Shown in pieces: positions 1-64,000 of a DNA stretch of 64,000 bases. Where the stretch lies: NCBI RefSeq assembly GCF_001887355.1, contig NZ_MPIN01000002.1, positions 1-64,000 of the forward strand. The letters are read 5' to 3'. The notes beneath the pieces were generated by a model that saw only the letters and a list, made by a program, of their open reading frames with translations, was not told where the DNA came from and made no database searches. The translations under genes were made by a program, and so were the position numbers. How positions within the stretch are numbered: position 1 is the stretch's first letter; every line of letters begins with the position of its first letter. Source of the DNA: Cystobacter ferrugineus. Its GTDB lineage: Bacteria > Myxococcota > Myxococcia > Myxococcales > Myxococcaceae.

Positions 1-179
1 TTGCCTCCGCCCCTCGGTCGGGGCTCCAGGCTCCCCGTTCCGTCCTCGAGCTTCAGCCAATGAGCAAGCGTCTTGGAGCACACACTGAATTCGGCGGCAA
101 CCTCCTCCAGCGTTCTGCCACCACGCCTGTAGGCCGCAACCGCGCGCTCACGCAAGTCCACCGAATAGGGCCGGGGCAT
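1..179 (-). CDS. IS630-type transposase, N-terminal part (cut by window edge)
   Basis: Reading the minus strand from an ATG at 179 gives a protein beginning MPRPYSVDLRERAVAAYRRG, followed by a helix-turn-helix stretch (LEEVAAEFSVCSKTLAHWLK). This is the usual N-terminal DNA-binding helix-turn-helix of IS630/Tc1-like transposases (DLRERAVAAY is a hallmark). A proline/arginine-rich linker follows and then the window ends, so the DDE catalytic domain cannot be seen and it is not known whether the element is intact. I could not identify a terminal inverted repeat between 180 and 311. Confidence 0.75.
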   Translation of the reverse strand, partial: MPRPYSVDLRERAVAAYRRGGRTLEEVAAEFSVCSKTLAHWLKLEDGTGSLEPRPRGGG

Positions 180-311
180 GTGACTCCTCCTCCAGCCCTG
201 ATTGAGCAGATTTGACCGGAACATTCAACTGACTTCCGTTATCAGCCGCTCGGTCTGGGAGGACATCTGCCGGCGAATGCTCAACCCTCCGGCGTAGTAG
301 CATCCACCTTC

Positions 312-788
312 GTGCGCTCCATTTCACCGTCCGAAGAACCCCGCGGCAACCCCGAGCCGAGAGCCGCCACACCGCGGCCCCGCCTGGCTCCCTTCCATTG
401 GACGAACATCCTCGGGGTGTTGCTCCTCGCCTATGCGAGCCAATTCCTCCCAATGGGGTTCATCGGCAACATCCGACATTTCTTCGGTCTGTCGGCTCAG
501 TCCTTCTGGTGGACGGCCGCCGGCGCGCTCCTCGTGAGCACGGGCCTGAGCCTGGCGAATGGCCTCGCCTTGCTCCTCGCGGTGATGGCGGGCCAGCGGT
601 ACGAGATGCGTCGGCTGGCCCGGTGGACCTTCTTCGCCATCGCGGCGCTGGGCACCCTGTGGGCAGGGGCGCAGTTCGTCATGAGCGATTACCTCGTGCT
701 GCCGTTGGCCACGTTGGCCTTGGTGGCGGGCTCGGTGATCGCCGGCTGGCGCGTGTTCCGCCGTCAGAAGAGCGCGGGAATCGAATAG
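312..788 (+). CDS. Small membrane protein of unknown function
   Basis: A 158-residue protein starting at GTG 312. The first 27 residues are proline/arginine-rich and probably cytoplasmic. The rest holds about four hydrophobic segments (around residues 29-50, 65-92, 102-124 and 126-146) and a short basic C-terminus (WRVFRRQK). I do not recognise a family. It converges on the amidase gene, and the two coding ends overlap by 25 bases. A function cannot be assigned. The hydrophobic pattern and codon usage make it a believable gene rather than a shadow. Confidence 0.6.
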   Translation: MRSISPSEEPRGNPEPRAATPRPRLAPFHWTNILGVLLLAYASQFLPMGFIGNIRHFFGLSAQSFWWTAAGALLVSTGLSLANGLALLLAVMAGQRYEMRRLARWTFFAIAALGTLWAGAQFVMSDYLVLPLATLALVAGSVIAGWRVFRRQKSAGIE

Positions 789-2173
789 GGCGCCCAACGC
801 TCCTTCCACGGGCGCGCCTGTTCGAGCTGGTACGCGAGGCCGAGCAGCAACGCGTCGGCACCGGGCGCCGCGGCGAAGTGTGTGCCGATGGGCGGACCGT
901 CCTCCGGAAAGTGAAGGGGCACGGACATCCCGGGGCAACCCGCGATGTTCTGGATGGGCGTGTAACCCAGGGCACGCCCCGTGCGGCGGAGCAGCTCTTC
1001 ACGCCCGAAAATCGGAGAGAGGTGCCCGATGCGCCACGGCTCGGTGGCGATCGTCGGCGTGAGCACCACGTCGTACCCTCGGGTCGCCTCGTCATAGGCG
1101 CGCACCGCCCGCGCGAAGGCGGCACGCGCCCATGGCAGCGCGTCGGAACCGCGCGCGAGGTAGGTCTCGACCAGCGCCCAGGTGAACGGCTCGAGTTCGC
1201 CCTGTTGCACGGGCTCGTCACGCGTCTGATCGATCTTCTCGATGACGTCCGAGACGGCCGCGCCCGAAACGAGGAAGAACGCATCACCCAGCGCGGGACC
1301 GTCGAAGAGGGGCGGAGTGATCGGCTCGACCTCATGGCCGAGCTCGATGAGCAGCGCCACCGCCTCATCGTAGGCGCGGCGCACCTTGGGCTCCGGCTCC
1401 TCTCCCATCACCGTACGCGTCCAGGCCGCGATGCGCAGCTTGCGCGCAATCGGATCGCGCACGAAGCCGACAGGCGCATCACTCGAGCGATCCTCGGTGA
1501 TCGACAGGAACAGCGCGCTGTCACGCACCGAGCGGCTGATGCAGTGATCGCTCGTCATGTCCCCGAAGTCCGAGCTGGCGAAGCTCGCGGGCACCGTGCG
1601 GCCACGGCTCGGCTTGAAGCCGAAGAGACCGCACGCCGACGCGGGGATGCGAAGCGAACCACCGCCGTCGTTGGCGTGCGCGAGTGGGACGAGCCCCGCG
1701 GCGACGGCGACCGCACTGCCACCGGACGAGCCCGTGGCCGAGCAGGCGAGGTTCCACGGATTGTGCGTCACGCCCTCGAGCAACGTCTCGGTGCTGGCGA
1801 GCAATCCGAACTCAGACATCGCGCTCTTGCCGGCGCACACGAGCCCCGACTGCTCGAGCCGCCTGCCGTAGGGAGTCTGCTGCTGGGTCACGTGGGCCGC
1901 GAACAACCGCGAGCCCATCGACCACCGCAGGCCTGGCCAGGGCGTGGAGTCCTTCACCAGGAAGGGCACCCCGGAAAACGGCCCCGAACCCGCCGGACGG
2001 GGGCGCTCGCGGGCGACCGTGACGACCGGACGCAACAACGGGTTCAACGCGTCGATGCGCGCCAGGCACGCGTCGAACAACTCGTCCGCCGAGACCTCGC
2101 CTCGAGCACACAACTCCGCCTGCGCCATGCCGTCGAGTCGAGCGAGTGACGCCAGCTCGTTCGTGTTCACCAT
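764..2173 (-). CDS. Amidase signature family hydrolase
   Basis: A 469-residue member of the amidase signature family (hydrolysis of amides, related to GatA, 6-aminohexanoate-cyclic-dimer hydrolase and fatty acid amide hydrolases). The Ser-cisSer-Lys catalytic elements are visible: VPFLVKDS supplies the lysine, SATGSSGGSAVAVAAG is the glycine/serine-rich signature, and GGSLRIPAS holds the nucleophile region. Length fits the family. There is no signal peptide, so it is probably cytoplasmic. It lies 19 bases downstream of the class V aminotransferase on the same strand, so the two may be co-transcribed. The substrate cannot be read from sequence. It is not part of a gatCAB operon here, so it is unlikely to be GatA. 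Confidence 0.88.
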   Translation of the reverse strand: MVNTNELASLARLDGMAQAELCARGEVSADELFDACLARIDALNPLLRPVVTVARERPRPAGSGPFSGVPFLVKDSTPWPGLRWSMGSRLFAAHVTQQQTPYGRRLEQSGLVCAGKSAMSEFGLLASTETLLEGVTHNPWNLACSATGSSGGSAVAVAAGLVPLAHANDGGGSLRIPASACGLFGFKPSRGRTVPASFASSDFGDMTSDHCISRSVRDSALFLSITEDRSSDAPVGFVRDPIARKLRIAAWTRTVMGEEPEPKVRRAYDEAVALLIELGHEVEPITPPLFDGPALGDAFFLVSGAAVSDVIEKIDQTRDEPVQQGELEPFTWALVETYLARGSDALPWARAAFARAVRAYDEATRGYDVVLTPTIATEPWRIGHLSPIFGREELLRRTGRALGYTPIQNIAGCPGMSVPLHFPEDGPPIGTHFAAAPGADALLLGLAYQLEQARPWKERWAPYSIPALF

Positions 2174-2192
2174 GACCCCCTCGTCTGGAGGC

Positions 2193-3338
2193 TCACCGTC
2201 CGGAGAAGTCGCGCACCAGCGCCACGACCCGGTCCACCTCGGCGGGCTGGATGTAGAAGTGGGGCGAGAGGCGGATGCGGCCCCGGCGCAGGGAGAAGCT
2301 CACGAGGTTCTCGGAGAGGTGCGCGGCGAGCGCCGTCACGTCCCCCCGGGGTGGCAGGAAGGTGAGGATTCCCGCGCGGTGCTCGGGCGTGGGGCCAGTG
2401 TCGCACCCCAGGGCACGCAGCTCCGCGTCCGCGTGGACGAGCAGCTCGCGGATGCGCGCCGCGACGGCGTCCACTCCCACCTCCAGCAGCAGGCCCAGGG
2501 CGGCGTGGAGCGCGTAGATGCCCGCGTAGTTGTGGCTGCCCTCCTCGAACTTCCTGGCGTCCGGGCGCAGCTCGAAGTGGGACTGGTTGAAGTTCCAGGC
2601 GTCGGTGGTGGAGCGCCAGCCGACGAGCACGGGCCGCACGCGCGGCAACACGTTCCGGTCCACGTAGAAGAAGCCGATGCCCGCCACGCCGATCATCCAC
2701 TTGTGGCTGTCGGCGCTGAGGAAGTGGATGCGGCACTTCTTCACGTCCACGGGGATGCAGCCCACGCTCTGGATGCCATCCACGCAGAAGAGGACACCCG
2801 CGCGCTCGCACAGCGCGCCAATCGCCTCCAGGTCCGTGCGGTGGCCCGAGGCGAACTGCACGGAGCTCACGGCGACGAGCCGGGTACGGGGGGTGATCGC
2901 GGCGGCCACGGCCTCGGGGGTCACCCCACCCTCGCGCGGTTCGATCTCCCGCACGTTCACGCCACGATCGCGCAGGTGCAGCCAGGGATAGACGTTGGAG
3001 GGGTACTCGATGGACGCGGCGACGGCGACCTCGTCACCGGGGCGCCAGTCGAGCCCCTCGGCGACGAGGCCGAGCCCATGCCCCGTGTTGCGCACGAAGG
3101 CGATCTCCTCGGGCTCGGCGCCGATGATGCGGGCGGCGAGCGCCCGGGTGGCCTCGGTGCGCGCCTCCCAACCCCGCTCGTAGCGCACGCCGTGCAGCAG
3201 CAAGTCCTCCGACCACTCGCGGATGGCATTGGCGGCCCGCTGGCTCGTGGGCGAGACGCCCGCGTGGTTGAAGGCGAGCTGCTCGCGCACGATGGGGAAC
3301 TCGGAGCGGTAGGCGTCGAAATCAGGGGACGGAGCCAT
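2193..3338 (-). CDS. Class V aminotransferase (PLP enzyme, cysteine desulfurase/epimerase-like)
   Basis: A 381-residue fold-type I PLP enzyme of the class V group. The Schiff-base lysine is K213 in SADSHKWMIG. The PLP phosphate/ring contacts are in FVRNTGHGLGLVAEG (about 85-100), VDGIQSVG (Asp and Gln under the ring) and EEGSHNYAGIYAL. The start was placed at ATG 3338 (MAPSPDFDAYRSEFP) because family members begin just before the RSEFP element; a longer frame reaches 3422 but its extra 28 residues look like leader. Family members include isopenicillin-N epimerase-like enzymes, kynureninase-like enzymes and cysteine desulfurases. The desulfurase cysteine loop is not evident, so an aminotransferase or lyase role is more likely. 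It has the same orientation as the downstream amidase. Confidence 0.85.
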   Translation of the reverse strand: MAPSPDFDAYRSEFPIVREQLAFNHAGVSPTSQRAANAIREWSEDLLLHGVRYERGWEARTEATRALAARIIGAEPEEIAFVRNTGHGLGLVAEGLDWRPGDEVAVAASIEYPSNVYPWLHLRDRGVNVREIEPREGGVTPEAVAAAITPRTRLVAVSSVQFASGHRTDLEAIGALCERAGVLFCVDGIQSVGCIPVDVKKCRIHFLSADSHKWMIGVAGIGFFYVDRNVLPRVRPVLVGWRSTTDAWNFNQSHFELRPDARKFEEGSHNYAGIYALHAALGLLLEVGVDAVAARIRELLVHADAELRALGCDTGPTPEHRAGILTFLPPRGDVTALAAHLSENLVSFSLRRGRIRLSPHFYIQPAEVDRVVALVRDFSGR

Positions 3339-3379
3339 GACCGCCACCCTACTCCGCCCCGGCTCCGGCCGGAATGGAG

Positions 3380-5437
<2,058 letters not shown>

Positions 5438-5543
5438 AGGGAGTCCTCCGTACGGGTCAACCCGTCACGCCCCGGAGCCAGGCCGGGGCGCGCGGCGACG
5501 GGACGGTGCCCGGTTCGACTCCCGGTGTCCACCGCTCTCGCGC

Positions 5544-6206
5544 TCACCCACGCGCCGAGCGCGTACGGCCCTTGCCTCCCCGTCCGGAGCGGGCCGTGGA
5601 CGCGCGCTTGCTCCCCGCCTTCGAGGGCGCCTTCTTTGAAGACTTCTTCTTCGAGGAAGAAGTCTTCTTCGAGGACTTCTTCGCGGACGCCTTCTTCTTG
5701 GGCTCCTCCTTCTTCAGGGGGGCGAGGATGGTGCCCCGGCAATTGGGAGCGCCACAGCGGCACACATAGAGCGCCTCCTCCTCGGGGCCCATGTCCTCGG
5801 TGCGCTCGTAGCCATAGTCGTAGCTGAGCTCCTCGCCCACGGCGATGTCGCGCAGGGCGTAGATGTAGATGCGCTCGTCCTCCAGGAAGGCCTGGCAGTT
5901 GGGAGCGCACGAGTGGTTGATGAACCGGGCGTCGTTGCCCTCACGCGCCGCGTCGATGACGGTGTCGTCGTCCACGCTGAAGAGGAAGGTGTGGTGGCGC
6001 GCCATGGCGCTGTCGTCGTAGCGCTCATCCGCCTCCTCCTGGGAGATGCGCTCGCCGAGGTACTCGATGATGCGCTCGCCCTTCTTGATGGAGCGCGTGG
6101 CGAAGGCGCCCCGTCCCTGGATGGACGAGGGCCGCAGTTCGAAGGGCTGGACCGCGGGAAGGGAGGGCTTACGGGAGGTGGGCTTCTTGGGGGAGGGAGC
6201 TGGCAT
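5544..6206 (-). CDS. SET-domain lysine methyltransferase with post-SET motif and histone H1-like tail
   Basis: A 220-residue protein. Residues about 22-140 are a SET domain: GRGAFATRSIKKGERIIEY, then the pseudo-knot ARFINHSCAPNC (SAM and active-site strand) and ELSYDYGYE (catalytic Tyr region). Directly after it comes CRCGAPNCRGTI, the CxCxxxxC post-SET zinc motif typical of eukaryotic histone methyltransferases. From about residue 165 to the end the protein is almost only Lys, Ser, Ala, Thr and Arg (KKxSSKK-type blocks), like the tails of histone H1 and of bacterial H1-like nucleoid proteins. The fusion suggests self- or nucleoid-directed lysine methylation in the cytoplasm. It is transcribed away from the DUF423 gene. 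Confidence 0.88.
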   Translation of the reverse strand: MPAPSPKKPTSRKPSLPAVQPFELRPSSIQGRGAFATRSIKKGERIIEYLGERISQEEADERYDDSAMARHHTFLFSVDDDTVIDAAREGNDARFINHSCAPNCQAFLEDERIYIYALRDIAVGEELSYDYGYERTEDMGPEEEALYVCRCGAPNCRGTILAPLKKEEPKKKASAKKSSKKTSSSKKKSSKKAPSKAGSKRASTARSGRGGKGRTRSARG

Positions 6207-6286
6207 CGGGAGAAAGTGGAGACGCGCTGGACTGGGCGCGGTAGGGTGCCTCGGTCGGACTTCTGAGGAAAGAAAGGCGCTCGACG

Positions 6287-6655
6287 ATGCGTCTGTGGCT
6301 CATTCTCGGCGCGGCAAGCGCTTTCCTGTCGGTGGCGGCTGGAGCTTTCGGTGCACATGCCCTGCGCACGAGGCTCCCGCCGGACCTGCAAACCATCTTC
6401 GAAACAGGCGCGCGTTACCACATGTATCACTCGCTGGGGCTCATCGCGATCGGGCTGCTCGCACACCTGCGGCCCAGCCCCCTGCTCACTGGCGCGGGAT
6501 GGGCCCTGGTGGTGGGCATCGTGCTCTTCTCCGGCAGCCTGTACGCCCTGGCCCTCTCCGGCGTGCGCGTCCTGGGCGCCATCACCCCGCTGGGGGGCGT
6601 GGCCTTCCTCGTGGGCTGGGTGCTCTTCGCCCTCGCCGCCTGGCGGCAGGGCTGA
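6287..6655 (+). CDS. DUF423 family small inner-membrane protein
   Basis: A 122-residue protein with four hydrophobic segments. It matches the DUF423 (YgdD-like) pattern: MRLWLILGAASAFLSVAAGAF followed by GAHALR, then TGARYHMYHSLGLIAIGLLAH, FSGSLYALALSG and ITPLGGVAFLVGWV. The family is widespread in bacterial inner membranes without a settled function. A purine-rich stretch (GAGGAAAGAAAGG) lies 10-20 bases before ATG 6287. It is divergent from the SET gene across an 80-base gap. Confidence 0.87.
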   Translation: MRLWLILGAASAFLSVAAGAFGAHALRTRLPPDLQTIFETGARYHMYHSLGLIAIGLLAHLRPSPLLTGAGWALVVGIVLFSGSLYALALSGVRVLGAITPLGGVAFLVGWVLFALAAWRQG

Positions 6656-6799
6656 GCCCGTCCGTCCTCTATTTCCGCGGACCCGTCCCACCTGACGGCC
6701 TGGTCCCCTCGTACCGCTCCCCTGCCTGCTTCCCAGAGAGGTGCCAGGCAGGTGCATCCGCCCCGGGTGATCACCACAGTACAGAAGGGAGGACGCACC

Positions 6800-7264
6800 A
6801 TGGCGGACGAGCCCGAGCGGATGGAGGACGAGCTACGGCTGTTGCGTGAGCGGCGGCACCGGGCCCGGTGCACCCGGAGCTATTCACTCTTCCTGGAGAA
6901 GCTCGGCGAGCGGAGCGGTCTGCCCAGGGAGCAGGCCCGGCGGGCACTCGTGTCGGTGTTGTGCGCGCTGGAACGGCCCCTGCGCCACGTCACGGCGGAT
7001 GATCCGCGGGCGTGGCTTCCCTTGAAGCTCCAGGAAGCACTCCAAGGCTGTCCTCTCCAAGGAGACGACGTCCCCGGACCCTCCGGCCTGGAGGCGTTGC
7101 TCCAACGCGTGGAAGTGGACCTCGGCTCGGACCGGGCCCGGGCGGAGAGTGTGACCCGGGCGGTCCTCGCCACCCTCCGCGCCTGCATCACCGAGGGTGA
7201 AGCCCAACAGGTGAGCGATGCACTGCCCGCGGACATGCGGGCACTCTGGGCGCGAGCCTGCTGA
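6800..7264 (+). CDS. DUF2267-like protein
   Basis: A 154-residue protein. The start at ATG 6800 is chosen because GGGAGGA sits about 10 bases upstream; an in-frame ATG at 6752 has no such site. The sequence has two related halves (about 20-80 and 90-150) with helices such as REQARRALVSVLCALERPLRHVT and RAESVTRAVLATLRACITEGE, a two-lobed helical pattern typical of DUF2267. DUF2267 proteins often sit next to CBS-domain and stress-response genes, as here. No catalytic residue is evident. It is probably co-transcribed with the CBS gene 23 bases downstream. Confidence 0.7.
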   Translation: MADEPERMEDELRLLRERRHRARCTRSYSLFLEKLGERSGLPREQARRALVSVLCALERPLRHVTADDPRAWLPLKLQEALQGCPLQGDDVPGPSGLEALLQRVEVDLGSDRARAESVTRAVLATLRACITEGEAQQVSDALPADMRALWARAC

Positions 7265-7287
7265 CCTCCCCCGGACAACCCCTGCGA

Positions 7288-7734
7288 ATGGAGCCGTCGA
7301 TCATGAAGACCCTCAAGGACGTGATGACGCGCGAAGAAGAAGTGCTCGACCCCCACGCCACCCTGCGACAGGCCGCGGAGATGATGCGCCGGCTCGACGC
7401 CGACAGCCTCCCGGTCTGCTCGGAAGGCAAGCTGGTGGGGCTGGTGACGGATCGGGATCTCGTGGTGCGCGGCGTCGCCATGGGACACGACGTGGATGTC
7501 TCCCGGGTGTCCTCCGTGATGAACGAGGACGTCGAGGGACTCGCTCCCGACACCCCCCTGGAGGAGGCGATGCGGAGGATGGAGGACGCATCCCTGGACA
7601 GATTGTGGCTCGTGGACGAGGAGCGCCACCTGCTCGGCCACGTGTCCCGGAGCACGCTCTTCCCCGACGTGCCCCATGCCCCCACGCGGCGCGAGCTGGA
7701 GGAGTTCTTCGGCTCCGGGGCCTCGTGGCACTGA
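7288..7734 (+). CDS. Two-CBS-domain protein
   Basis: A 148-residue protein with a pair of CBS motifs (Bateman module): residues about 8-65 (VMTREEEVLDPHATLRQAAE then GLVTDRDLVVRGVA) and 72-135 (VMNEDVEGLAPDTPLEEAM then LLGHVSRSTLF). The T/S-D-R-D loop that binds nucleotide ribose is clear in the first motif. Stand-alone CBS pairs sense adenine nucleotides or bind other proteins; no effector domain is attached. The most likely start is ATG 7288; an internal ATG (MKTLKDV, 7303) is an alternative. It lies 23 bases after the DUF2267 gene. Confidence 0.88.
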   Translation: MEPSIMKTLKDVMTREEEVLDPHATLRQAAEMMRRLDADSLPVCSEGKLVGLVTDRDLVVRGVAMGHDVDVSRVSSVMNEDVEGLAPDTPLEEAMRRMEDASLDRLWLVDEERHLLGHVSRSTLFPDVPHAPTRRELEEFFGSGASWH

Positions 7735-7865
7735 AGCCCTCCAACGGGAGCATGAGTCAGGTTTTCTTCCGGTGACTCCTCCCATCAGGTAGGGTCCCGC
7801 CACCCGAAGGGGAGGGGCCCCGTCCAGGGATTCGGGTGCCCTTTTCCCTCGTGGGAGCGCACCCC

Positions 7866-8255
7866 ATGGACGAAACGCCACAACCCGGTCTCGGCACCCG
7901 CCTGAGGATGGCCCGAACCCGATTGGATCTCACCCAGGAGCAGGTGGCCCACGCCGTGGGGTTCGTCCCCACGGTCTATGGGCGAATCGAGCGCGGGGAC
8001 ATGCTGCCGAGCGTCCCCAAACTCCGGGAGTTGTGCGTTGTCCTGGGAGTCTCAGCCGACCAGCTCCTGGCCCTTCCTCCACCTTCCCGCCCGAACGACC
8101 AGGAACCGGCCGAGGAGGAGCTCGAAACACAGCCCGCCTTGCGCCGCCTCGCCATGCTGGTGCGCGCCCTGCCCCCAGCCCGCTTCCGGCTGTTCCGGGT
8201 GGCGCTCCAGACGCTCCTCGAGCCGCCCGAGGAGGAAAAAACCAGCGAGCCCTGA
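7866..8255 (+). CDS. XRE-family helix-turn-helix regulator
   Basis: A 129-residue protein. Residues about 9-65 are an XRE/Cro-type helix-turn-helix (RLRMARTRLDLTQEQVAHAV, then VYGRIERGDMLPSVPKLREL). The C-terminal half is proline/glutamate-rich with one helix (LRRLAMLVRALPPARFRLFR), perhaps for dimerisation. A GTG at 7836 could add ten residues, but ATG 7866 places the HTH at the usual distance. No partner toxin or phage gene lies nearby, so it reads as a lone regulator. A hairpin follows the stop codon. Confidence 0.85.
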   Translation: MDETPQPGLGTRLRMARTRLDLTQEQVAHAVGFVPTVYGRIERGDMLPSVPKLRELCVVLGVSADQLLALPPPSRPNDQEPAEEELETQPALRRLAMLVRALPPARFRLFRVALQTLLEPPEEEKTSEP

Positions 8256-8279
8256 GAGACAGGTGTCTCGGGGCCCGAG
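8256..8279. terminator. Overlapping inverted repeats after the XRE gene
   Basis: Just after the stop codon, GAGACA-GG-TGTCTC (8256-8269) is a perfect 6-bp inverted repeat, overlapped by CTCGGG-G-CCCGAG (8267-8279). Either can form a GC-rich hairpin. There is no T-run, so it is a possible factor-dependent terminator or an operator rather than a classical intrinsic terminator. Confidence 0.4.
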
Positions 8280-8420
8280 GGCATGACCCCACCTTTCGCT
8301 CCCGGGGGCGCCGACTTCCCATCCGGTAAGGCCCGTCTGCACGTCTGGTCGTCATTCAGACGACAGAATGCGAAAGGACCGACCTGGGTCTGCGTCCCGA
8401 TAAACGGTAAAAAAGCGCCC

Positions 8421-10238
8421 GTGTCCGACCTGCCGGTTAGCCCGCCCTCCGCCGCCCCCTCGCCGTCTTCCACGCTCTCCCGAGTCGATGTGCTGGCCGT
8501 GGACGATACGCCCGCGAACCTTCGTGCACTGGAGGTGCTGATGGCTGATCTCGGCGCCAACGTCATCACCGCCGCGTCAGGCGACGAAGCGCTGCGCCTG
8601 CTGCTCGAGCGGGAGTTCGCCCTCATCCTCCTGGATGTGCAGATGCCCGGAATGGACGGGTACGACACCGCGTCCCTCATTCGCATGCGCGAGCGGACGC
8701 GGCACATCCCCATCATCTACATCACCGCGTTCAACCGCAGTGAGGTGAACGTCTCGCGGGGTTATGAGCTGGGCGCGGTGGACTACCTCTTCAAGCCCAT
8801 CGTTCCGGAGATCCTCCGCACCAAGGTCAGCGTGTTCCTGGAGCTGCACCGCAAGAAGGAGGAGGTGCGCCGGCAGGAGGCGCTCTTGCGGCAGGCGGAG
8901 AGCCGTGCCCATGCCCAGCAGCTCGCCGAGGCGCGGGCTCATTACGAGCGCTCCCTGTTGCAGCAGGAAGTCGAGCGCGAGCGCAAGGTGTCCGAGGCGC
9001 GCGAGCAACGCGCCCAGGAGCTGGCGAAGCTGGTGCAGGAGAAGGAACAGGCCCAGGCGGAGCTGTCCGCGGTGGCACGCGAGCGCGAGCAGCTCATCCT
9101 CGCGCTGCGCGAGGCGGACCGCCGCAAGGACGAGTTCCTCGCCATGCTGGCCCACGAGCTGCGCAACCCCCTGGCTCCCGTCCGGCACGCGCTCGAGGTC
9201 TTCCAGCTACGTGCCCCGCAGGATGAGATCCTCCAGCGTGCCTTCGCCAGCGCGGATCGCCAGGTGAGCCACATGACGCGGCTGGTGGATGACCTGCTGG
9301 ACGTCAGCCGCATCACCCGGGGCAAGGTGGAGATCCGGCCCCGCCTGGTCACCTTCAAGGAGATCGTGGATGGCGCCATCCAGGCGTGCGATCCCTTCAT
9401 CCAACAGCGCCACCACACGCTGACCGTGAGCCTGCCCGAGGAGCCGCTGATCCTGAACGTGGATTCCACCCGGATGACCCAGGTGGTGGCCAACCTGCTG
9501 CACAACGCGGCCAAGTACACGCCGTCTGGCGGACGCATCGAACTGACGGCGCGGCGAGACAACGCGGATCTCGTCCTCTCCGTGCGTGACAACGGCGTCG
9601 GCCTCCGGCCGGAGATGCTCCAGCGCGTCTTCGATCTCTTCGTGCAGGTGGACCCCGGCAGCGACCGGGCGCAGGGAGGACTGGGGCTCGGCCTCACCCT
9701 GGTGCGCAGCCTGGTGGAGATGCATGGCGGACGAGTGAGCGCCCACAGCTCGGGCCTCTCCCAGGGCAGCGAGTTCATCGTGCGCCTGCCGCTCCCCGCC
9801 GAGGCCACCGCGCCCCTGGCGCTCCCGAACATGTTGAAGTCCGCCGCCTCGAACGGCCTGTCCCTGAGGCCGCTGAACATCCTCCTGGTGGAGGACAACC
9901 CGGACATCCGCGAGACGCTGCGCGATCTGCTCGAGCTGCACGGCCACCATGTGGCGGAGGCCAGCGACGGGCGCGCCGCGGTGGAGCTGGTCCTCTCCCA
10001 GCGGCCCCAGGTGGCGCTGGTGGACATCGGTCTTCCCGAACTGGACGGCTATCAGGTGGCGGAGCTGGTGCGCGCCTCCGCCGGTGGCGCCGACACCCGG
10101 CTCGTCGCCCTCACCGGCTACGGCCACCCGGAGGATCGCAAACGCGCGCTCGCCGCCGGCTTCGACGCACATCTCGTGAAACCCGTGTCCTCCGAGGACC
10201 TGTCCCAGGTCTTGAAGCGGCTGTGCAACGCCGCCTGA
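8421..10238 (+). CDS. Hybrid sensor kinase: REC - coiled coil - histidine kinase - REC
   Basis: A 605-residue soluble hybrid kinase. An N-terminal receiver (about 22-140) has phospho-acceptor D72 in [12 protein letters not shown] long charged coiled coil (about 140-225) follows. HisKA carries H245 in [14 protein letters not shown]. The HATPase has the N, G1 and G2 boxes ([25 protein letters not shown]). A C-terminal receiver has D535 in [11 protein letters not shown]. There is no membrane segment, so the input is probably phosphotransfer from another kinase to the first REC. GTG 8421 is the likely start; the same frame opens at 8283 but the extra 46 residues look untranslated. It lies directly upstream of the giant HAMP-repeat kinase and the CheR gene, and the three may form one signalling unit. 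Confidence 0.9.
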
Positions 10239-10329
10239 GCTCCCTCCCATGCCTCGTCCCCCCTCCCGCGGCGGCCCGCCTCCCGACCCGTCCGCCCCCC
10301 GACCCGCAGCACAGGAGATGTCCCCCACC

Positions 10330-16797
<6,468 letters not shown>

Positions 16798-16802
16798 TCG
16801 GC

Positions 16803-17657
16803 ATGACGGAAGCCAGGCCACGGGCGGAAGGACAAGCCGAGGAAGCTCTCGAGGACATCGAGTTGGATCTCCTCCTCGAGGGCATCCTGCGGCGCTATGG
16901 GCTGGACTTCCGGGGCTATGCCCGCATGTCCTTGCGGCGGCGGGTGTGGAACATGGTTCATGCCCTGAAGCTGGAGAACCTCTCCGCGCTTCAGGCCAAG
17001 GTGCTGCACGACTCGGCGGCGATGGACATGCTGCTGCAGCACCTGTCGGTGAACACCACCACCATGTTCCGCGACCCCACCTTCTTCCGGGCGTTCCGCG
17101 AGCAGGTGGTGCCCCACCTCTTCTCCGCCCCCTTCGTGCGCATCTGGCACGCGGGGTGTTCCACGGGAGAAGAGGTGTACTCGCTCGCCATCCTGCTGCA
17201 CGAGGTGGGGCTGTACGAGCGCAGCCGCATCTACGCCACGGACATGAACGTGGCCGTGGTGGAGCGGGCCAAGTCGGGCATCTTCCCGCTGGAGCACATG
17301 CGCGAGTACACGTCCAACTACATGCGCGCCGGCGGCACGGCCGCCTTCAGCGACTACTACACGGCCAACTACGATCACGCGATCTTCAAGGCCTCGCTGC
17401 GCAAGAACGTCGTCTTCGCCCAGCACAACCTGGTGAGCGACGGCACCTTCAACGAGTTCAACGTGGTGCTCTGCCGCAACGTGCTCATCTACTTCGGCGC
17501 TCCCCTGCAGGCACGCGTCCACCGGCTGCTGCACCAATCCTTGCGCCGCTTCGGGGTGCTGGTGCTGGGGCGCGGCGAGACGCTGCGCCACACCGTGCTG
17601 GAGAACGACTACGACGAGGTGAACGCCGAGGAGCGCATCTACCGGCGCCGGGCGTGA
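16803..17657 (+). CDS. CheR-type methyltransferase
   Basis: A 284-residue protein. The N-terminal helical domain (about 15-75; YGLDFRGYARMSLRRRVW) and the SAM-binding domain (WHAGCSTGEEVYSLAI, then YATDMNVAVVERAKSGIF, then QHNLVSDGTFNEFNVVLCRN) are those of chemotaxis receptor methyltransferases. There is no C-terminal TPR. No chemoreceptor or CheA gene is adjacent. The gene starts 5 bases after the stop of the giant HAMP kinase, so it is very likely co-expressed with it. Stand-alone CheR domains next to hybrid kinases occur in bacteria, where they may methylate a receptor elsewhere. The target is unknown. Confidence 0.9.
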   Translation: MTEARPRAEGQAEEALEDIELDLLLEGILRRYGLDFRGYARMSLRRRVWNMVHALKLENLSALQAKVLHDSAAMDMLLQHLSVNTTTMFRDPTFFRAFREQVVPHLFSAPFVRIWHAGCSTGEEVYSLAILLHEVGLYERSRIYATDMNVAVVERAKSGIFPLEHMREYTSNYMRAGGTAAFSDYYTANYDHAIFKASLRKNVVFAQHNLVSDGTFNEFNVVLCRNVLIYFGAPLQARVHRLLHQSLRRFGVLVLGRGETLRHTVLENDYDEVNAEERIYRRRA

Positions 17658-17664
17658 GGCCGCC

Positions 17665-17973
17665 CTACTCCACCGGCGCGGGCACGCGGTACAGCTCGTA
17701 GACGTCGTCGTGGTGGAACAGGCCCATCGCCTCGCGCTGCACGATGAGGTACCAGCGCTGCTTGTCCGCCTCGGCCCGCAGCTCCTTGTGCCGCGCCACC
17801 CAGCGCGCCCGCTCGGGGCCCCGCGTACCGGCCAGGGACTGCTCCACCTGCTTCAACTCCTCCAACAACGACTCCACCCGCGTGGCCACCCGCCGGAGCG
17901 CGGACGCCTTCTCCTTGCGGATTTCCACCTCGATGGCGAGCGTGCCACCCACGGTATTGGCGTTCGAGGACAT
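17665..17973 (-). CDS. Conserved-looking small protein of unknown function
   Basis: About 102 residues from ATG 17973 (MSSNANTVGGTLAIEVEI). A TTG at 17982 would add three residues. The middle is one long charged helix (about 20-75: KASALRRVATRVESLLEELKQVEQSL) ending in a more ordered C-terminus with WYLIVQREAMGLFHHDDVYELY. I do not recognise a family. It converges on cheR with only 7 bases between them. Confidence 0.6.
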   Translation of the reverse strand: MSSNANTVGGTLAIEVEIRKEKASALRRVATRVESLLEELKQVEQSLAGTRGPERARWVARHKELRAEADKQRWYLIVQREAMGLFHHDDVYELYRVPAPVE

Positions 17974-18023
17974 GCGGGCCAATTAACGCCTTCCCCTCCC
18001 CTCTCGCAACCGACAGACACCCC

Positions 18024-18461
18024 TCAGTGGGGCGCGTCCGCGCGCGGCGCGTCGGGCAGCTGCTGCTCGGCTTGCTGGCGGATGACCCGCCGGGTCTCCA
18101 CCTCTTCCTCCTCGGTCCGCTGACGCCGGCGCACCAGTCCCTGGGACTCGTCCACGAACCAGAAGAGCACCCGGAAGAAGGCGGCGATGACGGTGAGGAG
18201 GATGGACGAGAGAAACCAGCTCAGCACCGTTCCCACCCAGCCGCCCACCACCACCCGGATGGGGTAGGTGCCCGTGAGCGGCACCAGCACGAAGGCCACA
18301 TAGTGCGAGGTGCAATACGGGCAGGAGACCAGGTAGCCGCAGAACTTCTCCTTGCCCCCCAGCCGTTCACGCAGGGGCGCGAAGAGGCGCTCCCGGGTGA
18401 TGGTCTGGGAGATGCCCATGACCACGGCCGACACCGCGAAGAGCTGGAAGAGGTCCGCCAT
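18024..18461 (-). CDS. DUF1360-like membrane protein with CPYC motif
   Basis: A 145-residue membrane protein with three hydrophobic segments (about 3-17, 53-70, 76-102). Between them lies FCGYLVSCPYCTSHYVAF, a cysteine-rich signature resembling DUF1360 proteins. The C-terminal 40 residues are highly charged (RRRQRTEEEEVETRR) and probably cytoplasmic. ATG 18461 is used because the upstream extension of the frame reads as shadow sequence. The function of the family is not known to me. Confidence 0.7.
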   Translation of the reverse strand: MADLFQLFAVSAVVMGISQTITRERLFAPLRERLGGKEKFCGYLVSCPYCTSHYVAFVLVPLTGTYPIRVVVGGWVGTVLSWFLSSILLTVIAAFFRVLFWFVDESQGLVRRRQRTEEEEVETRRVIRQQAEQQLPDAPRADAPH

Positions 18462-18634
18462 GCCCCCCAAGGTGGAGATCCCCTCGCCGCGGCGCGTCGG
18501 ACTCCGGAACAACGGGATGTCCACCGGGCGGCCGGGGAAGCCCTCCCCTGGCCCTCGCGCTCGCCCCTGTTCGCCGTGGGACGGACACCGAGCCCAAGGA
18601 GCGCGGCCGAGGTGCCCGGGTGAGCACTCGCGGG

Positions 18635-18661
18635 TTGCCCCGGGTGGGCGCCCACTATAAC
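18635..18661 (+). promoter_or_regulatory. Promoter and operator for the MarR gene
   Basis: TTGCCC (18635-18640) and TATAAC (18656-18661) form a sigma-70-like pair with a short 15-base spacer. The spacer is almost filled by a perfect 12-bp palindrome, GTGGGC-GCCCAC (18644-18655). The predicted start of transcription falls at or next to the ATG at 18670, suggesting a leaderless mRNA and steric autorepression by the MarR product. Confidence 0.45.
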
Positions 18662-18669
18662 TCGGCACG

Positions 18670-19137
18670 ATGAGCCGAACGCGCCCCGTGAGCCTGACCC
18701 TTGACGAGTTCCTCCCGTACCGCCTCTCGGTCGCCGCGAACGTCGTCAGCCAACGGGTCGCGCGCGTGTACGTGGAGCAATACGGCCTGAGCACACAGGA
18801 GTGGCGGCTCATCGCGGTGCTCGGGGAGGACGGCGATCGCACGCAACTCGAGCTCGTCAAGCGCACGCGGATGGAGAAGGTCCCGGTGAGCCGCGCCGCG
18901 CGCGCCCTCGAGGACAAGGGCCTGGTCCGGCGCACCACGAACGAGAGCGATGCACGCTCGCGCCGCTTGTCGCTGACCGCCGCGGGCCGCCGCATCTACG
19001 AGCGCGTGGCGCCCGCCGCGCTCGAGGCCGAGGCCGAGGTGCTCGCCGACCTCGAGCCCGGCGAACGTGCGGTACTGCGCTCACTGCTCGAGCGTGTCGA
19101 GCGCACCGCGAACCGCTCCCTGAAGCGGGCCCCGTGA
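18670..19137 (+). CDS. MarR-family regulator of the homogentisate genes
   Basis: A 155-residue winged-helix protein. The recognition region is about 55-100 (TQLELVKRTRMEKVPVSRAA, then LEDKGLVRRTTNESDARSR, wing with DARSRRLSLTAAGRR). Dimerisation helices flank it. MarR proteins are usually ligand-released repressors. It lies 39 bases upstream of hmgA in the same direction, which suggests an HmgR-like role responding to homogentisate or a related aromatic acid. That ligand is inferred from context only. Confidence 0.87.
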   Translation: MSRTRPVSLTLDEFLPYRLSVAANVVSQRVARVYVEQYGLSTQEWRLIAVLGEDGDRTQLELVKRTRMEKVPVSRAARALEDKGLVRRTTNESDARSRRLSLTAAGRRIYERVAPAALEAEAEVLADLEPGERAVLRSLLERVERTANRSLKRAP

Positions 19138-19139
19138 CC

Positions 19140-19167
19140 TTGTCAATCTGGTTTCATCCGTTACTAT
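19140..19167 (+). promoter_or_regulatory. Candidate hmgA promoter
   Basis: TTGTCA (19140-19145) and TACTAT (19162-19167), 16 bases apart, lie in the MarR-hmgA gap. The expected transcription start is within a few bases of ATG 19177, so hmgA could have its own, nearly leaderless transcript in addition to read-through from the regulator. Confidence 0.45.
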
Positions 19168-19176
19168 CTGGGCGCC

Positions 19177-20487
19177 ATGGACACCATCCACTACCTCTCG
19201 GGCTTCGGGAACGAGCATGCATCGGAGGCCATCCCCGGTGCGCTTCCAGTCGGCCAGAACACGCCGCAGCGCGTCGCGTTCGGCCTCTACGCCGAGCAGA
19301 TTTCGGGCACGGCCTTCACCGCGCCACGAGGTGAGAACCGGCGGACGTGGTTCTACCGGCTGAGGCCGAGCGCGACCCACCCGCCGTACCGGCGGACGGA
19401 AGCACGCCACCTGCGCAGCGGTCCGTTCGACGAGGTTCCGCCGACGCCCAACCGGCTGCGCTGGAATCCACATCCGCTGCCCACGGAGCCGACGACGTTC
19501 ATCGAGGGGCTGTTCACCATGGGCGGCAACGGTTCGCCCGCCATCGGCGCGGGCGCGGCGGTGCACGTCTACGCCGCGAACACGTCGATGGTCGACACCG
19601 CGTTCTTCAACGCCGACGGCGAGTTGCTCATCGTGCCGCAATCCGGGACGCTCCGGATCGTGACCGAGATGGGTGTGCTACGGGTTCCTCCCGGGCACGT
19701 GGCGCTCATCCCACGCGGGGTGCGCATGCGCGTGGAGCTGCCGGACGGACCGGTGCGCGGCTACATCTGCGAGAACTACGGCGCGTCGTTCCGGCTCCCC
19801 GAGCTGGGCCCCATCGGCGCCAATGGCCTCGCCAATCCGCGGGACTTCCTGGCCCCCACGGCGAGCTACGAGGACGTCGAGCGGCCGACGCGCCTCGTGC
19901 AGAAATTCCAGGGCCACCTCTGGGAGACGACCCTCGATCACTCGCCCTTCGATGTCGTCGCGTGGCATGGCACGCACGTGCCATATGCGTATGACCTCGC
20001 GCGGTTCAACACCATCAACACGGTGAGCTTCGATCACCCGGATCCGTCGATCTTCACGGTGCTCACGTCGCCAAGCGAGACGCCGGGGACGGCGAACTGC
20101 GACTTCGTGATCTTCCCACCCCGGTGGATGGTCGCCGAGCACACGTTCCGGCCGCCGTGGTTCCATCGCAACGTGATGAGCGAGATGATGGGGCTGGTCC
20201 ACGGTGTCTACGACGCCAAGGCGGACCAGTTCGTGCCGGGCGGGGTGTCGCTCCACAACTGCATGAGCGCCCACGGACCCGACCGGAAGACCTACGAGAC
20301 GGCGGTGGCCGCGGACCTCGCGCCACGGAAGATCGACAACACGCTCGCCTTCATGTTCGAGACGCGCTGGGTCATCGCACCGACGAGCGCGGCGATGGAG
20401 AGCGCGACGCTGCAGTCGGATTACGACGCCTGCTGGGGTGAGCTCCGCAAGGCCCAGGTACCCACGAAGGAAGGCTCCACGCCATGA
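19177..20487 (+). CDS. hmgA: Homogentisate 1,2-dioxygenase
   Basis: A 436-residue enzyme that opens the ring of homogentisate to maleylacetoacetate in tyrosine/phenylalanine breakdown. The start [18 protein letters not shown] and the block [16 protein letters not shown] are diagnostic. The iron ligands are present: H330 and E336 in [14 protein letters not shown] and H366 in [10 protein letters not shown], with the same spacing as in the human enzyme. The cytoplasmic non-haem Fe(II) protein is full length. Its stop overlaps the start of the fumarylacetoacetate hydrolase gene by four bases (ATGA), so the two steps are translationally coupled. No maleylacetoacetate isomerase gene is seen in the window. 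Confidence 0.97.
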
Positions 20488-21485
20488 AGCTCGCATCCCT
20501 GAACGAAGGGCGGGATGGCCGCCTCGTCGTCGTGTCGAGAGATCTCTCGCGACAGGCGGACGCGTCGTCCGCCGCCCCGACCCTCCAGGCCGCGCTCGAC
20601 GATTGGGAGCGCCGTGCGCCACTGCTGCGCTCGATCGCGGAGCGACTGGAGAGTGGAGCACTCACGGGCGAGCCCTTCGACCCCGAGCGGTGCGCGGCGC
20701 CGCTGCCTCGCGCCTATCAGTGGGCGGACGGCTCGGCGTACGTGAATCACGTCGAGCTGGTGCGCAAGGCACGCAAGGCGGAGATGCCGGAGTCGTTCTG
20801 GACCGACCCGCTGATGTACCAGGGCGGCTCCGATGGCTTCCTCGGCCCACGCCAGCCCATCCCTCTCGCCGATGAGTCGTGGGGCTGCGACATGGAGGGC
20901 GAGGTCGTGGTGGTGACGCGCGACGTGCCCCTCGGGGCCACGCGCGAGCAGGCGCTCGGGGCAATCGTGCTGGTGGGGCTCGTCAACGACGTGTCGCTGC
21001 GCAACCTGATTCCGGGCGAGCTGGCCAAGGGCTTCGGGTTCTTCCAGTCCAAGCCCGCGTCGGCGTTCTCGCCGGTGTTCGTCACGCCCGACGAGCTGGG
21101 CAGCGCGTGGCGTGATGGCAAGCTGCACCGCCGCCTCGAGGTCTTCCTCGACGGCCAGCCGTTCGGGCGCGCGGACGCCGGTGTCGACATGACGTTCGAC
21201 TTCGGAACGCTCATTGCCCACGCGGCCAGGACACGCTCGCTGTGCGCGGGGACGATCATCGGCTCGGGCACGGTGTCCAACCGTGGACCCGACGGCGGGC
21301 CTGGAACGACCGTGGCCGAAGGCGGCGCGGGCTACTCGTGCATCGCGGAGCTGCGCACGGTCGAGACCCTCCGGAGCGGCGCTCCCAAGACACCGTTCCT
21401 CAAGCGTGGCAACCGGGTGCGTATCGACATGCGGGATGAGGCCGGCACGATCTTCGGCGCCATCGATCAGGTGGTCGGGAACTGA
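20484..21485 (+). CDS. Fumarylacetoacetate hydrolase family protein
   Basis: A 333-residue FAH-fold enzyme. Metal-binding and active-site elements are visible: [12 protein letters not shown] (Glu ligands), [12 protein letters not shown] (Asp ligand), [15 protein letters not shown] and [17 protein letters not shown]. In this operon the expected reaction is cleavage of fumarylacetoacetate to fumarate and acetoacetate, the last step of tyrosine breakdown. It is shorter than the animal enzyme (about 420) but typical of the short prokaryotic FAH type. It overlaps hmgA by four bases and is followed by a strong hairpin. Confidence 0.92.
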
Positions 21486-21503
21486 AGCCCGAGGAAGGTG
21501 TTG

Positions 21504-21530
21504 GGGCCCGGGAGACACCTGCCCGGGCCC
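21504..21530 (+). terminator. Terminator hairpin after the homogentisate operon
   Basis: GGGCCCGGG (21504-21512) pairs perfectly with CCCGGGCCC (21522-21530) across a 9-base loop, 18 bases after the stop of the FAH gene. There is no T-run, which is common in this kind of high-GC genome. Confidence 0.6.
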
Positions 21531-21846
21531 GATGAGGCTTGGGGGGTCAAATCGAGCAAGCCGAACGAGGCGCTCGCCGCTTCCGGACGAAGGTGCTCAC
21601 CGTGGTACGGCACGTCTCCAGCCCATCCCCCGCTCCACGGCGCCCCCATCCTTGGAGAGCATGGAGTAGAGCGAGGCCGTGCATCGTCGCACGGCACACG
21701 TCTCCCAACCCCCGCGGACGATGGCTCCTGGCACGAGGAGCACGGCTGGCACGACTTTCCTTCCCCGCGGTGTTCGAGTCTTGACCGCACTCCATTCAAG
21801 GAAGGCATCTGCTCCCCGTCCAGGGCACAGTGGTTGCCCGAGACCC
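21531..21846. other. Intergenic stretch without a supportable gene
   Basis: About 316 bases between the terminator and the ATG of the kinase. Several overlapping open frames exist on both strands, but none shows a recognisable motif or convincing composition. It probably holds the kinase promoter, which I could not place. Confidence 0.5.
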
Positions 21847-24402
21847 ATGACGACGTCGCCGCACAGCGGTTCTCTCCATCGGTTCGAGCAGGTGCTCGCA
21901 TGGCTGGTACCAGTCGCGAGTGGGCTCGCCGTTCTGGTCGCGTCTCTGGATCTGCTCGGCTGGGCCCTGGCCAGCAGGCTGCTCATCCAGCTCGTTCCCC
22001 TGCCAGGTGTCGGCATCATGATGCCGAACACCGCGATAGGCTTCGTCCTGAGTGGCACCGCGCTCTGGTTGCTCCACGAAGAAGAGGCGGATCCGCGGCG
22101 GCGCTGGACGGGTCAAGCCCTGGCGCTCGCGACCCTGCTGTTGGGAGGCATGATCCTCTCCGAGTACATCTTCGGGATCGACCTCGGCATCGACCTCCTG
22201 CTCTTCGGAGAGACCGTCAAGCATCTGGCTCCGGGGCTTCCGGGACGGCCCTCGCCCTTGGGCGCGTTGAGCTTCTGTCTCACGGGGCTGATGCTCCTGC
22301 TGATGCATGTCAGGACTCGCCAGGGATGGCTGCCAGCCCGGCTCCTGGCCCTGGTCGTCATGCTCGTCTCCTCCCAGGTCCTCATCGGGTACGTCTACCT
22401 GGACGAGCGTCTGTTCCAGCCCGAGCGACTCGTCTTCCCCGTACCACCCTCCTCGAGCATGGCGGTCCATTCAACGCTCCTCTTCCTCCTGTTGTCTCTC
22501 GGCATCCTGTCCATCCATCGCGAGCGCGGGCTGACAGGCATGCTCCTCCGGGACGACATCGGGGGCATCATGGCGCGCCGGCTTCTCCCCGCGACCATCC
22601 TCACTCCCCTGCTGCTGGGTGGAGCCCTGCTCCTGGGTGAACGGCTGGGGCTCTACGGAGCCACGTTGGCCTTCTCGATCTTCGTGCTCATCACGATGGC
22701 CGCCTTCCTGCTCCTGGTCGCGTGGAATGCGAACACCCTCTCCCTGATGGATGCGCGGCACCGGTCCGAGGAAGCGCTCCGCAACAGTGAGGCGCGCTTC
22801 CGGACCTCGTTCGAGCACGCACCGATCGGAATGTCCCTGGCTGGTCTGGACGGCCAGTTCCTGAACGTGAACGGCGCACTGTGCGAGCTCGTCGGCTACT
22901 CACAGCAGGAGCTCCTCACCAAGACGTTCCAGGACATCACCTACTCCGAGGACCTGGAGTTGGACCTGGAGAACGTGCACCGGATGATCCAAGGAGAGTT
23001 CAACACCTATCAACTGGAAAAGCGCTACATCCACAAGGATGGCCACCTCGTGACCATCCTGATGACAGGCTCCCTGGTGCGCGACTCTCGGGGTGAGCCG
23101 CTCTACTTCATCGCGCAGATCCAGGACATTTCCGAGCGCAAACAGCTCGAACAGGCATGGCGCTTCCTGGCCGAGGCGGGTCCACGGCTCGCGGCCTCGC
23201 TCGAGCCCCAGGCCACCCTCACCACCGTCGCGGGGTTGGCCGTTCCCGCCCTGGCCGACTGGTGCATGATCTACCTCTTCGGAGAAGACGGGCGGGTGCA
23301 GGGGGTGGAAATCATGGCGGCGTCTCCAGAGAAATCGCGCCTGCTGCGCGAGATGATCACCGCCTATCCCCATGACCTGTCCCAGGAGGGAGACATCGTC
23401 GCCCACGTCCTCCAGACGGGACAGTCGGCGCTCGTCCCGGAGATCCCTGAAGCACTACTCGAGGAGAGAGCGAGGGACGTCCGTCACCTGGAATTGCTCC
23501 ACCGCCTCGAGCCCCGCTCGGACATCGTCGTGCCCCTCACCACGCACGGGCGCATCCTGGGCGTGCTCATCCTCACGATGTCTGAATCAGGGCGCCGCTA
23601 TGGTGCCCGGGACCTCGCCCTCGCCGAGGAACTGGCCCATCGCGCCGCGCTCGCCATCGACAATGCCCACTTCCATGAACAGTCCGAGCAGGCCACCCGC
23701 ACTCGCGACGAGGTTCTCCGGATCGTCGCCCACGATCTCCGCACTCCGTTGAATGTCATCTCCCTGAGCGCCAGGAAGCTCCTGGTGTCTCCCCCCGAGA
23801 AGAGAGCCACGGACACGAGCTCACTCGAATCCATCCAGAAGGCGGTCGACCGGGCGACCCGGCTCATCCAGGATCTGCTGGACGTCGCCCGGATGGAGGC
23901 CGGCCGGCTCTCAGTGGACCGTGGCTTGGAGCAGACCGCGCCACTCGTCAAGGAGGCCGCCGAGTTGCATCGCGCACTCGCGGAGGAGAAGTCCATCCAA
24001 CTCACGGTCGCCGTCGCGGAGGACGTTCCCCCTGTCTTCGCCGACCGCGACCGGGTGATTCAGATCCTCTCGAACCTGCTCGGCAACGCGCTCAAGTTCA
24101 CTCCGGAGGGTGGACGGATCACGCTTCGCGCCGAACCGGCGGGGCACATGATGCGCTTCTCCGTGGGAGACACGGGCGCAGGGATTCCCAAGGAGAACCT
24201 GCCCCACCTCTTCGAACCCTTCTGGCAGGCCTCCGTGGGAAGGAAGGAAGGGGCCGGTCTGGGACTCGCCATCGTGAAGGGGCTCGTCGACGCCCACGGC
24301 GGACGCATCTGGGTCGAGAGCAAGCCTGGAGGAGGGAGCACCTTCTTCTTCACACTTCCCACCGCGATTCCGGCCACGGAACACTCCCCGCATCACGCAT
24401 GA
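21847..24402 (+). CDS. Membrane sensor histidine kinase (8-TM input, PAS, GAF, HK)
   Basis: An 851-residue kinase. Residues about 12-300 hold roughly eight hydrophobic segments forming a MASE-like membrane input module. They are followed by PAS (about 301-434; RFRTSFEHAPIGMSLAGLDG, closing with QDISERKQLEQA), GAF (about 438-614), HisKA with H629 in VLRIVAHDLRTPLN, and HATPase (NLLGNALKFT, DTGAGIP, GAGLGLAIVKG). There is no receiver domain and no regulator gene beside it, so the partner lies elsewhere. ATG 21847 is preferred over upstream in-frame starts because the first TM then lies near the N-terminus and the upstream 56 residues are low-information. Confidence 0.92.
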   Translation: MTTSPHSGSLHRFEQVLAWLVPVASGLAVLVASLDLLGWALASRLLIQLVPLPGVGIMMPNTAIGFVLSGTALWLLHEEEADPRRRWTGQALALATLLLGGMILSEYIFGIDLGIDLLLFGETVKHLAPGLPGRPSPLGALSFCLTGLMLLLMHVRTRQGWLPARLLALVVMLVSSQVLIGYVYLDERLFQPERLVFPVPPSSSMAVHSTLLFLLLSLGILSIHRERGLTGMLLRDDIGGIMARRLLPATILTPLLLGGALLLGERLGLYGATLAFSIFVLITMAAFLLLVAWNANTLSLMDARHRSEEALRNSEARFRTSFEHAPIGMSLAGLDGQFLNVNGALCELVGYSQQELLTKTFQDITYSEDLELDLENVHRMIQGEFNTYQLEKRYIHKDGHLVTILMTGSLVRDSRGEPLYFIAQIQDISERKQLEQAWRFLAEAGPRLAASLEPQATLTTVAGLAVPALADWCMIYLFGEDGRVQGVEIMAASPEKSRLLREMITAYPHDLSQEGDIVAHVLQTGQSALVPEIPEALLEERARDVRHLELLHRLEPRSDIVVPLTTHGRILGVLILTMSESGRRYGARDLALAEELAHRAALAIDNAHFHEQSEQATRTRDEVLRIVAHDLRTPLNVISLSARKLLVSPPEKRATDTSSLESIQKAVDRATRLIQDLLDVARMEAGRLSVDRGLEQTAPLVKEAAELHRALAEEKSIQLTVAVAEDVPPVFADRDRVIQILSNLLGNALKFTPEGGRITLRAEPAGHMMRFSVGDTGAGIPKENLPHLFEPFWQASVGRKEGAGLGLAIVKGLVDAHGGRIWVESKPGGGSTFFFTLPTAIPATEHSPHHA

Positions 24403-24452
24403 GGTCCCACCCTCGAACAGGACCCCGACCGCCCTATGCTCATGCTCCAGAC

Positions 24453-24581
24453 ATGAGCCAGAACATCTACGACGCTCCGGTCTTCTTCGCGGGGTACAGC
24501 CAGCTCACACGCTCCTTGAAGGGCCTCGCTGGCGCCCCGGAGTGGCCGTCGCTGCGTGCGCTCCTCCCCGACGTCGAAGGT
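24453..24581 (+). pseudogene. Stub of a SAM-dependent methyltransferase gene
   Basis: The frame from ATG 24453 reads MSQNIYDAPVFFAGYSQLTR and continues to GAPEWPSLRALLPDVEG. This is the typical N-terminus of class I methyltransferases that begin with a YDxPxFFxGYSxL...GLxGAPEWPxLRxLLPD block just before the SAM-binding glycine loop. The similarity stops near 24581 and the DLGCG loop is missing. What follows (LFASEGMKTQ) is unrelated. I read it as a 43-codon remnant left by a deletion or insertion next to the Ebony-like gene. Confidence 0.6.
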
Positions 24582-24621
24582 CTGTTTGCTTCTGAAGGGA
24601 TGAAGACACAAGCTGGGTGTC

Positions 24622-27090
24622 ATGTGGAGTGTGCTTCATGGCCCCCCTCATCCCCTCTCGGTGAACTGGACCCTGGAGGACACCCTCACACGGATGCTGA
24701 CGGCCGACCCGGCGCGCCGCGAGAAACCGGCGCTCCTCACGGATGAGGGCACCATCAGCTTCCAGGAGTTGGACACGCGGACCCGCCAACTCGCACGAGG
24801 GGTGCGGGCGCGATTGCGCGCGGCGTCCTTGTCCGCGCCTCGGGCAACGCCGCTCGTGGGCGTGTGCATGGCACGAGGGCCGGCCATGGTCGAGTTCCTG
24901 TTCGCCGTGCTGCGAGCGGGCGGCGCCTATCTGCCCCTTGATCCGACCTATCCCCCCGCGCGGCTGGCCCACATCCTCGCCGAAGCCGCCCCCTCACTCA
25001 TCGTGGCCGGACCCGAGCACGAATCGCTCGTGCGGCACCTCGCCCCCAGAGGTCCGTGTTGGGTGTTCGATCCGCGTGCGCCGCTCGACCTGGAGGGCGA
25101 AGACCCCGAGCGGCCCGAGTCCTCATCCCCACCAGCGGGCGAGCGGCCCTTCGCGGTGCTCTACACCTCGGGCAGCACCGGACAGCCCCGCGGCGTATGG
25201 CTGCCGCACCGGGCGGCGCAGAACCGGTTTCAATGGATGTGGCGGGCATTCCCCTTCGCCGAGGGCGAGGTGTGCTGCTTCAAGACCCCCCTCGGCTTCG
25301 TCGACTCCATCTGGGAGCTGTTCGGCGCGCTCCTGCGGGGAGTCCCCGTGGCCATCGCACCCGATGGCCTCGAGAAGCAGCCCGAGCGCCTGCTCGCCTT
25401 CGCCGCACGCCACGGCGTGAGCCGGTTGATCGTCGTCCCCTCGCTGCTGAGACTCCTGCTGCCGCAGCTGTCGCCCCCACCCGGGGATTCAGGTGTGCCC
25501 GTGCCAAAGCTGCGCATGTGGACCTGCAGCGGAGAGGCCCTACCCTCCTCGCTCGCCGAAGCGTTCCTCGCGCGGCGGCCGGGCGACGTGCTGCTCAACC
25601 TCTATGGCAGCACCGAGATCATGGGCGACGTCACGGCGCATGTGTGTCGCGCGGGAGAGGACCCCGTCCCCATCGGACGGCCCATCGACAACACCACCCT
25701 CGAGTTGCTCGATGAAACGGGGGCGCCCGTGAAGGTCGGCGAGCGGGGCATCCTCCATGTACGGGGTGCGAACCTCTCGCTCGGCCATCTCGGCTCCGGC
25801 GGGTCCTCCGCATGGGCGGAGGAGGGACAGCGCTACGACACGGGAGACCTCGGCCGGATGGTCCGCGACCCCATCGATGGAGGCTGGATGCTGCTCCACG
25901 AGGGCCGCCGGGACCGGCAGGTCAAGCTGCTGGGCAACCGCTTCGAGCTCGCCGAGCTCGAGCGCGTGCTCCTGCGATGCGAGGGAGTCCTGGCCGCCGT
26001 GGCACTGGTGCGGGAAGACGCGGAGGGACCCTCGCTGCTCGGCTTCGTCCAGCCGCGCGAACCGGGAGCGGTGACCCTGGAGGCCTTGCGCGCGGCGTGC
26101 GAGGCGGAACTGCCGCCCCATGCGCGGCCTGTCCTCGCCCTCATCGAGCACTTGCCGCTGCTGCCCAATGGAAAGCTCGATCGCCAACGGCTGCTCGCGC
26201 TTGGGGCAACGGCCGCGGCACCCGGAGAGGATCCATTCCTGGCCGCATGGCGTGCGGTGCTACCTCGGGCGCCCCTCGAAGAGGACACCGACTTCTTCCA
26301 GGCGGGAGGAACCTCGCTGCTCGCGGTGGACCTGGTGCGCAGGCTGCGCGAGGCTGGCAAGCCGGTGTCCCTCGAACAATTCTACGCGGCGCCATCGCTC
26401 GCCGCGCTGCGGCGGGGCTCCAGCAGACAGGCCCCACCCGGTGCACTCACGGTACGCCCCTTGGAGGCGGCGCGTGACGCGCTCGGCACGGCGGCGGTGG
26501 ACCTGCTCGCGGACCGCTTCGACGAGATCGATCCGCTCAAACAGGCGCTCGGAGCGACACGGGCCGAACTGCATGCGCTGTTCGCCAGCTACCTGGAGTC
26601 CTGCGTGAAGGAAGGCCTGTCCTTCGTGGCCATCGATGGACGCGGGGAGCTGGTGGGATGCGTGGTGGCCGCCGATCTGTCCCGGGTGCATACCCATGCA
26701 CGGGAGGGCCGCTTCGTGGTCGCTCCGCGACTGGAGCCGTTGGACGCCGTCTTGAGCGCGATCACGGACCCCTGGTGTCACCAGCCGTCCGAACCGGGGC
26801 CGGGCGAATGGGTCTACGTGCTGCTGCTGGCGGCCACGGGGCAGCGCGAGGTGGCTCGGGTCGCGCGCGAACTCGAGAGCACGGTGATGGGAGCGGCCCG
26901 CGCACGAGGCTATCGGGGCGTCGTCACGGTCAACACGCATGCCCTGACGCAACAGCTATGCGAGGAGCTGGGCTACCGCACCGAGGCGAGCCTGGACGTG
27001 CGCGAGTTCGTCCACGCGGGCGCACGCCCTTTCGCCCAGGTGCCCGAGGACGGCGCGGAGCTGCGACTGCACGTGCTGCGCTGTCAGTGA
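24622..27090 (+). CDS. Ebony-like A-T-GNAT synthetase, predicted to activate beta-alanine
   Basis: An 822-residue enzyme with three parts. Adenylation domain, about 15-530: A3 LYTSGSTGQPRG, A7 YDTGDLGRM, A10 NGKLDR with K518. Carrier domain, about 535-600: DFFQAGGTSLLAVDL, with S565 as the phosphopantetheine site. C-terminal domain, about 608-822, resembles GNAT-fold arylalkylamine acyltransferases. No condensation or thioesterase domain is present. The order and length match insect Ebony (beta-alanyl-amine synthetase). Aligning A4/A5 by hand gives the ten specificity residues V227 D228 W231 V271 T301 S303 L327 G335 D336 K518, close to the VDxVISxGDK code I recall for beta-alanine. The predicted reaction is ATP-driven transfer of beta-alanine to a free amine. 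The amine is unknown. A truncated phnW follows 31 bases later. Confidence 0.8.
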   Translation: MWSVLHGPPHPLSVNWTLEDTLTRMLTADPARREKPALLTDEGTISFQELDTRTRQLARGVRARLRAASLSAPRATPLVGVCMARGPAMVEFLFAVLRAGGAYLPLDPTYPPARLAHILAEAAPSLIVAGPEHESLVRHLAPRGPCWVFDPRAPLDLEGEDPERPESSSPPAGERPFAVLYTSGSTGQPRGVWLPHRAAQNRFQWMWRAFPFAEGEVCCFKTPLGFVDSIWELFGALLRGVPVAIAPDGLEKQPERLLAFAARHGVSRLIVVPSLLRLLLPQLSPPPGDSGVPVPKLRMWTCSGEALPSSLAEAFLARRPGDVLLNLYGSTEIMGDVTAHVCRAGEDPVPIGRPIDNTTLELLDETGAPVKVGERGILHVRGANLSLGHLGSGGSSAWAEEGQRYDTGDLGRMVRDPIDGGWMLLHEGRRDRQVKLLGNRFELAELERVLLRCEGVLAAVALVREDAEGPSLLGFVQPREPGAVTLEALRAACEAELPPHARPVLALIEHLPLLPNGKLDRQRLLALGATAAAPGEDPFLAAWRAVLPRAPLEEDTDFFQAGGTSLLAVDLVRRLREAGKPVSLEQFYAAPSLAALRRGSSRQAPPGALTVRPLEAARDALGTAAVDLLADRFDEIDPLKQALGATRAELHALFASYLESCVKEGLSFVAIDGRGELVGCVVAADLSRVHTHAREGRFVVAPRLEPLDAVLSAITDPWCHQPSEPGPGEWVYVLLLAATGQREVARVARELESTVMGAARARGYRGVVTVNTHALTQQLCEELGYRTEASLDVREFVHAGARPFAQVPEDGAELRLHVLRCQ

Positions 27091-27121
27091 GGCCGCTCTC
27101 GGCGTACTGTCGGGACCCACG

Positions 27122-27559
27122 ATGCTCCTGCTCATTCCTGGCCCCGTTCAAACCGATCCACGCGTGCGCGCCGCGATGGCCGCGGACATCGCCCCCTGGG
27201 ACACGGATTTCCGTACCGAATACGCCGCCATCCGCGCCAAGGTGCTCGAGCTCGCGGGCGGCCTCCCGGGCGAGCACGCCACCCTGCCGCTCCAGGGCTC
27301 GGGTCATTTCATCGTGGAAGCAGCGATCCGCACCTTCATCCCCGCGGGCGGGCGATTCCTGCTGCCCAGGAACGGGACCTACGCCGAGCGCATCCACCGC
27401 CTCGCCAGCGAGGCCGGGCGCGTGCCCGTGACAATCGACCTGCCGGATACCCGCCCCGTCACCGCGGCCGAGCTGGACGCCGCCTTCGCCGCGCATCCCG
27501 AGGTGACGCACCTGTGCGCCGTGGTCAGCGAGACCGGCAGCGGCATCATCAAGGTATGA
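27122..27559 (+). pseudogene. phnW: 2-aminoethylphosphonate-pyruvate transaminase, 5' part only
   Basis: The frame starts MLLLIPGPVQTDPRVRAAM and runs through QGSGHFIVEAAI, LPRNGTYAERI and LCAVVSETGSGII, all recognisable PhnW (class V PLP aminotransferase) elements. It then stops after 145 residues. Intact PhnW proteins are about 360 residues; the PLP lysine and whole C-terminal half are missing. The next sequence is the middle of an arginine kinase, so a deletion has joined the two genes near 27553. A functional transaminase is not expected. Confidence 0.8.
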
Positions 27560-28379
27560 TCTGAGTGGGCACAAGAGCGACTTCTCCCTGGAGGGGCTGC
27601 CCTCGGAGAACCTGGATCCCGAGGGGAGGTTCGTCATCTCGACCCGGATCCGTGTCGCACGAAACCTCGCGACTCATGCGTTTCCGCCGGCGATCAGCGC
27701 GGAAGACAGAGCAAGACTGGAGGCCAGGGTCATCGACGTGCTTTCGGGGCTCACCGGCCCATTGAAAGGCAAATACCACCCGCTCCGAAGAATGACCGCG
27801 GAGGCCTGCCAGCAACTGGTGGATGACCACTGCTTGTTCAAACAGGGAGACCGTTTCCTGGAGAGCGCGGGCGCGAACAGGGACTGGCCAGAGAACCGTG
27901 GGATATACCATTCGCCCGACAAGGAATTCATGGTCTGGGTTGGTGAGGAGGACGCCTTGAGGGTGATCAGCATGCAGCGAGGCGCCGATATCAACCAGGC
28001 ATTCACACGATTGAAAGCCGCGCTCGATCAGCTCGGCCATGAACTCGAGTTCGCCTTTGACTGGCGCCTGGGTTTCCTCACGACATGCCCCACGAATCTC
28101 GGCACGGCGATGCGAGCCTCGGTCCACATCAAAATCCCCCTGCTCTCCCAATACGCCGGATTCGAACGTCTATGCGACGACCTGGGATTGTCGATTCGAG
28201 GAACCCACGGCGAGCACTCCGAGCCCATCGACGGCATTCACGATATCTCGAACAAGCATCGGCTTGGAGTCACGGAGCGTGACATCTATCGGAAGCTCCA
28301 TGATGGGGTGAAGCGGCTGATCGAGCTGGAGTCCCAACTCATGGAGAACCCCGGGTTGCGTCTGGGGGATATCCTGTAG
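27556..28379 (+). pseudogene. Phosphagen (arginine) kinase lacking its N-terminal domain
   Basis: From about 27556 the frame reads YDLSGHKSDFSLEGLPSENL, then RFVISTRIRVARNL, and continues to 28379: the C-terminal catalytic domain of ATP:guanidino phosphotransferases. Visible elements are STRIRVARN (ATP phosphate contacts), DHCLFKQGDRFL, MVWVGEEDALRVISMQRG, the reactive cysteine in TCPTNLGTAMRASVHIK, and DISNKHRLG. About 270 codons remain; the family is 345-380 residues. The N-terminal helical domain that shapes the guanidine-substrate pocket is missing, and no start codon exists in this frame before GTG 27738. It should be non-functional unless translated from the internal GTG, which would remove more of the active site. 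Confidence 0.82.
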
Positions 28380-28397
28380 TCACGACGCGACCCGGTC

Positions 28398-29309
28398 TCA
28401 GACCGACGAGGTGGCCGCGCGAACGAAGCGCTCCCTCAGCCACTGATGCGCGGGATCATGCTGTGCACGGACATGCCAACCCATCACGAGGTCGAATGGC
28501 CGCATGGAGAAGGGCAATGGCAGGAGGTCGAGGCCCGACGCGTAGCGGTGGAGAAGCCTGCTGGGGAGTGTGGCGACACAATCCGTGTCGGCGAGGACGA
28601 GGGCGACTTGGTTGTAGTTCGGAACGGTCACGGTGACACGGCGCTTCTTGCCATGCCGGGCGAGGACGTCGTCAACCTCGCTATGAACGCTCCCCCCCTG
28701 GGAAACCATGACATGACTGAGCTGGCAGTAGTCCTCGAGCGTGGGAGCCCCCTGGCCTCTGGGATGCTCCTTGCGCTGAGCGAAGCAGAATTCGTCGGTG
28801 AGCAGGCGGCGGCTCTTGAGCGCTTCGGGAATCCTGGCAGAAATCCCGACGTAGAGGTCGATCTCTCCACGTTCCATCCGGTAGGTCAGATTCTCCTCGG
28901 CCGGTGCGACGAAGCTGAGGCGGATGCCAGGTCCGCCAAGAGCAAGGACATCCTGGGCCACGGAGAGACCGATGATCGTGAAGATGTTGTCGTTGAGCGC
29001 GATCGTGAAATGGCGCTGCGCCTCCTGGGGGTTGAATTCAACCCGGCTCACGACGGCGCTTTGCAGATCGAGCAGCGCCTGGTGCAAGGCCGGCTGCAGC
29101 TCGAGCGCCCGCGGCGTGGGGGTCATTCCACGACCCGCCTCGGACGGAACGAGCAGGGGGTCCTTGAACAGCTCACGCAAGCGGCCAAGCTGGGCGGAGA
29201 GCGCCGGCTGGCTCAGTTTCAAACGGCGGGCCGCACGTGTCACATTCAGCTCCTCGAGCAACACGTCCAGGGAAATGAGCAAGGGCAGGTCGGCCCGCCG
29301 GATATCCAT
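28398..29309 (-). CDS. LysR-type transcriptional regulator
   Basis: A 303-residue LTTR. The winged HTH is at about 10-65 (DVLLEELNVTRAARRLKLSQ, PALSAQLGRLRELFKDPLLV). The substrate-binding domain is at about 95-295. Subgroup features (MDIRRADLPLLISLDVLLEE and DPLLVPSEAGRGMTPT) match NodD/TrpI-like or NahR-like aromatic regulators. It is transcribed divergently from the secreted metallo-beta-lactamase-fold gene, with 111 bases between starts and a clean interrupted palindrome in the gap, so it most likely controls that gene. The inducer is unknown. Confidence 0.9.
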   Translation of the reverse strand: MDIRRADLPLLISLDVLLEELNVTRAARRLKLSQPALSAQLGRLRELFKDPLLVPSEAGRGMTPTPRALELQPALHQALLDLQSAVVSRVEFNPQEAQRHFTIALNDNIFTIIGLSVAQDVLALGGPGIRLSFVAPAEENLTYRMERGEIDLYVGISARIPEALKSRRLLTDEFCFAQRKEHPRGQGAPTLEDYCQLSHVMVSQGGSVHSEVDDVLARHGKKRRVTVTVPNYNQVALVLADTDCVATLPSRLLHRYASGLDLLPLPFSMRPFDLVMGWHVRAQHDPAHQWLRERFVRAATSSV

Positions 29310-29380
29310 CCCGTCTATACCTCCTATAACCGCACTCAACTCACGATGGGCGCTGGGCAACCGTATGTATCCACCACCGC

Positions 29381-29395
29381 GGTTCGTACCGAACC
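29381..29395. promoter_or_regulatory. Interrupted palindrome, candidate LysR operator
   Basis: GGTTCG-TAC-CGAACC is a perfect 6-bp inverted repeat with a 3-base centre, in the gap between the LysR gene and the metallo-beta-lactamase-fold gene. It is 25 bases before the latter's ATG. Size and placement fit an LTTR binding site or a repressor site near the promoter. Confidence 0.45.
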
Positions 29396-29420
29396 CGACG
29401 GCATCCATAGGGGAGAAAAC

Positions 29421-30419
29421 ATGCGTTTCCATCGACTCTTTCTCGACAGCGTGGTCGCGGCAGCGGCCCTGTGCTCCAGCGCCTTGCCGCTCACCACCGT
29501 GGCGGCGCCGTCGGCAGCCGGAACCAACGTGGCCCAAGCACGAGCGCAGATCCCGGGAGTCCACCGCTACCGTGTCGGTGACTTCCAGGTGACCGCGCTG
29601 TCCGACGGCACCGTGCCTCAGGATCTGCATGAACTCCTCAGGGGAACATCTCCAGCGGAGGTCGACAAGATGCTCCACCATGCCTTCCTGAGCAATCCTG
29701 TCGAGGCGTCCATCACGGCCTTCCTGATCGATACGGGGAGCCGGCTGATCCTGGTCGACACCGGAGCCGGCGGCTTGTTCGGGCCGGGCCATGGCGGCAA
29801 GCTCCTCGGCAGCCTCAAGGTGGCGGGATACGAGCCAGAGCAGATCGACGACATCCTGCTGACGCACATCCACACGGATCACAGCGGCGGCCTCGTCAGC
29901 GAAGGCAACCGGGTGTTCCCCAATGCCACGGTGCACGTCGGCAAGCCGGACCTGGACTTCTTCCTCAATCCCGCGAACCAGGGCGGCGTCAATGGCTATG
30001 ACAAGAAGTACTTCGAGCAAGCAGTCAAGACGGTCGGGCCGTACATGAAGGCCGGGAAGGTTCAGGCGTTCACCCGAGAAACCCAGCTCTTCCCTGGCAT
30101 CAAGGCCATCCCGACGCCCGGCCACACCCCCGGGCATGCCTTCTATCGAGTGGAGAGCAGGGGCAACTCAATCACGTTCATTGGCGACATCGTCCACGTG
30201 GCCTCCGTGCAGTTCCCGAAGACGGCGATCACGATTGTCTACGACGTCAGCCCCAAGGATGCCGCGGCTCAGCGCGAGGCGCAGTTCGCCGCGGCGGCGA
30301 GCAATCGCGCCCTGGTCGCGGCGCCACATCTGCCCTACCCGGGGATTGGCCACATCCGCGCGGAGGAGCGTGGCTACACGTTCGTGCCGGTGGACTATCG
30401 CGACCGCCATGAACCCTGA
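29421..30419 (+). CDS. Exported metallo-beta-lactamase-fold hydrolase
   Basis: A 332-residue protein. The first 30 residues (MRFHRLFLDSVVAAAALCSS ending near VAA) form a signal peptide. The dinuclear metal site is present: THIHTDHSGG (HxHxDH), PTPGHTPGH and FIGDIVHV (bridging Asp), with a late histidine in AAPHLPYPGIGH. The block SDGTVPQDL and the overall length resemble quorum-quenching lactonase/AttM-like or methyl-parathion-hydrolase-like branches of the family. GGGGAG lies 6 bases before ATG 29421. It is divergent from a LysR gene that probably regulates it. The substrate is unproven. Confidence 0.9.
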   Translation: MRFHRLFLDSVVAAAALCSSALPLTTVAAPSAAGTNVAQARAQIPGVHRYRVGDFQVTALSDGTVPQDLHELLRGTSPAEVDKMLHHAFLSNPVEASITAFLIDTGSRLILVDTGAGGLFGPGHGGKLLGSLKVAGYEPEQIDDILLTHIHTDHSGGLVSEGNRVFPNATVHVGKPDLDFFLNPANQGGVNGYDKKYFEQAVKTVGPYMKAGKVQAFTRETQLFPGIKAIPTPGHTPGHAFYRVESRGNSITFIGDIVHVASVQFPKTAITIVYDVSPKDAAAQREAQFAAAASNRALVAAPHLPYPGIGHIRAEERGYTFVPVDYRDRHEP

Positions 30420-30539
30420 ATGACCGGGCGTGCCGCTCTACTTCGACACCGTGGACCCGGCGGGGACCAGGATGGGCAGGTGGCACGAATGGATCCGTGG
30501 AAGTGACGAAGTGGAGTAGGTAGGGTTCCGCCCGACTCC

Positions 30540-31151
30540 ATGGAACACCTCGACACGAAGAAGATGAAGAGAGCGAGCCACGCGCTCGCCACGACCCTGC
30601 TGTTGGTGGGAGGAGGGACACGCGCGGCGACGTCCGGCCCAGCATCCTCCGCGCGCCACGAAGTCAGCATCGGCGCCACTTCATTCCTCACCCTCGCCTC
30701 ACTGAGTTCCACGAAGACGCACCACACACTGGATGTCGCCTGGCATTACACGTTGAGTATGGGGGAGAGGCCGGAAAGCGTGCGGTTGACGGCGGGAGTC
30801 CGCGTGGGCCCGCCGGGTAGCGCCGAGCTTCCACTGGAGGGCTACGGGCGTGTGGCGTTGGTGGCACGGCAGGGGCCCTGGGTGCCAGCAATGGGCCCGG
30901 AAATAGGGGTAGGTGGCTTCACCCACCTGAGCCGCTACAGCGAGAGCCCCGTCTACCCCCGGGGCACGCTCGGAGTGGTGCAGGAACGACAGGGGCACGT
31001 CTATGCCGGCCTCGCTCTCGCGCCACTGCGTTTCCAGCTCGGACGATTCACCGTCAGCGCCGCGGAGCTGCAAGCAGCGACTCCACTGAAGGACTTCGGC
31101 TCGGCCGTCCGCGTCCAACTCGGCATTCTCCACCTGGGAGGAACCTTTTGA
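30540..31151 (+). CDS. Exported protein of unknown function, related to the third gene of this operon
   Basis: A 203-residue protein with an N-terminal signal sequence (hydrophobic ATTLLLVGGG; an internal ATG at 30564 is an alternative start). The mature part alternates hydrophobic and polar residues like beta-barrel strands and ends in Phe, as outer-membrane barrels do. Its C-terminus (LAPLRFQLGRF ... VQLGILHLGGTF) resembles that of the gene at 32170-32703 (LAPLRF ... LQIGLMDLGLAF). The two therefore look like paralogues flanking a peptidase gene. The stop codon overlaps the start of the peptidase gene by one base. No known family recognised. Confidence 0.65.
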   Translation: MEHLDTKKMKRASHALATTLLLVGGGTRAATSGPASSARHEVSIGATSFLTLASLSSTKTHHTLDVAWHYTLSMGERPESVRLTAGVRVGPPGSAELPLEGYGRVALVARQGPWVPAMGPEIGVGGFTHLSRYSESPVYPRGTLGVVQERQGHVYAGLALAPLRFQLGRFTVSAAELQAATPLKDFGSAVRVQLGILHLGGTF

Positions 31152-32173
31152 TGAGCCCCCTGAGACAGCTCACCCCGTTGTGGATGGCCGTGGCCCTATC
31201 AGCGGGCTGCACCACCGAGCCCCTCACGCTCGACGAGTCACGCCTGTCCGGACTGCCGGAACTCTCCGCCGCCGTGGATGAGGTGCGGCTGAAGAGCACG
31301 GTGGAAGCAGTGGTGGCCGCACACCGGAGCGACACCCCGCTGGACTGCACGCGCCTCGGCATCCCCGACGCCTCTCCAGACAATCCCTTTTGCCACCTCA
31401 CGAGGGAAAAGGCGCGTGAGTACATGTACCGCGAACTCCAGGAGCTGGGCTACACCATGAACGACCAGGTGTCGCGGGATGGCGGGTTCGACGTCGTCAA
31501 CGTGGTCGCGGAGAAGCGGGGCACACGCATACCGGACGAGGTGGTGCTGGTGGGCGCGCACTACGACGCCTTCTACGCGGGGGCGGATGACAACTCCACC
31601 GGAGTGGCCGCGGTGCTGGAGCTGGCGCGCGTCCTGTCGGCTCACTCATTCGAGCGGACCGTGCGCTTCGTGGGCTTCGACCTGGAGGAGCTCGGATTGG
31701 TGGGAAGCACCCGGTACGTGAACGAGCAGGTGAAGGACGAAAAAGTGGTGGTGGCCCTCATCCTCGACAGCATCGGCTACCGGAACACCGCGCCAGGCTC
31801 ACAGCAGTCGGTGCCTCCCCTCGCCTTCCCCTCGGCGGCGGACTTCATCCTCGCCACCACCAACGCGCACTCCTCACGGCACGCCGACGAGCTGTGGGCG
31901 CTCAACCAGCGTCTGGGGCTCACCCGGATGATGACCATCGGCGCACCGGACAACGGGAATGGACCGGCCACCGGAGACCTCATGCGCAGCGACCACGCCC
32001 CCTTCTGGCTGGCCGGCAAGCCCGCCATCTTCCTTGGAGACACGGCCGACCTGCGCAACCCCCACTACCACCAGCCCACGGACACACTGGACACCCTCGA
32101 TCCCGGGTTCGTCACCGAGGTGGTGCGGTTGTCCGCCGTGTCGCTCGCCTACTGGGCGGGAGGTGTTCAATGA
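31151..32173 (+). CDS. M28-family zinc peptidase, lipoprotein
   Basis: A 340-residue protein with a lipoprotein signal (hydrophobic stretch then LSAGC, cysteine near residue 19). It is an M28 aminopeptidase-type fold. Zinc ligands and catalytic residues are visible: GAHYDAF (His), GADDNSTG (bridging Asp), FDLEELGLVGS (catalytic Glu pair), ILDSIGY (Asp) and NPHYHQPTDT (His). It probably sits on an outer-membrane or periplasmic face and trims peptides. Its ATG at 31151 overlaps the upstream stop, and its own stop overlaps the next start (ATGA), so the three genes form one operon. Confidence 0.9.
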   Translation: MSPLRQLTPLWMAVALSAGCTTEPLTLDESRLSGLPELSAAVDEVRLKSTVEAVVAAHRSDTPLDCTRLGIPDASPDNPFCHLTREKAREYMYRELQELGYTMNDQVSRDGGFDVVNVVAEKRGTRIPDEVVLVGAHYDAFYAGADDNSTGVAAVLELARVLSAHSFERTVRFVGFDLEELGLVGSTRYVNEQVKDEKVVVALILDSIGYRNTAPGSQQSVPPLAFPSAADFILATTNAHSSRHADELWALNQRLGLTRMMTIGAPDNGNGPATGDLMRSDHAPFWLAGKPAIFLGDTADLRNPHYHQPTDTLDTLDPGFVTEVVRLSAVSLAYWAGGVQ

Positions 32174-32703
32174 AAGCGCCCGCGTTGGGGCTGCTGCTCG
32201 CCGCCCTGTGCCTCCTGCCCTCCCGCGCCAGCGCGCAGGCTCGAGACTCCCACCAGCTTTCGGTCTACCTCCGCGGCGGCGTCTCGGCCGTGCTCGCCCC
32301 CTCGCGGGCCATGGGCGGACTGGGTGTGGGAGTGGGCCTGCGCGACGTGATGAAGGGCCGGTTCATCCTCCAGGCGGACGTAAGCTACCTCACGCTCCTC
32401 GGGCATGTGGGTGAGGTGCGCCTGGGGGCGGGCGTTCAGCGTGGCGGCACGTGGTCTCCCGCCGCGCTCGCCACCGTGTCCGTGCTGATGGGGGATGCCC
32501 TGACCACGCGCACCGAGAACATCCCACGCACGCCCCGAGGGCCAGCCGGAGCGCTCGGCGTCACGCTCGCACCGCTGCGCTTCTGCATGGATGGAGGAAG
32601 CTGCGTGTCGGTGCTGGAGCTGGGCGCGGGCTATGGGACGGACTTCGCCACCGCGGGCCCCTCGCTCCAGATCGGATTGATGGACCTGGGACTCGCCTTC
32701 TGA
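32170..32703 (+). CDS. Exported barrel-like protein of unknown function (third gene of M28 operon)
   Basis: A 177-residue protein with a clear signal peptide (MKAPALGLLLAALCLLPSRA, cleavage near ASAQ). The mature region is glycine-rich with alternating hydrophobic residues and ends LGLAF, the terminal Phe pattern of outer-membrane barrels. It resembles the first gene of the operon at its C-terminus. Its ATG overlaps the stop of the M28 gene by four bases. No named family recognised; a role as outer-membrane partner of the peptidase is inference from position. Confidence 0.65.
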   Translation: MKAPALGLLLAALCLLPSRASAQARDSHQLSVYLRGGVSAVLAPSRAMGGLGVGVGLRDVMKGRFILQADVSYLTLLGHVGEVRLGAGVQRGGTWSPAALATVSVLMGDALTTRTENIPRTPRGPAGALGVTLAPLRFCMDGGSCVSVLELGAGYGTDFATAGPSLQIGLMDLGLAF

Positions 32704-32738
32704 GCAAGCTCATTTCCGCCGTGCCAGATGGAGATGCA

Positions 32739-33542
32739 ATGACGAGCTACAACTTGAAGGGTCGCAGGGTATTGGTCACCGGTGGGGCGCGCGGTCTGGG
32801 GGCCGGCATCGCCGGAGCGATGGCGCGCGCGGGCGCGGACGTGATGGTCGCCGACCTGCTGGAGGAGGAAGGGCGCTCCACGGTGAACACCCTGCGCGAA
32901 GCAGGAGCACGGGCCGCTTTCGTGAAACTCGACGTGACGTCCGAGGCGGACTGGGAGCGTGGTATCGCGCGCACCCTCGAGGAACTCGGCGGGCTGGAAG
33001 TCCTCGTCAACAACGCGGGTATCGAGATCTCCGCGCTCGTCGTGGACATCGACCCCGAGGACCTGCGCCGCATGCTGGACGTCAACGTGGTGGGCGTGGC
33101 GCTCGGCCTCAAACATGGTCTGCGCGCCATGCGCCCCGGGGGCAAGGCGGGCGGGGGTGGGAGCATCATCAACCTCTCCTCCGTATCGGCCACCATCGCC
33201 TTGCCAGGCATGGCGGGCTACTCGGGTACCAAGTCGGCCGTGGACCGCATGACCCGCATCGCCGCGCAGGAGTCCGGCAGACTCGGTTACGGCGTGCGCG
33301 TCAACTGCATCTACCCCGGGCTCGTCCCCACGGCGATGGGCAACCAGCTCGCCGAGAGCATGGTGAAGCTCGGGCTCGCGCCGAACACGGAAGCGGCCGT
33401 CCGTGACGTCATTGCCCAGACGCCGCTGGGCCGGCTCGGCGAGGTGTCGGACATGGCGGATGCCGCCGTGTTCCTCGCCTCGGACGCCTCGCGATTCATC
33501 ACGGGTATCGGTCTACCGGTAGACGGTGGCATGGGCATGTAA
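32739..33542 (+). CDS. Short-chain dehydrogenase/reductase (classical)
   Basis: A 267-residue Rossmann-fold oxidoreductase. Motifs: VTGGARGLGAGIA (TGxxxGxG cofactor loop), acidic D after beta-2 (VADLLEEE, suggesting NAD preference), NNAGIE, catalytic Ser in NLSSVSA, YSGTKSAV (Tyr-x3-Lys) and a C-terminal GLPVDGGMGM. It resembles hydroxysteroid dehydrogenase-type SDRs. GGAG precedes ATG 32739 by about 8 bases. It follows the M28 operon by 35 bases but is functionally distinct; it converges on the GMC oxidoreductase. Substrate unknown. Confidence 0.92.
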   Translation: MTSYNLKGRRVLVTGGARGLGAGIAGAMARAGADVMVADLLEEEGRSTVNTLREAGARAAFVKLDVTSEADWERGIARTLEELGGLEVLVNNAGIEISALVVDIDPEDLRRMLDVNVVGVALGLKHGLRAMRPGGKAGGGGSIINLSSVSATIALPGMAGYSGTKSAVDRMTRIAAQESGRLGYGVRVNCIYPGLVPTAMGNQLAESMVKLGLAPNTEAAVRDVIAQTPLGRLGEVSDMADAAVFLASDASRFITGIGLPVDGGMGM

Positions 33543-33588
33543 TGCCCCTGCCATGCTCCTGCTCCGTGTTGCCCCTGAACGTCCTTGC

Positions 33589-35223
33589 TCAGGACTTTCC
33601 GAGGATGAGCCGGCCGCAGCGGTCGCCGATCATCATCGCGGGGGCATTGGTGTTGCCCGAGGTGACGAAGGGCATGATGGCGGCGCTCGCCAGCCGCAGA
33701 CCCTTGACGCCACGCACGCGCAGCTCCGGATCCACCACCGCCAGTTCGTCCGTGCCCATCTTGCACGTGCCCACCGAGTGGAAGTCGGACTCGGAGTGCT
33801 GCCGGAGCGCGTCCACCCACTGCTCGTCGGTGACGACCTCCGGACCGGGGGTGTGCTCCACGTCCTCGACCCAGTCGCGCAGGCCCGGCGCACCGAGAAG
33901 CTGACGGACGAGCTTGTAACCCTCGAGCTGGTTGGCGACGTCCTCCTCCGTCCCCAGGAAGTTCGGGTCGATGACGGGAGCGTCCTGGTGGTGGGCCGAG
34001 CGCAGCTTCACGGTGCCACGGCTCGTCGGGTGCAGGTTGATGAGACCGAAGGCCAGTGCCTCGGAGGGATAGGAGCCCCAGCCGTAGCGCATGTAGTACG
34101 TCTGGACCTGGAACTTGGGAGACTCCGGGCGAGGTCCCTGCCCCGTGAAGACGTTGACGTCCATGGTGGTGAGATGGGTGGCGGGCTCGGGCTGCCGGAG
34201 CTTCCTCACCGCCACCGAGACGAGGTGGTCGTGCAGGTTCTTCCCCACCCCCGCGACCTTCGCCACCACGGGGATGCCATGGGGCTCGAGGTCCGCCGGA
34301 TCGCCGATGCCGGAGAGCATCAGCAGGTGGGGCGTCTGGATGGTGCCCGCGCAGACGATGACCTCGCGCCGCGCCTCCACGGACAGCTCGCCGCTGTCGC
34401 TGTCCAGGATGACACGCTCGAGCTTCTTCGCGCTGTCGAAGGCGAGGCGCTTCACCTGGGCATTCAGCATCAACGTGAGCCGGGGATCGGCCAGGTACTG
34501 CGACACGAAGGTGGAGAAGGCGTCCTGGCGGATGCCGTCCACCACGTTGAGCTGGCTATAGGTGACGCCCAACTGGTTGTCGCCGTTGTAGTCCTCGTTG
34601 AAGGGATGGCCGAGCCCCACCGCGGCCTGGACGATGGCCTGGGACAACGCGTTGCGCGCGGTGAGCTCATTGGAGGGGCGGATGGGTCCGGTCAGGGCCA
34701 GGAAGGAGGGAAGGACGCTCGCGAAGTCCCAGCCGCGGCACCCGGCCGCGGCCCAGCCATCGTAGTCGGCCCGGTTGCCGCGCACCCAGACCATGCCGTT
34801 GATGGAGCTGCTGCCACCGCTCACCCTGCCACAGGAGTAGGACTGGGGCCTGCCCTTCAGCGCTGCCTGCGGCTCGGACTTGTAGCCCCAGTCGGTCTCG
34901 GCGCCCGGCTGGGTCAACTTGTAGGACTGGGTGAAGTCCTTGATCTCCGGACGATCATGGGTGCCGCCCGCCTCGATGAGGAGGACGCGGGCGTCCGAGT
35001 CCGCCAGGAGCCTGGCGGCCAGCGTGCAGCCCGCGGAGCCCGCACCAATGATGATGTAGTCGTAGTCCCTCGAGTCCGAGCACCCGACGAGGGTGGGCAT
35101 CCCGAGCGCGGCGGTCGAGAGACCGAGCAGCTTCAACAACTCACGGCGGGAGTACCTGCCCGCGGCCGCCACCTGGAGAAGCGCCTTCATGTCGGAGGCG
35201 GAGCGGGTCTTGTTCCTGTTCAT
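33589..35223 (-). CDS. GMC-family FAD oxidoreductase, exported (Tat-type signal)
   Basis: A 544-residue glucose-methanol-choline oxidoreductase. The N-terminus has a twin-arginine-like signal (YSRRELLKLLGLSTAALG) ending in a lipobox-like LVGCS. FAD binding is shown by IIIGAGSAGCTLAARL and EAGG, and the GMC signature by GRVSGGSSSINGMVWVRG. The C-terminal catalytic part has FHSVGTCKMG and NTNAPAMMIG. Related enzymes oxidise alcohols, choline or sterol-type substrates. It lies 75 bases after the FAD monooxygenase gene on the same strand, so the two may be transcribed together. Confidence 0.92.
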   Translation of the reverse strand: MNRNKTRSASDMKALLQVAAAGRYSRRELLKLLGLSTAALGMPTLVGCSDSRDYDYIIIGAGSAGCTLAARLLADSDARVLLIEAGGTHDRPEIKDFTQSYKLTQPGAETDWGYKSEPQAALKGRPQSYSCGRVSGGSSSINGMVWVRGNRADYDGWAAAGCRGWDFASVLPSFLALTGPIRPSNELTARNALSQAIVQAAVGLGHPFNEDYNGDNQLGVTYSQLNVVDGIRQDAFSTFVSQYLADPRLTLMLNAQVKRLAFDSAKKLERVILDSDSGELSVEARREVIVCAGTIQTPHLLMLSGIGDPADLEPHGIPVVAKVAGVGKNLHDHLVSVAVRKLRQPEPATHLTTMDVNVFTGQGPRPESPKFQVQTYYMRYGWGSYPSEALAFGLINLHPTSRGTVKLRSAHHQDAPVIDPNFLGTEEDVANQLEGYKLVRQLLGAPGLRDWVEDVEHTPGPEVVTDEQWVDALRQHSESDFHSVGTCKMGTDELAVVDPELRVRGVKGLRLASAAIMPFVTSGNTNAPAMMIGDRCGRLILGKS

Positions 35224-35298
35224 CTGAGGTCTGCCTTTTCTGGAGTGGACGTGCTTCGGGGAGCTTCGTACTACAAAGAGGAGCCCCTCCCCTGTTGG

Positions 35299-36474
35299 TC
35301 ACGACGCCAGGAAGTCGTGGCCCACCACACGACGAAGCTGCTCGAGCGCCACGGAGGACGGCAGGGCCCGCATCAGCAGATCCCGCCCCCACCGCGCCAC
35401 CGGGTTGCGGAGGTAGCGGATGGCTCCTGCCCGCATGCTCAGCTCGGAGACGTACGCCGTGCGAGGCCGACGTCTCGCCTCGTAGGTCCGCAGCGCTCGG
35501 ATCCGGTCGGAGTCCTCGCGCAGCAGCTTCGCCAGCACCAGGGCATCCTCGATGGCCTGGCATGCTCCCTGGCCCATGTCGGTCACCATCGCGTGCGCCG
35601 AGTCGCCCAGCAGCGTGACCGGGCCCTCGCCCCAGCGCGGCAACGGCTCCAGGTAGTGGATGTCCGTACGAATGATGTCGGACTCCGGCGTGGCACGCAC
35701 CAGGGACTCGACGGGCTCGCGCCAGCCCCGGACATGGCTCAGCACCGCCTCCCGGTGGCCGCCCTCCGCATCTCGCCCGCCCTCGGGCGCGGGGACCAGC
35801 AGGAACCAATACATCCGCCACGTGCCCCCGGGGCCCCGGCCGATGTGAGTGATGCCGAAGCGGGCGCCCGGACCGTAGAGCTCGAATTGGCTCCCCTCGG
35901 GAATCACCGCGGATGCGACGCTCACGACCCCTCGCCAGGAGGTCCGACCGCCGTACCGTGGCCTCACCTCTGGGAGCAGCCGCTGGCGGACAACCGAGTG
36001 CAATCCGTCCGCGCCGATGAGACAGTCGCCCCTTACCTGCTGACCATCGGCGAAGGTGACGCGTACCCCCTCACCCTCGACGTGAAAGCCCGTACATGCG
36101 GCGCCCAGTCGCACCCCGTCCGGCCCGAGCGCCCGCAGCAGCACCTGCTGGAGATCCGCGCGGAGCAACCCCACCGTCGGCTGACCCACCTCCCGGCCCA
36201 GCGCCTCCACGGACAGGCGGGAGAGGACCTTGCCATCCCACCGATGCACCACCGTCTCACGCCACGAGGCCCCCACGTCGGCCACCTCCCGAGCCAGCCC
36301 CAGCGCCTCGAATGCCCTCATGGCGTTCGGCCAGAGCGACAGCCCAGCGCCGAGTGGCCGGTAGGCCTCGGCCCGCTCGTACACCGCGACCTCGAGACCG
36401 GCTTGCCGGAGCGCGATGGCGGCACACAACCCACCAATCCCCCCTCCGATGATGACGACTCCGCGTGATGGCAT
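35299..36474 (-). CDS. FAD-dependent monooxygenase (p-hydroxybenzoate hydroxylase type)
   Basis: A 391-residue class A flavin monooxygenase. Motifs in order: VVIIGGGIGGLCAAIALRQ (dinucleotide fold), GLLRADLQQVLL, CLIGADGLHSVVR (DG motif, FAD/NADPH), and LLGDSAHAMVTDMGQGACQA (GD motif). ATG 36474 is preferred over 36489 because GGGGAAGGG lies just upstream. It resembles salicylate/zeaxanthin epoxidase-like enzymes. It may form an operon with the GMC gene. The substrate is unknown; no aromatic degradation genes adjoin it. Confidence 0.9.
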   Translation of the reverse strand: MPSRGVVIIGGGIGGLCAAIALRQAGLEVAVYERAEAYRPLGAGLSLWPNAMRAFEALGLAREVADVGASWRETVVHRWDGKVLSRLSVEALGREVGQPTVGLLRADLQQVLLRALGPDGVRLGAACTGFHVEGEGVRVTFADGQQVRGDCLIGADGLHSVVRQRLLPEVRPRYGGRTSWRGVVSVASAVIPEGSQFELYGPGARFGITHIGRGPGGTWRMYWFLLVPAPEGGRDAEGGHREAVLSHVRGWREPVESLVRATPESDIIRTDIHYLEPLPRWGEGPVTLLGDSAHAMVTDMGQGACQAIEDALVLAKLLREDSDRIRALRTYEARRRPRTAYVSELSMRAGAIRYLRNPVARWGRDLLMRALPSSVALEQLRRVVGHDFLAS

Positions 36475-36709
36475 GATGCCCTTCCCCATGCATCGAGGGC
36501 GGACTCAGAGCACAGAAGCCGACCAGCAACCGGAAATCCACCGCCCCACCGATGAACTCACGATGGTCCGTGGAGGAGCGGTGAGAGTCAACGCCGTTGT
36601 CGCGAGGAGCGGACTCGCGCGGAGCTGGCACGGCGGCACCTGGGCGCTCGACCCGGTCCGCCGGCGACGCCCCGGGCACGCCGCGCCCCTCACGACAGGC
36701 GACCCTCCT

Positions 36710-37885
36710 TCAGTTCGCTGGGCAGAAGACGATGTCGAAGTCCTCGGCGTTGCACGCCGCCATCACCGAGTCATCGCCCGACCACGAGTACGACTGCGAG
36801 CACATCGCGTCGAAGTACTTCGCCACGACGCTGTTGGGGTTGTCGCGATCGCGGCTCACGCAGGAGATGATCTGGCCGGCGGCGTTGCGCAACTGACCCT
36901 CCGCGGGGCACTTCGCCAGCATGTCCATCGGGCAGCTGCGCGTCTGGCCCGTACAGGTCGTCCCACCCGCCAGATCATAGGGAATGATCTTCAGGGGGAG
37001 GTTGTGGGCATCCACGTGGCTGAGGTTGAACCAATCCCAGCTATTGTAGGAATAGAACACCTCGTTGAAGCCAAACTCCGCCAGCGAGTGATGCTCGAAG
37101 CCCGGGTCCTCGCCCTTGCGGAAGCCCCAGTAGCGCTTGGTCAGCATCATGTCCGTGACGGAGCCAATGGTCCGGCACGCCTCCTGGCCCGAGTTCAGGT
37201 CTCCCCCGGTGATGTTGTTGCCGGCGAAGGTGACCGGGAAGGAGCACCGGTTGATGAAGCGCAGGCTCGTCTTCCCATCATTGGTGCCCAGACACCCCTT
37301 GCCCGAGGGCGGAGGCGGCGTGGCATCCACCCGGTCGAGGGTGAAGAGCTGGTTGGCGCTGCCAGTATAGGTGTACTGAACATACTCCGTGCCGTTGTTC
37401 GCGGAGCCCCAGTACAGATCGACGGCCAGGTCCGTGTGGCGCGGATGGATGCTGAACTGGTTGTTGCCCCGGCTCACGAACTTGAACTGCTGGTTGGCCC
37501 CGCCGACGTATGACCACTGGTGCACCTTGGCGTTCAGCGCGGTGCTGACATCGATGATGTCGAGCCCCTTGCCGCTGGCGGCGTTGATGATCTTCCAGTA
37601 CCCGTCCGACGTCGGGGAGATGTGGAACTTCTGCGCGTTGCTGCCGTTACAGTCCCATTGCTGCACCTTGGCGCCATCCGCGGTGCTCCCCGAGGCCACG
37701 TCGACACACTTGTTCGTCATGACGGAGCGGATGACATAGTCCCCCTCCGTGACGCTCGATACGATGGCCTCGCGCTCGAGCTGCCCGGTCTGCTCGGCGG
37801 TCTCCACCTCGGCGACGTTGCATCCACCCAACGCAGCCAGAACGCTCAACAGAGACACACGACGGAACGCCGTCTTTCGCGACAT
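36710..37885 (-). CDS. Lipoprotein with ricin-type lectin domain and thaumatin-like domain
   Basis: A 391-residue exported protein. A lipobox (VLAALGGC, Cys near 22) suggests a surface lipoprotein. Residues about 45-185 are a ricin-B beta-trefoil (repeats VASGSTADGAKVQQWDCNG, KVHQW, QQF, QLF). A proline linker (PPPPSG) leads to residues about 200-391, a thaumatin-like domain: FNLSHVDAHNLPLKI corresponds to the YDVSLVDGFNLPM signature, and CSQSYSWSGDD and DFDIVFCP match its C-terminus. Plant and fungal thaumatin-like proteins bind or cleave beta-1,3-glucan. The lectin plus thaumatin pairing suggests a fungal-wall-binding or lytic factor. It is divergent from a glycoside hydrolase. Confidence 0.85.
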   Translation of the reverse strand: MSRKTAFRRVSLLSVLAALGGCNVAEVETAEQTGQLEREAIVSSVTEGDYVIRSVMTNKCVDVASGSTADGAKVQQWDCNGSNAQKFHISPTSDGYWKIINAASGKGLDIIDVSTALNAKVHQWSYVGGANQQFKFVSRGNNQFSIHPRHTDLAVDLYWGSANNGTEYVQYTYTGSANQLFTLDRVDATPPPPSGKGCLGTNDGKTSLRFINRCSFPVTFAGNNITGGDLNSGQEACRTIGSVTDMMLTKRYWGFRKGEDPGFEHHSLAEFGFNEVFYSYNSWDWFNLSHVDAHNLPLKIIPYDLAGGTTCTGQTRSCPMDMLAKCPAEGQLRNAAGQIISCVSRDRDNPNSVVAKYFDAMCSQSYSWSGDDSVMAACNAEDFDIVFCPAN

Positions 37886-38239
37886 GATGCTCTCCTTGTG
37901 AGGGAAGAAAGGGGTTGCTTGGCTCCCTCTCGCGGCCGCTCCAAAGCAATCCCCATGCCGTTTTCCTGCTTTTTAATTATTTCATGTTTTAACGTTTTCA
38001 TGGGCTTACCAGTGTTGCCCACGTGACGGTTATCATTGCTGCCTGATGACACGAGACATCACCTCTGGTGACTCGAGTCACCAGGGACGAGAAGCAGGTG
38101 CTTCATTCAAGCTTCAATTTTCTCCGCGTGATGTATCCGCGGGACCGCAATGGCTCACGGTGCAGCCTTCACGAACTCTCCCCATGTGGCCTCACCTTCG
38201 CAAGGCTCCCGGCATTACCACCTAAAAGGGGTTTTCCAC
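37886..38239. promoter_or_regulatory. AT-rich divergent control region
   Basis: These 354 bases separate the divergent lectin/thaumatin and glycoside hydrolase genes. The part around 37955-38010 is unusually AT-rich for this window (TTTTTAATTATTTCATG), as expected for promoters. A perfect palindrome lies at 38065-38084. An AAAAGGGG ribosome-site-like stretch precedes ATG 38240. No coding region is supported here. Confidence 0.6.
38065..38084. promoter_or_regulatory. Perfect 20-bp palindrome, candidate operator
   Basis: The half-site CTGGTGACTC is followed directly by its exact reverse complement GAGTCACCAG. It is 155 bases before the glycoside hydrolase ATG and 180 bases from the lectin/thaumatin ATG. 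A dimeric regulator bound here could control both genes. No regulator gene is adjacent. Confidence 0.6.
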
Positions 38240-39490
38240 ATGTACCGGTTTATTGTTGGGATGGGTGTCCTCACGCTGTTGGGGGCGGCGCCCGAGGCAC
38301 ACGCCAGACGCGCTCCGGAGACGCTGACCATCTCGGGCAAGCAGCTTTTGATCAATGGCCAACCCTTCATCGCCAAGGGCGTCAACTACCAGCCCGTGCC
38401 CCGGACGGGCCCGAGCAACTGGCCCGACGATTGGACCATGAACCGGGCCGTGGTGTTCAACGACCTGGCCAAGATGAAGGAGATGGGCGTCAACCTCATC
38501 CGCGTCTACGTGCAGTACGACCGGTTGTTCCAGAACTGGGACGAGCAGAACGATCCCTCGTCCGACCCGAGCCGGATCGATCAGACGGTGCTCGCCAACT
38601 ACCGCGCCGTCCTGGACGAGGCCGATCGCCAGGGCATCTACGTCCTCATGAACTACTTCCTGCCCACCTACGTGGACTACCGCGTGGGACAGCAGGTGAA
38701 GTTCAACAAGGACGCGCGCACGCGGCACAAGCTGCGCTTTCGCAACATCATCAACGTCTTCAAGAACCGCACCGAGTTCCCCATGGTGTTGATGTGGGCG
38801 CTCGGCAACGAGAACAACTTCGAGTGGAACCGCGGGCAGATGACGTCCGAGGCGATGTTCGACTTCCTCGGCGAGGCGATCCGCGAGGCCGATCAGCAGG
38901 CAGATTCGGCGCATCCCTATACCGTGGTGCTCGGGGACAACCCCCAGCTGGACATCCACAACACCAGTCTGCTCAACCGGGCGCCCCTCGTGGATGTCTG
39001 GTCCATCAACATGTACAACACGGAGCAGGGCTTCAGGAACATCATCCAGGGCTATCCGCTCAACAAGCCGCTCTTGTTCACGGAGTTTGGCTATGACGCC
39101 TGCCAGCACAACAAGGGCTGTGACTTCTCCAACCCGGAGGGCCGCGGCACCCTGGAAGCGCAGCAGCAACAGGCCGCGTTCTATCAGAGCCGCTGGGAGA
39201 ACGCGATGCTGCCCAACCTCAGCGCCAGGAGCACCGCCAACAAGCTGCTGGGCGGCGTGGTGTTCGAGTGGAACGACGAGTGGTGGAAGGATGGAGCCGG
39301 CCCTCGTGACGTCCACGACACCGGAGGGTTCTCCAACGCCAACCTCGTTCCCGACTGCTTCATGAACGAGGAGTGGTTCGGACTCTCCACCGCCCTCAAG
39401 GATACGGAGACCAGTGGGCGCTACTACCGTTCCGCCTTCACCCAGCTCAAGAAGATGTGGACCGCTCCGGCCCTGACGTCCGCCAAATAG
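38240..39490 (+). CDS. Secreted glycoside hydrolase, TIM-barrel (GH2-TIM / GH5-like)
   Basis: A 416-residue protein with a short signal peptide (MYRFIVGMGVLTLLGA, cleavage near AHA). The fold is the GH-A TIM barrel: LLINGQPFIAKGVNYQP, GVNLIRVYVQYD, acid/base E191 in WALGNEN and nucleophile E282 in LLFTEFGYD. The GVNYQP opening also recalls GH72 beta-1,3-glucanosyltransferases. ATG 38240 is chosen over an in-frame start at 38150 because of the signal peptide and the AAAAGGGG stretch upstream. With the divergent lectin/thaumatin-like protein it suggests joint action on a beta-glucan-type polymer; the exact glycan is not known. Confidence 0.85.
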   Translation: MYRFIVGMGVLTLLGAAPEAHARRAPETLTISGKQLLINGQPFIAKGVNYQPVPRTGPSNWPDDWTMNRAVVFNDLAKMKEMGVNLIRVYVQYDRLFQNWDEQNDPSSDPSRIDQTVLANYRAVLDEADRQGIYVLMNYFLPTYVDYRVGQQVKFNKDARTRHKLRFRNIINVFKNRTEFPMVLMWALGNENNFEWNRGQMTSEAMFDFLGEAIREADQQADSAHPYTVVLGDNPQLDIHNTSLLNRAPLVDVWSINMYNTEQGFRNIIQGYPLNKPLLFTEFGYDACQHNKGCDFSNPEGRGTLEAQQQQAAFYQSRWENAMLPNLSARSTANKLLGGVVFEWNDEWWKDGAGPRDVHDTGGFSNANLVPDCFMNEEWFGLSTALKDTETSGRYYRSAFTQLKKMWTAPALTSAK

Positions 39491-39508
39491 GCCAGCGCGA
39501 CACCTCCG

Positions 39509-39631
39509 CGCCTCGGTGTCGCCAGGGTGCTCCACTTCGGCACCGAGGAACAGAAACCGCAATGGCTTCCGCTCTTCGCCACGGGCTCGTCCCTCCTCAC
39601 CATCGCGGTGACCGAATGGGACCCCTCGCCC
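39509..39631 (+). pseudogene. Acyl-CoA dehydrogenase fragment
   Basis: An open stretch without its own start reads RLGVARVLHFGTEEQKPQWL, then PLFATG and IAVTEWDPSP. This matches the acyl-CoA dehydrogenase element GSEEQKxxxLPxLAxGE...ALTEPxAGSD. Only about 40 codons remain, ending 40 bases before the SDR gene. It is a remnant, not a gene. Confidence 0.55.
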
Positions 39632-39670
39632 ATGCAACACTGCACCACACGAAAGCAAGAGGAGCTGCAC

Positions 39671-40498
39671 ATGGCTGAAAGAAAGGTCTGTCTCGTCACG
39701 GGTGCCTCGTCCGGAATCGGCCTGGCTGTCGCGCTGGAGCTGGTGCGCTCCGGTCACACGGTGTACGGCGCCGCGCGGCGCGTGAATCGGATGGAAGGTC
39801 TTCGCGCGGCTGGCGGCCACCCGATCGCGATGGACGTCTCGCGCGACGAGGACGTGGCGCGCGTGGTGCGCACCGTCCTCGACACGCAGGGGCGGCTCGA
39901 CGTCCTCGTGAACAACGCGGGGCTCGGGCTGCACGGCTCAATCGAGGACACGCCGCTCGAGAAAGCGCGCCACCTGTTCGAGGTCAACCTCTTCGGCGCG
40001 GCCCGGCTGGTCCAGCTCGTCCTGCCAGCAATGCGCACACAGGGGTCGGGGACCATCGTCAACGTCTCGTCGATCGGCGGAGAGATCGCGCTCCCGCTGG
40101 GCGCCTGGTACTACGCCTCGAAGCACGCGTTGGAGGCGTTCTCCGATTCGCTCCGCCAGGAGCTCGGGAGGTTCGGCGTGCGCGTGGTGCTGATCCAACC
40201 GGGCATCATCAAGACGGAGTTCGAGAAGGGCACGGCCCAGGAGCTGCGCGACGTCTCCGGACACGGCGCCTACGCGAGCATGGCGGAGGCGATGGCGAAG
40301 CGAGCCGAGCAGGCGTTCAGCGGCAAGAGCAAGGCGTCGGATCCGCTGGTGGTCGCAGAGGCAATCCGAGAGGCGATCAACTCGCCGTCGCCAGAAGCCC
40401 GCTACGTCGTGGGCTACCTCGGCAGGCTGCTGCTGATGCTCAACCGTGTCCTCCCGGATCGGGCGTGGGACCGGATGGTGACGGGCCGGCTCGGCTGA
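39671..40498 (+). CDS. Short-chain dehydrogenase/reductase
   Basis: A 275-residue SDR. Motifs: VTGASSGIGLAVAL, YGAARRVNRME (basic residues after beta-2, suggesting NADP), NNAGLGL, NVSSIGG and YYASKHAL (Tyr-x3-Lys). The tail VGYLGRLLLMLNRVLPDRAWD is typical of the oxidoreductase subgroup annotated as retinol- or steroid-dehydrogenase-like. GGAG lies 7 bases upstream of ATG 39671. It is preceded by an acyl-CoA dehydrogenase remnant. The substrate cannot be inferred. Confidence 0.92.
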   Translation: MAERKVCLVTGASSGIGLAVALELVRSGHTVYGAARRVNRMEGLRAAGGHPIAMDVSRDEDVARVVRTVLDTQGRLDVLVNNAGLGLHGSIEDTPLEKARHLFEVNLFGAARLVQLVLPAMRTQGSGTIVNVSSIGGEIALPLGAWYYASKHALEAFSDSLRQELGRFGVRVVLIQPGIIKTEFEKGTAQELRDVSGHGAYASMAEAMAKRAEQAFSGKSKASDPLVVAEAIREAINSPSPEARYVVGYLGRLLLMLNRVLPDRAWDRMVTGRLG

Positions 40499-40538
40499 AG
40501 TATCCCCCTGGGAGACACGGGCCGCGACATGTTCGAGG

Positions 40539-41264
40539 CTATCGAGGAAGTACGGTCGCGGCGATGGGGCGGTGATCAGACAGCTCGCTGTGGTCGAGCA
40601 CGCGCAAGTCACTGAGCTCCGCGCGGCAGGCCAGCAGGTGGTCGATGTCGAGACCGCCAGTCGCGTCCTCCGAGGGGCGCGTGCGCGGCGAGCCAGAAGG
40701 CAGCGCGCCCACCACCACCTCCGCGCCGAACGCGCGTACCAGCACCTCGCGCTCGGCGTTGAAGTCACCTCCGATGCAGACGGGCGCGCGCGACGCATGG
40801 AACAACTCCCGTAGCGTGGCGAACTGCGCCTCGCCCTTCGGGCCCCAGCTCACGTGCGTGCTGGCGACAACCAGCCCCGAAGGCACGGTGACCGCGAGCA
40901 CGCCCTTGCCAGGGTCGCCCGCGAAGGTCTGCGCACGGAATACCGTCGAGCCTCCGGGTGCGACGACCACCAGGTGCTCGCGCAGGTCGCGCATCGGCGG
41001 ACCGGGCCGCTTCAGCCTCGGCATGCGCGGGTACGGGTGGTCGAGCACGGCCCACGCGGGCAGGTGGTCGCGCAGGGACTGGAGCACGTCGCCGCTCACC
41101 TCCTGCAGCAGCGCGACCCCGAAGCCGTCGATGCACAAGGCCTTCGACACGAGGTCGACGACGCGACGCACGCGCTCGGGCTCATCGCGCCAACGGTGAA
41201 TGGCCGGCTCGCCGTAGTTCTCGGCGTGCACGCGGTGGAGGACGTTCCAGGTCAGCACCTTCAC
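40539..41264 (-). CDS. Endonuclease/exonuclease/phosphatase-family hydrolase
   Basis: A 241-residue member of the EEP superfamily. Motifs: VLTWNVLHR (Asn), LLQEVS (metal-binding Glu), STHVSWG, CIGGDFNAE (Asp/Asn) and LDIDHLLA with a final LSDHRPIA (catalytic Asp-His). Start GTG 41264 (VKVLTWNV) is chosen because the longer frame to 41465 would overlap the XapX genes. The fold acts on DNA, RNA, phosphoinositides or nucleotides. There is no signal peptide. A specific substrate is not assignable. Confidence 0.87.
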   Translation of the reverse strand: MKVLTWNVLHRVHAENYGEPAIHRWRDEPERVRRVVDLVSKALCIDGFGVALLQEVSGDVLQSLRDHLPAWAVLDHPYPRMPRLKRPGPPMRDLREHLVVVAPGGSTVFRAQTFAGDPGKGVLAVTVPSGLVVASTHVSWGPKGEAQFATLRELFHASRAPVCIGGDFNAEREVLVRAFGAEVVVGALPSGSPRTRPSEDATGGLDIDHLLACRAELSDLRVLDHSELSDHRPIAATVLPR

Positions 41265-41284
41265 GATTCGACAATATAGTGCAC

Positions 41285-41443
41285 TCAGCCCAGGAAATGA
41301 TCGCCGAGCAGATAGCCGACGGTCATTGCCACCACCAGCAGCGCGCCTTGCAGTTTCGGCGGGGCGGGCAAGGGAATATCGAGCAGGCGGCAACCGGCTC
41401 CGATGGCCAACGCCAGGACAGGACCGACCATGAGCTGCATCAT
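41285..41443 (-). CDS. XapX/DUF1427-like small membrane protein (second copy)
   Basis: A 52-residue protein, MMQLMVGPVLALAIGAGCRL and onward to VVAMTVGYLLGDHFLG, with two hydrophobic segments joined by DIPLPAPPKLQ. It is clearly related to the upstream neighbour (shared LAIGxGCRxLxIPxPAPP and LVVAMTxGYLLxDHF). Its ATG overlaps the stop of that gene by four bases (ATGA), showing translational coupling. XapX domains are short two-helix membrane modules of unknown function. Confidence 0.75.
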   Translation of the reverse strand: MMQLMVGPVLALAIGAGCRLLDIPLPAPPKLQGALLVVAMTVGYLLGDHFLG

Positions 41444-41667
41444 GTGCGCGTCTCCTTGGTATCACCGCTGGGCCCGCCGCAATCGTGGCGATGATGCGCG
41501 GGGCGCGTCGCGATGAAATGGTCGGCCAGCAGGTAGCCGCTCGTCATGGCGACAACGAGTGAAGCACCCACCAGCACGGGCGGCGCGGGTACCGGAATGC
41601 CCAGCCAGCGGCAACCCAAGCCGATGGCGAGGCCGAGCAGCAGGCCAACACAGAATTTCCAGCTCAA
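41440..41667 (-). CDS. XapX/DUF1427-like small membrane protein (first copy)
   Basis: A 75-residue protein with two hydrophobic segments around PVPAPPVLVG (MSWKFCVGLLLGLAIGLGCR; SLVVAMTSGYLLADHF) and a polar His/Asp-rich tail of about 22 residues. It is paralogous to the 52-residue protein that follows. It overlaps the stop of the MFS gene by four bases at its start and the next XapX gene by four bases at its end, so all three are translated as one block. Confidence 0.8.
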   Translation of the reverse strand: MSWKFCVGLLLGLAIGLGCRWLGIPVPAPPVLVGASLVVAMTSGYLLADHFIATRPAHHRHDCGGPSGDTKETRT

Positions 41668-43289
41668 GGAACGTTCTCCAACGCGACGAAGTGAGAGTTC
41701 GATGGTGTGGCACCGACGAAGTGACGCACGGACGGCGGCTGCGCGTCGCGATGCAGGACGCGAATCCTGTCCTGCAAGCGTTGCTCCTCGTGGGTGACAC
41801 GCTCATGCTGGCGGAGATGCTCCAGCCAGGAATCGACGATGAAATATTCGAGAAAGCGACCCGGCTGCGCCGCGTCTTCCATCACTCCCCACTGCACCGC
41901 ACCGTCACGCCGGCGGGTGCCTCCGAGCAGGTGGATGTGATGCAGGAATTCCTCGCGATCCGCCGGCTCGATGAGGTACTCCACCGTCACGAGTACCGGA
42001 CCACGGGCATGGTCGGTCTCCGCGGCCACGGCCGGCCGCGGCCAATGTGCGGACGGGGTGGTATCCCGCGCCATGGCCACGCTCAGACGGAAACGCAGCG
42101 AGAAGATACCCGCGAGCACCGCCAACACCGCCGCCACGGTCAGCGCGAACCCGGTGCCGGCGTGCTGCGCGAGCGTCCCCCAGATCAGGCTGCCACCCGC
42201 CATTCCCGCTGAGAAGACCACGATGTAGAGCGACAGCGCCCGGGCGCGTACCCAGGCGGGTACCGAGACATGCGCGGCTGTCTGCAGCGATGACAGCACG
42301 GTGATCCACGACAAGCCGTTGGCCAGCATCGCCACGCAGAGCAGCCGCAGGTCGCGAATGCCCGCCAGGGCCAGCATGGTGAGTGAGTAGAGCAGGGTCG
42401 CGGCTGGCACCAGCGTGTCGGCATCGAACCGTTCGCGGAGCTTTGGCAAGGCGATGGCACCACCAATGGCACCCGCCCCGATGAACCCCAGCAGCATTCC
42501 ATAGGTGCCCGCCCCGGCGGAGAGCTGCTGTCGAACCACGATCGCCAACTGTGCAGGGAGGGCACTGGCGAACACGAAGAAGCAGGCCGACTTGACCAGC
42601 ACCGACCGGAACTCGCCAGCTTGCACCGCATAGCGCAACCCCGCGCGCAGCGCGCCCCCGAAAGACTCGGCGGGCAGGGCCGAAACGGACTTCGCCGGCT
42701 TCCACCGCCACAGGACGAACACCAAGCCCAGGAACGACAGCGCATTCAGGGAGAACGCCCAGGCCGCGCCGAATCGCGCCACGACCAGCCCGCCCAGGGC
42801 GGGGCCGATGGAGCGCGCGATATTCATACCGATGGAGCTCAATGCCACTGCTGGTGCCAGCACCGAGCGTGGGACCAGGTCGGCGGTGGTCGCGGCCTGT
42901 GCGGGCATCGCCATCGACGCTCCCGTGCCGAGCGCGAAGGTCAGACACAACAGAGACCAGGCCTCGAGCCGTCCGGCATGTGCCTGCAGGGCGACCATCG
43001 TGGACACGAAGAACATCCACAGTTGCACCCCGAGCAGGTACCGCCGGCGGTCAACGATGTCCGCCAGCGTACCGGCAACGAGCGCGAACGCCACGACCGG
43101 CAGCGTCGTCGCGGACTGCACGGCCGCGACCATGAGCGGCGAGCCCGTCCGCTCCGACATGAACCAGGAGGCGGCGACATCCTGGACCCAGGTTCCGATG
43201 TTGCTGCTCAGAACCGCCAGCCATAGCGCACGGAACCTGGGATGGCGAAGCGGTACCCATGCGCCGAGCGCCGGAGTTTCAGAAGGCAT
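41664..43289 (-). CDS. MFS exporter with C-terminal dimeric alpha/beta-barrel domain
   Basis: A 541-residue protein. About ten to twelve TM helices cover residues 20-410 (LSSNIGTWVQDVAASWFM, ADIVDRRRYLLGVQ, GARALSLYIVVF-like region), as in the MFS_3 (enterobactin exporter EntS-like) group. Residues about 440-541 form a soluble domain (VLVTVEYLIEPADREEFLHH, RFLEYFIVDSWLEHLRQHER) typical of that group's ABM-like tail. Its start overlaps the 3' end of the amidohydrolase gene by 11 bases. The transported compound is unknown; linkage with two hydrolases suggests efflux of a small organic molecule or product. Confidence 0.9.
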   Translation of the reverse strand: MPSETPALGAWVPLRHPRFRALWLAVLSSNIGTWVQDVAASWFMSERTGSPLMVAAVQSATTLPVVAFALVAGTLADIVDRRRYLLGVQLWMFFVSTMVALQAHAGRLEAWSLLCLTFALGTGASMAMPAQAATTADLVPRSVLAPAVALSSIGMNIARSIGPALGGLVVARFGAAWAFSLNALSFLGLVFVLWRWKPAKSVSALPAESFGGALRAGLRYAVQAGEFRSVLVKSACFFVFASALPAQLAIVVRQQLSAGAGTYGMLLGFIGAGAIGGAIALPKLRERFDADTLVPAATLLYSLTMLALAGIRDLRLLCVAMLANGLSWITVLSSLQTAAHVSVPAWVRARALSLYIVVFSAGMAGGSLIWGTLAQHAGTGFALTVAAVLAVLAGIFSLRFRLSVAMARDTTPSAHWPRPAVAAETDHARGPVLVTVEYLIEPADREEFLHHIHLLGGTRRRDGAVQWGVMEDAAQPGRFLEYFIVDSWLEHLRQHERVTHEEQRLQDRIRVLHRDAQPPSVRHFVGATPSNSHFVALENVP

Positions 43290-45144
43290 AGCACAAGCAT
43301 CCCAAGGCGCCCCAGAAGTCGCGCAGCCCGCCGCCCGGCGTCGGGTGGTGTGCCGCATGATCCTTGCCATGGCCATGCACGGCACACGACGTTCCGTGTG
43401 CGTGCGAATGCCGCTGCGCTCGAGCGAACACGGCACGAGCCTGCGCCTGGGTGGCGCCCTGGTAACCACCGAACCGGTTCACCGGAGACCAGTCCGGCAT
43501 GGGCTTGGGCAACGAAGGGGCGAGCGGGCCGAAGTCACCACTGCCGTGCACCACCTTGCCGCCCACCACCGTCAACACGCTGGTGATGTCCTTGATGGCT
43601 TCTTCCGGCACGTGGAGGAAGTCCGAGGACAGCAGCGCGAAATCGGCATATTGGCCAACCTTCAAGAGGCCCTTGCGATCCTGCTCATGGGAGAACCACG
43701 CGCTGCCGTGCGTGTACAGGCGCAGCGCTTCTTCTCGCTCCAGCAGGTTGTCGTCGCCATACATCGACAGACCGCCCACGGTGCGGCCAGTGACCATCCA
43801 GTACAACGCCACCCATGGGTTGTAACTGGCCACGCGCGTGGCATCGGTGCCGGCGCCGACCGGCACGCCCGCCTCCAGCATCTTGCGCACCGGCGGAGTG
43901 TTCCGGGTCGCCTCGCGGCCATAGCGCTCCGCGAAGTACTCGCCCTGGTACGCCATACGGTGCTGAATGGCGATACCGCCCCGCAGGGCACGCACGCGTT
44001 CGATATTCCGCTCGGAGATGGTCTCGGCGTGGTCGATGAACCAGTGCAGCCCGTCGAAGGGCACCTCACGGTTCACCTTCTCGTAGACATCGAGCACGCG
44101 GCTGATGCTCTCTTCGTAGGTGGCATGGATGCGGAACGGCCAGCGGCGCTGCGCCAGCAGGCGAACCACGTCTTCCAGCTCGCCCTCCATGCCCTGCGGC
44201 AGTTCCGGGCGCGGTTCACGGAAATCCTCGAAGTCCGCCGCCGAGAAGACCAGCATCTCGCCAGCGCCGTTGTGACGCAGCATGCCGTCGCCCTGGAGCG
44301 GCGTCAGCATCCGCGACCACTTGTCGAAGTCCGCGAGCTCGCCCCCCTTTTTCTGGGTGAACAGGTTGTAGGCGATGCGCACCGTCAGCTCGCCGTCGGC
44401 ATGCAGCTTCTGGATGATTTCGTAGTCTTCCGGGTAGTTCTGGAAGCCTCCGCCGGCATCGATCACCGAGGTGATGCCCAGCCGGTTCAGCTCGCGCATG
44501 AAATGGCGGGTGGAGTTGAGCTGGAATTCCGGCGGCAGCTTAGGTCCCATCGCCAACGTCGCGTACAGGATCAGCGCATTGGGTTTGGCCAGCAGCAGGC
44601 CCGTGGGATTGCCGGCATGATCTCGCTCGATCCGCCCACCAAGAGGCTCAGGACTGTCCTTGGTGTAGCCGACGGCGCGCAGGGCGGCGCGGTTGAGGAG
44701 TGCCCGGTCGTACAGATGCAGGATGAAGACCGGAGTTTCCGGCGCGGCCGCGTTGAGTTCCTGCAGCGTCGGCAGCCGCTTCTCGGCGAACTGGTGCTCG
44801 CTGAAGCCGCCCACCACCCGCACCCACTGCGGCGCCGGCGTCCGTGCCACCTGCTCCTTGAGCATCGCCATCGCGTCGGCCAGCGTGCGTACGCCGTCCC
44901 AGCGCAGCTCCATGTTGTAGTTCAGGCCACCGCGGATCAGATGGAGGTGGCTGTCATTGAGTCCGGGAATCAGGCGCCGGCCCCCGGCATCGAGGATCCG
45001 GGTTCTGGCGGTGGCATGTGCCATCACCGTGGCATCGTCGCCGATTGCCAGCAGGTTGCCGCCGGCGACGGCCAGCGCCGTCGCCGATGGGTTGTCCCGG
45101 TCCAGGGTGGTGATCCGGGCGTTTTTGACGATCATGTCGGCCAT
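43279..45144 (-). CDS. YtcJ-like amidohydrolase (amidohydrolase_3)
   Basis: A 621-residue metal-dependent hydrolase. N-terminal composite domain: MIVKNARITTLDRDNPS, then the metal-binding LIPGLNDSHLHLIRGG. Later elements: RIHATYEESIS (His), HWFIDHAETIS (His) and GTDATRVASYNPW (Asp), as in the YtcJ/DFP-related branch. ATG 45144 is chosen because AAGGA lies 11 bases upstream; ATG 45162 is an alternative. The C-terminal 50 residues are His-rich (HSHAHGTSCAVHGHGKDHAAHH), perhaps for metal handling. The gene overlaps the MFS gene and follows the isochorismatase-like gene. Family members hydrolyse diverse amides; the substrate is not known. Confidence 0.9.
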   Translation of the reverse strand: MADMIVKNARITTLDRDNPSATALAVAGGNLLAIGDDATVMAHATARTRILDAGGRRLIPGLNDSHLHLIRGGLNYNMELRWDGVRTLADAMAMLKEQVARTPAPQWVRVVGGFSEHQFAEKRLPTLQELNAAAPETPVFILHLYDRALLNRAALRAVGYTKDSPEPLGGRIERDHAGNPTGLLLAKPNALILYATLAMGPKLPPEFQLNSTRHFMRELNRLGITSVIDAGGGFQNYPEDYEIIQKLHADGELTVRIAYNLFTQKKGGELADFDKWSRMLTPLQGDGMLRHNGAGEMLVFSAADFEDFREPRPELPQGMEGELEDVVRLLAQRRWPFRIHATYEESISRVLDVYEKVNREVPFDGLHWFIDHAETISERNIERVRALRGGIAIQHRMAYQGEYFAERYGREATRNTPPVRKMLEAGVPVGAGTDATRVASYNPWVALYWMVTGRTVGGLSMYGDDNLLEREEALRLYTHGSAWFSHEQDRKGLLKVGQYADFALLSSDFLHVPEEAIKDITSVLTVVGGKVVHGSGDFGPLAPSLPKPMPDWSPVNRFGGYQGATQAQARAVFARAQRHSHAHGTSCAVHGHGKDHAAHHPTPGGGLRDFWGALGCLCYAF

Positions 45145-45223
45145 CGGTACAGTCCTTTCCATTCCGGCGACTCGAGCCGGAAACAATCGTTATCACCTAC
45201 GAGCACCGATGGCCGCATGGCCA

Positions 45224-45883
45224 TCAGTGACCGCCTTCGGAAGCTCCGAACATCGTCTTGGCGTACTGAATGCCGATACCGTAGCCGCCGCCGTGGCTCT
45301 TCGCGATGCCGGTGGTCAGGCCATACGTGGCCTCCCGCGCCCAGTCGCGCTGCAGCTCGAGCAGGTACTGCAAGCTGGTCATCGGAGCCGCACCGGCCTG
45401 GATCATCCGCTGCACCGCACGCTCGTGCGCCTCGTCGGACACATCGCCGCAGGCATCGGTGATGACGAACGTCTTGAAGCCCTGGTCGATCGCCGACACG
45501 ACGGGACCCACGATACACACGCCCGTCCACAGTCCCGCGAACACCAGCCGCTCCTTCTCGAACGCGTTGATCTGGGCAATCACCTGGCGATCCTCCCAGG
45601 CATTCATGGAGGTGCGGTCATAGACCTTGGCGCCAGGGAACGCCTCGGTGATCTCCGGGAACAACGGCCCCGAGAAGCTCTTCTCCGCGACCGTGGTCAG
45701 CAGGGTCGGCACGCGGAAGCCGGCGGCGGCCTTGGAGATCAGCGCGGTGTTGTTGCGCAGCTGCGCGATGTCGATCGAATGCGTCGCGAAGGTCATCTGC
45801 GACTGGTGATCGATCAGGATCAGGGCGTGGTCGGTGGGAGACAGGAGGCCCTTTCCGGGCACGGGGGAGGCTTTGGGCGCCAT
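45224..45883 (-). CDS. Isochorismatase-like cysteine hydrolase (YcaC-type)
   Basis: A 219-residue member of the isochorismatase superfamily. The catalytic Asp is in ALILIDHQSQM, a lysine in VAEKSFSG and the nucleophilic cysteine in WTGVCIVGPV, followed by ITDACGDVSDEAHERAVQRM. Length and motifs fit the YcaC-like branch, whose members hydrolyse small amides or have unknown substrates. It lies 79 bases upstream of the amidohydrolase on the same strand, so both hydrolases and the exporter may act on one compound. Confidence 0.9.
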   Translation of the reverse strand: MAPKASPVPGKGLLSPTDHALILIDHQSQMTFATHSIDIAQLRNNTALISKAAAGFRVPTLLTTVAEKSFSGPLFPEITEAFPGAKVYDRTSMNAWEDRQVIAQINAFEKERLVFAGLWTGVCIVGPVVSAIDQGFKTFVITDACGDVSDEAHERAVQRMIQAGAAPMTSLQYLLELQRDWAREATYGLTTGIAKSHGGGYGIGIQYAKTMFGASEGGH

Positions 45884-46005
45884 GTGATTGTTCCTCTTGG
45901 GGTTGGGTTACGCCAAACAGACTAGAGCGCCAGGACTCGAGGAAAAACACTCGAAAGCCCATGAAACGGCTCCCCCAAATGGGGGAGGAACCGCCACCGG
46001 CCCAC

Positions 46006-46377
46006 TTATTCATCCAAGCGGGTCTTCTTGCGCGGCGTCAGGGTGACAACGCGTCTTCCGAACAACCGTGCATCCACCGAGTGAGCGCCGGGTCCGAGGA
46101 GCGCCAGTGCACCCGCGGCGAAGAGCTTGATACCCGCTTCAGGCAGGGTCGCGCCGTCCATGACCATGAAGTCGTAGAAGGAGAACAGGCAGCACACGAC
46201 CGCGAGAGGAGGCGTCAGGACTCCCAGGCAGAGTCCAGCGGCCGAGAGCGCGAGCATCGCATGCATCAGCGGTCCGCCGGATGGGTAGAACAGCAGCGAC
46301 AGGGCGACCGACAGGCGCAGCAACAGCAGTCCGGCCCCGGGGCCACCATCGGGAAACATGGAGAAGAGGCGTTGCAC
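46006..46377 (-). CDS. DoxX-like membrane protein
   Basis: A 123-residue protein with about four hydrophobic segments (about 16-33, 37-56, 57-73, 82-96) and a basic tail. The pattern GAGLLLLRLSVALSLLFYPS, LCLGVLTPPLAVVCCLFSFYDF is like DoxX-family proteins. These are small inner-membrane proteins of uncertain function, sometimes tied to thiol or quinone stress. It lies just upstream of the isochorismatase-like gene on the same strand, 122 bases away. Confidence 0.65.
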   Translation of the reverse strand: MQRLFSMFPDGGPGAGLLLLRLSVALSLLFYPSGGPLMHAMLALSAAGLCLGVLTPPLAVVCCLFSFYDFMVMDGATLPEAGIKLFAAGALALLGPGAHSVDARLFGRRVVTLTPRKKTRLDE

Positions 46378-46608
46378 CGGTCCACATTACCCCCTGGTGC
46401 AGCGCGATTGTATCTGGGATAAGGGAGCCCGGCCTCCCCATTTCGGGGGATTCCAACGATGTCGATGCCGGGTATCCAGCGGCTGTTCGCTGGTCGAGCT
46501 CAACGGGGCGAAGCCGATGTTTCCACGACGAAGCGCGATGATTCCGGGTGGAGCTGCCTCGCGGTGCGGCATGGTCCGCGCCGGGGGCCCGGCGGAGGGC
46601 GCTGAGCG

Positions 46609-47241
46609 ATGAGCTCCACTGCCCCACCCATTCGCATCCTGATTGTCGACGACCATCCGCTGCTGCGCGAAGGGCTCAGCAGCATGATCGCCGGACAACC
46701 GGACATGAAGCTGGTCGCCGAGGCGGAGAATGGAGAACAGGCCCTGCAAGCCTTTCGCGATCATCAGCCAGACATCACGCTGATGGACGTGCAGATGCCC
46801 ATGATGAATGGCATCGATGCCATCACGGCGATCCGCACCGAGTTCCCCACCGCGAGAATCATCGTCCTGACGACCTACAAGGGCGACATGCAGGCGTTGC
46901 GTGCCATCAAGGCGGGTGCATCCGGATATCTGCTCAAGAGCATGTTGCGCAAGGAGCTGGTGGATACCATCCGCAGCGTGCATGCGGGACGTCGCCGCAT
47001 TGCCGCGGATATCGCCACCGAGATGGCCGAGCACGTGGCGGACGACGAATTGACGGCCCGGGAATGTGACGTCCTACGCCTCGTTGCCATCGGCAACGCC
47101 AACAAGGAAGTCGCCGCCCGGATGGGAATCTCCGAGGAAACGGTCAAGACGCACATGAAGAACGTCCTGATCAAGCTCGGTGCCAGGGACAGGACGCATG
47201 CGGTGGTTGTCGCGCTGAAGCGGGGAATCATCGATATCTGA
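46609..47241 (+). CDS. NarL/FixJ-type response regulator
   Basis: A 210-residue protein. The receiver domain has the acidic pair in ILIVDDHPLLREG, the phospho-acceptor Asp in LMDVQMPMMNG, Thr in IIVLTTYKG and Lys in GYLLKSM. The LuxR-type HTH is at about 145-205 (LTARECDVLRLVAIGNANKE, GISEETVKTHMKNVLIKLGA). No sensor kinase gene is adjacent: the 231 bases upstream contain only a short frame ending in an ATGA overlap with no recognisable kinase motif, so the cognate kinase may have been lost. It is divergent from the DoxX-like gene. Confidence 0.92.
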   Translation: MSSTAPPIRILIVDDHPLLREGLSSMIAGQPDMKLVAEAENGEQALQAFRDHQPDITLMDVQMPMMNGIDAITAIRTEFPTARIIVLTTYKGDMQALRAIKAGASGYLLKSMLRKELVDTIRSVHAGRRRIAADIATEMAEHVADDELTARECDVLRLVAIGNANKEVAARMGISEETVKTHMKNVLIKLGARDRTHAVVVALKRGIIDI

Positions 47242-47284
47242 GCGTGGGGCCGCGGCTCGCATCCCACGCTCGGGAATGGACACG

Positions 47285-48160
47285 TCAGGAGACGGCACGT
47301 GCCCGGGCACGCGGCGCCGGCTGGGCGTCGAGGAAGGAGCGCAAGGCGGTCGCGAAGGGCTCCGGCCCCTCGAAGAACGGGAAGTGCGAGCCCCCCTCCT
47401 CGGCGGTGAAGATGCGCAACTGGGCGCCGGGGATCCGCTCGGCGCTCCACTTCTGCGACGCCGGGTTGACATGACTGACCTCGCCGGCCATCACCAGCGT
47501 CGGCACGTCGATGCGCGGCAGCACGTCGCGCCAGTCCTGCATGATGTGGTCCAGCAGCAGCCGTGAGCCGAAGCCGCCCTCGAGCTCGAGGTTCTCCTGG
47601 TAGAGCCACGCCAGGTCTTCGTCGGAGATCTGCTTGCTGAGCATGGAGACGAGGAAATCGCGCCGCACGGCCGCCGCATCGGAGCCGACGAGGCCCTTGC
47701 AGAAGGCCTCGGCGCCGGGGAAGTCCAGGATGGCACCCACTTCGACCGCCTCGGCCTTGTTCAACCAGGGGAGGACCGTGCAGGCACTGGGCTGGTCGAT
47801 GATGATGAGCGAACTCACCTTCGCGGAGCCGTACAAGTCGAGGTAGCTCCACAGCACCGACGCTCCCATGGAGTGGCCCGCGAAGTCCGCCCGCTCGATG
47901 TGAAGGTGCGTCAGGAGTTCATCGAGGTCGCGCGCGAGCCGGGCGATGCGAGCACCGTGCGTGGGGTGGCCGGATTCCCCATGGCCACGCTGGTCATAGC
48001 TGACGACACGGTAGTGCCTGGCCAGCAAGGGAATCACCCGATCGAACATCGCGCGCGACTGCGACCAACCGTGCAGCAGGACCAGGGTCCGCTCGGCCGA
48101 GCTCGAGCCCGCGATGTGGTAGTCCAGTGTGCATCCGTCGGCCGTGGTGAAGGTGCTCAT
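47285..48160 (-). CDS. Alpha/beta hydrolase
   Basis: A 291-residue alpha/beta-fold hydrolase. Oxyanion region LVLLHGWSQSR, DQRGHGESG, nucleophile elbow FAGHSMGASVLW (Ser), acid region VMAGEVSHVNP and catalytic His in GGSHFPFFEGPEP. There is no signal peptide. The type resembles non-haem haloperoxidase/esterase-like proteins. It converges on the NarL regulator and may belong to the same acquired block. The substrate is not assignable. Confidence 0.9.
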   Translation of the reverse strand: MSTFTTADGCTLDYHIAGSSSAERTLVLLHGWSQSRAMFDRVIPLLARHYRVVSYDQRGHGESGHPTHGARIARLARDLDELLTHLHIERADFAGHSMGASVLWSYLDLYGSAKVSSLIIIDQPSACTVLPWLNKAEAVEVGAILDFPGAEAFCKGLVGSDAAAVRRDFLVSMLSKQISDEDLAWLYQENLELEGGFGSRLLLDHIMQDWRDVLPRIDVPTLVMAGEVSHVNPASQKWSAERIPGAQLRIFTAEEGGSHFPFFEGPEPFATALRSFLDAQPAPRARARAVS

Positions 48161-48320
48161 CGTGTCTTCCTTGGAAGTGCCCTCGGTTCAAGGCGTCCTG
48201 CTCACACGCTCAGGGTAGCGCGCCAATCAGTGCGTGGAGATCACCCGGAAGCACATGAAAAGCTTCACCCGAAAGAGGGAGCGAACTCCCACCGTTGTAC
48301 TCCGCGAGCAGGGATGAGAG

Positions 48321-48563
48321 ATGGAATGGCAGGCACCTCTTGAATGTTTGCTTCCACCTGGTCGTGCCCGCGGCGGGAATCCAGTACGGCCGCGTGGATT
48401 GGACGAATGCCAGGAGGGGGCGCCTCGGCAATCACCCCAGGGCCTGAATGACGATACGAAGCGTTACATCCATGACCTGAAGGTCTGGTACCAGGCCAAC
48501 TACTTCTGGTCGTTGAAATGCCGCCGCTTCATCGTCGACCAGATGGATGAGGCGGCCCATTGA
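48321..48563 (+). pseudogene. Possible 3' remnant of a terpene cyclase gene
   Basis: An 80-codon frame. Its second half reads TKRYIHDLKVWYQANYFWSL followed by KCRRF, which resembles the C-terminal element of bacterial class I terpene synthases (RYxxxLRxWxxGNLxWSxxTxRY). The first half has no recognisable homology, and none of the metal-binding motifs (DDxxD, NSE) is present. It is either a degraded remnant or an unrelated small gene. Confidence 0.35.
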
Positions 48564-48596
48564 GTCGCCTCATCGGTGGGCAACCTCTATTTCCGC

Positions 48597-48992
48597 TCAC
48601 GGGGTGCCGTGGAACACCGCCTCGATGTTGTTGCCGTCCGGGTCCAACACGAACGCGCCGTAGTAGTGAGGATGGTAGTGCGGCCGTTCACCGGGCGCGC
48701 CGTTGTCCTTCGCTCCGGTCTTCAGCGCCGTCTGATGGAACGCGTCCACCCCCGCCCGGTCCCTGGCGGTGAAGGCCACGTGGCGGGGTGAGGCGGGCGT
48801 CTTCACCTCGATGAGCCACAGGATGCTCTTTCCGGGAGGGCCGAAGGCGCACATCCGCCGGCTGGGGAACTCCGGGTCCCACGTCGCGGTCATCTCCTGC
48901 ACGAGGCCATGGCCCAGGGGCGCGAGCACGGCCTCGTAGAACGCCTTCGAGGTGGGGTAGTCCGTCGTGTAGAAGCTCAAGTGGTCGATCAT
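48597..48992 (-). CDS. VOC-superfamily (glyoxalase/bleomycin-resistance-like) protein
   Basis: A 131-residue protein with the two-module VOC fold: IDHLSFYTTDYPTSKAFYEA (first metal-ligand His), a central RHVAFTARDRAGVDAFHQ and the end YGAFVLDPDGNNIEAVFHG (DPDGN and terminal Glu ligand). Such proteins are often metal-dependent lyases or dioxygenases, or simple binding proteins. It is followed by the large serine hydrolase gene on the same strand with a 57-base gap on the other side; no functional link is evident. Confidence 0.92.
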   Translation of the reverse strand: MIDHLSFYTTDYPTSKAFYEAVLAPLGHGLVQEMTATWDPEFPSRRMCAFGPPGKSILWLIEVKTPASPRHVAFTARDRAGVDAFHQTALKTGAKDNGAPGERPHYHPHYYGAFVLDPDGNNIEAVFHGTP

Positions 48993-49049
48993 GGCGACGG
49001 CGTCGTATCAGGGAGTGTGGGCTGGACGAGAGCCGAAACTGGGGCAATC

Positions 49050-50753
49050 TCACTGCCCTTCCGCCAGCGCCGGGGCCTTACTCGTCGCAAGGCGTTCGGC
49101 ATGCAAGCGGCGCAGGCGGCGGTTGCTGATCATCAGGCCGTTCACCTCGCCCGACGCCGCCCGCGTAAAGGTCACCGTCCCCAGCATGCCGCTGACGAAA
49201 CGGTCGCCGCCGACGGCTTCGAGCGTGGTTTCCTTCTGCCGCGGCCAGCGCATCGTCAGCTTGCCGTCCGCCAGCCGCACCGCATAGGTCATGTCGACTT
49301 CGTCGCTGCGGTACTGCCCGGCGAACGAGACCAGTGCGGCCGAGGTTGGCATCGGGGCGCTGACGCGCTTGAAGATCCGCGGCGTGGGCCAGAAGTCGAG
49401 GATGCTCAACGCGTGCTGGCCGTCGGCCGACCTGCGGAAGCGCCATTCGTGCGTCGATTCGCCGGGACGGAACGTGTCCTTGCCGATCGGCACGAACGCC
49501 ATCCCCACACCGACCTGACGCAGCGCGCCGTCCTTCGTTTCCACGCGCACCACCTCGTCCGTCAAGGGGCTCCAGTACGTGCCGGCCAACGCCTGCAGCG
49601 TCGCCATGGGCGCCTTGACCGCGGGCACCACCTTGGGGCCCATGCGGTCGCCCAGGTACACTTCGGCGATCCGCTGCGCGAGTTCCTGCGGCTCGACCGA
49701 AGCGCCGTTGCACAACACCACGATGTTCAGCCGCTGATCGGGAAAGGTCATCACATCCGCGCGATAACCGGCGTCGGCACCGTCATGCTCGATGATGCGC
49801 AAGCCGCGATAGGTGCTCAGCCTCACACCCCCGCCGTAGCCAATCGACCGACCCTCGTTCAACGTGCCCGACGTCAACATCGACGCCATGACGGCTGTCG
49901 CGCCGACACGTGGGCGGATGAGATTGTCCTGCCATTTCAGCAGGTCGCCGACCGTGGAGAAGAGACTGGTCGAACCGTAGTGGTCGTAATTCGGGATGCT
50001 CACGCGCCAGTCGCCCTTTTCGCCCAGACGATAGGCGGAGGTGCGCCGCTTCACGATTTCGCTGTGGTCGGCATGGAAATGCGTGTCGCGCATGCCGAGC
50101 GGCCGGAAGATGCGCTCGTCGGCAAAAGCCCGCAGCGATTGTCCTGTCACCCGCTTCACGACGAGCCCCAACAGCGTATAGCCGGCATTGACGTAGACGA
50201 CTTCGCTGCCTGGCTCGAAGTTCAGCTTGCGCTGCCGGGTCACGGCCCACAGCATGTCGGCCTCGGTGGCCAGGTCGTCGCCGCGCCAACCGGCCAGGTT
50301 CAGCAACTGCCCCTGTTCGCGCAGGCCGCTGGTGTGATGGATCAAGTGGGCGATGGTGATGGTCTTGCCGTAGTCCGGCAGTTCCGGGAGATATTTGCGG
50401 ATGTCGTCGTCCAGCGACAGCTTGCCCTCGTGCACCAGCAGCAGGATCGAGAAGGCGGTGAACTGCTTCGAGATCGAGGCGACGTGGAAAATCGAGTCCG
50501 GCGTGATGGGAACGTCGTACTCCAGGTTCGACACGCCGTAGCCGCGCGCGTAGTCGAGCGCTCCGTCGCGGGAGATGCCGACCGCACAACCAGGCGTATC
50601 CGCGCCGCTCCACGGCGCGAAGATGGCATCCACCTGTTGGTGGAGCTGGGCGGCGGCGGCATCCTCCGCCGTCTGAACCCGGGCCGGCGACGCTTGCGCG
50701 GACCAGGCCAGGACAGCGGAAACCATACAACAGATCGACCGAACGACGTTCAC
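49050..50753 (-). CDS. Exported class C beta-lactamase-type serine hydrolase
   Basis: A 567-residue protein with a signal peptide (MNVVRSICCMVSAVLAWSA, cleavage near QAS). Residues about 35-370 are the penicillin-binding/class C fold: nucleophile in VASISKQFTA (SxxK), YVNAGYTLLG (YxN) and IEHDGADAGY (HxG-like KTG counterpart). The C-terminal 180 residues form a beta-rich lipocalin-like domain (ALAGTYWSPLTDEVVRVE, SFAGQYRSDEVDMTY), common in D-aminopeptidase/esterase-type members rather than true beta-lactamases. It acts in the periplasm or outside. It is the last intact gene before the island boundary. Confidence 0.92.
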   Translation of the reverse strand: MNVVRSICCMVSAVLAWSAQASPARVQTAEDAAAAQLHQQVDAIFAPWSGADTPGCAVGISRDGALDYARGYGVSNLEYDVPITPDSIFHVASISKQFTAFSILLLVHEGKLSLDDDIRKYLPELPDYGKTITIAHLIHHTSGLREQGQLLNLAGWRGDDLATEADMLWAVTRQRKLNFEPGSEVVYVNAGYTLLGLVVKRVTGQSLRAFADERIFRPLGMRDTHFHADHSEIVKRRTSAYRLGEKGDWRVSIPNYDHYGSTSLFSTVGDLLKWQDNLIRPRVGATAVMASMLTSGTLNEGRSIGYGGGVRLSTYRGLRIIEHDGADAGYRADVMTFPDQRLNIVVLCNGASVEPQELAQRIAEVYLGDRMGPKVVPAVKAPMATLQALAGTYWSPLTDEVVRVETKDGALRQVGVGMAFVPIGKDTFRPGESTHEWRFRRSADGQHALSILDFWPTPRIFKRVSAPMPTSAALVSFAGQYRSDEVDMTYAVRLADGKLTMRWPRQKETTLEAVGGDRFVSGMLGTVTFTRAASGEVNGLMISNRRLRRLHAERLATSKAPALAEGQ

Positions 50754-50807
50754 CGAGAACCTCCTTGTCCCTGTCCGCGCAGCCAGAAACCTAGCACGGT
50801 CCGGCGT

Positions 50808-50899
50808 TCGACGATGTATTCAAAGAGGGTCAGCCAAGCCTGCTCATACGTGACGCAGTCGGTGGTGTAGACGAGTTCCAACTTCAAGCTGCTGAAAAA
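50808..50899 (-). mobile_element. IS3-family transposase remnant
   Basis: The minus strand reads FFSSLKLELVYTTDCVTYEQ, then AWLTLFEYIVE. This is the IS3-type OrfB element FFxSLKxELV...YxTxxEAxxxIFEYIE that precedes YNxxRRHS. The rest of the transposase is gone. It ends in the A-rich stretch that opens the composite motif at 50895. Confidence 0.6.
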
Positions 50900-50976
50900 G
50901 AAAATCCCGGCTCGCCTGATGGCGGCCGGGGCTGTGTTCCATCCAGTGGAGGCAGCGGGAATCGAAGCCGCGAAGG
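50893..50976. other. Composite attachment-site-like motif, left copy
   Basis: Read on the minus strand, CTTCGATTCCCGCTGCCTCCA (positions 50947-50972, T-arm and acceptor 3' end like that of tmRNA/tRNA genes) is followed by a GC hairpin (50906-50930, CCCGG...CCGGG) and TTTTCTTTTT, an intrinsic terminator. The same two-part motif recurs at 57343-57466. Two direct repeats TTTGGTCC (51076-51083 and 51087-51094, 11 bases apart) lie just beyond, like integrase arm sites. No complete tmRNA or tRNA can be folded from the adjoining sequence. Confidence 0.5.
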
Positions 50977-51283
50977 GCCGATCCGCCCCCACTCGGGACC
51001 AGAGGCACACCCCCCGTTTTCCCTCTGAAAATCGGGCGTCCATCTGTCCGGGCGCGTCCAGGCGCGTCCGTTCGGTTTGGTCCTTTTTTGGTCCCCTTGG
51101 GCCCCTCGAAGGGCGATAAACGGCGAGCCCGCCGCCCCTCAGACCAATTCCTGGCGCCGATGCATTGGCCTACTACCGCTGCACCCTGGTGGCCTCCACC
51201 GACCCACCCCCTGTGTCAGGGTCTCCACCTCAGCGCCGCTGCATTGAGCTAAGTTCGCCAGACCATGTGAACGGTGCCCCTCG
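50977..51283. other. Non-coding stretch inside the left island boundary
   Basis: About 300 bases with no supportable gene. It contains the TTTGGTCC pair at 51076-51094. It also has two loosely related segments, GCGCCGATGCATTGGCC near 51151-51167 and GCGCCGCTGCATTGAGC near 51233-51249, that look like debris of repeated or mobile sequence. Confidence 0.4.
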
Positions 51284-52087
51284 TCAACCACCGCTCAACT
51301 CATCCTCGTGGTCGTTGATGATCTCCTCAAAGAGCAATTGCTGGGCCTTGTCACGCGCGCGCAACTCCAGGCCCGTTCTTGGGATTGATGCTGAAGGCGC
51401 ACTGATAAGGATGATTGCGCCGCGCTCCTGGTGCTCAAGAGGAATCACTGACGACGAGGCCCCGAGTTCGGTGAGCGAGAATCCCAAGCGAGTGAAGAAC
51501 TCGTAGGCCTTGGCCGGAGTCTCGGGCTTCGGCCCAAGGCTGTAGTACTGCGTTTGTTTCTCCGGGTCGGTGTCAAAGACGACCCTGGACACAATTATCG
51601 TTCGTAGCCAATCGGAAAAGGTCGGGAAGGGCTGCTCGGCTGCACCCTTGCCGCGCACCAAGTCCTCTTCGTGAATGCGGATGATTGCCGCGTCACGTCC
51701 GTCGGGTGTCGAACGGGAGAGTTCGAAGAAGTCGTCCGGGTGGCGGCCGTTGTAGTCGTCCTCGCCGATGGCGAACTTGAGGTAGCGGCGAGAATCGGGC
51801 CGCTCTCGTTGAGGAGCTTCACGATCCTTGAGCAGCGCCAAAATAGAAGTCGTGCCGTAATACGTCAACCGCAAGCTGCCGGTCGATGCGCCCATTGTCG
51901 CGAGGAACTCGCGATACACGCGTGGCAGCGCGTCAATCCCTCCATGGGGCCTGGCCAGGGCAGCAATTTGGTCGGCCGTGGCCGGTTCGAACCCCTGAGT
52001 GCTGCCGGGTTTCCATCGCTCCATGAACGCGAGCAAGCCCGTCATCGACAAGGGAGGAGGAGCCTCGAAAAGCTTTGACCAGGTCAT
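51284..52087 (-). CDS. SMI1/KNR4-like protein, presumed immunity partner of the upstream effector
   Basis: A 267-residue soluble protein. Elements such as ALPRVYREFLATMGASTGSL and GEDDYNGRHPDDFFELSRS resemble SMI1/KNR4-type immunity folds, which often neutralise polymorphic toxins. ATG 52087 overlaps the stop of the DUF4150 effector gene by four bases (ATGA), so the two are made together, as expected for toxin and immunity protein. A GTG at 52093 would add two residues. The family assignment is tentative; the position is the stronger evidence. Confidence 0.6.
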   Translation of the reverse strand: MTWSKLFEAPPPLSMTGLLAFMERWKPGSTQGFEPATADQIAALARPHGGIDALPRVYREFLATMGASTGSLRLTYYGTTSILALLKDREAPQRERPDSRRYLKFAIGEDDYNGRHPDDFFELSRSTPDGRDAAIIRIHEEDLVRGKGAAEQPFPTFSDWLRTIIVSRVVFDTDPEKQTQYYSLGPKPETPAKAYEFFTRLGFSLTELGASSSVIPLEHQERGAIILISAPSASIPRTGLELRARDKAQQLLFEEIINDHEDELSGG

Positions 52088-53415
52088 CCGCACGTCTGCG
52101 CCTCGAGGTCACACCGGGCCATGAAAAGCGTATCCTGGCACGACTGACAGGAAAGCACAGTCTCCTCCGAATTGCGTCGCATGTTAACACGTTCATCGAC
52201 AGATTCGCCGCCCTTCCCCTCATTGATAGCAGCGACACTCGGAGGCTTCCAAGCCCCCGGCCCTTTGCCATCAGCCCCCTCAACCTTACCCTTAGGTGGA
52301 GAGTAGTTGATGGGTCCGCGGTAGAACACCTCGAAGCTCAACTTTCTTGCACTGGGAAAGGCGAAGAACATCTCGGTCATCGAACTCGCGACGTGACCGC
52401 TCTTCCCGATGAGCTTGGCGCCTGCGCACGTTCCAGGGCGGTTATTGTACCCCTTGTCCATTTTGAGGGACTTTTTCTCTGTCTCATCCCACCTGCTGGT
52501 CATCTTCTTGATCGCCTCGGTGTCTCCCCTGGCACACCTTGGGTTGGCGGCCATGAAGTCCTCCAGCGTGGCGGCCTCCCCAATGACTGTACAACCGTGA
52601 GACTCGGCGATGGCTTTGAATCTAGGAGGCAGCTCGCCACCCGACACTGCGGCGAACTTCTTGCCATTGCGGCACACCATGACCCCGAACATGTACCCGC
52701 TAGACTTCTCGCGACGATGATCCTCGAACTCTTTGCGCTTCTCCTCAAGCTCCTGGATTTTCGCCCTCCGCTCGTCCAAGGTCGCCTGTTTGGGCGGTGG
52801 GTTTTGGCCCTCAAGAAGGCGCTTGAGCTGGGCTTCCTTCGTTACAATTTCCTGATTGACCTTCGCCCATTCGGCCTCGCGCACCTTGAGGTCCTTGAGA
52901 ATCTTGTTGGCGATGTCGAGGCTCTCTTCTGGAAGCTCCGGCACCGCGTGGCTGTCCGGCTCCTTCTGACAGATGACACACGCCCCCTCGAAGTCGTCCC
53001 CGTAGGCGAATCCCGTCCCCCCAGCCGACATGAACGTGGTGTTGAACGAGTTGCCGTTGTGGAGGGTGACGTCGAGGAAGCGCACGACGCCCTTCCCCTC
53101 GATCTTCACATCCACACTGCCGCTACCCCAAGCCATCTTCCCCTTGAATTTGGAGGAGATGAGGCCACCTGCCGTTCCCGGCTCATCGCCCGAGCTGGTG
53201 CTCAACTCGGAGTCTGTCAGCGCCACCGGGTAGCCGTTGATGGTGACGCTCTTGCTGCCCTTGGTGAGCATGGAGTCCTGGGCCGAGTTGACGAAGGGCG
53301 TGGGCACCGGCCCTCCCGGCGTCGGCACCTTGCAGACGTCGGGTGCGGCCGAGGTGTGCGTGTTGCCGCTCCCCTTGTGTAGGATGGAGCGGCCGTTGGC
53401 GAAGACCTTGCTCAT
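52084..53415 (-). CDS. DUF4150 (PAAR-like) effector with deaminase-like C-terminal domain
   Basis: A 443-residue protein in three parts. Residues about 1-125 are a DUF4150/PAAR-like spike-tip domain (MSKVFANGRSILHKGSGNTH, VTINGYPVALTDSELSTSSG). Residues about 165-240 are a charged coiled coil. Residues about 240-443 resemble nucleotide-deaminase toxin folds: GYMFGVMVCRNGKKFAAVSGG, then C331 in NNRPGTCAGAKLIG, then SCQSCQ (C424 and C427). The usual H/C-A-E has Gly in place of Glu, so activity is uncertain. GGAGG lies 7 bases before ATG 53415. It overlaps the ketosynthase-like gene upstream and the presumed immunity gene downstream by four bases each. Probable delivery is by a type VI or related contractile apparatus encoded elsewhere. 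Confidence 0.72.
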   Translation of the reverse strand: MSKVFANGRSILHKGSGNTHTSAAPDVCKVPTPGGPVPTPFVNSAQDSMLTKGSKSVTINGYPVALTDSELSTSSGDEPGTAGGLISSKFKGKMAWGSGSVDVKIEGKGVVRFLDVTLHNGNSFNTTFMSAGGTGFAYGDDFEGACVICQKEPDSHAVPELPEESLDIANKILKDLKVREAEWAKVNQEIVTKEAQLKRLLEGQNPPPKQATLDERRAKIQELEEKRKEFEDHRREKSSGYMFGVMVCRNGKKFAAVSGGELPPRFKAIAESHGCTVIGEAATLEDFMAANPRCARGDTEAIKKMTSRWDETEKKSLKMDKGYNNRPGTCAGAKLIGKSGHVASSMTEMFFAFPSARKLSFEVFYRGPINYSPPKGKVEGADGKGPGAWKPPSVAAINEGKGGESVDERVNMRRNSEETVLSCQSCQDTLFMARCDLEAQTCG

Positions 53416-54461
53416 GGTTCCTCCCTGGCGCTTCGAATCATCTCCACGACGCAGGCCCCTACGCGCCCACCGTCGGCACTGCCATAGACGAGTGTCCTGC
53501 GTGCGCCGGCCTGGCGCCAGCGTGCCCGGTGCAGGGCCACGCCCAGAATGACGGGACCGGCACCAGCCCCCGCGTCCCCCAGTCCTTCGCCCGCGACGTA
53601 CACGCGTAAGGGCTCGGGCATGAGGGAGGCGTTGCGCAGGTAGGCGCGGGAGAACTCGGTGCCCCAGAAAGAGTCTCCGGGCTGACAGGCCAGGACTGCG
53701 TCCACGCGCCGTGCGCCCGTCACCGCGTCTCGCCGTAGGGTATGGAGGACTTCCGTCAGCCCCTCGGCCAGGCTGGGGCCGCGCTGCGAGAAGGGCTTCG
53801 GCTCCACGGCGAGTGCCGTGCCCAGCAGGACGCCCGTGGCCTCCAGCTTCAGGGACTTGGGGGCGCCCGACCGCGCCAGGGCGACGAAACCCGCCGCCTC
53901 CCCTGGAATCCTCCCGTCTGGATTCCGGCGCCCCAGGTGCAGCCGCGCGCCCACCAGCGCCTTCAAGGAAGCAGTGTCGGCCAGCGAGTCCACCGCGCCT
54001 ACCAGGGCCAGCGCCCCCGCCCGGCCGGAGTGCAAGTCCTTCTGGGCCGTGGCCAGGGCCTCGAAGAAGGCGGCCCGCCCGGACTCGTGCACCTTCACCA
54101 CTTCCAGCCGTCCCTCCGTCTCGGCCAGCACCGCCGCCACCAGCGCCTCCTGCTCCACCCGGGCCCCCAGCCCCGCCTCGGGCAGTCCGAGGTACAGCGG
54201 CACTCGCCCTGGAGGGAGTGTGTCCAGCAGCGGGCGCACTCCGGCGAGGGCCTGCCGGGCCAGGGCCGCCATGCGCTGGGTGCGAGTGAGAGAGTCGTCG
54301 AGGAGACTCAGCCGCGAGGCCCGCACGGGCTCTGCCACCTCGTCCAGCACCTCCGTCCGTGTGAAGCGCACCAGGCCTGCGCGCAGCGACGCCAGCGTCA
54401 TGTGCGTCGAGGTGCCCACGGGCGTGCACAGGCCCAGCCCCACCACCTGCGCTCCACTCAT
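53412..54461 (-). CDS. Ketosynthase-like (thiolase-fold) protein of the DUF2169 operon
   Basis: A 349-residue protein with beta-ketoacyl synthase-like beginning (VVGLGLCTPVG) and later GDAGAGAGPVILGVALHRA, as in KS-fold proteins. The position of the KS active cysteine is occupied by ALVGAVDSLADTASLKAL, with no cysteine, and the two KS histidines are not evident. It is therefore probably a non-catalytic paralogue. Such proteins recur between DUF2169 and DUF4150 genes in effector clusters, where their role is unknown. It overlaps both neighbours by four bases. Confidence 0.7.
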   Translation of the reverse strand: MSGAQVVGLGLCTPVGTSTHMTLASLRAGLVRFTRTEVLDEVAEPVRASRLSLLDDSLTRTQRMAALARQALAGVRPLLDTLPPGRVPLYLGLPEAGLGARVEQEALVAAVLAETEGRLEVVKVHESGRAAFFEALATAQKDLHSGRAGALALVGAVDSLADTASLKALVGARLHLGRRNPDGRIPGEAAGFVALARSGAPKSLKLEATGVLLGTALAVEPKPFSQRGPSLAEGLTEVLHTLRRDAVTGARRVDAVLACQPGDSFWGTEFSRAYLRNASLMPEPLRVYVAGEGLGDAGAGAGPVILGVALHRARWRQAGARRTLVYGSADGGRVGACVVEMIRSAREEP

Positions 54462-55480
54462 GGCGCGTCCTCCCCGGGCAGCAACACCCGCACGGTGCTC
54501 ACCTCATGCGTGGCCAGCTGCCGGTGCGCCGGAAACGTCGCCCGCCAGGTGAGGACGAGGCGGCGCTCCTCTGGCTCCAGCAGCACCGTGTCCAGCACCA
54601 TGCGCCGCGTCTCCCTCCGTCCGGCGAAGGTGCAGCGGGCCAGTAGCCGGTGCGTGGGGAGGGTGAAGGCCAGGGGCCCGTCGGGAGAGAGGCCCTCCAG
54701 CACCACCGGCTCTCCGCTCCGCAGGAGAGTCGATGCCCGCAGGCCCTCGGGGGCGGCGTGGAAGGAGCGCTCGTCGAAGTCCGCGGGCCAGAGTGGGGCG
54801 CGCTTCTCCACCCACGCCGCGTCGTACGTCCCCGCCCAGCCCAGGCGCGGTTGCCAATGCCGCGCCACCGGCCCGAAGCCGCAGGGCGGTGGCCTGTCCG
54901 CCCAGCCGCGCACGAGGGACTCCGGGGCTTCAATGGAGGGCAGGCGCTTTTCCTCCGCCTCCTTCGCACTGGCGTAGAAGCCCCGGCCCACGGGGTTGCG
55001 CGTCTCGTGGCCCGAGGCCGAGGTGCCGCCGAAGGCGTACTCGTACCGCAGCGGCAGGGACTCGAAGGGCAGCGCGTCCGAGGCGCTCAGCCCGACGAGG
55101 CTTCGGTACCAGACGCGGGTGCCCGAGACGACGGCCCGCTTCTCCAGCGCGCCCACCCGCACCGCCACCTGCGTGCGCGTCACCTTGCGGCCTCGGGGCG
55201 CCCAGGCCCGGCCGTGCAGCAGCACGTCGGTACCGGGCCGCGTATAAGCGGATTGCGACTCGTAGCGAAGGCTCGACTTCTCCGGCTCGCCCCAATACGT
55301 GTCCGTGGTGGCGGGCTGCAGTTGCTCCTCGCATACCGCCAGCGGTGCGTTCGTGGAGCGCCCGGCCGGGGGCAGGACGAAGCTGCCGGCCACGACGAGG
55401 ACGAGGCACTCCTCGCCCTGCTTCGTCAGCGAGAGGAAGTCGGTGGCCGCGAAGGGCGTGAGGTTGTTGAGGGCGGGCAT
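54458..55480 (-). CDS. DUF2169 family protein (effector-loading adaptor-like)
   Basis: A 340-residue protein. Diagnostic blocks of DUF2169 are present: NNLTPFAATDFLSLTKQGEE at the N-terminus, VLLHGRAWAPRGRKVTRTQV, LPLRYEYAFGGT, NPVGRGF and PPCGFGPVARHWQPRLGWAG followed by TYDAAW. DUF2169 proteins are encoded beside PAAR-type effectors of type VI secretion and are thought to assist effector loading. It is the second gene in the five-gene minus-strand operon, after the HEAT protein, and overlaps the next gene by four bases. Confidence 0.85.
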   Translation of the reverse strand: MPALNNLTPFAATDFLSLTKQGEECLVLVVAGSFVLPPAGRSTNAPLAVCEEQLQPATTDTYWGEPEKSSLRYESQSAYTRPGTDVLLHGRAWAPRGRKVTRTQVAVRVGALEKRAVVSGTRVWYRSLVGLSASDALPFESLPLRYEYAFGGTSASGHETRNPVGRGFYASAKEAEEKRLPSIEAPESLVRGWADRPPPCGFGPVARHWQPRLGWAGTYDAAWVEKRAPLWPADFDERSFHAAPEGLRASTLLRSGEPVVLEGLSPDGPLAFTLPTHRLLARCTFAGRRETRRMVLDTVLLEPEERRLVLTWRATFPAHRQLATHEVSTVRVLLPGEDAP

Positions 55481-55486
55481 GGGACG

Positions 55487-56776
55487 TCAGCGCAGAGTGG
55501 AGGCCAGGGGCGTGCTCTTCAGTCGGGCACATTCGCCCCGGGCCCGGGCGATGGCTTCGCGTTGGCGGCGGGTGAAGGCGCGGGTGGGAATGACATGCTG
55601 CCCTCGGGTGCGAATGGCCAGTTCTCGCGCCAGCACGTGCCGGCGTCGCATGGGGCTGGACTCCAGGGCCTCCAGTAACACCGGGCCGCTGAAGGGCTGG
55701 CCCAGCAGGTAGCGCGTGCCCTGCGCGAAGCCAGTGCGTGCTTGCGTCCACCAGTCCCTGACGGCGGCTACATTCGGCCAGGGCAGGTCGTCCTCTGGCC
55801 GGGGCACCAGGTCCGCGTCCAGACTCTCCTGCTCCTCCGGCGGCACCGGCGCGCCTTCGGGCCGCTCGCCCGGAGGCAGGGCATGGGCGCCCTCCAGCCG
55901 CAGGCCCGTCATGGCCGAGAGGGCCTCTGCCGCCAGGTGCGCCACCTCGGGCACCTCGAGGTACTTCACGCAGGACTCCATGGCCGCCACCCGGCCGCTG
56001 AAGCCCAGGGCCCAGAGGGAGTCCGCACGCAACGCGGCGGACTCCAGCCAGTCCACCAGGAGAGACGCCTCCGCCTCGTCGCCGCCCAGGGCCAGCAGCA
56101 CCATGGCTTCCCGGGCATACGCGCCGGGCGACCGCACCGCCTTGCGGCAGGCCTCCCAGGCCAGACGCACTCCAGATGCCAGTCCCGCCTCCATGGCCGC
56201 TGCACGAATGCCGGGGTGCGCCGAGTCCAGCAGCGCGGGCAAATACCTGCGCACCGCGTCCTCCGGCAGCGGCAGCGCACCGCGCAGGGCCGCTACCTGC
56301 GCCCGCTGTTCATCATGTCTGAAGAAACGCACCAGCACCTCGGCGGGTGCCTCCTGGCGGAAGGCCAGAGCCTCCAGCACTCCGGCCTGCAGGGCCGTGT
56401 CCTCCAGCTTCAGCAACTCCAGGAGGCGTGCGCCCAGGCCCGGGGCCTCACTCACCTCCAACGCCCGGAGAATGGCGGCACGGGCCGGCGCTTCCGTCCC
56501 TCGCAGCCGCACCAGCACCTCCTCCACTTCCCCCAGCGCCAGCAGCGTGTGGGCCGCGGCCGAAATACGCGGCGCCTCCTCTGAGTCGAAGGCCGGGCGC
56601 ACCACGGTGTCGAGCGCATCCTCGTCCTCCAGTCCCTCCAGGCACGCCAGCAGCCTTTCCTCGCGCTCCGCCGTCTCCGCCAGCGTGAAGTCCGGTGCCA
56701 CCAGGGTCCTTTCCCACTGCACCCACCGGAAGGCCGCCTCGTCCAGGTACTCCTCCAACACGTCCAGCAACACCAT
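55487..56776 (-). CDS. HEAT-repeat protein (TIGR02270-like)
   Basis: A 429-residue, helix-rich protein. Residues about 40-300 are a series of HEAT-type repeats (LLALGEVEEVLVRLRGTEAP, LPALLDSAHPGIRAAAMEAG, LGFSGRVAAMESCVKYLEVP). The C-terminus (VAAVRDWWTQARTGFAQGTR; PMRRRHVLARELAIRTRG) matches the conserved end of TIGR02270-like proteins found with DUF2169/PAAR clusters. ATG 56776 (MVLLDVLEEYLDEAAFRWVQ) is chosen because it is the natural N-terminus; the frame opens at 56839. It is the first gene of the operon; DUF2169 starts 6 bases after it. Confidence 0.8.
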   Translation of the reverse strand: MVLLDVLEEYLDEAAFRWVQWERTLVAPDFTLAETAEREERLLACLEGLEDEDALDTVVRPAFDSEEAPRISAAAHTLLALGEVEEVLVRLRGTEAPARAAILRALEVSEAPGLGARLLELLKLEDTALQAGVLEALAFRQEAPAEVLVRFFRHDEQRAQVAALRGALPLPEDAVRRYLPALLDSAHPGIRAAAMEAGLASGVRLAWEACRKAVRSPGAYAREAMVLLALGGDEAEASLLVDWLESAALRADSLWALGFSGRVAAMESCVKYLEVPEVAHLAAEALSAMTGLRLEGAHALPPGERPEGAPVPPEEQESLDADLVPRPEDDLPWPNVAAVRDWWTQARTGFAQGTRYLLGQPFSGPVLLEALESSPMRRRHVLARELAIRTRGQHVIPTRAFTRRQREAIARARGECARLKSTPLASTLR

Positions 56777-56785
56777 GACACCGCC

Positions 56786-56941
56786 CCCTGGTTGATTCGA
56801 ACCGAGCCGCCCCGGAGGCGAATCATGCCCTCGGCGCACGTCTCCACGTACGTCCCCTCGAGGAGAATGCGTTCACTGCGCAGCAGCGTCAGACTCGCGC
56901 AGCCGCACCGCAGGGTGAGACGCTCCTGGCGTGCAAAGACA
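56786..56941 (-). pseudogene. DUF3540 remnant (C-terminal part)
   Basis: On the minus strand a stretch of about 50 codons reads RQERLTLRCGCASLTLLRSE, ILLEGTYVETCAEGMIRLRG, GSVRIN. This is the repetitive C-terminal beta-strand region of DUF3540 proteins, which usually precede DUF2169/DUF4150 genes. The N-terminal part is missing and no start or proper stop is present. It shows that the cluster was longer and has been cut at its upstream end. Confidence 0.55.
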
Positions 56942-57128
56942 ACAAGCCATTCATGGAAACTCCCCCTTTGTGAAACGCGATGACAGGGCGCTGAATGGAC
57001 AACGTAGATGGGTAAGGTCTCCCGCCCTCGCGGGGTCAAATTACACCATGCGGCGCAACGACTCAAACAGCCAAGCGTGTCGCTACCGGGCAACCCTACT
57101 GCTTCAGGCTGACTCGCGATGTATGAGG
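56942..57128. other. No gene seen between two remnants
   Basis: Open frames exist here, but none carries a motif. The stretch separates the DUF3540 remnant from the integrase remnant and probably contains the join between them. Confidence 0.4.
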
Positions 57129-57296
57129 CGTGCTGGGCGTGGCATGGAGTTCGGCGGGATGCGGCTGGTGAAGGACATGGAGGCGCTCGGCCTGCGTCAC
57201 CGGAGGGGTCATGACCTGCGCCGGACCATGATCTCCCTGGCCCGCCCGGATGGCGCCAGCAGGGACATCCTCGACCTCTGCACCCACACTCCAGCG
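57129..57296 (+). pseudogene. Tyrosine-recombinase (integrase) remnant
   Basis: The plus-strand frame reads RLVKDMEALGLRHRRGHDLR, then RTMISLARPDGASRDILDLC, TH. GHDLRRT-ISLA-DGA-DIL--TH is the box II region (HxxR) of phage-type tyrosine recombinases. The catalytic tyrosine and the N-terminal domains are absent. It lies 60 bases from the right composite motif, as expected for a decayed integrase next to its attachment site. Confidence 0.6.
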
Positions 57297-57340
57297 CCAC
57301 GAGCGCGGCCAGTTCATCCAGTTCCCCTCGCGGCTTCGGG

Positions 57341-57466
57341 CGAAAAAGAAAACCCCGGCTCGCTTGATGGCGACCGGGGCGTTGCTACATCTCTTGCTAC
57401 AGCCTCCCGAAAAGCGGAGTCGTTTCCAAGAGATCCAGAGCGGAGGCGGCGGGAAACGAAGCCGCC
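57341..57466. other. Composite attachment-site-like motif, right copy
   Basis: This is the same arrangement as at 50893-50976. A-run (57343-57352) plus hairpin (57353-57379, CCCCGG...CCGGGG) form, on the minus strand, an intrinsic terminator. The T-arm/acceptor-like segment lies at 57441-57466 (minus strand GGCTTCGTTTCCCGCCGCCT). Between them are two direct repeats TTGCTACA (57382-57389 and 57394-57401, 12 bases apart), like integrase arm sites. The hairpin can also terminate ygiQ transcription from the right. Confidence 0.5.
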
Positions 57467-57472
57467 GCCAGA

Positions 57473-59401
57473 TTATCGGACGCGGCGGTCCTGCCGCTCA
57501 CGAGCCTCGGCCTGCTTGCGGCGCGAGGCCTCGGCGCTCGTCTCCGGAGGCACCAGCGCGTGGGGTCCCCGGCCGATCAAATCCTCACGACCCGCCTGGA
57601 TGAGCGCCTCACGCGCCAGCGGCCACTGCTCCGGGTTCCAATAGAGCAGCAGCGCCTTCTGCAGCTTCTTCTCGCGCAGGCCCCGCGCCGTGTACACCGG
57701 CTCCATCTTCAGCGGATCCAACCCCGAGTAGTACATGGCCGTGGCCACCGACATGGGCGTGGGGATGAAGTCCTGCACCTGGCGCGGCCTCTTGCCGTTC
57801 TGCTTGAGCCACAGCGCCAGCTCCACCATGTCCTTCAGCTCCGAGCCCGGATGCCCACTGATGAAGTAGGGGATGTCGTACTGCTCCTTCCCCGCCTCTT
57901 CGCTCGCGCAGGCGAACATCGTCTGGAAGCGCTCGAAACTCTCGATGCCCGGCTTCTTCATCTTCTCCAGCACCCGCTTCGACACGTGCTCGGGCGCCAC
58001 CGAGAGCTGCCCGCCCACGTGGTGCGCGGCCAGTTCCTTCACGTACTCCGGTGAGCGCTCGGCCAGGTCGTAGCGCACGCCGCTCGCGATGAAGACGTGC
58101 TTGATGCCCTCCTCCTGGCGCACCTGCTTCATCAAGTCGATGAGCGGCCCGTGGTCCGTGTCCAGGTTCTCGCACACGCCCGGGTGCACGCACGACAGCT
58201 TGCGGCAGCGCTTCTCGATGTCCTCGCTCTTGCACTTGAGCTTGTACATGTTCGCCGTGGGGCCACCCAGGTCCGTGAGCGTGCCGCGGAAGTCCCCCAT
58301 GCGCCGCAGGGCCCGCACCTCGCGCAGCACGCTCTCCGCGCTGCGGCTCTGGATGACCCGGCCCTCGTGCTCGGTGATGGAGCAGAAGGTGCACCCGCCA
58401 AAGCAGCCGCGCATGAGCACCACCGAGTGCTTCACCGTCTCGTAGGCCGGAATCGGCTCCCGGTACATGGGGTGCGGCACGCGGTTGAACTTCAGGTCAT
58501 ACAGCTCGTCCATGGCCACCGACGCGCTGTTCCCCTTGCCCGCCCCGTCCTCCAGGGGGAGCGCCGGCGGGTTGAAGTAGACGGCGCGGTTGCCGTGGCG
58601 CTGCGCCAGGGGACGCCCGTTGCCAGGGTTCGTCTCCATCTGGAAGTCGCGCGACATGCGCGCGAAGGCCTCCTTGTCGGCCACCACCTCCTCGTACGAG
58701 GGCAGCACCACCGTCTTCTGATCCGCGGCGCGCCGGGCGGGGTCCGCTTCGTGGACCTTCATCGCCTCATCGTTGATGAGGTAGGCCGTGCCCCGCACAT
58801 CCCGGAGTTCCTCGATGCGCTCGCCCCGGTTGAGCCGGTCCGCGATCTCCCAGATGGGGCGCTCACCCATGCCGAAGACGAGCAGGTCCGCCTTGGCATC
58901 GAAGAGGATGGCGCGCCGCACCTTGTCGCTCCAGTAGTCGTAGTGCGCGATGCGGCGCAGCGACGCCTCGATGCCCCCCAGGACAATGGGCACGTCCGGA
59001 TACGCCTCGCGGCAGCGCTGGGCGTAGACGATGGTGGCCCGGTCCGGCCGGGCGTTGGTGCGCCCACCGGGGCTGTACTGGTCCTCCGAGCGGTTCTTCT
59101 TCTGCGCGGTGAGCCGGTTGAGCATCGAGTCGAGGTTGCCCGCGGCCACCCCGAAGAAGAGCCGGGGCTTGCCCAGTTCCTTGAAGGGCTCGGCCGAGTG
59201 CCAGTCCGGCTGGGAGATGATCCCCACCTTGAAGCCACGCCCCTCGAGGAAGCGGGCGATGAGCACGGGGCCGAACGCGGGATGGTCCACGTACGCGTCA
59301 CCCGTGACGATGATGATGTCGAGCTGTTCCCAGCCCCGGGCCTTCATGTCGGCGCGGGTGACGGGCAGGAAGGGATGGGCGTAGCGGATCGGAGTGGCCA
59401 T
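57473..59401 (-). CDS. ygiQ: YgiQ family radical SAM protein
   Basis: A 642-residue protein. The N-terminal domain ([38 protein letters not shown]) and the radical SAM cluster motif [19 protein letters not shown] (CxxxCxxC) with [15 protein letters not shown] are those of the YgiQ family (UPF0313). Later [20 protein letters not shown] and [14 protein letters not shown] are typical C-terminal landmarks. Length is normal and the gene is intact. The reaction is not established for the family. It ends 7 bases from the right attachment-like motif. Confidence 0.95.
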
Positions 59402-59602
59402 GAGCGGAGTCCCTCGACCTCCCCTAACCGCTCAGGGGGGCGGGAAGCAAACACCCGGGCTCCAAAAATACCTTCGGACTCCCCTCCCCCGGGACTGAGT
59501 GCCACCCCCTTGCTCGGTGCCCCCGCGAACAGGCCGGGGAAAGGGAGGACGCGAGAGGAAGGCGCTTGAGCGTCATGGCCCTCCTGGGGGACACAGGCGA
59601 GG

Positions 59603-60253
59603 ATGGAGCCCATGACCGCCCCGCCCAAGACCATCGTCTTCGACCTCGACGGCACGCTGGTGGACTCGCTGCCGGACATCATCGCCAGCTTCCAGTACGC
59701 CCTGGAGAGCCTGAAGCTGCCCGTGCCCTCGGACGCGGAGGTCCGCGCCCTCGTCGGCCTGCCCCTCGAGGACATGTACGCGCACTTCGCGCCCGACCAT
59801 GTCCCCGAACTGTGCGCCATCTACCGCGAGTACTACCCCCGCAACTTCGTCAAGCGCTCGCGCCCCTTCCCCGGCGCCGTGGAGCTGCTGCGCACCCTGC
59901 GCGAGCGCGGCTACACGCTCGCCATCGCCACCACCAAGCGCACCGACATGGCCCGGCGCTTCGTCGAGGCGCTCGGGTTGACGTCCGCCCTGGATCACAT
60001 CCAGGGCACCGACGGCTTCCCCCACAAGCCCGCGCCGGACGTCATCCAGCGGGCCCTGGCCGCGCTCGGCTCCGAGGGCCTGTGGATGGTGGGCGACACC
60101 ACCCACGACATCCTCGCCGGACGCGCCGCGGGCCTGCGCACCTATGCCGTCACCTGGGGCAACCACGGCCCGGATGAGCTCGCCACCGCGAAGCCGGACG
60201 AGATCCAGGCCGATCTCTCGCGGTTGCTCGAGCACCTGCCCGCGCGCGCCTGA
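59603..60253 (+). CDS. HAD-family phosphatase (phosphoglycolate phosphatase-like)
   Basis: A 216-residue HAD hydrolase of subfamily IA. Motif I TIVFDLDGTLVDS (nucleophile and acid Asp), motif II LAIATTKR (Thr/Ser), motif III lysine in GFPHKPAPD, motif IV MVGDTTHDI (metal Asp). The cap is the small helical C1 type. The closest named groups are phosphoglycolate and pyrophosphatase PpaX-like enzymes. A start at ATG 59612 would remove three residues. Single gene; converges on the small protein at 60269. Confidence 0.9.
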   Translation: MEPMTAPPKTIVFDLDGTLVDSLPDIIASFQYALESLKLPVPSDAEVRALVGLPLEDMYAHFAPDHVPELCAIYREYYPRNFVKRSRPFPGAVELLRTLRERGYTLAIATTKRTDMARRFVEALGLTSALDHIQGTDGFPHKPAPDVIQRALAALGSEGLWMVGDTTHDILAGRAAGLRTYAVTWGNHGPDELATAKPDEIQADLSRLLEHLPARA

Positions 60254-60268
60254 CGCGCCCCGCGCACG

Positions 60269-60715
60269 TCACGCGGAGTGCGCCGCCTCCTCCTCGTGTA
60301 CGTGCGCCTTCTGCTCCCGGTACTCGGAGATGTGCGCGTACACGTGCTCCGGGAAGCGCAGGTCCTTGTAGACGTTGCCCTCATCCGGATCCTCCGGATT
60401 GGGGATGATGGGGAAGTCCTGCTGCTGCTGGAACTGCAGCACCTTCTCCCTCCGGGGCGGGCTGTAGTCGCGCGCCTTCACCTGCTCGATGAGCGAGAGC
60501 GCCTGCGCCTCATCGCACGCCGGATCCTTCAGGAGCAGTTGCTTCAGCTCCGCCTCGTCCAGGAAGTGCCGCGCCACCATGGCGAAGACGAGCCGGCCGA
60601 AATGGCCGATGTCCTTGCCCGCCTCGAGCGAGTCCAGCAGGTGCCGCATCATCCCGTTCTCGCGCAGGGCCTCCTGCCCGTTGGTTCCCGCGCTCTCCGT
60701 GTGTGTGTCCGTCAT
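60269..60715 (-). CDS. Soluble protein of unknown function
   Basis: A 148-residue acidic protein starting at ATG 60715 (MTDTHTESAGTNGQEALREN). It is largely helical (MMRHLLDSLEAGKDIGHFGR, LVFAMVARHFLDEAELKQLL), followed by a region with FPIIPNPEDPDEGNVYKDLR and a His/Glu-rich tail (AHVHEEEAAH). I do not recognise a family. Composition and codon usage look like a real gene; it is convergent with the HAD gene. Confidence 0.7.
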   Translation of the reverse strand: MTDTHTESAGTNGQEALRENGMMRHLLDSLEAGKDIGHFGRLVFAMVARHFLDEAELKQLLLKDPACDEAQALSLIEQVKARDYSPPRREKVLQFQQQQDFPIIPNPEDPDEGNVYKDLRFPEHVYAHISEYREQKAHVHEEEAAHSA

Positions 60716-60769
60716 GGCTGAAGTCCCCTTCCATGAAACCGGTCGGGCCGGTTGCATCTGAAATTATGT

Positions 60770-61723
60770 TCAGCACGGTGACGCGGTCCTGCACCTGCCC
60801 GCCCCCATCCCATGCACCGGACGCACGGAGGGCGAGCAGGAAGAGAGGCGTTCAGTTCGGGCGCGAGGAGAGCCCACCCGCCAGGGCCGGCGTGGACTCG
60901 GCCGGCTCCTCGACGGAGGACTCTGGCGTGGCTGGCGTGGTGAGGGCTTCGAGGTGGACTCGTACTGGGGGTGGTTGGTGCCCAGCAACCGGTCCCACAC
61001 GTTGAAGTAGAGGCCGAAGTTCCACTTCATCCGCTGGTGGTGCTGGTGGTGATGCGTGGTCGTGTTGAACCACCGGCCCACGGGCGAGCGCAGGAAGCCC
61101 CGCGGATACAGCTCGAAGCCCAGGTGCCCGATGACGTTGATGAAGAGCTGGATGGTCAGGAAGATGAGGAACGCGCCGCGGTGGACGGGCAGCGTCAGCA
61201 AGATGAGCGGTCCGATGCCCGCCTCGATGACGGCCTCCAGGGGGTGGAAGGCGTAGGCGGCGAGCGGCGACGGATCGTGCGACTGGTGGTGCACCGTGTG
61301 GACGCGCTTGAAGATGGGCTTCCAGTGCATGAAGCGGTGCGTCCAATAGAAGTACGTGTCGTGCACCAGGAGCATCACGGGAATGGACAGGACGAACCAC
61401 ACCGGCCCGTAGCGGTCGTCGGTGTAGAAGCGCGACAGCCCGGCCTCGGCGAGCGCGTACATGCACACGCCCACCAGCCCGAAGATGGCCAGGGAGATCA
61501 TCGAATAGAAGATCTCCCGGCGCGCCTGCGTCTCGCTCACCGGCCCGGGTCCCAGCCGCCGGGACAGGAAGCGCTGCGGCGTGCGGCGGTGGAAGAACAC
61601 GAACGCCGGAAGGGCGAACAGCACGTAGCGCAGCAGGTTGAGGACGAATGCGCCCAACGCGACGTCAATGGGGGAACGCGGGGGAAGAATGGGCATCAAA
61701 GCTCTCCGGAGGAACAACAGCAT
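60770..61723 (-). CDS. Sterol desaturase / fatty-acid hydroxylase family membrane protein
   Basis: A 317-residue integral membrane di-iron oxygenase. Four or five hydrophobic segments and the histidine clusters are visible: HDTYFYWTHRFMH, HTVHHQSHDPS, FHPLEAVIEAG and HHHQHH. ATG 61723 gives the leader MLLFLRRALMPILPP; an ATG at 61696 is an alternative. After NHPQYE the current frame turns into a low-complexity Ser/Arg/Pro tail, whereas the neighbouring frame reads HLEALTTPATPESSVEEP and stops at 60852. A frameshift near 60955 is therefore possible. It is divergent from the SDR gene. Confidence 0.87.
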   Translation of the reverse strand: MLLFLRRALMPILPPRSPIDVALGAFVLNLLRYVLFALPAFVFFHRRTPQRFLSRRLGPGPVSETQARREIFYSMISLAIFGLVGVCMYALAEAGLSRFYTDDRYGPVWFVLSIPVMLLVHDTYFYWTHRFMHWKPIFKRVHTVHHQSHDPSPLAAYAFHPLEAVIEAGIGPLILLTLPVHRGAFLIFLTIQLFINVIGHLGFELYPRGFLRSPVGRWFNTTTHHHQHHQRMKWNFGLYFNVWDRLLGTNHPQYESTSKPSPRQPRQSPPSRSRPSPRRPWRVGSPRARTERLSSCSPSVRPVHGMGAGRCRTASPC

Positions 61724-61805
61724 GGCGCCGCGTCCTCCAACAAAGTATCCCGGGCCCCCACTGTCTCCCGGCATCAACCCCACCCCCTTCCACGGAAATT
61801 CCAAC

Positions 61806-62600
61806 ATGGACCTCGAACTCCGCAATCGTCGAGCACTCGTCACCGGCTCCACCTTCGGTATCGGCTTCGCCATCGCCAAGGGACTGGCCGCCGAGGGTGC
61901 CCACGTCATCATCAACGGCCGCAAGGGCGAGTCGGTGGACAAGGCGATCGCGCGCATCCGCCAGGAAGTGCCCGGCGCCCAGGTGGAGGGCGTGGCGGCG
62001 GATGCAACCACCGCCGAGGGCACCCAGGCGGTGTTCGCCCGCGTGCCCGCGGTGGACATCCTCGTGAACAACCTGGGCATCTTCGAGCCCAAGCCCTTCT
62101 TCGAGATTCCGGACGCCGACTGGATGCGCTTCTTCGAGGCCAACGTGCTCAGCGGCGTGCGCTTCTCGCGTCACTACGCGCCCGGCATGCGCGAGCGCGG
62201 CTGGGGCCGCATCCTCTTCATCTCCAGTGAGTCCGCCCTCAACATCCCCACGGAGATGGTCCACTACGGCATGACGAAGACGGCCCAGTTGAGCATCTCG
62301 CGCGGACTCGCCATGGAGCTGGCGGAGTCGGGCGTGACGGTGAACGCCGTGCTGCCCGGCCCCACGAAGACCGAGGGCGTGCAGGACTTCATGCAGAACC
62401 TGGCGAAGTCCAAGGGACAGACGGTCGAACAGACCGAGGCGGACTTCTTCCGCACCGCGCGCCCCGGCTCGCTCCTGCGCCGCTTCGCCTCGCCCGACGA
62501 GGTGGCCCACCTGGCCGTCTACCTGTGCAGCGCGCGGGCCTCGGCCACCACCGGCGCCGCGCTGCGCGTGGATGGCGGTCTCATCAACAACATCGGCTGA
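61806..62600 (+). CDS. Short-chain dehydrogenase/reductase
   Basis: A 264-residue SDR. Motifs: VTGSTFGIGFAIAK, NGRKGESV (Arg/Lys after beta-2, NADP-like), NNLGIF in place of NNAG, FISSESALN and HYGMTKTA (Tyr-x3-Lys), with the C-terminal LRVDGGLINNIG. The phrase GSTFGIGF and NNLGI mark the branch of SDRs related to 3-oxoacyl-ACP reductase-like proteins. ATG 61806 is 82 bases from the divergent desaturase start. Substrate unknown. Confidence 0.92.
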   Translation: MDLELRNRRALVTGSTFGIGFAIAKGLAAEGAHVIINGRKGESVDKAIARIRQEVPGAQVEGVAADATTAEGTQAVFARVPAVDILVNNLGIFEPKPFFEIPDADWMRFFEANVLSGVRFSRHYAPGMRERGWGRILFISSESALNIPTEMVHYGMTKTAQLSISRGLAMELAESGVTVNAVLPGPTKTEGVQDFMQNLAKSKGQTVEQTEADFFRTARPGSLLRRFASPDEVAHLAVYLCSARASATTGAALRVDGGLINNIG

Positions 62601-62655
62601 AGCACGGCGGGGAGGCGGCCCCTCCAGGCCCCGGGGATGTTATGTCCCCGGGTCC

Positions 62656-63165
62656 ATGCGCCCCCTCTCCCATCTGACCCAGTCCCTGAGCCAGCTCGCC
62701 TCCCCCGAAAACCTGCGCCCCCTGTGGAACGTGCTTCGCCACGCACCGGGAGGCGGGGTGCTGATGGGGCAGCTCATCGGCAACATGGCTCCGTACACGG
62801 GCACCATCCGCCCGGAGGTGCTCTCCCTCGAGACCGGCTACGTCCGGGTGCGCATGAGGGACAGGCGCGCGGTGCGCAACCACCTGCGCTCGGTGCACGC
62901 CATCGCGCTGATGAACCTGGGCGAAGTGGCCACCGGTCTGGCGGTGCTGTCCTCGCTGATCGGAGGCATGCGCGGCATCATCACCCACCTGGAGATGGAC
63001 TACCTGAAGAAGGCGCGTGGCCCCATCACCGCGGAGTGCCACGCGCCCGCGACCACGCCCGGCGAGCGCAAGGAGTACGACGTCCAGGCGGATCTCCTTG
63101 ACGAGGCCGGCGAGGTCGTGGCCCGGGCCCGCGCCCGCTGGCTCATCGGCCCCGCCATGCACTGA
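62656..63165 (+). CDS. DUF4442 (hot-dog-fold thioesterase-like) protein
   Basis: A 169-residue protein. The core (about 45-165) has a hot-dog pattern: MAPYTGTIRPEVLSLETGYV, RMRDRRAVRNHLRSVHAIAL, MNLGEVATGLAVLSSL, and a final VQADLLDEAGEVVARARARW. This matches DUF4442/PaaI-like acyl-CoA thioesterase folds. The usual catalytic Asp/Glu is not certain. It follows the SDR by 55 bases in the same direction, so both may act on an acyl-type substrate. Confidence 0.8.
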   Translation: MRPLSHLTQSLSQLASPENLRPLWNVLRHAPGGGVLMGQLIGNMAPYTGTIRPEVLSLETGYVRVRMRDRRAVRNHLRSVHAIALMNLGEVATGLAVLSSLIGGMRGIITHLEMDYLKKARGPITAECHAPATTPGERKEYDVQADLLDEAGEVVARARARWLIGPAMH

Positions 63166-63220
63166 CTCAGTGGCCGGCGTCGGCGCCGGTGCTGGCATTC
63201 TCAGTCCTTCGCGGCCCCGT

Positions 63221-64000
63221 TCAACCGAACATGCCTCGCTCGGCATGGATGGCGGTGACGAGCCGGTCCAGTTCCTCGGCCGTGTTGAACAGGGCCGGCG
63301 TCACGCGCACGACCGGCCCCGAGGCGAGTCCGCGTTTGGCGACGACGAGGATGCGGTGCTTGTCGATGAACACGCGCTGGACGCGTTGCGCATCCTCCCA
63401 GCTCTTCTGGCCCGGCAGGCGGAAGGCGCCGATCGCGGCGTAGCGGCCCGGCTCCTCCGGCTGGACGATCTCGACCCCGCGGATTTCGCGTGCCCCCTCG
63501 ACCCACCGGTTCCGGTGAGCGAGGAGACGCTGAAGCTTCCGGTCTGGACCGATCTCGCGATACTCCGCAATCGCATCGGGGATGGTGAGGCGCGCGGCGA
63601 AATCGACGGTGCCGGTCGGCATGCGTGCCCGGATGTCGGTGTCCGGATGGATGTGATTACCCAACCAGGGCGCGATATCCTGCTGCCGGCCCTGGCGGAT
63701 GTAGATGCCGCCGGTGCCGAGCGGAGCCGCCACCCATTTGTGGAGGCTGAACCCCATGAAGTCGACGCCGAGCGCATCGACATCGACGGGGATCTGGCCG
63801 ACTGCCTGCGCGCTGTCGAGGATGACGTCGACGCCCCGCGCCTTCGCCATGGCCGCGATCTCCCGCACCGGCAGGATCAGTCCGTTGCGGTTGGAGATGT
63901 GCGTCAGCAACAAGAGGCGCGCGCGCGGCGTGTCGCTCAGCGCCTTTTCATAGGCCGCGAGGATGTTGGCCGCGGTCGATGGCTCGGGAATGACGATGCG
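63221..64000 (-). CDS. Class V aminotransferase, C-terminal part (cut by window edge)
   Basis: 260 codons of a fold-type I PLP enzyme run off the right end of the window. Seen elements: LLLTHISNRNGLILPVREIA, DVILDSAQAVG (Asp under the PLP ring), GFSLHKWVAAPLGTGGIYIR (Schiff-base Lys), and the C-terminal VFIDKHRILVVAKRG and VRVTPALFNTAEELDRL. This matches class V aminotransferases of the isopenicillin-N epimerase/cysteine desulfurase-like kind. The N-terminal part lies outside. It is a different protein from the one at 2193-3338. Confidence 0.88.
   Translation of the reverse strand, partial: RIVIPEPSTAANILAAYEKALSDTPRARLLLLTHISNRNGLILPVREIAAMAKARGVDVILDSAQAVGQIPVDVDALGVDFMGFSLHKWVAAPLGTGGIYIRQGRQQDIAPWLGNHIHPDTDIRARMPTGTVDFAARLTIPDAIAEYREIGPDRKLQRLLAHRNRWVEGAREIRGVEIVQPEEPGRYAAIGAFRLPGQKSWEDAQRVQRVFIDKHRILVVAKRGLASGPVVRVTPALFNTAEELDRLVTAIHAERGMFG

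Follow-up and report, generated by a model that had tools for sequence, protein, structure and literature searches.

The gene and its surroundings

In the window (the whole stretch of 64,000 nucleotides of Cystobacter ferrugineus DNA that was analysed), positions 24622-27090 of the plus strand form an 822-codon open frame for an 822-residue protein that, on the basis of its translation, Pfam matches, and an orthologue alignment, we refer to as a bacterial Ebony-like protein of the layout A-T-AANAT. It consists of an adenylation (A) domain at residues ~32-520 (24715..26181, +; PF00501 219 bits, PF13193 26.5 bits), a carrier (T, or PCP) domain at residues 540-596 (26239..26409, +; PF00550 43.4 bits), and a C-terminal AANAT-type GNAT domain (26434..27087, +), which was placed by a PDB sequence match and by its predicted fold as the likely counterpart of Ebony's condensing domain. 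Ser565, in a GGTS motif of the carrier domain (26314..26316, +), is the predicted phosphopantetheine attachment site and is kept in 4/4 orthologues. AMP-binding (32-388), AMP-binding_C (445-518), and PP-binding (540-596) are all above the Pfam cut-offs, whereas from about residue 605 onward there is no Pfam match above cut-off (Acetyltransf_1 appears at E 0.1) and no NCBIfam match at 0.01. The order A, carrier, C-terminal domain is present in the three of the four family members that were scanned with Pfam, and none of these three has a match to the Condensation domain (PF00668) that a canonical NRPS module would carry. The first-pass annotation had described a protein with just these three domains, in the layout and length of insect Ebony, and this description stands: the A and carrier domains are confirmed by Pfam and the C-terminal one by sequence and fold, the order, the carrier Ser, and the AANAT-type C-terminal domain are common to both proteins, and 822 residues compare with 879 in Drosophila Ebony.

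Among 195 genomes of the host phylum, four (C. ferrugineus included), distributed over three genera, carry the gene or an orthologue of it. All four proteins share the start MWS; the closest to the C. ferrugineus protein, in genome G003 (90% identical), has a possible alternative start 17 codons earlier. The Ebony-like open frame is most likely a working gene, because GC3 is 0.82-0.84 across the four orthologous genes and dN/dS is 0.17-0.38 in all three domains (A, T, and C-terminal domains taken separately, in each of four orthologue pairs).

In G003, the gene comes after the same histidine kinase gene as in C. ferrugineus, and the same LysR and lactonase genes adjoin it; among the four orthologue loci, these two are the only ones with a histidine kinase and a LysR gene jointly beside the gene. 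In the window, the LysR regulator and the AidB-like lactonase are encoded divergently at 28398-30419, the lactonase having a metallo-beta-lactamase fold and a score below the AidB cut-off. A short open stretch (24453-24608; MSQNIYDAPVFFAGYSQL...) lies in the gap that separates the Ebony-like gene from the histidine kinase gene, and we take it to resemble the N-terminus of a SAM methyltransferase; it has no NCBIfam match and falls within ~200 bp that have no DNA match in G003. At 19177-21485 lie a homogentisate dioxygenase gene and an adjoining gene taken for fumarylacetoacetase-like (from a weak match to a related hydrolase only), and the corresponding place in G003 is too small to hold this second gene. 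At the orthologous locus in G105, the Ebony-like gene is preceded, at a distance of 51 bp, by the end of a Bcr/CflA exporter gene.

Adenylation domain and specificity code

Comparisons with full-length Drosophila Ebony used a partly verified working sequence: it has 879 residues (a length that is itself assumed) and Ser at 611 as published, it agrees in 61/61 letters with an independent stretch of 6DYM, and its A-domain letters are provisional. The Ebony-like protein aligns with this working sequence collinearly from end to end, through the A, T, and C-terminal domains, at an identity of 31% (827 columns, E 6e-97). When the A-T part of the working sequence was searched against the 195 genomes, with six candidates scored and one locus taken in each, the best eight matches were the four family members mixed with four NRPS modules. 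Sixteen non-family loci were returned, again one per genome, nine with the code VDWV[VTM]SLADK and seven with DVWH[VI]SLVDK. The former (L066-L069, L074-L077, and L080), from nine related genomes, are A domains inside NRPS frames 3,500-6,600 aa long and are probable beta-alanine modules. Besides Ebony, they are the closest A domains in these searches to that of the Ebony-like protein (39-42% identity in the three compared, for example L066 in G117), although the latter is a single A-T-GNAT protein rather than part of such a frame.

An A-domain tree of 47 rows (unrooted, with ultrafast bootstrap/SH-aLRT values, and with Drosophila, its Ebony letters provisional, as the only animal) places Ebony and the family in one group with support of 100/99, and of 99 in another tree run. 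A larger group of Ebony, the family, and the nine VDWV[VTM]SLADK A domains has 96/93. The tree, like the code counts below, leaves out L004, a badly aligned fragment, while L002 was added later. By plain identity, the A domain stands at 41.6% to a VDWV module vs. 37.1% to Ebony, and an AU test against an arrangement that holds the family with the nine VDWV modules gave only p 0.041, for a group that was named after the tree had been seen. The A domain groups with the A domain of Ebony, with these values as cautions and with the further caution that branches are long and the composition of Ebony is unusual.

The specificity code of the A domain is VDWITSLGDK, read from V227, D228, W231, I270, T301, S303, L327, G335, D336, and K518, and is the same in the four orthologues; its first nine residues, identified by their code columns, are encoded at 25300..25629 (+). 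The mapping relies on PheA position numbers and code meanings that we take to be the standard ones, and the same columns yield familiar-looking codes, such as DILQLGLIWK, in other A domains. As a yardstick for beta-alanine we assumed VDWVISLADK; six code strings of this type, looked for in the open-licence PMC literature, were not found. The first-pass annotation had read V,D,W,V,T,S,L,G,D,K, of which nine residues are correct and the fourth is I270 instead of V. Its description of a near-perfect beta-alanine code, differing only at the fifth residue, was too strong, as the match to the assumed yardstick is 7/10 with three differences (I, T, and G).

The other A domains of the C. ferrugineus genome score far lower on the same scale: of 41 other matches, 27 A domains were taken for codes, and the 26 that were scored (L004 being dropped) reach 0-3/10. 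The code score is nevertheless a weak measure, because the seven serine-type DVWH[VI]SLVDK domains of related genomes reach 5-6/10 against the same yardstick and the code of the Ebony working sequence, VDAVVSFGDK, reaches only 6/10. The latter shares with VDWITSLGDK the V-D of the first two positions and the later S, G-D, and K. In beta-alanine-type codes, the Asp is moved from position 235 to position 236, and the leading V-D is, on the sequence evidence, the telling part of the code, which sets it apart from the serine-type codes.

Taken with the tree, the code makes beta-alanine the likely substrate of the A domain. The most serious competitor is that the domain takes an alpha-amino acid, or a beta-amino acid other than beta-alanine (such as 3-aminoisobutyrate or 3-aminobutyrate), so that the protein would make a different amide. 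Three pocket positions do depart from the assumed beta-alanine code, the serine-type codes score nearly as high, and the 236-Asp arrangement also occurs in A domains for other beta-amino acids. However, the A domain groups with Ebony and the VDWV[VTM]SLADK modules and not with the serine-type ones, and its code is unlike the 26 other codes examined from the same genome. We therefore regard a different amino acid as unlikely, at about the level of an outside chance, and retain beta-alanine as the likely substrate in what follows.

C-terminal domain and probable acceptor amine

In a phmmer search of the C-terminal domain against 177,635 distinct PDB sequences, with matches listed to E 10, the best match is the C-terminal domain of Ebony (6DYM, 2.6e-8), and only two further ones appear, mosquito AANAT2 (0.013) and the chlorella-virus polyamine acetyltransferase A654L (0.13). 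Conversely, a 71-residue piece of Ebony, its letters taken from the PDB match, was searched against the 195 whole genomes of the host phylum and gave significant matches, at 2.9e-9 to 2.5e-6, to the four family members and to nothing else, the runner-up being at 0.11. The match between the two domains is thus a two-way one within the phylum.

A fold model of the C-terminal domain built from the four sequences has a mediocre mean pLDDT of 59, and falls below 50 in the last 55 residues, so part of the case for the fold comes from sequence; an AlphaFold model of the full-length protein (pLDDT 34.7) was set aside. Foldseek matched the C-terminal model to 3qb8 at 4.4e-8 and to Ebony (6dym) at 6.0e-8, with TM ~0.6, and in VIA-align the two are tied (Z 14.7 for 3qb8 vs. 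Z 14.5 for Ebony, with 177 residues aligned to Ebony at 3.3 A). Insect dopamine acetyltransferases come next by fold (Z ~12), and an agmatine acetyltransferase also ranks high. An AANAT-type GNAT fold is accordingly what is predicted for the C-terminal domain, in line with the structural comparison to Ebony that the first-pass annotation had proposed.

The insect AANATs and polyamine acetyltransferases (3TE4, 5K9N, 3QB8), although similar in fold, take acyl-CoA, whereas the donor of the Ebony-like protein would be carrier-bound. The motif that we assume to mark the usual acyl-CoA loop of GNATs, [QR]xxGx[GA], is missing from the C-terminal domains of all four orthologues; in Ebony (working sequence), the pattern occurs twice, outside the loop as aligned. 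The general base of insect AANAT is the Glu of a DEPLN motif (PMC6070697). At this place the Ebony-like protein has I-D-P-L-K, with Asp637 at the catalytic Glu and D-P-L invariant in 4/4 orthologues, a departure from the motif of the acyl-CoA-dependent insect AANATs. The aligned Ebony (working sequence) is likewise without Glu at this position.

An arylalkylamine is the most likely acceptor. Polyamines are the chief alternative, given that the fold match to 3qb8 ties with that to Ebony. With a polyamine or agmatine as acceptor, the protein would be a beta-alanyl-polyamine synthase, the same machine in other respects, and this possibility overlaps partly with the reading that the family makes N-beta-alanyl amines. 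It is suggested by the best fold match, which is the PBCV-1 polyamine acetyltransferase A654L, and by the high rank of agmatine acetyltransferase. By sequence, however, Ebony is far ahead (2.6e-8 vs. 0.13 for A654L), and the only informative neighbour of the family is an aromatic amino acid decarboxylase (AADC), leaving a polyamine acceptor rather improbable, more so than a different amino acid.

This AADC is encoded by a divergent PLP decarboxylase gene 41 bp from the start of the orthologue in genome G125, and in the PDB it comes closest to tyrosine, DOPA, and tryptophan decarboxylases (2.4e-150 downwards). Of the four loci, one has an AADC gene next to the Ebony-like gene; AADC is present in 6/6 genomes searched, which include all four carriers and two without an Ebony-like gene, and five genomes other than G125 have close copies of its AADC (82-88%). 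The neighbour is a hint of arylalkylamines that was noticed only afterwards, but it is a pointed hint, since planarians require both an AADC and an Ebony-related NRPS for beta-alanyl-tryptamine (PMC11214079). As for the supply of beta-alanine, panD is present in 3/4 carriers; the one in which it was not found is G125, whose locus has the AADC neighbour. The Tan-type hydrolase family (PF03417) is uninformative, as it occurs in 4/6 genomes, carriers and a non-carrier alike.

Two further alternatives carry little weight. The general GNAT/AANAT fold of the C-terminal domain would fit a chance fusion of an A-T didomain with a common acyl-CoA acetyltransferase, but the fusion is kept in 4/4 orthologues of three genera with dN/dS well below 1, the protein matches Ebony collinearly, and the assumed CoA loop motif is missing from all four, which makes a chance fusion very unlikely. 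The other concerns phnW, which the first-pass annotation had placed directly downstream, with the suggestion that the enzyme caps an aminophosphonate. PhnW-like sequence does start 31 bp downstream of the Ebony-like gene, but only as an N-terminal fragment of 145 codons followed by a stop, its match ending at position 141-147 of models 355-369 long. A fragment of a McsB-like protein-arginine kinase (NCBIfam) follows it, and the ~1.3 kb that hold the two pieces (27122-28379) have no DNA match at the same place in G003 and look like the debris of a deletion or insertion. With phnW fragmentary here, and with no PhnW found by tblastn in 20-kb regions round three orthologues, capping of an aminophosphonate together with PhnW can practically be dismissed.

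Proposed reaction and relation to animal Ebony

We conclude, with a probability of roughly 0.68, that the protein is homologous to animal Ebony and serves the bacterium as an N-beta-alanyl-amine synthase. The A domain would adenylate beta-alanine with ATP to beta-alanyl-AMP, a substrate suggested by the code and the tree, and the beta-alanyl group would then be loaded onto the phosphopantetheine arm at Ser565. The AANAT-fold C-terminal domain would take the place of a condensation domain, with the amine attacking the thioester, and an N-beta-alanyl-amine would be released, the acceptor probably being a small arylalkylamine, to which Ebony homology and the one AADC neighbour point. Adenylation, carrier loading, attack by the amine, and release are the steps described for Ebony (PMC6070697).

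Compared with Drosophila Ebony, the C. ferrugineus protein differs in being bacterial and not animal, in its overall sequence, and in the W, I, T, and L of its code where the Ebony working sequence has A, V, V, and F. The comparison with Ebony made in the first-pass annotation is nonetheless borne out, and more strongly than it was put there, by the three shared domains, the two-way C-terminal match, and the A-domain grouping (Ebony letters provisional). A second likeness, drawn from published description, is to the schistosome and planarian NRPS for beta-alanyl-tryptamine, of which the planarian one works with an AADC (PMC11214079), as the G125 orthologue adjoins one.

Relatives of the C-terminal domain were listed in 6/195 genomes, namely the four orthologues and weak matches in G127 (1.6e-8) and G004 (9.9e-4), both of which are lost at E 0.01 with a profile that includes Ebony. 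The G004 match lies opposite a longer gene model. That in G127 is a free-standing 301-aa gene model (L019:9432-10337) that is 27% identical to the C-terminal domain, and a sequence search of the PDB gave no convincing match to its protein (best E 0.81). Scans of contigs with two alignments, each through two short exact peptide patterns, returned no relative, and plasmids contained no C-terminal-domain match at 0.01. Of five full-protein plasmid matches covering at least 80% of the query, the one read, a Thioclava protein, was rejected as a C-A-T-thioesterase. It is possible that relatives, perhaps many, exist in other phyla.

Ebony and its relatives figure as animal enzymes in PMC10531068, and among the matches listed from the open-licence PMC literature, no report of a bacterial Ebony appears in titles or the openings of abstracts. 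A more far-reaching interpretation, which we offer tentatively and would not favour at even odds, is that the family is the sister of animal Ebony, that the A-T-AANAT machine arose in bacteria and passed to early animals, or the reverse, and that a soil bacterium which meets insects and flatworms makes a product of the animal kind, such as beta-alanyl-tryptamine or beta-alanyl-dopamine. A full-length bacterial relative would in any case provide an outgroup for the origin of Ebony, and may express easily in E. coli.

Insect Ebony joins beta-alanine to dopamine or histamine, and amine conjugates of the kind that serve animals in pigmentation and signalling may also be made in bacteria. The bacterial Ebony-like protein predicts that beta-alanyl amines are made by bacteria, and since planarians use one such conjugate as a reproductive signal (PMC11214079), a bacterial source would be a testable ecological link.
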